Positions 1-32,255 of a stretch of 32,255 bases of DNA are shown one piece after another (the stretch's first letter is position 1; each line of letters begins with the position of its first letter). The notes below the pieces were generated by a model. That model searched no databases and was not told where the DNA came from. It saw nothing but the letters and a program-made list of their open reading frames with translations. This DNA is from a virus. Where the stretch lies: IMG/VR virus record IMGVR_UViG_3300017989_000302, positions 1 through 32,255 of that record. One strand, written 5' to 3'. A program made the translations under genes and the position numbers.

Positions 1-303
1 CAAGGGCATAGCTTTAGTCAGTTTTGGACTAACGTTCAACACTCTGGAATGTTTTCTTACGATAGAGCAAAGCGTATTTATCGTACAGAAACAGCAAGAG
101 CATACAATGAAGGTGCCTTAAGACAATACCATAAGGAAGGAGTCAAGATGGTTGATATACTATTAGGCCCAAATCCTTGTCCAATATGTTCTTCGTTTGC
201 AAGTGCTAGCCCCTTTAAGACTGAAGATTTGTTTGGAGTGCTTCCAATACATCCAAATTGCGCTTGTGTTATGGTAAATTCGTCTGTAGTTCCCAAGCAA
301 TAG
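1..303 (+). CDS. Minor head protein, Mu gpF-like, C-terminal part (5' end outside window)
   Basis: The frame is open from base 1, so the gene is cut by the window edge; the Met at 49 is internal. The visible 100 residues carry the end of a Mu gpF-type minor head domain: an RAxxIxRTExxRAYNxG helix, then CPICSSF and a closing PIHPNCACVM segment. The Cys pairs and HPNCAC are the usual signature of this family, whose members sit at the portal vertex and act in head morphogenesis, normally encoded directly after the portal gene. This implies portal and terminase just upstream. The stop is followed after 30 bases by a possible new promoter. The family call is firm; the exact role in this virus is inferred. 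Confidence 0.85.
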   Translation, partial: QGHSFSQFWTNVQHSGMFSYDRAKRIYRTETARAYNEGALRQYHKEGVKMVDILLGPNPCPICSSFASASPFKTEDLFGVLPIHPNCACVMVNSSVVPKQ

Positions 304-316
304 AAACCTTTATAAA
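304..316 (+). promoter_or_regulatory. Archaeal-type TATA promoter (BRE + TATA), possibly leaderless
   Basis: GAAAC followed by CTTTATAAA directly after the gpF-like stop resembles an archaeal BRE/TATA pair. The A/T core is about 25 bases before the ATG at 339 (and 19 before the ATG at 333). With the usual TATA-to-start distance in archaea, transcription would begin on or next to the start codon, giving a leaderless message. No Shine-Dalgarno sequence precedes either ATG, which fits. Confidence 0.5.
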
Positions 317-338
317 CCCCTAACCCTTATCTATGTTT

Positions 339-1157
339 ATGACACAGGAAATAAGTGGCCTCATAAAAAAGGTAGGAAAAGTTAAGGCTTATGACAACTC
401 AAACGCATGGGACAGAGAAATAACATTTGTATTTAAGTTCTTTATGGAAGTAGAAAATAAAGATGGAATTTATTTAGCAATGGTTACAGTCGACGGCGAA
501 ATGACTGAATGGGGACCAAGAATCAAGAAAGATGGACGAAGAGAAAAACCATTAATTGGAGATAAAGTTCGATTTACAACACATCGCATTCGAGAAGGCA
601 AAGATGGAGCACGATGGTGTTCAGTTACATGGAACCAAGAATTTGAAATAACTTACAAATCAGAATCGGCACGACAAGAACTCGCAGATTTCATTGCACG
701 CAAAAAAGCAGAACGCGAAGAAGCATATCAACAAAAACTCAAAGAACAAGAGGAACAAGCATACGAAGCTAAAGCCGAATCATTAAGTCGCCAATTCGCA
801 GAAGAAAACGACGACAGAATCCCACAGGACGTAAGAGACGAATTTAATTCAGTCTTCAATTGGGATAGATTATTTAACGTCCTTAAACAAACACAATCAC
901 CAATTGATATCGGAGAAGCACCACACATGTGTCCACACGGCGGACCAAGAGCATGTGGCTGTCAAACACCAGGGAGTGGCCTCAGATACTCACACACTGG
1001 AGCATTATATGGTTTACCAAGAGCACACAGAAACTCAGTTATCAAAAAGGCACTTAAAACTAACTTAATTACAATTCACAAAGAATCTGATGACGAAGAC
1101 TCAGTTCTTTACATCATCACAGAACGTGGACGACAAGTCCTTGAAAGTATGAAATAA
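339..1157 (+). CDS. Hypothetical moron-type protein with putative Zn-binding and winged-helix C-terminus
   Basis: 272 residues from the ATG at 339; an in-frame ATG at 333 would add two. I do not recognise the whole protein. Residues 1-110 are beta-rich and could be OB-like. About 112-155 is a charged Lys/Glu/Gln helix, probably a coiled coil. At about 198-208 is CPHGGPRACGC, a compact Cys/His cluster that could bind zinc. The last 45 residues (RNSVIKKALKTNL to ITERGRQVLESMK) resemble a winged-helix DNA-binding domain. It sits between head genes but has a promoter-like box before it and a hairpin-T5 terminator overlapping its stop, so it looks like an independently expressed insert (moron). 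A regulatory role is only an inference from the C-terminus. Confidence 0.6.
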   Translation: MTQEISGLIKKVGKVKAYDNSNAWDREITFVFKFFMEVENKDGIYLAMVTVDGEMTEWGPRIKKDGRREKPLIGDKVRFTTHRIREGKDGARWCSVTWNQEFEITYKSESARQELADFIARKKAEREEAYQQKLKEQEEQAYEAKAESLSRQFAEENDDRIPQDVRDEFNSVFNWDRLFNVLKQTQSPIDIGEAPHMCPHGGPRACGCQTPGSGLRYSHTGALYGLPRAHRNSVIKKALKTNLITIHKESDDEDSVLYIITERGRQVLESMK

Positions 1158-1172
1158 TCATACTTTCTTTTT
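1143..1172 (+). terminator. Hairpin plus T5 terminator overlapping the stop codon
   Basis: A perfect 9-bp inverted repeat GAAAGTATG (1143-1151) / CATACTTTC (1159-1167) with a 7-base AAATAAT loop is followed at once by TTTTT. The left arm lies in the last codons of the preceding gene and the stop TAA (1155-1157) is in the loop. It looks like an intrinsic terminator, and the T-run would also serve as an archaeal U-tract terminator. A second T-rich run (TTTTATG, TTTTAA) follows. Confidence 0.7.
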
Positions 1173-1174
1173 AT

Positions 1175-1187
1175 GTTTTAAAAAATA
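1175..1187 (+). promoter_or_regulatory. Possible TATA box for the protease-fold gene
   Basis: GTTTTAAAAAATA is centred about 23 bases before the ATG at 1204 and no Shine-Dalgarno sequence is present between them, so a second near-leaderless start is possible. The A/T-rich composition makes this weak evidence. Confidence 0.3.
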
Positions 1188-1203
1188 ACACTTGTGTCAA
1201 ATA

Positions 1204-1710
1204 ATGGAATTAAATTACAAAAAGAAAAGTAACAATATCTTGAAGGACGTTATTTATCATGACGTCACTATTTTGAGTAATGGAGTATGGGACCAACAGG
1301 ATAAAAAGTCGAGAGTCTTTTATCCTGAAGAGGTTCTACATAGGGATGCTAAAAATTGGAAGCGAAATTTCATTTACGCCAAACATACATCAAGGAAAGA
1401 TGGAACGCCAGAAAGCGCTTTCAATATTGTTGGCTTTGTCGAAGACCCACATTACAGTAACTTGCGAAAAGCAATCGTTGCTGATTTGAGGATACTTGGG
1501 TCAAAAAAAGAAATAATTGAATATATTGACAAAGGCATCATACGTTTTTTGTCACCTGAAGTTTGGACAGATGACCATTACAGCTATACAAAAAATTCAC
1601 GTATAGCGACAAAGTTGGATTTTAACGGTGTTGCATTAGTAGTAGACAATCCAGCATGTAAGGAATCAGAGATAAATAGACACAGAAAATCGCTTGTTAA
1701 TTCAACCTAA
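1204..1710 (+). CDS. Prohead-protease-fold head protein (DUF2213/S78-like)
   Basis: 168 residues from the ATG at 1204; an upstream TTG at 1192 is less likely. The chain has the look of the phage capsid-protease fold: GVWDQQ...VFYPEEVLH near the N-terminus, a His at about 61 (AKHTSRKDG), IVGFV, a Ser at about 117 in FLSPEV, and a closing NGVALVVDNPAC. His plus Ser in LSPEV match the usual positions of catalytic residues in DUF2213/S80-like proteins, but I cannot tell if it is active. A second, more typical S78 protease follows at 2343, so this one may be a structural relative, for example a scaffold or processing partner. Hairpins and a 100-base spacer separate it from the next gene. Confidence 0.55.
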   Translation: MELNYKKKSNNILKDVIYHDVTILSNGVWDQQDKKSRVFYPEEVLHRDAKNWKRNFIYAKHTSRKDGTPESAFNIVGFVEDPHYSNLRKAIVADLRILGSKKEIIEYIDKGIIRFLSPEVWTDDHYSYTKNSRIATKLDFNGVALVVDNPACKESEINRHRKSLVNST

Positions 1711-1725
1711 TGGTATAACATTAGG
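1706..1725 (+). promoter_or_regulatory. Inverted repeat at gene end (copy A of shared hairpin)
   Basis: CCTAATG (1706-1712) pairs perfectly with CATTAGG (1719-1725) across a GTATAA loop. It covers the stop codon of the protease-fold gene. A near copy occurs at 14638-14656 and a related sequence at 20705-20727. It has no T-run, so it may be an operator, an RNA-processing hairpin or a boundary element. Confidence 0.5.
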
Positions 1726-1746
1726 CTTACATTTAATTAACTCTAA

Positions 1747-1763
1747 CGCCGCGTTTCGGCGCT
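1747..1763 (+). repeat. GC-rich palindromic element, copy 1
   Basis: CGCCG (1747-1751), loop CGTTT, CGGCG (1757-1761) forms a 5-bp GC hairpin in an AT-rich spacer. The 15-mer CCGCGTTTCGGCGCT (1749-1763) recurs with one mismatch at 25261-25275 and in a slightly altered form at 14682-14697. A second imperfect hairpin (CAAC...GTTG) follows immediately, at about 1765-1783. Function unknown. Confidence 0.5.
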
Positions 1764-1812
1764 ACAACAGCGTATCGACGTTGCATGTTAAACAATAAAA
1801 GGAGTGAAGAAT

Positions 1813-2340
1813 ATGTCATGGATGAAAGAAGACATGCTTGAGGTTACAAGAAATCTCAAACTTTCAGGAACAGTTGAAGGAGATGCAAAGCATACTTTAA
1901 CAATGTTTTACAGTCACCCAACAGTTATCGACTCATCTGGGTGGGTAACCACAAATTCAAACGGCGCAACTACATTAGCTGAAAGTGCAGCAAACAAACA
2001 TGTCAAGTTCGCAATCGGTGGACTTAAAGAAGGCGACATCATTACTAAATATCGTCTTTTAGGTGGAACTACAATTGGAACTGCAACAAACACATGTGCA
2101 ATTGTTTCTGGACTTTATAATGTGACAAAATCAGCAGGAGCGGCTTTAGTTGCAACATCTGTTGGTAACACAACTACATTAACTGCAGCATCAACAACTG
2201 CAATCGATTTAGAAGCAGACGTCACTGACACTACAGTTGCAGACGATTATCAGTATTTTGTTCTCGTTAAAGGAACTACTATGGCTGGTGCGTCAGCTGC
2301 AATCACTGGTGTTGAAGTTGATATTGATAGGATTGTTTAA
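1813..2340 (+). CDS. Virion structural protein, probably head-associated
   Basis: 175 residues. I chose the ATG at 1813 because AGGAG ends 8 bases before it; the in-frame GTG at 1804 lies inside that site. The protein is Thr/Ala/Ser-rich and predicted all-beta, with AIGGLKEGDIITKYRLLG in the middle and a C-terminus reading YFVLVKGTT...ITGVEVDIDRIV. Proteins with this GLxxGDxIxxYR layout are frequent in phage head operons, so a decoration or head-surface role is plausible, but no domain is certain. It follows a spacer with two hairpins and precedes the protease gene by 2 bases. Confidence 0.6.
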   Translation: MSWMKEDMLEVTRNLKLSGTVEGDAKHTLTMFYSHPTVIDSSGWVTTNSNGATTLAESAANKHVKFAIGGLKEGDIITKYRLLGGTTIGTATNTCAIVSGLYNVTKSAGAALVATSVGNTTTLTAASTTAIDLEADVTDTTVADDYQYFVLVKGTTMAGASAAITGVEVDIDRIV

Positions 2341-2342
2341 TT

Positions 2343-3869
2343 ATGCCAATGCCGAAACCCGTACCAAGTGATACACAAGAAATGTTTAATTCACGTTGTA
2401 TGTCAAATTCCACAATGGTGGCAGAGTATCCAGACAAAAAACAAAGGTTTGCTGTCTGCCAGTCGTTATGGGAAAATAAAGGAGATAAAAAGATGACAAA
2501 GAAGTCAGATACACCAAAAGCAACAGTTATCCAAAGAAAGGGTAGACGTATTATTGGTGGTTACGGTTCATTCGTCATGGTAGACTCTGACAACGATATG
2601 GTCAACAACGACGCTCTTAAAACTGGGCTAAAGAAATTTATGTCCAAGAAAAACAAAGATTATCGAAACATCATGTGGTCTCATGAAGGCATACAAGTTG
2701 GAAAGGTTATCGAAGGTTACGGAAAACACAAAACGCGCGTTGACGACAAAGGGCTTTACATCGTTGCAGAAGTTAGAAACGATATTGAGTCTGCAGATAG
2801 AATCTGGAATGCAATATTGTCTGGTGACTTGAATGCATTTTCAATTGGATTCGAACCATTGCAACGAATGAAACACACGAAAGAAAGTGGTGAACATTGG
2901 AATGAAATAACAGAGATAAATCTGTTAGAGGTATCAATTTGTGAGATGCCAAAAAATGCTTTATCACGGTATACGATTCTTTCAAAAAGTAAAAATGTTA
3001 TAAAAGATGGAGAAGGCAATGTGATGACTGAAAAAACAAAAGTCAAAGCACCTGAGGACGAACCAGAAGACAATCCCGAAGACATGCCAGAGGATAAACC
3101 CGAAGACATGCCTGAAGATGAAACTGATGAACCTGAAGACGATGATGAGGAAACTATGTCCGATTCGAAAAGTAAGGTTGACACAATTATTTCATTGATT
3201 AAGGATTTGTCTGTGGACGAACTTGCCGAACTTAACTCTAAGATGCAACCACAAACAAAGAGTGAAGTTTCTATCGACGAAATACGAGACGAGTTAAAAA
3301 ATCTTCAAGAGAAGGACGATATTAAAGGCATCGACTTATCTGAGTTAGCAAGATTAGTTACTTCATACGAAACTGGCACATCTGCAAAGTCGTACGCGTT
3401 ACCACGAATTGCTGACGGTAAATTGGACTGGCATTCTGCTATTTCAAAATCTATTGATAACATTACTGAACAAATGAAAGATGTCGTTACAAACAAATCG
3501 AAGATTAATAACTTAGAACTCGAAATCTCAAGGAAGGCGGAAGAAGTGGAAAACGCAAAGAAAGAGGCTGAAGAAGCAAAACAGGAAACAGCACAGGCTG
3601 AGAAAAAAGTAGAGCAAGCTGTCGAAGAAAAACAAGAGGTTGTTAAAACAGCCGAAGCCGACAGACAGGTTCTCGACGAAGTACAAAAATCTATGAAGAG
3701 TCTCGATGAAACTCTTCGCAACTTCGACAATCGTTTAGAAAAGCTCGAGAAGGTGAAGGTAACTAAAACTGAAGCTACTGGACAACCTACTAAAGAGCAA
3801 TTGTTGAATGATTATCGACCGTCAAATGTCATAGAAGATAGAGATATGGTAGAAATACAGGTGGAATAA
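2343..3869 (+). CDS. HK97-type prohead protease (S78) fused to scaffold
   Basis: 508 residues. Residues 1-50 form a small module (MPMPKP...SRCMS...YPDKKQRFAVCQSLW) common at the N-terminus of phage head proteases. Residues about 65-215 are the S78 protease: His114 (MWSHEG), Ser167 (NAFSIGFE) and a candidate acidic third residue Glu196 (INLLEVSICEMP). About 235-272 is a Pro-Glu-Asp repeat, then a helical scaffold with a long coiled coil (about 395-490). Proteins of this kind fill the procapsid, cleave capsid and scaffold, and leave. The gene has strong internal start sites at 2493 and 3024, so shorter products are likely. It overlaps the next gene by one base (TAATG). Confidence 0.85.
   Translation: MPMPKPVPSDTQEMFNSRCMSNSTMVAEYPDKKQRFAVCQSLWENKGDKKMTKKSDTPKATVIQRKGRRIIGGYGSFVMVDSDNDMVNNDALKTGLKKFMSKKNKDYRNIMWSHEGIQVGKVIEGYGKHKTRVDDKGLYIVAEVRNDIESADRIWNAILSGDLNAFSIGFEPLQRMKHTKESGEHWNEITEINLLEVSICEMPKNALSRYTILSKSKNVIKDGEGNVMTEKTKVKAPEDEPEDNPEDMPEDKPEDMPEDETDEPEDDDEETMSDSKSKVDTIISLIKDLSVDELAELNSKMQPQTKSEVSIDEIRDELKNLQEKDDIKGIDLSELARLVTSYETGTSAKSYALPRIADGKLDWHSAISKSIDNITEQMKDVVTNKSKINNLELEISRKAEEVENAKKEAEEAKQETAQAEKKVEQAVEEKQEVVKTAEADRQVLDEVQKSMKSLDETLRNFDNRLEKLEKVKVTKTEATGQPTKEQLLNDYRPSNVIEDRDMVEIQVE
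2481..2495 (+). promoter_or_regulatory. Internal RBS and alternative start of the protease
   Basis: AAAGGAGAT followed 6 bases later by an in-frame ATG at 2493 is a much better initiation site than the one before 2343. Starting here gives MTKKSDTPK and leaves out the 50-residue N-terminal module while keeping the full protease and scaffold. Both starts may be used. Confidence 0.5.
3009..3026 (+). promoter_or_regulatory. Internal RBS and start for a scaffold-only product
   Basis: GGAGAAGG (3009-3016) precedes in-frame GTG (3021) and ATG (3024) codons, with 7 bases to the ATG. The site falls exactly after the protease domain. Translation from here would give a 281-residue scaffold protein ending at 3869, as in the lambda C/Nu3 arrangement. 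The spacing is seen in the sequence; use of the start is inferred. Confidence 0.45.
3048..3160 (+). repeat. Pro-Glu-Asp tandem repeat in protease-scaffold gene
   Basis: Several degenerate 12-15 base units encode PED-x-PED-x-type repeats (PEDEPEDNPEDMPEDKPEDM). The acidic, flexible stretch separates protease from scaffold and may bind capsid protein or mark a cleavage linker. Confidence 0.6.
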
Positions 3870-4324
3870 TGACTGATATAACGGCATTCCCAACAGCAAC
3901 AAAGCGGATTCTCGTACATGGCGATAATTCATATACATTTACAGTTGGGTCTGAAGCAATTAAAGCTGGACAAGTTGTAGGTATTGCATCCAATGGTGGT
4001 GACTTTACAATAACTCCTTGTAATTCAGCTGATGCCGTATGTCCTATTGGTATTGCAGACCACGCAGCAAGTTCAACTGAAACACTTACCGTACATATGT
4101 ATGGTACGGTGTGTAAAGTCTTTAATGAGGACGATACTACAGCTATTGAAGCTGGTACCGAACTCAAACAAGGAACAGTTGATGGCGCTGTATGTGCCGC
4201 AACGCCTGGTGGAGCAACAGAATATCTTGTGGGTATTGCACTCGAAGATATTCCAGCAACTGCAGCAGGTAGTTATGGTGGTGGAAACGCATTAATTTGT
4301 CCACATATCAATACTATTGCATAG
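3869..4324 (+). CDS. Capsid decoration protein paralog 1 (DUF2190-like)
   Basis: 151 residues, all-beta. Key segments are AIKAGQVVGIA, PIGIADHAASS, GTVCKVFNEDDTTAIEAGTEL and YLVGIALEDI, with a C-terminal NALICPH. The pattern of an early AxxAGxVV, then a GxA turn and a late VGIAL strand resembles the DUF2190/decoration family that binds on the outside of HK97-fold capsids. The ATG overlaps the preceding TAA and is preceded by AGGTGG. It is the first of three tandem copies directly upstream of the major capsid protein. Confidence 0.65.
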   Translation: MTDITAFPTATKRILVHGDNSYTFTVGSEAIKAGQVVGIASNGGDFTITPCNSADAVCPIGIADHAASSTETLTVHMYGTVCKVFNEDDTTAIEAGTELKQGTVDGAVCAATPGGATEYLVGIALEDIPATAAGSYGGGNALICPHINTIA

Positions 4325-4333
4325 GTGATATAA

Positions 4334-4783
4334 ATGACAGCAATAACTGCATTCCCAGATAGACATACTATTTTAGAGACCGACCCACAAGTTGCAAATC
4401 TTTTAACATATACAGCATCTGAAGCTATCTACGCAGGGCAGGTTGTAGAGGTAGACCCTACAACTGGTGACCAATATGTCACACCTGGCGACTCTGATGA
4501 TGCAGCACCAGTTGTTGGTGTAGCATTATATGGAGTTGCTTCATCAGGCGACCCTGTCACTGTAGCAGGCCCAGGATGTGTTTGTTACGTTGCAAACGAA
4601 GATGATACGACTGCAATCAACGAAGGTACTTATTTGACTTTGTCAGATAACAACGTTGGTGGTTGTGTCAAAGCAACTGTAACTGGTGCAACTCAATATA
4701 TTGTTGGCGTCGCTTTAGAAGAAATCGCTGCTGATGGTTGGGGAAGAGCCTTAATTATGCCACACGAACAGGTGATTGCTTAA
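4334..4783 (+). CDS. Capsid decoration protein paralog 2 (DUF2190-like)
   Basis: 149 residues, same plan as its two neighbours: AIYAGQVVEVD, PVVGVALYGVASSGDPV, CVCYVANEDDTTAINEGTYL and YIVGVALEEI, ending ALIMPHEQVIA. It is clearly homologous to the genes on both sides but differs at most positions outside the shared core. AGGTGAT lies 5 bases before the ATG, an archaeal-style site. Likely role is capsid decoration; the copies could form a hetero-oligomer or occupy different capsid positions. Confidence 0.65.
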   Translation: MTAITAFPDRHTILETDPQVANLLTYTASEAIYAGQVVEVDPTTGDQYVTPGDSDDAAPVVGVALYGVASSGDPVTVAGPGCVCYVANEDDTTAINEGTYLTLSDNNVGGCVKATVTGATQYIVGVALEEIAADGWGRALIMPHEQVIA

Positions 4784-5217
4784 TGACAAACGTGACAGTA
4801 ATTCCTGACATCACAACTCGAGTCAGGGTACACGGAAACAACGCATTATCTTTTTATGCTGCTGAAGCAATTAAAGCAGGAGCCGCAGTCACAATTGATG
4901 ACGACGGCTATGCACAAAATTGTAATTCAGGAGATGCAAAGATTCCTATTGGCGTTGCAGACTTTGGCGTAACCTCATCAGGTGATGAAGTTACAGTCAA
5001 TACTATTGGAACGGTTTGTTATGTAGCTAATCTCGATGACACAACTGCAATTGGAGAAGGAACTACATTAGTAGCGACTTCAGTTGATGGTGTTGTTGCA
5101 GCATTAGCAGGCGGTGACGATTCTGATGAGTATGCACTTGGTGTATCACTCACTGACATTACCGGTGGCGGCTTTGGGCTTTGTTTAATACGACCTTACC
5201 TTAGTACGACAGCTTAA
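4783..5217 (+). CDS. Capsid decoration protein paralog 3 (DUF2190-like)
   Basis: 144 residues. The start is the ATG at 4783 that overlaps the previous TAA (TAATG), with GGTGAT 6 bases upstream; a longer reading from 4738 runs inside the previous gene and is not supported. Segments AIKAGAAVTID, PIGVADFGVTSSGDEV, GTVCYVANLDDTTAIGEGTTL and ALGVSLTDI align with the two preceding genes, and it is shorter near its N-terminus. It ends 52 bases before the major capsid protein, after which comes a T-rich tract. Confidence 0.65.
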   Translation: MTNVTVIPDITTRVRVHGNNALSFYAAEAIKAGAAVTIDDDGYAQNCNSGDAKIPIGVADFGVTSSGDEVTVNTIGTVCYVANLDDTTAIGEGTTLVATSVDGVVAALAGGDDSDEYALGVSLTDITGGGFGLCLIRPYLSTTA

Positions 5218-5221
5218 ATTT

Positions 5222-5245
5222 TACGTTTTTATGTTTTGTTTCAAT
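5222..5245 (+). terminator. T-rich tract upstream of the capsid gene
   Basis: ACGTTTTTATGTTTTGTTTC follows the third decoration gene. It shares TTTTTATGTTTT with the run at 1168-1179. No hairpin is evident, so this would fit an archaeal U-tract terminator or partial terminator that sets the capsid gene apart. No convincing TATA box is visible before 5270. Confidence 0.35.
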
Positions 5246-5269
5246 GTCCGATAAAAAACGAGGGATATT

Positions 5270-6199
5270 ATGTCTGAGTTAAGAAAACTTTTAGCATACA
5301 ATTTAGAACAAGATTCAACTGAACGAGATAGGGCTTTAAATTCAATGACTCCCGAACTTCGTAAACTTTTACAAACAGAAGGAGTAGAGTCAACGACTCT
5401 TATTCAAACAGAATTTTCAAAGACTGTTCTCGAAGGAGCAAAACCTGCAATGTCTGCTCGACAGTGGCTTCCACTCATTCGCATTAAAACTAATGCATTT
5501 GATTGGCCATTACGACCAGCAGCAACTTATGCTACTAAAGTTGGAGAAGGTGCAAGTTCACCTGCAGCAGAAATGGATTACTCAAAACGAACCTTCACTA
5601 CTTACAAAATCTCACAAGCAGCAGAAATTTCCGAAGAACTTGTTGAAGATGGTCTTTATGACGTCATTAACATGGAAGTCGAGAATGCAGCACTTGCTTG
5701 CGAAATGAGATTGAACAGAGATGCAATTGATACCATCATGGATAATGCTGGTAGCAATGTCGATACAGCCGGCAACGCGTGTAGTGTAACATATCTTGCA
5801 GCAGCATGCAAAGCATTACAAGGAAATGGTTACAGACCAGATACACTTGTTATGGCATCACAAGCATGGTATGGGTTAATGACAGATTCAAATCTTGTCT
5901 ATACAGCATATGCAGGAACTGACAGTACCTTAAAAACTGGTAAAGTCTTCCCTATTTTTGGACTTAAAGCTCACCTCTGCGATGTCGTTTCAAATGGAAC
6001 TGCAACTTGGGGCGGAAGTGCCGACAATAAAATGGCAATGGTACTTGATTCCAAGAAAGCAGGTGGTATCGCAATGCGACGTGACCTTACTACTAAAAAG
6101 TTCGCTGATGTCCGACGTGACCTTCAAGGAGCCGTTGTGTCAATGAGATACGACGTTAACTACTTGCAAGCAAACGCGGCATGTACTATACAAGTTTAA
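5270..6199 (+). CDS. Major capsid protein, HK97 fold
   Basis: 309 residues, usual length for an HK97-fold capsid protein. The N-terminal 55-60 residues are charged and helical (delta-domain-like; ELRKLL occurs twice). Then come a capsid-typical SARQWLPLIRI, an E-loop-like TYATKVGEGASSPAAEMDYSK, a long spine helix (EISEELVEDGLYDVINMEVENAALACEMRLNRD), and an A-domain with GYRPDTLVMASQAWYGLM and RRDLTTKKFADVRRDLQGAVVSMRYDVNYLQ near the end. Position after protease, scaffold and decoration genes supports the call. GAGGG lies 6 bases before the ATG. The upstream protease may remove the N-terminal helix. Confidence 0.9.
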   Translation: MSELRKLLAYNLEQDSTERDRALNSMTPELRKLLQTEGVESTTLIQTEFSKTVLEGAKPAMSARQWLPLIRIKTNAFDWPLRPAATYATKVGEGASSPAAEMDYSKRTFTTYKISQAAEISEELVEDGLYDVINMEVENAALACEMRLNRDAIDTIMDNAGSNVDTAGNACSVTYLAAACKALQGNGYRPDTLVMASQAWYGLMTDSNLVYTAYAGTDSTLKTGKVFPIFGLKAHLCDVVSNGTATWGGSADNKMAMVLDSKKAGGIAMRRDLTTKKFADVRRDLQGAVVSMRYDVNYLQANAACTIQV

Positions 6200-6209
6200 G
6201 GTTATAGTG

Positions 6210-6437
6210 ATGCTTACATCTAGAAATTCTGGAAAATATTTATCAGAAAAATACTACCAAACTAGAAATGTCGGGTTTACAGATAATCGGAATCTTTCAG
6301 ATAACGATAAAGAGTATGCAGATATTGAAGGTGCGGAAGGTGGAGGACGCTTTGATTCACGTACTTATGTTTTACAATCTGTCTTTGAAGGAAGGCAGTA
6401 TAATATCACACATAAAGAGAGAAGAGGTGACGACTAA
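6210..6437 (+). CDS. Small hypothetical protein between capsid and connector genes
   Basis: 75 residues from the ATG at 6210 (in-frame GTG at 6207). The sequence is polar and basic/acidic mixed, with no membrane segment and no domain I recognise; it contains YLSEKYYQTRN and a glycine-rich EGAEGGGRFDSR. AAGGT precedes the start. The stop overlaps the next ATG (TAATG), with GAGGTGA in its last codons serving as that gene's binding site. The location suggests a head or connector accessory protein. Confidence 0.55.
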   Translation: MLTSRNSGKYLSEKYYQTRNVGFTDNRNLSDNDKEYADIEGAEGGGRFDSRTYVLQSVFEGRQYNITHKERRGDD

Positions 6438-6826
6438 TGGCATACTCACCACAAATAGTAACAGAAGAAAAAGTTAGAACATTTTTTCAACCACGTTTGT
6501 CTGAGGATGAATATGAGTCACCCAACCTTCTCGCCAAAATAAAGGCAGTTGAATATACCGTTAACAAGAAATATGGTGTGTCTCTAAATAGTGATGACGA
6601 GGCAGTTGTTCAAGCAACTATTATGTTAATTGCAGCAAAAATTGGTTCTGAAGCTAGAGTTCAACAGAGGAGATTGGGTCTGACACGTGAAGCGTGGGTA
6701 ACACAAAAAATGGCAGGCGAGGAAAGCGACCCATTCACAGCATTCAAAAAATGGGAATGCGAAGCAAAGGACATATTGAGAAGTTATTTGCCAGATGTTA
6801 GACAATGGAAAATAGTGAATCAATAA
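6437..6826 (+). CDS. Head-tail connector / head completion protein
   Basis: 129 residues, mostly helical: VTEEKVRTFFQPRLSEDEY, then a helix AVVQATIMLIAAKIGSEARV and a C-terminal helix before YLPDVRQWKIVN. Size, helical content and position just after the capsid gene fit the gp6/gp15-like adaptor that docks under the portal. The family link is by context and fold impression rather than a diagnostic motif. Confidence 0.55.
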   Translation: MAYSPQIVTEEKVRTFFQPRLSEDEYESPNLLAKIKAVEYTVNKKYGVSLNSDDEAVVQATIMLIAAKIGSEARVQQRRLGLTREAWVTQKMAGEESDPFTAFKKWECEAKDILRSYLPDVRQWKIVNQ

Positions 6827-7267
6827 ATGTTTAACGTTTCATTTCCAAATATAGCATCATTACTTGCTGTATTTGAAAACATCACTAAAGAGATAATGTC
6901 TAAAGGTATTGAACAAATAGCGCAACAGGCAAGAGATTTGGCGAAATTAAAAGCGCCTCATTTGACTGGTGCTTTAAAGCGTTCAATATATATGAACAAA
7001 GTTAACGACTATACATTTGCAGTAGGTTCGCCTTTATCGTATGCATGGGCTGTCGAATTTGGCAGTGGTATATACGGGACTGGCCCCGGTGCAAGTGGCG
7101 ACCCAATACGACCAAAGCAAGGTTCTTTTTTAACTTTTCAAATTGGTGGTCAATGGGTACGTGTCAAATATGTCTTAGGACAACGACCTCAGCCGTTTTT
7201 GAGGCCGGCATGTGAAGAAGCAATCGCAAATGCGGATATTCAAATTAAAGCGACAGGAGTGACATAA
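6827..7267 (+). CDS. HK97 gp10-like neck/tail protein
   Basis: 146 residues. Typical gp10 features: a helix IEQIAQQARDLAKLKAP, then HLTGALKRSIYM, FAVGSPLSYAWAVEFGSG, and the late RPQPFLRPACEEA. The LTGxLxxSI, AxxxEFG and QPFLRPA elements in this order are the family signature. gp10-like proteins act at the head-tail joint or in tail completion. The ATG follows the preceding TAA with no spacer, implying translational coupling. Confidence 0.85.
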   Translation: MFNVSFPNIASLLAVFENITKEIMSKGIEQIAQQARDLAKLKAPHLTGALKRSIYMNKVNDYTFAVGSPLSYAWAVEFGSGIYGTGPGASGDPIRPKQGSFLTFQIGGQWVRVKYVLGQRPQPFLRPACEEAIANADIQIKATGVT

Positions 7268-7750
7268 ATGTTTGACCCAAGAGAAGAAATCAGAGATATT
7301 TTACGAGCATATAAACCAGATGGGCAAAGTGAAGAAGGAATGATTTTTCATGACACACACGGTACTGAACATGAGATGGGCGTTTATCTTTGGGAAGAAC
7401 AAGTAACAAATTTTGAGGAAGGCGGTAAACTTGGTTTATCGAATCCAATGATGATTTTGTTATCATTGATATCTTCTGTATCAGTTAATGCAAATATTGG
7501 TGCGACGAGACGAAAGCCAATTGCTTTAATCGACGCACACATATTTGTTGTTAAAGATGATAGATGGCAAGCAGAACCTGTTAAGATGGAGATATCTAAT
7601 CAAATTGAAGATGCGATACGTGCCAGTCAAACATCTATATCTGGTTGTGATTTTGTCGAATGCATTAATGCGAGAGACTTGGATGCTCTTAAACAGACTT
7701 TAGGCGTCAGAAGAATCGTTGGCATGCGTGCTTACGGCAATATAAGTTAA
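7268..7750 (+). CDS. Putative tail terminator / tail completion protein
   Basis: 160 residues. N-terminal DPREEIRDILRAY helix, central beta segment GVYLWEEQVTNFE and VNANIGATRRKPIALIDAHIFVV, then a helix with QIEDAIRASQ. Alpha-beta layout, length and place between gp10 and the tube protein match tail-terminator (gpU-like) proteins that cap the tail tube. CAGGAGTGA precedes the ATG, which abuts the previous stop. No single diagnostic motif. Confidence 0.6.
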   Translation: MFDPREEIRDILRAYKPDGQSEEGMIFHDTHGTEHEMGVYLWEEQVTNFEEGGKLGLSNPMMILLSLISSVSVNANIGATRRKPIALIDAHIFVVKDDRWQAEPVKMEISNQIEDAIRASQTSISGCDFVECINARDLDALKQTLGVRRIVGMRAYGNIS

Positions 7751-7784
7751 TGTAATTACGTAAGAAAATTATAAAGGTGACTTT

Positions 7785-8684
7785 ATGGCATATACATTAG
7801 GTTTTCAGGGACAGATTGCGTACAAGGTTGAAACGACTTATGGTGAAGGTTGTGCATCTGACGACACAGTGCTTTTATTAGCAAACAATGTTCAAGATGT
7901 CAAACTGACACATTCAAGAGCATCATTAGGAGAAGTTCATAATATTAATTCTCCAGATATCAATGCGTTCGTAGATAGTACTAAAATGTATGGTATAACG
8001 ACTACATACTTAGCTGACAGAGTTTTCTCTTCAACTGATTGTATTCTTTATCATGCAGTTACTCGTTCTAACGCAGATTTATCAAGTGTTGCATTTGAAG
8101 TCGGAGTTGGCAAAGACCAAGACACATCAACTTATTTCAATTTGAAAGGTTGTAAGGCAAAAAGCGCTAGCATCGAAGTTTCAGAAGATGGACCTGTTAA
8201 CGTTTCAATTGATTGGTCTGTTAAAGACGTCGAAGTTTCAAGCTCAATAACAGTTACTGCCGCAGCATCAGCAATTGGCACACAACCGTGGAACTACGTT
8301 GGTGGTTCATTCAAGAGAAACGGAGCAGCAGATTGGGGTTACATTGTTGGCTCAGCGTCAATTACAATTAACAACGGTCTTCAAGAGGTTCGTGATATTG
8401 GAAACACGACAATCATAAACGCTATCCCTGGTATCAGAAGTTGTACCGGAACAGTTAATGTCTGTTTGACAGATGGTGGACTTGGATATTGGTCTGAAGT
8501 AGTTAATCGTTCAGCATATGATATGGAACTTTATTTTGGTTCTGTAGCAGCAAGTGCTCCAAAGATTAAGATAACAGGCGCAATTCTCAATAACATCGAT
8601 GTTCCAATGGACTCATCTGCGTCAGTTGTGATGACATCTGTACCATTTACTGGTAAGATTCCGTCATTAGCAATCGCAGATTAA
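7785..8684 (+). CDS. Major tail tube protein
   Basis: 299 residues, beta-rich, opening GFQGQIAYKVETTYGEG, which is typical of tail-tube proteins, and including a YVGGSFKRNGAADWGYIVGSASITINNGLQEVRDIG segment like those in long tube proteins. Such proteins polymerise as hexamer rings around the tape measure. GGTGA lies 4 bases before the ATG. Position between terminator and chaperone genes supports the call. A C-terminal extra domain is possible given the length. Confidence 0.8.
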   Translation: MAYTLGFQGQIAYKVETTYGEGCASDDTVLLLANNVQDVKLTHSRASLGEVHNINSPDINAFVDSTKMYGITTTYLADRVFSSTDCILYHAVTRSNADLSSVAFEVGVGKDQDTSTYFNLKGCKAKSASIEVSEDGPVNVSIDWSVKDVEVSSSITVTAAASAIGTQPWNYVGGSFKRNGAADWGYIVGSASITINNGLQEVRDIGNTTIINAIPGIRSCTGTVNVCLTDGGLGYWSEVVNRSAYDMELYFGSVAASAPKIKITGAILNNIDVPMDSSASVVMTSVPFTGKIPSLAIAD

Positions 8685-8735
8685 TGACAGCAGTTAATAA
8701 CGTTAAATGTTTACTTATTTACAGGAGGCAATTTT

Positions 8736-9107
8736 GTGGAAACAAAAGAAGAAGATGTTCAGATAGAACCTCAAACTGAGTTTAGTATTCCATTTGTTAA
8801 TGGAGGCAAAAAGTTTGAAGTTCCTCTTATTACAGTATCAGACGTACGCGCAATGCAAAAGAAACGAGCAGCAGTAACAGATGCAAACGAAAAAGAATTA
8901 GAAGCAAGCGTTACATTAGCATATCAAGTGTTAAGACGCATAGATGGCAGTATCGTTGAAGAAGATATTATCAATTGGGAATATTCCGATTTCCTTAACT
9001 TCATACAAGGTCTTTGGGCTAAGAATGCTGCAAATTTTCGTGGAACGTTGCCGACATTAGCGCAGCAAATGGCAGCGGCAGCAGCTCAGAAACAGACGCA
9101 GAAGTAG
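8736..9107 (+). CDS. Tail assembly chaperone, upstream frame (gpG-like)
   Basis: 123 residues from a GTG start preceded by AGGAGG with 7 bases between. The protein begins with a short acidic tail, then PFVNGGKKFEVPLITVSDVRAMQKK and a helical domain ending in WAKNAANFRGT and an Ala/Gln-rich tail. It lies between tube and tape-measure genes, the invariant place of tail-assembly chaperones. The slippery heptamer at 9032-9038 falls in codons 100-101, so a fraction of ribosomes should shift to the overlapping -1 frame. Confidence 0.75.
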   Translation: METKEEDVQIEPQTEFSIPFVNGGKKFEVPLITVSDVRAMQKKRAAVTDANEKELEASVTLAYQVLRRIDGSIVEEDIINWEYSDFLNFIQGLWAKNAANFRGTLPTLAQQMAAAAAQKQTQK

Positions 9108-9319
9108 TGCATGGTTTCGACAAGATGCGATGGCGCTTATCGTTTGAGTTTAAATGTCCGTTGTCTGAGATAGACTCATTATGTATGAACGACTTTTATG
9201 GTTTGTTTAGAACGATAAAAGACATGCATGAAGGTCCGAAAGGAAAAACGAGTATACGTAGGGCGACAAAAACAGAGATGAATTTTGTTGATAATTTCAT
9301 AAAACAAAAAGGTGGTTAA
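8736..9319 (+). CDS. Tail assembly chaperone fusion by -1 frameshift (gpGT-like)
   Basis: Predicted 194-residue product: codons 1-101 of the upstream frame, then the -1 frame from 9038 to 9316. The -1 frame has a TAA at 9020-9022, just before the slip site, and is then open to 9319. Its C-terminal domain (HGFDKMRWRLSFEFKCPLSE...MNDFYGLFRTIKDMHEG) is like the gpT-type part that binds the tape measure. A separate GTG at 9107 could start only 70 residues and has no Shine-Dalgarno sequence, so fusion is preferred. The next gene starts 1 base after the stop. Confidence 0.65.
9032..9082 (+). promoter_or_regulatory. Programmed -1 frameshift site with downstream hairpin
   Basis: Slippery heptamer A AAT TTT (9032-9038) is in the correct phase (AAT and TTT are zero-frame codons). 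Eight bases later GTTGCCG (9047-9053) can pair with CGGCAGC (9076-9082), 7 bp including one G-U, around a 22-base loop. Heptamer type, phase and spacer match known -1 frameshift signals in tail-chaperone genes. Confidence 0.65.
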
Positions 9320-9320
9320 T

Positions 9321-12300
9321 ATGGCAGGATTAGGAGTATTCGAAGCACTGTTTACAGCAAAGGATGGTATGACAGGGCCTCTAAAGACAATGACATCTGG
9401 TCTTGCCGGTATGACCACTCAAGGTCTCGCAATGGGTGCAGCATTTGCAGCAATGAACATAGGTATCACAGCTGCAATTGGGGCAATTCAAGGTTTAGGC
9501 CAATACATTAGTGATAGTATCGACTTATATCTCAGATTTGAAAAGGGTCTGTCAGAAGTTGCTACATTGTTAAGTGACACTTCTGTTATTGATTCTTATA
9601 AACAAAGTCTTTTAGATTTATCAACTGCTTCTGGACAATCACTCGATACATTGACAGAAGGTTTGTATCAAGTCATATCTGCTTCAATTGAGGCAGAAAA
9701 TGCAATGCATGTATTAACAGTTGCGACAGCATTAGCAACTGGTGGTATGAGTGATACAGCAACAACTGTCGACTTATTGACATCAATTATTAACGCATAT
9801 GGTATGTCTGCAACTAACGCTGGTAGAGTCAGTGATATCTTATTTGAAACTGTTCGTTTAGGTAAAACAACGATTAGTGAATTAGGAGCATCATTGGGTA
9901 CAGTTACGTCGTTAGCAGCAGCAATGGGTGTATCGTTAGAAGAAGTTAATTCAGCATTAGTTGTGATGACCAGAGGTGGTATCCAAACAACTAACGCAGT
10001 TACATATTTAAGAGCAATTCTTAATAGCATTCTCAAACCAACTGAGTCTGCAAAGAAAGCAGCAGCTGAATTAGGAATTGAGTTTAATGCAGCAGCATTA
10101 CAAGCAAAAGGATTAGTACCATTCTTAACTGAAGTTGCAGAGAAGACTGAAGGCAACTCAGATGCATTCGCAAAATTATTCCCTAACATCAGAGCAACTA
10201 CTGGTGTAACAGCATTATTAAAAGATGGTGGCGAAGAACTAAACATTGTTTTAGAAGACGTTACTGATAGTGCTAATGCAACAGAAGACGCATTAGCGAA
10301 AGTTATGGAGACAGATGCATTTAAGATGGAGCAAATGTCTGCAGTCTTAGAAGCACAACAAGTCGAACTTGGCGAAGCAACCGTTGGTTGGAAACTTTGG
10401 TTCGAAGAAGTTAAGATTGGATTCGCAGAAATCATAAACGCTGTTGGAACATTCCCTCAAACTATCCAAGAAAACATTGGCGGACCAGTTGGAGATGTTC
10501 TTGCTGGTGCGTCTGACGCTTTTACAAAAGGCATCTTTCCAATATATGGTTTTCTTGATGCTATAGGAAATCTTGGTGCTGAAGTTGCAGATACTGACGG
10601 CAAGATGCAAGAATTTACTGAAGCGCTTGCAGTTCAGTATGATGAAATGGGTAATGTCGAAACTGCAATGGGTAATTTAGATTATCTTCAATTGTCGTCT
10701 GACCTCTCAGAGATGTCAATGGCGACATGGGAATCTATTGATGCAACTACAATATTCGACACAGAATTACAAAACGCTGTTATTGCTTGTCAAAATCTTG
10801 CAGCTGAAATTCAAATACTCAAAGACGAAAATGCAGCTTATGCATTAGATATGCAGAAAAACAATCTCGAAATAATGAAGATTCGTTTTGAAGCAGATTC
10901 TCAAGGGCGCGAATTAACAGACAAAGAAAAAGCACGTATCGCTGAGTTAAAACTTGCGAACGATGAATTGAGAATAAATAAATTAGAAAATAACATTGCA
11001 ATTACTGAATCAAATAATGAGTTAACTGAAAACGCTACAGTTAAAGTGCAAGAACGTATCGATGCAATGGAGATTGAAAAACAAGCGTTCGATGCATTTA
11101 CACAGTTCTTAGTTGGTGGAACTGAAACGATGACTGCAGAGCAGTTAGCAATCTTACAAACTCATTATGGATTGAGTCTTGAAGAATTAAACAATTATAC
11201 TGGCATTTACGAAGGAGACTTTGATACATTTTCTGCTAGTATGGTATCATTAGCAACTCAAATGGGTATTGATATCAATGCTGCAGAAGCTGCGTCATAT
11301 ACACAACGTTTAATTGATTTAGGCGTTTTCTTCACAACTTCAGAAGGCGAAATCTTAGTTAACGGACCAGTTCTTGTAGCTGCATTTCAAAATGGTTACA
11401 TTACTCCAACTGAATTATTATTAGCGACATTAGCATCAATTGGAGAAACAGCAGTAACTGATATGAATACATCGATGGAAGGAGCAGTCCCAGATGGTTC
11501 AAATTTCCAATTGATTTTAGGCAAAGCGTATGATACTCCTCTTGGGAAAGTATTAACAACTATTGCTAGTAAAGTTTCAGGATTTAAATGGCCTAAATTC
11601 CCAGAGCCACCTTGTATCCCAGTTCCAGTTTCTTGTAAAGAAGGTAGTGGAACGCCAGGCGACATGAGTAACGTCAAAAGCACTATTGATACGTGGGAGA
11701 AAAATAACCCAGACGACGCTAAGTCAAAATCTTCGTCTAAGTCGAAGACTAAATCTGCACAAGATATATTAGACACATACTTTAAAGGTTCGAAAAACAA
11801 TACGAAGAAGGTTACGACTCCTGGGCCAATGGGCGGTCTTGAATTATTAGCAGGTGGCGGTATCTTTGGCGCATATTATGGTGGCTTATACAATTGGGGA
11901 AATATGATGCAGGCGGGAACTAACATCTTTAGAATGGGTTCTTCATTTACGACTAGACCAGTAATTGGTATGGTTGGTGAAGCAGGTCCTGAAGCAGTTA
12001 TTCCGATGTCAGGTCCAAATCGTTATAGAGGAGCAAACATCTTAAGAGAAATCTTACCTATATTCCCAGAGGTAATGAGAGATGTAGTTAAAGATGCTGC
12101 AAGATTTGGTAATGCACCTGCAGGAGTTACTGAAACTGGAGAGCGTTCAAGTTTAAGGTATCCTCATATGGGTCATAACGGACCGCCAAATGAGTGGCCT
12201 GGCGGTGCTAGCTATGGCGGTTGGAATCCGTGGATGTATCAAGGATACGACCCAAGTAGATTTAACTTCGCAAGAGGTCATAATGGTCCTCAATTCAATG

Positions 12301-12392
12301 GTCCAATTCATGTTCATGGCGTACAGAATTATGACGAATTTATGCGTGAGATGCAACAACGTTCACGGTGTGCTGGGGCAAGGCAGTTATGA
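9321..12392 (+). CDS. Tail tape measure protein (TP901 family)
   Basis: 1023 residues from the ATG at 9321, with AAAGGTGG just before it. N-terminal hydrophobic Gly/Ala segments are followed by a TP901-type core (about 75-330): LSEVATLLSD, DLSTASGQSLDTLTEGLYQVISA, GMSDTATTVDLLTSIINAYGMS, then ELGASLGTVTSLAAAMGVSLEEVNSALVVMTRGG. A coiled coil spans about 490-600 (EIQILKDENAAY...). Near the end GMVGEAGPEAVIPMSG is the usual tape-measure C-terminal motif, then Gly/Pro/Asn-rich tail. At roughly 1.5 angstrom per residue this sets a tail of about 150 nm. It overlaps the next gene by ATGA. Confidence 0.92.
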   Translation: MAGLGVFEALFTAKDGMTGPLKTMTSGLAGMTTQGLAMGAAFAAMNIGITAAIGAIQGLGQYISDSIDLYLRFEKGLSEVATLLSDTSVIDSYKQSLLDLSTASGQSLDTLTEGLYQVISASIEAENAMHVLTVATALATGGMSDTATTVDLLTSIINAYGMSATNAGRVSDILFETVRLGKTTISELGASLGTVTSLAAAMGVSLEEVNSALVVMTRGGIQTTNAVTYLRAILNSILKPTESAKKAAAELGIEFNAAALQAKGLVPFLTEVAEKTEGNSDAFAKLFPNIRATTGVTALLKDGGEELNIVLEDVTDSANATEDALAKVMETDAFKMEQMSAVLEAQQVELGEATVGWKLWFEEVKIGFAEIINAVGTFPQTIQENIGGPVGDVLAGASDAFTKGIFPIYGFLDAIGNLGAEVADTDGKMQEFTEALAVQYDEMGNVETAMGNLDYLQLSSDLSEMSMATWESIDATTIFDTELQNAVIACQNLAAEIQILKDENAAYALDMQKNNLEIMKIRFEADSQGRELTDKEKARIAELKLANDELRINKLENNIAITESNNELTENATVKVQERIDAMEIEKQAFDAFTQFLVGGTETMTAEQLAILQTHYGLSLEELNNYTGIYEGDFDTFSASMVSLATQMGIDINAAEAASYTQRLIDLGVFFTTSEGEILVNGPVLVAAFQNGYITPTELLLATLASIGETAVTDMNTSMEGAVPDGSNFQLILGKAYDTPLGKVLTTIASKVSGFKWPKFPEPPCIPVPVSCKEGSGTPGDMSNVKSTIDTWEKNNPDDAKSKSSSKSKTKSAQDILDTYFKGSKNNTKKVTTPGPMGGLELLAGGGIFGAYYGGLYNWGNMMQAGTNIFRMGSSFTTRPVIGMVGEAGPEAVIPMSGPNRYRGANILREILPIFPEVMRDVVKDAARFGNAPAGVTETGERSSLRYPHMGHNGPPNEWPGGASYGGWNPWMYQGYDPSRFNFARGHNGPQFNGPIHVHGVQNYDEFMREMQQRSRCAGARQL

Positions 12393-12919
12393 CGACATGG
12401 AAAATTACAGTAAAAGGAACAATCTCATTCGACATTGTTCCTTCTGATAAGACAACTGAGAAGATAGACATCACAAGTTCTATCCAACAGAAGTTCCAAA
12501 CAGCATCATTTGATTATACTGATAAAAATAAGAATCGGTATTCATTTCTTGTTGTAGGGAATTATATTGACATTTATATTGATAACGAAATTGTGTTCGA
12601 AGGATTCATTTCTCAGACACAAAAGTCATATGTTGGTGGCGCAATTAAGATGGCTGTCAACTGCATAGGTAATACGTTTGAAGTAGAACGATATCTAACA
12701 GATGCTAATAAAACATACACTAATAAAAAATCTGGTTACATTGTTAAGGACTTACTTGACACGTATGCTCCTTCAACAATTACACATACATCCGTTAGTT
12801 CGACTGATGGTGCTACAATCACATCAATCGTATTTAACGAGATTACATTAGGTTCAGCATTTCAGAGATTAGCAGAGTTAGATGGATATCGGTATTATAT
12901 TGGTAATAGAGGTGAATAA
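12389..12919 (+). CDS. Tail hub/baseplate protein, N-terminal half
   Basis: 176 residues from the ATG at 12389 that overlaps the tape-measure TGA. The layout is that of a hub protein (gp27/GpD-like): a beta domain with NYIDIYIDNEIVFEGFISQTQ, then AVNCIGNTFEVERYL, a KSGYIVKDLLDTYAP helix and a second lobe ending LGSAFQRLAELDGYRYYIGNRGE. Hub proteins normally run on for another 150-200 residues here. Instead a TAA stops the chain, and matching C-terminal hub sequence is found 405 codons later in the next gene. Probably one half of a split hub that still assembles with the other half. Confidence 0.65.
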   Translation: MTTWKITVKGTISFDIVPSDKTTEKIDITSSIQQKFQTASFDYTDKNKNRYSFLVVGNYIDIYIDNEIVFEGFISQTQKSYVGGAIKMAVNCIGNTFEVERYLTDANKTYTNKKSGYIVKDLLDTYAPSTITHTSVSSTDGATITSIVFNEITLGSAFQRLAELDGYRYYIGNRGE

Positions 12920-14631
12920 TGGCACATAGTATTTCAACGGGTGCGTCTATAAACTATGGATATCCGTTTGCAGCAATGGGTCACGATAGAGTCTCAATCT
13001 CATCATATTCTGTTATTCCTGACGATGGAACAATATCTTTTTTTGAGGCGTCAGTGAACTCAACAGCTTCGACTTGCGACCTCTATTTTGAGAATGTTGA
13101 TGGAGCAGAAACAGCAGGCGTTACAGGATTACATTCAACAGCTCAGTATAAACAAAATACATCAGACACAGTTTCTGTTTCAGCTGGCGACCGTTGTAGG
13201 GTTGTTCCTGCAGGTTCTGGCTCGTCTTCAACATTTATGTGGAACTATAGATTTCAGTCGTCAAACACTAATTGTGCACAAGTATTATGTGCTTATCATA
13301 GATGGCGCATTTTATGGTGGATGACTCCTCACTATGCAGCAATTCTTGGAGATATGGATTCAGAGATTGGCGGTACGTCTGAAGTTAATATGCAAAGACC
13401 AATGCCAACGTCTGGTACATTCAAAAACTTATATGCTGATACTGACCAATTGGATGATTACGCAACTGTTGTATTACGAGTTAATGGTTCTGACACTGCA
13501 TTAACAGTTACAGTTCAAAATGATGAATATCAAAAAGCTGATACTACAAATGAAGTTCATGTAGATGCTGGCGATTTAGTTAATTACAAATTGACTAATT
13601 TATGTTCAAGAGGAGAAATTGCATTAGGAATCACGTTCGTACCTGATACATCTGGCGAATCTATCATGTTAGGTGGTACGACTGAATGGCGTAGTTATGC
13701 AGATGGCAATCAATTGGATAATGTATATGAATGGGATTGGGTTGACACTGGAACATTATTTCCAAATTTAGCTAGATTACAAAAATTCTATACATATGCA
13801 AATGTCGTTAACTCAGCAGATTTCTATATCACTAAGACTGATTATGTTACAACTGGAATGTTGCATAATGCACATACTTCTGCTGGACAATCATTAGTTT
13901 CAGATACTTCATCAATATACTTTTGTGATTCTGGAGATGGATACGTATTCAGATTCGTCCCTGGCGGGGGTGGAGTATATCAAGTACTTTGGGGCTTTGT
14001 CGTTGTTACATTAAGTCCACAGACATTCACTGAGACAGTCGTTTGCAATGATGATAGTTCTGTTGTTCAAGAATTGTATCGAACATTAGAAGAAACAATC
14101 GTTTCACTTGCGTTAATGGTAAAACGTGCAACTGAATTTCCATTCCATTATTTCGAAGTTTTAGATGCTTCACAATTTACAATCAATGAATCTGACGTTT
14201 TAGGACTTTCTTCAATAACTGAAGATGATTCATCATTGAGAAATCACGTAACAGTAGTTGGCAGTAGTGTGTCAGTTACGACAACTGATTCAGTTTCAAT
14301 AAACGAATATGGCACGTATACGTATAAGTTGACAGATGATAATATTACGACAACTGCTGATGCTGAGTTATTAGCTGGTCGTATCTTAACAGAATATTCG
14401 TATCCAAAGAAACGAGGTTCAATTACAATCAACGGAAAACTAGATATTGATGTAGCAGAACAATTTACTTTAAATCTTCCGAACATAGGAATTACAAATG
14501 AGAAATTCCAAATTGTTCAATACGCACATAACATAACAAACGCAGGTTTTTACACAACTATCCAGTTTGGAGCACTTGACTATGATATTGCACGAGAAAT
14601 CGCTGTTTTAACAAGAGAGGTACGTGAATAA
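12919..14631 (+). CDS. Hub C-terminal half carrying three inserted beta-sandwich repeats
   Basis: 570 residues; ATG overlaps the previous TAA, after AGAGGTGA. Residues 1-370 hold three similar beta-rich units, each with an xNGxxT/xxxNxD strand pair, a V(S/H)VxAGD or equivalent turn and a closing FxFVP-like strand (about 25-115, 155-260, 285-370). Residues 372-405 resemble the repeat fibres downstream (LYRTLEETIVSL). From about 408 the chain is typical hub C-terminus: FHYFEVLD, INESDVLGLSSITEDDSSLRNHVTVVG, DSVSINEYGTYTY, LLAGRILTEYSYPKKRGSITING, VQYAHNITNAGFYTTIQFGALDYD. So a surface module seems to have entered a hub gene. The added domains may bind sugars or host surface. Confidence 0.6.
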   Translation: MAHSISTGASINYGYPFAAMGHDRVSISSYSVIPDDGTISFFEASVNSTASTCDLYFENVDGAETAGVTGLHSTAQYKQNTSDTVSVSAGDRCRVVPAGSGSSSTFMWNYRFQSSNTNCAQVLCAYHRWRILWWMTPHYAAILGDMDSEIGGTSEVNMQRPMPTSGTFKNLYADTDQLDDYATVVLRVNGSDTALTVTVQNDEYQKADTTNEVHVDAGDLVNYKLTNLCSRGEIALGITFVPDTSGESIMLGGTTEWRSYADGNQLDNVYEWDWVDTGTLFPNLARLQKFYTYANVVNSADFYITKTDYVTTGMLHNAHTSAGQSLVSDTSSIYFCDSGDGYVFRFVPGGGGVYQVLWGFVVVTLSPQTFTETVVCNDDSSVVQELYRTLEETIVSLALMVKRATEFPFHYFEVLDASQFTINESDVLGLSSITEDDSSLRNHVTVVGSSVSVTTTDSVSINEYGTYTYKLTDDNITTTADAELLAGRILTEYSYPKKRGSITINGKLDIDVAEQFTLNLPNIGITNEKFQIVQYAHNITNAGFYTTIQFGALDYDIAREIAVLTREVRE

Positions 14632-14637
14632 CGCTAT

Positions 14638-14656
14638 CCTAATGGTAACATATAGG
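14638..14656 (+). promoter_or_regulatory. Inverted repeat in spacer (copy B of shared hairpin)
   Basis: CCTAATG (14638-14644), loop GTAA, then CAT-A-TAGG (14649-14656, one bulged A). The left arm is identical to that at 1706-1712. It lies in the 81-base spacer before the LamG gene. A TATA-like ACATATA lies in the right arm. Confidence 0.45.
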
Positions 14657-14679
14657 GCAGGGCGTTAAAGTGCTTCTAT

Positions 14680-14697
14680 CACCGCGTATCGTGCGCT
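14680..14697 (+). repeat. GC-rich element, copy 2
   Basis: CACCGCGTATCGTGCGCT. Its first 12 bases are identical to 25259-25270, and the whole resembles 1749-1763. It lies 15 bases before the LamG start codon and would be in the 5' leader. Confidence 0.45.
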
Positions 14698-14712
14698 AGA
14701 GAGGGTATATAC

Positions 14713-15651
14713 ATGACGGTTAATGATAATAGATACTACTTGACATTCGATGGAAACAACGATTATATCGAATTTGACTCGAATGAAAGTGTAGCAGGTC
14801 TTTCTACATTCACAATTTCATTATGGGCTCGACCGGATACGTTCGAATCAACTGACACTATTTGGAACGAATCATACACAACTTACAAACAAAATACGTT
14901 AACTGGAACTGATTGGACAACAAGGTCGAACAATACAGGGACAGCATACACATTAGCAACTCCAACGATAGGGACTGGTGACTGGCATCACATTGCATTT
15001 GTATACGACGCAGTAAACAATGAAAAAAGCATTTATGTCGACGGTTCAAGAGAGGCATATACAAGTCAAGCATTAAGCGCATTATCTTCAGGACGAGATA
15101 AGTTGCGTGTTGGATATCCTCTTTCAGGAGATACTTATTACGATGGTCGAATCGATGATATCAAAATATACAATACTGCATTAAGCGCATCAGACATCGA
15201 TAGTTTGGCAAATAATTCAAGACCTCAAACAACACCATTATATCATTGGAAATGCAATGAACGTACAGGAACATCATTGAATAATGCAATGACTTCAAAT
15301 GATAGCACATTAGTTGGAGCAACTTGGGGTTATGAGTTAAGCCCGATTGGGTATAACACTGGTCATAACTTTAGTATTGGTCTATCATTTATTGTTCCTG
15401 CAGTTACAAAGGACTGTTTGTACGACCAAATCAAATATGCAGGAAGGATTGGAACGATTTCAACAGCATTAGGACAAATCGAACACTATGATACTACGAC
15501 AGATGATTCAAATACATTGTCTGTAGAGTTATCAAATTGTCCAGAAAAACGTGACACGTCATTATCGATATACGTCGAAAACTATTCAATACAACATGTG
15601 AGTAGTATTTCAGACACATACATTATCGATATTTCAGGATATACGAGTTGA
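14713..15651 (+). CDS. LamG/concanavalin-like lectin domain protein
   Basis: 312 residues. Residues about 8-165 form a laminin-G-like jelly roll: YLTFDGNNDYIEF, FTISLWARPD, GDWHHIAFVYDAVNNEKSIYVDG, GRIDDIKIYNTALSASDI, a clear signature of the LamG/concanavalin superfamily. Then LYHWKCNERTGTSLNNAMTSND, a common tail to such domains, and a C-terminal beta domain of about 100 residues without a known match. No signal peptide. Such proteins are usually glycan-binding tail fibres. GAGAGGG precedes the ATG. The next gene starts 4 bases after its stop, so it may be co-expressed with the first giant adhesin. Confidence 0.8.
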   Translation: MTVNDNRYYLTFDGNNDYIEFDSNESVAGLSTFTISLWARPDTFESTDTIWNESYTTYKQNTLTGTDWTTRSNNTGTAYTLATPTIGTGDWHHIAFVYDAVNNEKSIYVDGSREAYTSQALSALSSGRDKLRVGYPLSGDTYYDGRIDDIKIYNTALSASDIDSLANNSRPQTTPLYHWKCNERTGTSLNNAMTSNDSTLVGATWGYELSPIGYNTGHNFSIGLSFIVPAVTKDCLYDQIKYAGRIGTISTALGQIEHYDTTTDDSNTLSVELSNCPEKRDTSLSIYVENYSIQHVSSISDTYIIDISGYTS

Positions 15652-15655
15652 TATT

Positions 15656-18600
15656 ATGTATTTAGAATTAACAATCATAGCAATCGCAATTGTAGTTTTG
15701 TTCTATTACAGAAATGAGATTTATTCATTCTTCAAAACACATAAGAAAACATTAGTTGCATTATTAGCAACAGGAAGCGTAATGAGTGGTGGCATTATAC
15801 TAATGGATGATGGTGAATTGCCTCCAGTTGGTGCGACAACTTATTATGTCGATTATACTGATGGCAGCGATTCTGACCCAGGGACAATGGCAGAACCATT
15901 TAAGACACTTTCATATGCTTGTACAATGTTGAGTGCTGGAGATACATTACGTGTTAATGGAGATACTTATCCGAATACACATATTACAATAACACAATTA
16001 GATGAAGGTACAGCAGGAAATCCTATAACAATCATGGGTAATGGCACTGGAGAAGCAATCATAGACGGCGATAATCAAATCCCATTCGAACTTAATTGGA
16101 TGTCACATTTAATCTTTGATAATTTAACTATTCGCGATTCAAACAGCGAACTATTATTGTTTAGATATGATACTGATAACATCACAATTAAGAATTGCAA
16201 ATTACAAGATTCTGGAGATTCAGCAGTTTATTTCTATGAATTAAGTACTTACGATATCAGAGATATCAGTATTGAAAATTGTACAATCAACAATACATGT
16301 AGTTGGCCAAATGGCGAATCTGCAGCTGGTGGTGCAATATATCTTCGAGATACTGAAGAATTTTCAGTTGAGAACAATACAATCTACAAATGTGGTCGTA
16401 ACTGCATATTTTTAAATGATGGTTGCGATGATGGTGTAGTTAAAGATAATTATATCAACACGACAAATAATAATACTGAATACACTGATAATCTTGCGAT
16501 TTATATGTACGTAATTGATAACGTAGATATGGATAATATTACATGTTACGATAATACTGTATGGGGTAATGGTAGTGCAGGATTTGCAACGATTGGCGGA
16601 GATACATCAATTGTTTCGAACATAACGATGTATAACAATGTATTGAATATGACAGAAAGCGGTAGAGGATATGTCATTTGGTCTTATGCTGGCGAGACTC
16701 CAGTATATAACGACATTGAATTTTACAGCAATACAGTTTATACAGTAGAGAATCCAGCGATTAAGCTTGATTGTAACGGAGATTTCTTTACAGATTTAAT
16801 AATTGCAAATAATGCATGCAGCACATTTGAGTCGTATTATGTAATGCAATTTTCGCAATCAAATTTGTCTGATATGACATTATCACATAATTCATTTTAT
16901 AGGCGTGATGGCGGTGGCGTTTATGTTGGGTGGCATTCAGATTCGACGACAACACGAGGTACAAGTGCAGTAATAACTGACCAATTGTTTACAAGTGCAC
17001 CAACTGGTGATTTCTCATTAGGTTCAGGTTCACCTTGTATTGATGCAGGTTCAGCGACATATGCGCCAGCAGTAGATTTTGACGGAGTAACAAGACCACA
17101 ACAAACAGCTGATGACATAGGAGCATTCGAAAAAGAAGGTTCAGAATATGTTGAATTAGATTCGTTTTCATTAGATGGCGAGACTACAGCAAACTGGGAT
17201 AGAGATAATAATGATGTTCAGATAGACGTTTCATTTACTAGTGAGTATACAACTGATTTATACTTTACATACAACAAAGGTTCTTCAGCAAGAACACCAA
17301 CGACATCAGACTATGATGCAAAGATAACTAGTGCGTCAAATCAAACTGACTATGATTTAGATTGGACTGCGACAGCAGGATGGGTAGAATACGACGGAAC
17401 TATTTATGTTCGTTGTATCGCACATGCAAATTCAGAATATAGCAGTTATATAGAAGCAACATTATCTGGTGGCATCGATAGTACTGGACCAACATTTAGT
17501 TTGCTTACAGAAATTGCAGATACTGATAGTTATGGAGACGGATATAATCCTAATTCGGGTTATTATGACGATGGTTCATACTTAGCTTCGTTTAGTGGTT
17601 GCACAGATTCGACATCTGGAATAAACTACTATATGATAAAGAGTAACGAGTATGGTTCATATGGTTCTGCAGATGAAGATGGAGGACTTGTTGGTTGTTC
17701 AATAAGTGTCGGCACGAACAACATATATTATAAGATTGTCGATAACGCAGGAAATGAAGCAACTGGAGATTCAACAGTTAATGTGTTTGGTGGAACAGGT
17801 AATCCCACAAACTTCTTAATTAATGTCACAGGTAATGTTGGCGGATTTGCAAGTTCTGACCCGTCATATATTTCAGATGCAACTAGCATTGATAGCGGAA
17901 CGTTATATTTGAATACTGGAGAGACAAGTCAATCGTGGGGTATTACAGTCGACGAAACATCTGGCGATTGGTCGTCTGGTGGTGCTTGGAAAGTAGTATT
18001 TGAAGCTGGTTGGGATGGAGCAGAAACGTCAGATACATCTTCACCATACGAAAGTGCTTCATATACAAGCGATACTGGAGCTGAAGCAGATATTACAATT
18101 GATATCGTAAATAATTGTGGTGGTGTTCAACAGATTGTGTTAACAACGACTGAAGACATACTTGGCCCAGACGCTCCAACTAACGTCGAATTAAGACCTG
18201 ATTTCTATGATAAGAGTGGCGAAGTTGACAATGATTTAGAAATATATTGTACGTGGACTGATGGCACAGATGGTGATAGTGGATTATATGATTCATCATT
18301 TGGAATGAATGATACAGCTCCAACTGCATTAGCAGGTAATGACGCAAAAGCAACAGACAACGATGACGAGCCTGGCGCGACAAGATATGGCTATGTTCGT
18401 TCTGTAGATTATGTCGGAAATTGGGGTTCAACTGCAAATGACACAATAACAATTGATTATGGAGCACCTCAGATTTCAACCCCCTATCCTTCGGATGGAG
18501 AAACATGGATATTTACACAACCTACATGTAATATTACTGTAACTGATAAAGATGTCGATACTATGTCGACTACATTTGCTTCAAATTATACTGGAGCATG

Positions 18601-19315
18601 GGTTAATTATCAAACGAATAGTTCTAACAATGATACGTTAGAATGGGACTTTACTGGCGCAACTGAAGAATTAACGACATATTATTGGAGAGTATATTGC
18701 GATGATGGCACATATAATGTTTCAATAGATTACGAATTTACAACTAAACCATCTACATGGTCATATAAGTTTCAAACAAATGGCTATGACTACTTTGTAT
18801 GGCGTGGCGACAATGGTTCTGCATACGACGTCGCAGAATCGATAGATGGATTTGGAACAGACGACGATTCTAATTCAGAAGAACATATCGCAATATGGAA
18901 TGCGTCAGCAACACCGTATCCATTATGGTCGACTTATTATGGTGATGGAACTGGAGTCAATTTTACGATAACATCATTTATGGTCGTTCGTACTTATTTA
19001 ACTGGTTCTGATAATCCTCAAATCTACGATGAGACACATGCTACATGGGAAGGCGATTCATCTGTAATATTACAAGATAATGCAGACAATTTAGGATATA
19101 ACTTTACAGCATACTTGACACAAAGTTCTCAAACATTGTCAGAATTAATTGAAAATGATTTTAGTACGTCATTAGCTGATAATTATTGGATTGCAGTATG
19201 GACAGGAACTACGTGGCAATATTATATTGAAGGATTTTATGATTCGGGATATACACTTACTCAATTTGATGTCGTAATGTCGAAAGTATCAAAAACAATA
19301 ACTTGGACGTATTAG
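15656..19315 (+). CDS. Giant membrane-anchored adhesin 1 (beta-helix plus Ig-like domains)
   Basis: 1219 residues. Two hydrophobic helices (about 2-18 and 34-51) flank a basic loop RNEIYSFFKTHKK, placing the rest outside the cell. Residues about 61-495 look like a right-handed beta-helix: YYVDYTDGSDSDPGTMAEPFKTL, repeated NITIKNCKL / ISIENCTI / FSVENNTI turns and the closing SPCIDAG...DFDGVTRPQ...DIGAFE typical of pectate-lyase-like and chondroitinase-like repeats. About 500-1030 holds four or five Ig/FN3-like units (TGPTFSL, GPDAPTNVELR, GAPQISTPYPSDGETW). About 1036-1219 is a duplicated C-terminal domain shared with adhesin 2. Many NxS/T sequons. No catalytic residues identified. It is unusual to find membrane anchors in a tail-fibre region. 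Confidence 0.75.
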   Translation: MYLELTIIAIAIVVLFYYRNEIYSFFKTHKKTLVALLATGSVMSGGIILMDDGELPPVGATTYYVDYTDGSDSDPGTMAEPFKTLSYACTMLSAGDTLRVNGDTYPNTHITITQLDEGTAGNPITIMGNGTGEAIIDGDNQIPFELNWMSHLIFDNLTIRDSNSELLLFRYDTDNITIKNCKLQDSGDSAVYFYELSTYDIRDISIENCTINNTCSWPNGESAAGGAIYLRDTEEFSVENNTIYKCGRNCIFLNDGCDDGVVKDNYINTTNNNTEYTDNLAIYMYVIDNVDMDNITCYDNTVWGNGSAGFATIGGDTSIVSNITMYNNVLNMTESGRGYVIWSYAGETPVYNDIEFYSNTVYTVENPAIKLDCNGDFFTDLIIANNACSTFESYYVMQFSQSNLSDMTLSHNSFYRRDGGGVYVGWHSDSTTTRGTSAVITDQLFTSAPTGDFSLGSGSPCIDAGSATYAPAVDFDGVTRPQQTADDIGAFEKEGSEYVELDSFSLDGETTANWDRDNNDVQIDVSFTSEYTTDLYFTYNKGSSARTPTTSDYDAKITSASNQTDYDLDWTATAGWVEYDGTIYVRCIAHANSEYSSYIEATLSGGIDSTGPTFSLLTEIADTDSYGDGYNPNSGYYDDGSYLASFSGCTDSTSGINYYMIKSNEYGSYGSADEDGGLVGCSISVGTNNIYYKIVDNAGNEATGDSTVNVFGGTGNPTNFLINVTGNVGGFASSDPSYISDATSIDSGTLYLNTGETSQSWGITVDETSGDWSSGGAWKVVFEAGWDGAETSDTSSPYESASYTSDTGAEADITIDIVNNCGGVQQIVLTTTEDILGPDAPTNVELRPDFYDKSGEVDNDLEIYCTWTDGTDGDSGLYDSSFGMNDTAPTALAGNDAKATDNDDEPGATRYGYVRSVDYVGNWGSTANDTITIDYGAPQISTPYPSDGETWIFTQPTCNITVTDKDVDTMSTTFASNYTGAWVNYQTNSSNNDTLEWDFTGATEELTTYYWRVYCDDGTYNVSIDYEFTTKPSTWSYKFQTNGYDYFVWRGDNGSAYDVAESIDGFGTDDDSNSEEHIAIWNASATPYPLWSTYYGDGTGVNFTITSFMVVRTYLTGSDNPQIYDETHATWEGDSSVILQDNADNLGYNFTAYLTQSSQTLSELIENDFSTSLADNYWIAVWTGTTWQYYIEGFYDSGYTLTQFDVVMSKVSKTITWTY

Positions 19316-19316
19316 T

Positions 19317-19943
19317 ATGGCGTTAGCAGCACCGTGGTTAGTTATCGGGACAGCATATGACAAGAATTATCAGCCAAAGCCTGAAGTTACAATAACTGCA
19401 GGAAAGACTGATGATGCTTATAATGTCGTCACTACAACAACAGATAGTGAAGGCAAATATATATTGAATGTTCAAGACGTTGTAAGTAATAGCGACGATT
19501 TATTAGTTGTCGCTTCTAAATCTGAATTTGAGTCTGTTTCAGATACTTCTGAGTCTGTCGACATATCAGTATATGGAGCAACTATCGATTTCAATTTTAC
19601 GACTTTCAATGTTGATTCATATAATGTTGATGTATTAGAATATTCTGAAGGCACAAAAGGTTCAGTCTCAATGAAGGTCCAAGTCGCATTAAGCGACGTT
19701 GACAATTTAAAAAATTCAATGAAACACACAGACAATATTTCTGTTATAGATAAACCGTTTGGGGGTTTTGTTGTTAGAGATGCAACAACTGATGATAAGT
19801 CATCTATCGTAAGATTTGTACCAAATACTTATGCACAAGGAGTAGATGAAGAGATTGTCTTACATGTGACTGGGTATACAATGTTACAAGTTGGATATAT
19901 ACCGACTTATCATTTTAGTATTAGTGGCTACAAATACACGTAA
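19317..19943 (+). CDS. Beta-sandwich protein following adhesin 1 (carboxypeptidase-regulatory-like)
   Basis: 208 residues, ATG one base after the adhesin stop. Residues 1-95 look like a CNA-B or carboxypeptidase-regulatory fold: VIGTAYDKNYQPKPEVTITAGK, TTTTDSEGKYILNVQDV. A similar start (VFGIATDSGSSPITTTLVRIYD, TGASGNYYTDIADI) opens the gene that follows adhesin 2, so the pair adhesin plus beta-sandwich protein is repeated. The C-terminal half (FGGFVVRDATTDDKSSIVRFVPNTY to YHFSISGYKYT) is beta-rich and unknown. No signal peptide or membrane segment. Possible partner or adaptor for the adhesin. Confidence 0.55.
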   Translation: MALAAPWLVIGTAYDKNYQPKPEVTITAGKTDDAYNVVTTTTDSEGKYILNVQDVVSNSDDLLVVASKSEFESVSDTSESVDISVYGATIDFNFTTFNVDSYNVDVLEYSEGTKGSVSMKVQVALSDVDNLKNSMKHTDNISVIDKPFGGFVVRDATTDDKSSIVRFVPNTYAQGVDEEIVLHVTGYTMLQVGYIPTYHFSISGYKYT

Positions 19944-19970
19944 AATGTAACAAAAAACGAGGTGATATGA

Positions 19971-20168
19971 ATGGTTATGAAAATCATGTGCGTTTGTACT
20001 GGAACTGAAGATAATCTTGACGATGCTATGTTAAATGCAGAAGGTCAAGCAGCTTACTATAAACGTCACGGTTTAGAAACTAAAATTGAGAAAATCAATG
20101 ACACACAAATAGCCGTTTTAGCTAACGGTGCTGTAACTAAAGTTACCTCAGTGGAGAAATTTGAATGA
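19971..20168 (+). CDS. Small hypothetical protein
   Basis: 65 residues, with GAGGTGATATGA just before the ATG (an in-frame ATG at 19977 is also possible). MKIMCVCTGTEDNLDDAMLNAEGQAAYYKRHGLETKIEKINDT suggests a beta-alpha-beta fold. It overlaps the next gene by ATGA, so the two are translationally coupled. Function unknown; the partner gene suggests a tail-fibre accessory role. Confidence 0.55.
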   Translation: MVMKIMCVCTGTEDNLDDAMLNAEGQAAYYKRHGLETKIEKINDTQIAVLANGAVTKVTSVEKFE

Positions 20169-20665
20169 AAGTAAGAGACGTACTTGCAGGCAAAACATTA
20201 AAGCGCGGAGAAGGCGTTGGTATGACAGGTCACGTTAACATCATTCATCGTGACCCAAGCGGTAATATCATTGACAACGTCACTGGTAAGAACTTAGTTG
20301 TAAATGCAGGTCTTGCAGCAATTGCAGGACAATTAGTTGCAGATACTTCAACGGGTTTTGAATTTGATTGGATTGCAATCGGAACTGGTGATACTGCTGT
20401 CGTTGCAACCAATACAGCTTTAGTCAACGAAGCAATGCGTGTTTCATCTACTGGCACAACTGTTACTACAAATGTTGCAAACGATACAGCTCAGTATGTT
20501 GGTACATTTGCAATTACTGCAACTGCAACCATACAAGAATCTGGTGTATTCAGTAGCGCATCTGCTGGAACTATGCTTTGTAGAAAAACATTCAATGATA
20601 TTAACGTTGCTTCAGGTGATTCTTTAGAAGTTACTTGGCAAGTGTCATTCGCAAACTCAAGTTAA
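20165..20665 (+). CDS. Tail-fibre-type structural protein
   Basis: 166 residues. It carries a pattern common in phage fibre or tail-tip proteins: VNIIHRDPSGNIID, GKNLVVNAGLAAIAGQL, FEFDWIAIGTGDTAV, ALVNEAMR, and a close with IQESGVFSSASAGTMLCRKTFNDINVASGDSLEVTWQVSF. The family is widespread and of unknown exact structure; a role in fibre or virion surface is inferred. It closes a transcription unit, being followed by a T-rich tract and a hairpin. Confidence 0.6.
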   Translation: MKVRDVLAGKTLKRGEGVGMTGHVNIIHRDPSGNIIDNVTGKNLVVNAGLAAIAGQLVADTSTGFEFDWIAIGTGDTAVVATNTALVNEAMRVSSTGTTVTTNVANDTAQYVGTFAITATATIQESGVFSSASAGTMLCRKTFNDINVASGDSLEVTWQVSFANSS

Positions 20666-20684
20666 GCTTAGACTAATGTAATAA

Positions 20685-20700
20685 TGTTTTTATTTCATTT
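20685..20700 (+). terminator. T-rich tract, probable archaeal-type terminator
   Basis: GTTTTTATTTCATTT begins about 20 bases after the stop of the fibre-type gene and has no hairpin before it, as expected for a U-tract terminator. A promoter-like box for the next gene follows within 50 bases. Confidence 0.45.
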
Positions 20701-20704
20701 AATA

Positions 20705-20723
20705 GGTAACCATAGGGGTTACC
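20705..20723 (+). promoter_or_regulatory. Perfect 7-bp inverted repeat before adhesin 2 (copy C)
   Basis: GGTAACC (20705-20711), loop ATAGG, GGTTACC (20717-20723). It lies between the T-rich tract and the TATA box, 8 bases before the latter, so it could be an operator. The bottom strand across 20705-20727 contains CTAATGGTAAC, which is also found in the copy at 14639. Confidence 0.5.
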
Positions 20724-20725
20724 AT

Positions 20726-20738
20726 TAGAATTTATAAT
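20726..20738 (+). promoter_or_regulatory. TATA promoter of adhesin 2
   Basis: TAGAA then TTTATAAT (20731-20738). About 26 bases downstream gives a start near 20760 and a leader of about 24 bases containing GGGTGAT (20774-20780) just before the ATG at 20784. A small TCTAC/GTAGA hairpin lies at 20746-20759. Confidence 0.5.
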
Positions 20739-20783
20739 ACGTTGCTCTACTTCAGTAGAAATGGCGTAGAACAGGGTGATTTC

Positions 20784-23700
20784 ATGGAACTGTGGGTTAT
20801 ATTAATCATATTAGGACTAGTTGCTTTTGGTGGTTTAGTCACAATTGCGTATTGGGACGTACTTAAAAAGCATGTCAAAAAGATAGTTGCTGTCATGGTA
20901 GCTGGTCTTACAGTAGGTGGTGCAGCAATATTTATTCCAGAAGATATAGACCCTCCAGCTAGTGAAACAACTTTCTATACATATACAGACGATTTGGGAC
21001 AACGAATTATAATTGGTAACGCTTCAACTAATTTCATGAAGTTTTATCACGATTATGCTGGTGACCCGACTACTGTATTTGCTATCGATTTTCCAGATAG
21101 TGACGACGCATACGAACAATCAAGTCTGAGAATTACTGCGTCTAACGAAAGTAACGTTAAATATATTTGGGATATACAAAATAAGACTGGTGTAGCATAT
21201 TCAATTGATACACAGTTAGAATTTAGTATCGAAGTTCCAACACAACCATTAGCACAGTTGACATATGAATTTCCAGTGAAATTACTTGGCTTACATCAAA
21301 CGTCAACAGACAACAGAACATACATTTATGTTAATGGTACAGACGAACATATATTAACAATATATCAACCTATCGTAATTGATTATGAAGGAGTTTCAGA
21401 AGAATGTACGATGTCTATCACTGACGGTAATTTAACAATAGGTGTATCAAATAATTTTATTAAGACGGCGACGTTTCCAATAGTTATCGACCCAATTATG
21501 TCATTTTCTGATTCATTAATTGATTCATCATTTATGATAGTTGAAAGTGTATTCATTGCAGATGTTGATGGAGATGGCGATAATGATGTCATTGCAGGTT
21601 GTTTTGATAACAACGATTTAAGATACTATAACAACACTGATGGCAAAGGAGGTTCGTGGTCTGAATCTGTTATAGATGGTACAGCATCATATATTGAAGA
21701 TATGGATGTATTTGATATAAATGAAGATGGATATCCAGATATTGTAGTTTGTCGTCCTACTGCAGACGATGTTTACTATTACGAAAATGATGGCGATTCT
21801 ACATTTACGAGAAATACACTGAATGCGTCATTAGATGATACAGATATGGTTCGAGTTGTCGACATTGACGGAGATAATGATTACGATATTGTAACATCGT
21901 CAGACGTGACAAATGCTGATTTTGTTTTGTTCTTAAATGACGGTTCTGAATCATGGACGCAAAAGAACTACGCATTAACTGGTATCGCTAGTGGTGAAGG
22001 ATGCGATGACGTTGATTTTTATGACATTGATGGAGACGACGATTTAGACGTTTTCTTATGTGAAATAACTGGCGAAGACGTCTTGTGGTTAGAAAATAAT
22101 GGAAGTGCGACTAACCCAGGATTTACACAACATAACATTGACACATCTGCAGACAATCCATCGACATGCAAAATCGTAGACATCGATGGCGACGGATATA
22201 TGGACGTATTATGTGGTACGACTGAACCAAGTGGTTATGTCGACTGTTATTACGAGAATGACGGAACTCCTCTTGATGGCGGATGGACGCAAACTGATTG
22301 GCTTGGTGGACGGTACTTTACAACGACATATTGGGTATTTGACTACAACGATGATGGCAATGACGACATACTTGGTTGTGGTTCAATAATGGAAGACGTG
22401 TCGTTATTTCTTGGTGATGGAAATGGTAATTGGGAACAACAAGTTACTGTATATCGCTATGAAGACGCGTATTCATGTAACTATGGAGACATTGATGGAG
22501 ACGGCGATTATGATTTCGTTGTCGGCGGTGGACAAATATCATGGTCAGAAAATACTAATGACGCAAACTATTCGACATTTTCAAATCCAAGCCCAGCGAA
22601 TCTTAGTTCAAATCAATCGACATCATTTACATACAATATTACAGTAACAAATAAATTGGGAAATTCAAGTACTGTAGATTTCTACACATCGACAGATGGT
22701 TCAAGTTGGACACATCAACAAACAAATAATACGATATTAAATGAAAGCGTCGAAGTTGATTTAAGTAGTCTAACAGAAGATACAAGATACTATATTAAAA
22801 CGACAGCAAATACAACACTTGGATTGAACTCTACTAATATTGGTTACTTTTCAACAACATCACATAGATTAACATATTTCAACGATACGTTCGATTCTAA
22901 TTATCATATTACTGATTCGCATGATATGTCATGGGAAGAAAACTATTATAACACATCTGTAATGGGTGACGGTTATTGTAATTTCTGGTATCATATGTAC
23001 GGTGCTGCATGTGGTGACTTAGAATTACTTGTTCAAGAATCAGATAGTTCATGGACAATATTATGGTCTGAAGAAGGCAATCAAGGAAATCAGTGGAATA
23101 ACGCGAACGTTTCTTTAGAAAACTATACTGGCGCTTCAACTAAACTTAGATTTAGACATTGGAATGCTACAGGATTTACTGGAGACGTTGCAATTGATAA
23201 TGTCACGATTGGACATGTTGGCACAATTCTTGATACTGAAAGTTTTGAAACTTCATTAGGTGATTGGTCACAAGTTTCAAGTACACGTGAAGCTGATTGG
23301 ACAAGAGACCAAAGTGGAACTCCAAGTTCGAATACTGGTCCTTCATCAGGACAAGCAGACTATTATTATATGTTTACTGAAACTAGTGGCGAATATGGAG
23401 TTGGTATATTCGAATTAGAAATTACAGTTGATTTATCTGGTTCAACTACTGGTGTCGAAGACGGTTATTTAATTTCAGACATTATTTATTATGGTACTGG
23501 CGAAGAATGGGGTAATTTCTATGCACAAGTCAACAACACAGCAGGAACTGTATTCTCATTAATTGACCCATTAACTGACTATACAATATTGGGAAGTTTA
23601 GATGGTGATGGAGATGATGTTAGTTCTGTAACAAATTCAAGCTTACGAATTAGATGTAATTTCACACAAGCTGCAGTATTACAAAGTTGGAACATAACAT

Positions 23701-24332
23701 ATACTGACACAATTACATACGAAACAGAAATACGAAAAGATGGAGTCGATTATTTAGTATGGCTTGCTGAGGACGAAAACTTAGCTATTATTGCTTCTGC
23801 AAGTCATGACGCATTTGACGAATTTGATTTTGATGAATCTGGTGAATATATAGCAGTCTGGAATACGTCATACGATTGGGACGAATATTGGTATGTCGAT
23901 TCGTGTTGGGTACAATATCATCCTCATAATTATTCGGGACCTTCGCCATTAGTCAAGACATTTGATATTCTCAAAGTTTATCTAAAGGATACAGGAACTG
24001 GCACTGTATATATGGTTGAAGACGACACTATTGATTATGACGCAAACAGTAATACAACAATACCGAATAATTCAACGACTGGCAAAGGGTTGCATTTTTG
24101 CGGATGGAGAGGAACTAGTTCAACGTCTACAGCATTAATCAATAGTACTGTTGGTTTAGGATGGACGTCTGGTTATTCTGAAATTGTTTCATTGTGGGAT
24201 TATACATTGCATTTATGGTATCCATATTTTGCAGGATTTCCACATTCAACAAGTAAAACTGTCGAACAATGGGATGTGTTAAGATTTAGTATCGGTTCAA
24301 CAACTAGATATTTAGATACGAGTGATTTCTAA
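20784..24332 (+). CDS. Giant membrane-anchored adhesin 2 (FG-GAP propeller, FN3, MAM)
   Basis: 1182 residues from the ATG at 20784; a TTG at 20742 is rejected because GGGTGAT lies between them. Two hydrophobic helices (about 3-23, 33-51) flank WDVLKKHVKK, as in adhesin 1. Residues 55-250 are a beta domain ending FPIVIDP. About 255-595 holds seven Ca-binding FG-GAP/VCBS motifs (DVDGDGDND, DINEDGYPD, DIDGDNDYD, DIDGDDDLD, DIDGDGYMD, DYNDDGNDD, DIDGDGDYD), one per blade, so a seven-bladed propeller. About 597-692 is FN3-like. About 700-870 carries MAM-type sequence in swapped order. About 978-1182 is the duplicated domain shared with adhesin 1. Likely an extracellular attachment protein; in the virion or on the cell is open. 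Confidence 0.78.
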   Translation: MELWVILIILGLVAFGGLVTIAYWDVLKKHVKKIVAVMVAGLTVGGAAIFIPEDIDPPASETTFYTYTDDLGQRIIIGNASTNFMKFYHDYAGDPTTVFAIDFPDSDDAYEQSSLRITASNESNVKYIWDIQNKTGVAYSIDTQLEFSIEVPTQPLAQLTYEFPVKLLGLHQTSTDNRTYIYVNGTDEHILTIYQPIVIDYEGVSEECTMSITDGNLTIGVSNNFIKTATFPIVIDPIMSFSDSLIDSSFMIVESVFIADVDGDGDNDVIAGCFDNNDLRYYNNTDGKGGSWSESVIDGTASYIEDMDVFDINEDGYPDIVVCRPTADDVYYYENDGDSTFTRNTLNASLDDTDMVRVVDIDGDNDYDIVTSSDVTNADFVLFLNDGSESWTQKNYALTGIASGEGCDDVDFYDIDGDDDLDVFLCEITGEDVLWLENNGSATNPGFTQHNIDTSADNPSTCKIVDIDGDGYMDVLCGTTEPSGYVDCYYENDGTPLDGGWTQTDWLGGRYFTTTYWVFDYNDDGNDDILGCGSIMEDVSLFLGDGNGNWEQQVTVYRYEDAYSCNYGDIDGDGDYDFVVGGGQISWSENTNDANYSTFSNPSPANLSSNQSTSFTYNITVTNKLGNSSTVDFYTSTDGSSWTHQQTNNTILNESVEVDLSSLTEDTRYYIKTTANTTLGLNSTNIGYFSTTSHRLTYFNDTFDSNYHITDSHDMSWEENYYNTSVMGDGYCNFWYHMYGAACGDLELLVQESDSSWTILWSEEGNQGNQWNNANVSLENYTGASTKLRFRHWNATGFTGDVAIDNVTIGHVGTILDTESFETSLGDWSQVSSTREADWTRDQSGTPSSNTGPSSGQADYYYMFTETSGEYGVGIFELEITVDLSGSTTGVEDGYLISDIIYYGTGEEWGNFYAQVNNTAGTVFSLIDPLTDYTILGSLDGDGDDVSSVTNSSLRIRCNFTQAAVLQSWNITYTDTITYETEIRKDGVDYLVWLAEDENLAIIASASHDAFDEFDFDESGEYIAVWNTSYDWDEYWYVDSCWVQYHPHNYSGPSPLVKTFDILKVYLKDTGTGTVYMVEDDTIDYDANSNTTIPNNSTTGKGLHFCGWRGTSSTSTALINSTVGLGWTSGYSEIVSLWDYTLHLWYPYFAGFPHSTSKTVEQWDVLRFSIGSTTRYLDTSDF

Positions 24333-26104
24333 TGGCAATCGAATCATTTTATGTATTTGGGATAGCAACAGACTCTGGTAGTAGTCCTATCACGACAACA
24401 TTAGTTAGAATATATGACGTAACTGCAGACTCTCATTACAATACAGCAACTGGCGCAAGTGGCAACTATTATACTGACATTGCAGATATTTCTGGCATTG
24501 AAGATGGCGACACTATTACAATATCAATTATTTCTGGAAACGAAGTTGCGTCTGATTCATTTACATTAAACATTCAACAACCATCAAAAAGAATCGATTT
24601 ACAAACATCACAATTCATATTAGAAGAAGACGTATTATCAGACGAAGAACATGACACAGATGTCGAAAAGGATATTTCATTATTATCAGAGTTATTATTA
24701 GAACATAACATTAACTTCGCGACAGATACAACAATATTAGACGAACTATTAACAGAACATAAATTATTCACTGATTTATCACGAACATTATTAGACGAAA
24801 TTCTAACAGAAAATCCAGCATATAATACATTAGCAAGAACATACTTATTGGAAATGCATATATTAAACATTATCAATAATAAAACTGATAGAACATTATT
24901 AGATGAAATCGTAACAGAGAATCCGCATTCATATTCATTACAAAAATCAATTGTCGAAGAAATATTATCAGACATTTCGTTAGATACTATCGCATCATTG
25001 TATAGGACACTCGAAGAGAATGTTGAATTAGAAGATACATTCATATTCAAATTTATAATGGAGATTGTCGAACAACTATTAATTGAGCATCTATCAATTT
25101 ATGGCACAGATAAATCATTAATTGACGAGATTGAAATTGAAGATACATTTACGTCAGACTCAACAAGACAACTAATTGAACAGATAATATTAGAACATTC
25201 TCATGATATTATCGCTACCTTATATAAAACCATTAGCGAAGATATTAAGTTATCAGAGCACCGCGTATCGGCGCTTAGTCGCAGTGTTATCGAGCAATTG
25301 TTATTAGAACATATTATCGATACTGCATACTATTCGCTAAATACAGAATCAATATTAATTGAAGATACTTTCGATTTAGATGCATTCATAATACAAGTTG
25401 AAGAACTATTATTACAAGACGACGTTGTTCAATCATTAGCAAGAACTATTACACAAACAATTTTAACGCAAGATATTAATCCTTTCGAACTATCAATTGA
25501 GAAAGTTGAAGATATTATTTTATATGATACAAGAACAACACATAAGATACATTCATTAACTGAACAATTATTAATACAGGAAACATTAGTTCGTGCAACA
25601 TATCAAATAATACGTGACTACATCATATCATCTGAAAATATTATCTCAGGAATTGAGACTTCATTATCTGATTCTTTAGTCGTTAATGGAGAAGACATAT
25701 ATAAAACTATCACTGAGTTCATTGAGTCAATCAAAATAAGTGATATGCAATGGACTTCATATACTGAGTTACTAATCGAAAGTATATTACTGGAAGACGT
25801 TAGAGAACACATCGGAACATTCTATCGTGAGTTTATCGAATCATTAGAACTTGAAGATTCGTTCAGTAATCGATTTCGAAACAAGTATTTAACATTAGTT
25901 GAAAGTTTAATATTGTCTGAAGTATCGTATGGCATCATATTGTCTATGGCAAATGCTATTCGATTACATGGTGATTTAAACAAAAGTACAACATTGTATG
26001 GATATGTAAATGAAACACATACTTTAACATCAGATTTAAATAAGACGTTACTAATGTTAGGAAGCATAAACAAAACAATACGATTAAGGAGAGACAAAAA
26101 ATGA
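24332..26104 (+). CDS. Repeat-fibre protein with beta-sandwich head, following adhesin 2
   Basis: 590 residues; ATG overlaps the adhesin 2 stop (TAATG). Residues 1-90 are a carboxypeptidase-regulatory-like beta-sandwich, similar to the protein after adhesin 1. Residues about 95-545 are roughly 20-residue degenerate repeats with the theme L-x-R-T-L-x-E-x-I-x-x-E-D (RTLLDEILTEN, RTLLDEIVTEN, YRTLEENVELED, YKTISEDIKLSE, FYREFIESLELED). The last 50 residues change to LNKTxxLxGxxN units (HGDLNKSTTLYGYVNETHTL). Almost no Cys or Trp. It looks like a fibrous stalk. A GC-rich element at 25259-25275 interrupts the AT-rich repeats. It overlaps the next gene by ATGA. Confidence 0.6.
   Translation: MAIESFYVFGIATDSGSSPITTTLVRIYDVTADSHYNTATGASGNYYTDIADISGIEDGDTITISIISGNEVASDSFTLNIQQPSKRIDLQTSQFILEEDVLSDEEHDTDVEKDISLLSELLLEHNINFATDTTILDELLTEHKLFTDLSRTLLDEILTENPAYNTLARTYLLEMHILNIINNKTDRTLLDEIVTENPHSYSLQKSIVEEILSDISLDTIASLYRTLEENVELEDTFIFKFIMEIVEQLLIEHLSIYGTDKSLIDEIEIEDTFTSDSTRQLIEQIILEHSHDIIATLYKTISEDIKLSEHRVSALSRSVIEQLLLEHIIDTAYYSLNTESILIEDTFDLDAFIIQVEELLLQDDVVQSLARTITQTILTQDINPFELSIEKVEDIILYDTRTTHKIHSLTEQLLIQETLVRATYQIIRDYIISSENIISGIETSLSDSLVVNGEDIYKTITEFIESIKISDMQWTSYTELLIESILLEDVREHIGTFYREFIESLELEDSFSNRFRNKYLTLVESLILSEVSYGIILSMANAIRLHGDLNKSTTLYGYVNETHTLTSDLNKTLLMLGSINKTIRLRRDKK
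24620..25960 (+). repeat. Degenerate ~60-base coding repeats (~20-residue units)
   Basis: More than 20 diverged units encode L-x-R-x-L-x-E-x-I-x-x-E-D type segments. Bases are strongly AT-biased with frequent ATTATTAGA/GAACAT words. Units are too diverged to be recent expansions. The same unit type is seen at 31990-32255 and at about 14030-14135. Confidence 0.6.
25259..25277 (+). repeat. GC-rich element, copy 3, inside a coding region
   Basis: CACCGCGTATCGGCGCTTA. It shares a 12-mer exactly with 14680-14691 and a 15-mer with one mismatch with 1749-1763. Here it is translated as HRVSALS within the repeat-fibre gene, with codons unlike the neighbours. Confidence 0.45.
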
Positions 26105-26307
26105 TTATAAATGATGGCAATAAAACACGGAACGTCGAAAGCGTTGAACGAAAAACATATTCGAATGAAGATATTGTAAACAATATTCAGAATTTCGAAG
26201 AACGTGATTATGCTGAAATGATAGTCATTGGTAACAATGGCAACAAATGGAAACATTGGATTCCAATTGAACAGTTTAACAAAGAAAATCCTGAGCATGC
26301 ATTATAG
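26101..26307 (+). CDS. Small hypothetical protein
   Basis: 68 residues, start overlapping the previous stop (ATGA) and preceded by AGGAGAG. Polar, with ESVERKTYSNEDIVNNIQNFEERDYAEMIVIGNNGNKWKHWIPIEQF. No known domain and no membrane segment. Its last codons contain the GGTGAGA binding site of the next gene. Its place between fibre genes suggests a fibre assembly or adaptor role, which is only inference. Confidence 0.5.
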   Translation: MIINDGNKTRNVESVERKTYSNEDIVNNIQNFEERDYAEMIVIGNNGNKWKHWIPIEQFNKENPEHAL

Positions 26308-26316
26308 GTGAGATAA

Positions 26317-27885
26317 ATGAGTGTTGACTTACCAACAGTATTTGACAACTTGACAACATCAACAAATTATAAGACAGTGTCTGGTGGTATGTCATTCAAT
26401 ATGGCTGTAAATCGAGGACTATTAGCAACTGAATCTGCATGTAATGGAACTTGCACTGCAGATACTAATGGGCAGTTACAGATGTATACTAATGGTGGTT
26501 CAACAAGAGACTTTTCTGGTTGCGTTTTTGTTTTGGGACTACGATTTTATAATCCTCTAAACTTTGGCATAGATACAGAAGCAAACAGTGCAGTAACACT
26601 AACATTATACGATAGTGACGACGATTATAAAGCATGGACGCTTGGTGGTAAGGATACAGATTTAGGACGTCATTTGTCTTATCATTGTATAGTTATCGAC
26701 CCACTTGCGACTGCTGATTGGTCTAGTGGTACTCTTGGCGTTAGTAGTATGGAATACTATGGAATTGGTTTAGATACATTAGGAACGAATAACAGGATAT
26801 ATATCAATCGTGCAGTATTAGTTAGTAAGTCACAAAATGATTCAGAAATACCTAAGATTTATAGTACTGGCAGTGATTGGGAAGAATACTATGACAATGT
26901 AGCTGGAACTTCATATAGCACAGTATTACATACATATATTGATAGATTGAGTGATGTATTCTTATTGAATACACCAATGCAAATTGGAAAGTCTTCAACA
27001 AAGACGACATTTAATGATAATGGCGTTACAGTTGTTTCGCCTTCATCTGACAGTGAAGACCCTGTCGCAAAAACGACAAACACGTCTTTCCCACTATACA
27101 TTACTGTTGGAAGAAGTGATTCTACATTTACATTATCAGGAACGTATGAATGGGGTACTCGTTCAACGTTTGATTTTGACGACTACATAGCTGGAGCAAC
27201 TATTACTTTAGATGATACAATCTTTCGTGGAATGGGAGATATTGAATTAGGTAAAAATGTCACTGGCACTGCAACATTTGAAGATACTGGAATTGTCGAC
27301 AAAGACAAAGATGCTAGCATTAATGGAAGTGTATTTCGTGACCCATATAGTAACACATTATTAGAAATAACAGGTGGAACATGTGAATGTACTGATTTGT
27401 CATTCTATGGTTATACTAGCAACTATGCTGTTATCTTAGCATCAGCTGGTACATACACATTTTCAAATTGTACTTTCGACGCTTCTGGAACACATGAGTT
27501 CTATGCAGATTTAGCAGGTAACGTCACAATAAATTGTTACAATTGTAATGCATGTGGACTTGGCGTATGCGACGTAATTTCTGGTACAAATTCTGGTGTT
27601 GGTTCATTAACAGTAAATCACTACGTTGATGTCACAGTTAATAATATTATTAGTGGTTCTGCATTAAGATTAGAATATCAAACAAGTGGCGCAGAAATCT
27701 ATTCAAATTCAGATGTCGGCACATCAGTCACGTTCGAATATTCATATGTTGGAAATACAGACGTTTATATAAAGACTAGAAAAGCTGGAAACTTACCATA
27801 TAAGGGAGAGGGAACTATTACTGATTTAGGAATGACACATACTGTTAATATGGAAGACGATAGCAACTACGACGTGGAGACATAA
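26317..27885 (+). CDS. Beta-structured tail fibre protein, paralog 1
   Basis: 522 residues. N-terminus MSVDLPTVFDNLT. Middle: YIDRLSDVFLLNTPMQIG, FNDNGVTVVSPSS, STFTLSGTYEWGT, TIFRGMGDIELGKNVTGTATF, then short Asn/Cys/Gly turns (GTYTFSNCTFDASG) that suggest a parallel beta-helix. The C-terminal domain ends VYIKTRKAGNLPYKGEG...MTHTVNMEDDSNYD. The next gene aligns along nearly its whole length. Likely a host-recognition fibre or virion surface protein. GGTGAGA precedes the ATG. No enzyme motif was seen. Confidence 0.6.
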   Translation: MSVDLPTVFDNLTTSTNYKTVSGGMSFNMAVNRGLLATESACNGTCTADTNGQLQMYTNGGSTRDFSGCVFVLGLRFYNPLNFGIDTEANSAVTLTLYDSDDDYKAWTLGGKDTDLGRHLSYHCIVIDPLATADWSSGTLGVSSMEYYGIGLDTLGTNNRIYINRAVLVSKSQNDSEIPKIYSTGSDWEEYYDNVAGTSYSTVLHTYIDRLSDVFLLNTPMQIGKSSTKTTFNDNGVTVVSPSSDSEDPVAKTTNTSFPLYITVGRSDSTFTLSGTYEWGTRSTFDFDDYIAGATITLDDTIFRGMGDIELGKNVTGTATFEDTGIVDKDKDASINGSVFRDPYSNTLLEITGGTCECTDLSFYGYTSNYAVILASAGTYTFSNCTFDASGTHEFYADLAGNVTINCYNCNACGLGVCDVISGTNSGVGSLTVNHYVDVTVNNIISGSALRLEYQTSGAEIYSNSDVGTSVTFEYSYVGNTDVYIKTRKAGNLPYKGEGTITDLGMTHTVNMEDDSNYDVET

Positions 27886-27886
27886 T

Positions 27887-29479
27887 ATGGCAGTTTCATT
27901 ACCAGCGATACATGATAACTTAAACGCAAATACGAATAAAACGTCGTATTGGGGTTCAAGAGACCCTCGTGCTATTGCAAGAAATAATTCGGGTATTGAC
28001 CTTGACGAACAAGGAATGTCATCTTCATTAGCTACTGGGTATGCTGGTGTTATTTGGCAATTTAATAGTGGCGTAACAATCGATGCAACAGCAGACGATA
28101 ACATATTTATTCTTGGCGTTTCGGCAGTATATAACACAGCTTGTGAAATTGAAACTATCGCTAATCATGGCATGACAATGCGTTTATACACTGGCGGATA
28201 TACAAATTTTGTCGAATGGGATATGAGTGGACAGGATGCAACTGGAACATTCATTATGCGTGATAGATACAAACCATTTATCGTTGACCCTGAGGCAACT
28301 GTAGATTCGACAGGTGGTTCTGGATTAACGTCAGCATCAATTGATTACTGGGCTATAGGCGGAACATATGACGGCGTTCTTGGTGGTACAAGAGGTACGA
28401 TGATTTATTCTCGTTTTGTTATAATGGGAACTACGAAAGATTCTACTGACATTCCTCGATTATATGATACATGCGACTTAAAAGATTTATATGCTGCTGT
28501 AGCAAGCAATGACGCGTATGATAGGAATCATGTTTATGTCGACAGACTTGGAGATTCGTATTTCTATGCTTGTCCATTTGTTATTGGTTATGGTAGTATT
28601 GGAGCAACTGCAACTTACTTTGATGATGAAGGTATAACTGTAATTTCTCCAACAAGTAACGCATCACAAGACCCTAGATTTAGGTTGTCTGATAATGCAA
28701 TGAGAGTTTACATAGATGCTAAAGACACTAACGACACATTTGAGTTTAGTGGCAAATATTTCTGGGGTACAAGCGCAGATTGGGATTTCGGAACATCTGC
28801 AGACGTTACACTAGTTAATGCATGGTTTGAGGGAATGGGAGATTTCACAATGGGTTGTGGAGTTTCTGGTTACGCAACTTGGAAGAATTGCGATAACGTC
28901 ATCATTTGTGCTAGTGCAGAAATTGACGATAGTACATTTGATGGTTGCGATAAAGTTACACTAAGTGGAGATGGCGCAGAACTAGAAAATTGCATAATTA
29001 AAAATGCAGATACTTATGGATTAGTTATCGAAACAGCTGGCACATACACTTTGACAAATTGTACGTTTACAGATAATCCTTCAGACATTAGATTTGAAAA
29101 TGCGTCAGGAACAGCAACTGTGCATATTATTGGTGGAACATTTTCTCCTTCAATAAGTAATGGCGGTTCTGGTTATGAAATACGTCATCCTGTATCAGTA
29201 GAAATCGACGGATTTGATTCAGGTGCAAGCGTAAGAGTAGAATTACAATCTGACACTTCTCAAACTATTATAAATGAAGAAGACGTTTCTGGGACATCAA
29301 TTTCGAATGATGATTATGATTATGAAGCTGATACTCCAGTTTATATTAAAGTAAGGCAGAGCTCATCGACAGATGCTACACGATATCACAGTTATAAGCA
29401 AGAGGCAACTGTATTAGTAGACGGACTATTCGTTACTGTTAGTATGGTTGAAGATTCAGTTGTAGATTGGAGCGGTTAA
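27887..29479 (+). CDS. Beta-structured tail fibre protein, paralog 2
   Basis: 530 residues, starting 2 bases after its paralog. It matches it in order: MAVSLPAIHDNL, YVDRLGDSYFYACPFVIG, FDDEGITVISPTS, DTFEFSGKYFWGT, AWFEGMGDFTMGCGVSGYATW, GTYTLTNCTFTDNPS, and the C-terminal VYIKVRQSSS...VDGLFVTVSMVEDSVVDW. The first 200 residues diverge most, with GVIWQFNSGVTID and FIVDPEATVDSTGGSG. A tandem duplication followed by divergence is likely; differing parts may set receptor choice. Confidence 0.6.
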   Translation: MAVSLPAIHDNLNANTNKTSYWGSRDPRAIARNNSGIDLDEQGMSSSLATGYAGVIWQFNSGVTIDATADDNIFILGVSAVYNTACEIETIANHGMTMRLYTGGYTNFVEWDMSGQDATGTFIMRDRYKPFIVDPEATVDSTGGSGLTSASIDYWAIGGTYDGVLGGTRGTMIYSRFVIMGTTKDSTDIPRLYDTCDLKDLYAAVASNDAYDRNHVYVDRLGDSYFYACPFVIGYGSIGATATYFDDEGITVISPTSNASQDPRFRLSDNAMRVYIDAKDTNDTFEFSGKYFWGTSADWDFGTSADVTLVNAWFEGMGDFTMGCGVSGYATWKNCDNVIICASAEIDDSTFDGCDKVTLSGDGAELENCIIKNADTYGLVIETAGTYTLTNCTFTDNPSDIRFENASGTATVHIIGGTFSPSISNGGSGYEIRHPVSVEIDGFDSGASVRVELQSDTSQTIINEEDVSGTSISNDDYDYEADTPVYIKVRQSSSTDATRYHSYKQEATVLVDGLFVTVSMVEDSVVDWSG

Positions 29480-29526
29480 TTGTTCAAATGTTGTAAGAAA
29501 ATCTCAAAACAAATAGGAGGAAAAAA

Positions 29527-31239
29527 ATGGCAATAGGCGACGATATAGGAATTAATACGACACATAAAATTATAAGCCACGATTCTGGAAGCACTGTCTA
29601 TACTGTTAATGATTTGTATACTGAATTAATGGATACATTCGACGATTTAGCATATATGGACGATGACGTGCCAATGAGTGCACAGACTCCGTATAAATAT
29701 ACAATGATTAATGGGTGGTACATCGAAGAAGAACTTACTCAGTATCTTAATGAAGGAGCTATTATTACCAATGGTTATAATGGCGAAGTCAGAACATTAT
29801 ACTGTTCGTCAACTGGTTACGTAAATTGCGTAGCAGGTGATGTTACAAAAACAGTTACTGGCGGAACTACATCTGATACTGGAGTATTGCTTGATTACGA
29901 CAACGACGCATATAAGTGGTGGGTCAGAATGTCAGACACTGCTGATTTATTCGACCACTCAACTGAGACATATACTATCGGTTCTGGAACAGGAAGTGCT
30001 GTCGCAAGTCAGATTTCTGCAACAGGAGAACATTGGTTTTCTAATTTGTATACGATTGGTACTCTCGAAAACTCACCAACATTATATATCTACCAAAATG
30101 GCAGTAAGATTGATGGATGGTGGTCATCTGGACAAATTGATGTCTTGATTAAGACTGTCGAATCTGGAGTTACAAATGACAGCAAAGCAGTTACTGTATT
30201 TGCAAGACAATGGCAAGACCAATATGATTCTTATGGAATTACACTTTCTGACAACGGTCACGAAGCAGTTCCTTTAGTATCTATCACTGATGCAAATAAC
30301 GAATCTGTTACTACTGATATATACAATATTGTTGATACTGACATGAATGGTGGTACCTCAACAGGTATTAACATTACATTTAGTTTCGCGACAGCGTATT
30401 CAGCAGATATTAACGAAGATGGTTCAAACGAAGAATATTATTGTAAAATTGACTGTAACTCTGTAGCAATCGAATCTGTGTATGAAGCACTTAAATGGAT
30501 TACAAGAGAAGGTAGTACATCTACATTAAAGTATAGCAGCGATTCTGACACAATCAATGGTGAAGCATATCGATATCTTTCAAGCGACTTCAACGAAGTT
30601 AAAGCTTGTCCCTTTGGTAGCTTTGCTGGTGGTAAACTTTTCGCAGCAAAAGGTGTATATTTAGTTAACTTACATCCAGACGACATTCAGAATTATCAAT
30701 TGATTGCTTTAGATGACGAAATCGTTATTCCACCAAACAAGCAGAATTTAACAATTACTAACATCTCTTCAAATGACACAGTTGCAGTGTTCTTAGACGA
30801 TGGCTCAAATGAAGTAGATAAAGATACATATTCTGCAGACACAAATACACTCAGTGCAGGCACGTTAACACTTCAAGATACTATTCCTGCAGATACACCA
30901 TCAAGTGGCTTCGTTATCGCAGTTCAATCTGATGGAGCAGAACAAGTATACGAATATTCAGCATGGGCATCAAGTGCGTTCACTCTCACAAACGGCACAC
31001 TCAGTACAGCGTATAATTCAAACTATGACTTAGCATATGTACCATACATTTATACAGACGATGTATCTGGTAGTTCAACATATGTTCAGTTAGAATATAC
31101 AACTGATAGAGCAGTGGTTGTTAGAGTTAGACGGTCAAGCACATCTACAAAGATTCTACCATTTGAAACATTCGGTACTTTTGGTTCAACAGGTTTAACT
31201 GTAGCAGCAATTAGAACTGAAGACTCTGTTATAAGTTAG
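29527..31239 (+). CDS. Tail fibre / receptor-binding-type virion protein
   Basis: 570 residues after a strong AGGAGG. N-terminal HDSGSTVYTVNDLYTELMDTFDDLAYMDDDVPMSAQTPYKYTMINGWYI is a pattern I associate with phage tail or fibre proteins. The body is beta-rich with a Gly/Ser/Thr bias. The last 70 residues (YVQLEYTTDRAVVVRVRRSSTSTKILPFET...GLTVAAIRTEDSVIS) match the ends of the two fibre paralogs before it, so all three share one C-terminal domain. Role in attachment is inferred. Confidence 0.55.
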   Translation: MAIGDDIGINTTHKIISHDSGSTVYTVNDLYTELMDTFDDLAYMDDDVPMSAQTPYKYTMINGWYIEEELTQYLNEGAIITNGYNGEVRTLYCSSTGYVNCVAGDVTKTVTGGTTSDTGVLLDYDNDAYKWWVRMSDTADLFDHSTETYTIGSGTGSAVASQISATGEHWFSNLYTIGTLENSPTLYIYQNGSKIDGWWSSGQIDVLIKTVESGVTNDSKAVTVFARQWQDQYDSYGITLSDNGHEAVPLVSITDANNESVTTDIYNIVDTDMNGGTSTGINITFSFATAYSADINEDGSNEEYYCKIDCNSVAIESVYEALKWITREGSTSTLKYSSDSDTINGEAYRYLSSDFNEVKACPFGSFAGGKLFAAKGVYLVNLHPDDIQNYQLIALDDEIVIPPNKQNLTITNISSNDTVAVFLDDGSNEVDKDTYSADTNTLSAGTLTLQDTIPADTPSSGFVIAVQSDGAEQVYEYSAWASSAFTLTNGTLSTAYNSNYDLAYVPYIYTDDVSGSSTYVQLEYTTDRAVVVRVRRSSTSTKILPFETFGTFGSTGLTVAAIRTEDSVIS

Positions 31240-31249
31240 GGGGCTTAAT

Positions 31250-31885
31250 ATGGTTAGTCTTTCATTTGATGACGTCAACAAAATCATAACAATTGCTAAG
31301 CCGACAGTCTCTGTCAAAGTGCAAGAACTTTATGACGGCATTAGAGAGTGGGAAGACGACCTTGAAAACATGGATATCCCTAAAGTTTGTGACGCTTACG
31401 GTAAACAGGCATTAACTGATACATTATACGTAGGCGTTACTCTCATTCTTTACGATTGGAAAATTAAATTCGAAGACAGAACTGTTGGAGAAGGTTGGAC
31501 AACTTGCGAAGTTGTAGAAGGAAATCTTAGAACTTATGATTCCGGCACTACATCATATGTAAGTCCAATTGAACCAGCATCGTATGTTACAGCAACATTA
31601 TCATCAAGTGCATCAGCAACAATTAAAGAGTTAGATACACTACCAGCAGACGTAGCAGAATCTGTTTGGAATGCAACCGCATCAGATTACACAGTTTCTG
31701 GAAGTTTCGGAGAATTATTAAATTTCATCTACAATATCGAAGGTGGAATGTGGAAACGAGATGGAACTACATTAACGTTTTATAAAGACGATAATTCAAC
31801 TACTGTTGCAACATTTAACTTAAAGACAGTTACAGGTTCAGCAGCAGGTGAAACAGATGATGTATATGAGAGACAACGAGCTTAG
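31250..31885 (+). CDS. Virion structural protein, fibre-adaptor type
   Basis: 211 residues with GGGGGC before the ATG. VQELYDGIREWEDDLENMDIPKVCDAYGKQAL and VGVTLILYDWKIKFEDRT form an N-terminal domain resembling that of the preceding protein (TVNDLYTELMDTFDD). The C-terminus SFGELLNFIYNIEGGMWKRDGTTLTFYKDDNSTTVATFNLK is a recurrent ending of phage fibre-associated proteins. Probably a fibre hub or adaptor; no enzyme motif. Confidence 0.55.
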   Translation: MVSLSFDDVNKIITIAKPTVSVKVQELYDGIREWEDDLENMDIPKVCDAYGKQALTDTLYVGVTLILYDWKIKFEDRTVGEGWTTCEVVEGNLRTYDSGTTSYVSPIEPASYVTATLSSSASATIKELDTLPADVAESVWNATASDYTVSGSFGELLNFIYNIEGGMWKRDGTTLTFYKDDNSTTVATFNLKTVTGSAAGETDDVYERQRA

Positions 31886-31893
31886 GTGATTCC

Positions 31894-32255
31894 ATGATAA
31901 CAAGGGGTCTTGGACAGCATAGCAAGCAAATGCTTATAACTAGAGGTCTTGGACTCACTGTTGGTGGAGTTGGAGAACAACTTCATTGCACTGAGCAAAT
32001 TGTCTTAGATGACGAATATAAGTTCACTCTTTATAGAACGATATTAAATGAGTTAACAATTGTAGATGATAAGACGTATTCATTAAGTAGACGCATTCTC
32101 AATAATGTCTCAATAGTTGAAGTAGATTACTTTTCAATAATGACATCAATAATTGAGAATGTATTAATTGATACTGATAAACTATTCAATATTGATTATA
32201 ATATCATTGACTTAATAATTAATACTGATGACAGAACATTTGAATTATTATTCGA
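31894..32255 (+). CDS. Repeat-fibre protein, 5' part (runs off the window)
   Basis: The frame is open from the ATG at 31894 (after AGGTGAT) to the window end; 120 residues are visible. It starts with two copies of MLITRGLG-type sequence (MITRGLGQHSKQ, MLITRGLGLTVGG), then enters repeats of the kind in the 24332 gene: LYRTILNELTIVDDKTYSLSRRILNNVSIVEVD. The repeated start and the repeats suggest another fibrous virion protein. Length and C-terminus unknown. Confidence 0.6.
   Translation, partial: MITRGLGQHSKQMLITRGLGLTVGGVGEQLHCTEQIVLDDEYKFTLYRTILNELTIVDDKTYSLSRRILNNVSIVEVDYFSIMTSIIENVLIDTDKLFNIDYNIIDLIINTDDRTFELLF

Follow-up and report, generated by a model that had tools for sequence, protein, structure and literature searches.

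The locus examined here raises the question of how a viral protein comes to carry the two halves of a MAM-type domain in swapped order, the second half ahead of the first, and whether these pieces make up a single circularly permuted domain or belong to two truncated domains lying side by side. The window, that is, the whole stretch of DNA that was analysed, comprises 32,255 bases and is coextensive with the viral record; it had been called viral from its letters alone, and genes for a prohead protease, an HK97-type capsid, a tape measure and the tail bear this label out. In the MAM-bearing protein, the codon of residue n begins at window base 20742+3(n-1), and the parts of the protein are the following:

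20742..24332, plus strand: whole gene, 1196 aa from a TTG, frame open throughout
20784..20951, plus strand: N-terminal hydrophobic stretches, residues 15-70, as seen in the sequence
21561..22571, plus strand: FG-GAP repeat region, residues ~274-610 (PF13517, six stretches, E 5.3e-27; end approximate)
22578..22862, plus strand: putative FN3/Ig-like beta segment, residues ~613-707, judged from the sequence; Pfam gives no match
22932..23219, plus strand: MAM second half, first in the chain, residues 731-826 (PF00629 76-152; local profile 52-149; AF2)
23205..23240, plus strand: 12-residue joint between the HMM matches, residues 822-833, a predicted strand-turn-strand hairpin
23223..23393, plus strand: MAM first half, second in the chain, residues 828-884 (PF00629 2-52; local profile 1-71)
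23397..23711, plus strand: beta-rich segment of unknown family, residues 886-990, free of MAM profile signal (hhalign 0.7%, at the level of shuffles)
23715..24302, plus strand: C-terminal domain, residues 992-1187, common to the C-terminus of protein 15656-19315

The ATG at 20784 (Met15, MELWVILIILGL), 14 codons inside the TTG-started frame, would be the likelier start, as the hydrophobic N-terminus begins there, and the FG-GAP region is a probable beta-propeller. Residues 14-83 resemble residues 2-69, the N-terminus, of the neighbouring protein 15656-19315 (BLASTP, E 3e-5), and the C-terminal domain is 25% identical to the C-terminus of the same neighbour over 197 columns (BLASTP, E 4e-5). 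The two proteins have related N-terminal hydrophobic segments and C-terminal domains around different middles, a beta-helix in the neighbour and the FG-GAP/MAM region here, and can be likened to swappable display proteins.

All of the MAM motifs quoted in the original prediction were found within 22870-23400 in the order given there, and the family profile reads the same way, positions 76-152 of PF00629 coming ahead of positions 2-52. Scored alone with hmmscan, the second half (residues 747-823) matches positions 76-152 with 52.3 bits (E 7.6e-14), and the first half, from residue 834, matches positions 2-52 with 20.8 bits (E 3.6e-4); taken together (residues 682-1003), they reach 69.3 bits (E 4.3e-19), and the entire protein scores 63.7 bits, above the curated cut-off of 26.4 bits. 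A single contiguous PF00629 match in normal order is absent from the protein. A local MAM profile, built from the fetched viral and bacterial loci with the window left out, places residues 724-821 on model positions 52-149 (91.2 bits) and residues 834-903 on positions 1-71 (48.4 bits); it replaces an earlier version that included the window, in which the alignment of the first domain began at position 9 and that of the second ended at position 96. Similarly, hhalign assigns the second half to MAM positions 64-150 (99.8%) and the first half to positions 1-50 (98.6%). Since no MAM match was found in 14 control genomes and both halves score on the window-free profile, the match is not attributable to chance. 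By both HMMER and hhalign, the protein has one copy of each half, with the order swapped, and together the two span one entire domain. Its limits were refined to about residue 731 (base 22932) for the start of the second half and about residue 884 (base 23393) for the end of the first half, and the strand 'WEENYYNTS' of the second half lines up with 'AVIEYDIGS' and 'TIEYTLSG' of other viral MAMs. The domain contains only two cysteines, Cys746 and Cys757, with none in the first half, and the two disulfide bonds of animal MAM domains are absent.

The joint between the two matches, at 12 residues, is the shortest of all the second-half-to-first-half gaps compared: gaps in true MAM-MAM tandems measure at least 15 residues by half-domain models, and the linkers of close tandems, which are common in bacteria, span 14-28 residues by full-domain matches. 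In the AF2 model the joint forms a hairpin, with DSSP strands at model positions 125-136 and 139-144, and such a strand-turn-strand connection would be the expected way of linking the old termini in a permutant.

Structure prediction, which had been proposed as a check, was run on residues 690-1000 with an alignment of 27 tandem-derived rows in second-half/linker/first-half register, an input leaning toward this pairing, and gave a single folded unit at model positions 44-195 (protein residues 733-884), with the remainder below 50 pLDDT and the tails unfolded. A mixed-fragment alignment was dropped, as MAFFT had stacked the two halves. The pLDDT is 85-95 in the second half and 53-79 in the first; the check therefore favours one unit, with moderate confidence in the first half and with an input alignment biased in its favour. 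Foldseek searches with the model matched MAMs and immune inhibitor A2, and the latter was also the best structural match in VIA-align (Z 10.7, rmsd 2.2, model 45-172). Circularly permuted glucanases were aligned by VIA-align over model positions 44-198 (129-132 residues, Z 6.7-7.8), with 1cpn, 1cpm, 1mve and 1zm1 covering positions 44-197 (129-130 residues, Z 6.8-7.8), and normal MAMs (5l73, 8yt7 and 8a1f) over about 44-141, the second half only (94-96 residues, Z 6.8-6.9), where Z values below 8 may reflect common sandwich similarity. Provided that the aligner keeps to chain order, which the ranges suggest, this is the alignment pattern expected of a permuted jelly roll. A fold search of BFVD gave nothing at E<=0.001.

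Taken together, the complementary pieces, the undetectable missing halves, the short joint and the one-unit model matching permuted jelly rolls argue that residues ~731-884 probably make up one MAM jelly roll in circularly permuted form. The original prediction had left the choice between a circular permutation and two truncated domains; the former is now favoured, at a level short of proof. In the latter case, two adjacent, half-diverged jelly rolls would be present, residues 700-745 being a shortened first half and residues 886-990 a diverged second half, an arrangement that we regard as unlikely. It is true that residues 834-990 are about the length of a MAM domain, that an alignment of 'GYLISDIIYYGTGEEWGNFYAQV' with the FWYHMYG..GTL region can be forced, and that the model overlap at positions 52-71 means that one more beta4-like strand (FELEITVDLSG) follows the first half, as if a second domain continued, which speaks against the permutation. 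Nevertheless, residues 700-745 and 886-1000 contain no profile signal for partner halves (hhalign 0.2-0.8%, the same as shuffles), and an AF2 run on residues 826-989, supplied with 31 normal full-length MAM rows, still yielded a mean pLDDT of 59.1, with none at 90 or above and 44-69 in the downstream part. The resulting model does align to MAMs (Z up to 8.8, rmsd 4.2, 135 residues), but some MAM-like shape is to be expected from an all-MAM input alignment, and hence this model weakens the two-domain reading, which in addition leaves the complementarity and the short joint unexplained.

Two further explanations carry far less weight. Tail adhesins are often oligomeric and a half on its own would be an incomplete sandwich, so that, within an oligomer of the tail or surface protein, two chains might complete each other, one supplying the second half and the other the first; such a domain swap is very improbable, given that a 12-residue hairpin joint favours closure within the chain. 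Slimmer still is the chance of an assembly artefact or of a decaying, foldless domain remnant. The gene is known from one metagenomic contig, and no other contig containing it was found, but its 1,196 codons are open, key residues are retained in both halves, and the unique flanks on either side would require two mis-joins. The junction itself shows neither repeats nor a break in composition while the frame stays open, which makes a simple assembly chimera unlikely.

In the permuted jelly roll, the chain would open, at MAM position ~52-56, with the strand that in ordinary MAMs comes after the 'Y.Y.E.S' loop, continue through the FWYHMYG...GDVAIDNV half, pass through the hairpin of ~12 residues that would fuse the two original termini, C to N, and close with the SFE..W..TGP..YYMFTETSG half. 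Such an arrangement may have come from a bacterial-type MAM-MAM tandem that kept the second half of its first domain, the linker and the first half of its second domain, while the outer halves were lost; a tandem ancestry is likely, as far as can be judged from the sequences. The permutation would alter the attachment points of the neighbouring domains, and the protein may well have a surface-exposed, host- or glycan-contacting (adhesion) role.

Loci for comparison were collected by profile-guided scans, which fetched 44 viral and 80 bacterial loci and then a few more viral ones. MAM proteins were found by tblastn on Bacteroidota plasmids, e.g., in Persicobacter, where the first half shows 61% identity to that of the window protein, the highest value among normal MAMs. 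Five viral proteins (L042, L043, L056, L057 and L142) resemble the window protein in being viral and in their MAM halves, with 41-59% identity in the first half and 35-40% in the second, but differ from it in having these halves in normal order. The beta-rich segment at 886-990 was compared by hhalign with the beta domain trailing three of these viral MAMs (L042, L056 and L057), and a correspondence was unsupported. Among 149 frames with MAM halves from all loci, 137 are strictly first-then-second, possibly repeated, and six are second-then-first, namely the window and its own copies (three) and the viral contigs L143, L145 and L146; the other six hold single halves or are broken by frame or contig. 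No homologue cut at the same site as the window MAM was found among the loci compared, a point against the permutation, and in 296 and 199 genomes from the phyla of the flavobacterial and Phycisphaerae loci, respectively, no swapped MAM was found, only normal or one-sided partial ones.

The contigs L143, L145 and L146 are related to Synechococcus phage S-CBS2, which provides a second swapped case. The MAM-type domains concerned lie as follows:

L143, 3084-3668: swapped MAM-type domain
L145, 860-1447: swapped MAM-type domain
L146, 3915-4499: swapped MAM-type domain
L144, 3917-4510: swapped MAM-type domain of Synechococcus phage S-CBS2 gp053

In the three contigs, MAM positions 101-149 are followed by positions 13-92, again complementary pieces. 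The phage protein gp053 is 40% identical to that of L143 over 98% of the query, although its first-half part gives no score on its own. In gp053, the swapped region lies close to the protein N-terminus and precedes a Gly-rich tail, leaving little room for missing halves. The annotation of gp053 reads 'PE_PGRS family protein' only. As in the window, the MAM-type halves of these tailed-virus proteins are swapped; the cut, however, falls at MAM position ~92-101, against ~52-56 in the window protein, and the differing cut sites indicate that these were probably separate events. A swapped MAM looks like a rare yet recurring remodelling of a binding module. We tentatively suggest, as a possibility somewhat short of an even chance, that permutation of the MAM jelly roll has two or more independent origins in tailed viruses, at different loops, and that it represents a general route to re-mounting a binding domain in surface proteins.

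The MAM domain is a jelly roll that, in animals, has two disulfides, and its role is apparently adhesive; it contains a structural cation site, occupied by sodium in the MAM of meprin beta (PMC9848320). The window protein shares with the PF00629 family (meprin, neuropilin, RPTP mu and the bacterial tandems L059, L065 and L080) the signatures of both halves and a score above the gathering level, and is predicted to adopt a similar sandwich, but differs in its swapped halves, its cysteine-free first half and its short joint between the old termini. The InhA-like MAM (PF20773; immune inhibitor A2, 4yu5) likewise aligns past the second half, beyond the normal MAM end, and a weak PF20773 profile match (119-175) spans the window joint; unlike the window protein, this MAM sits in a peptidase. 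The permuted jelly-roll 1,3-1,4-beta-glucanases (1mve, a natural permutant, and 1cpn, an engineered one) and 2xhh, the permutation entry for a calcium-dependent CBM, are permuted beta-sandwiches whose chain order is sequential with the window model, whereas they are enzymes or carbohydrate-binding modules, not MAMs, and their likeness is structural. In the open literature searched, there was no report of a circularly permuted MAM, which is no proof of novelty, and no paper joining MAM, phage and tail fiber; the sole co-occurrence of MAM and circular permutation concerns Ig and C2 folds (PMC12051499). If real, the permutation means that the MAM chain can be opened at either of two loops, lends support to permutation through duplication, starting from tandem MAMs of the bacterial type, makes tailed viruses a further setting of MAM remodelling, and warns that domain searches list permuted modules as mere fragments.

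With regard to the virus itself, all nine matches of the window capsid protein in the phage collection are haloarchaeal tailed viruses (23-28% identity), and the MAM-bearing protein contains 34 N-glycosylation sequons, compared with a mean of 14.8 in shuffles (maximum 24). Both the capsid matches and the sequon excess fit an archaeal host and fall short of proving it, and such a host is supported for this uncultured tailed virus from its sequence. Close relatives of the MAM region were found neither in viral contigs nor in genome contigs or phages, and the protein N-terminus as query gave no relatives either; in the kin-virus contigs (L003-L009) the gene was not recovered, and the two tested contained no MAM. 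Elsewhere in the window, gene 14713-15648, located by the tail genes, encodes a Laminin-G/concanavalin-like lectin domain (PF13385, E 1.7e-23), and an imperfect repeat with a 54-base period lies at 24729-24949, inside gene 24332-26104, in three copies, two of which are 69-73% identical to the third.
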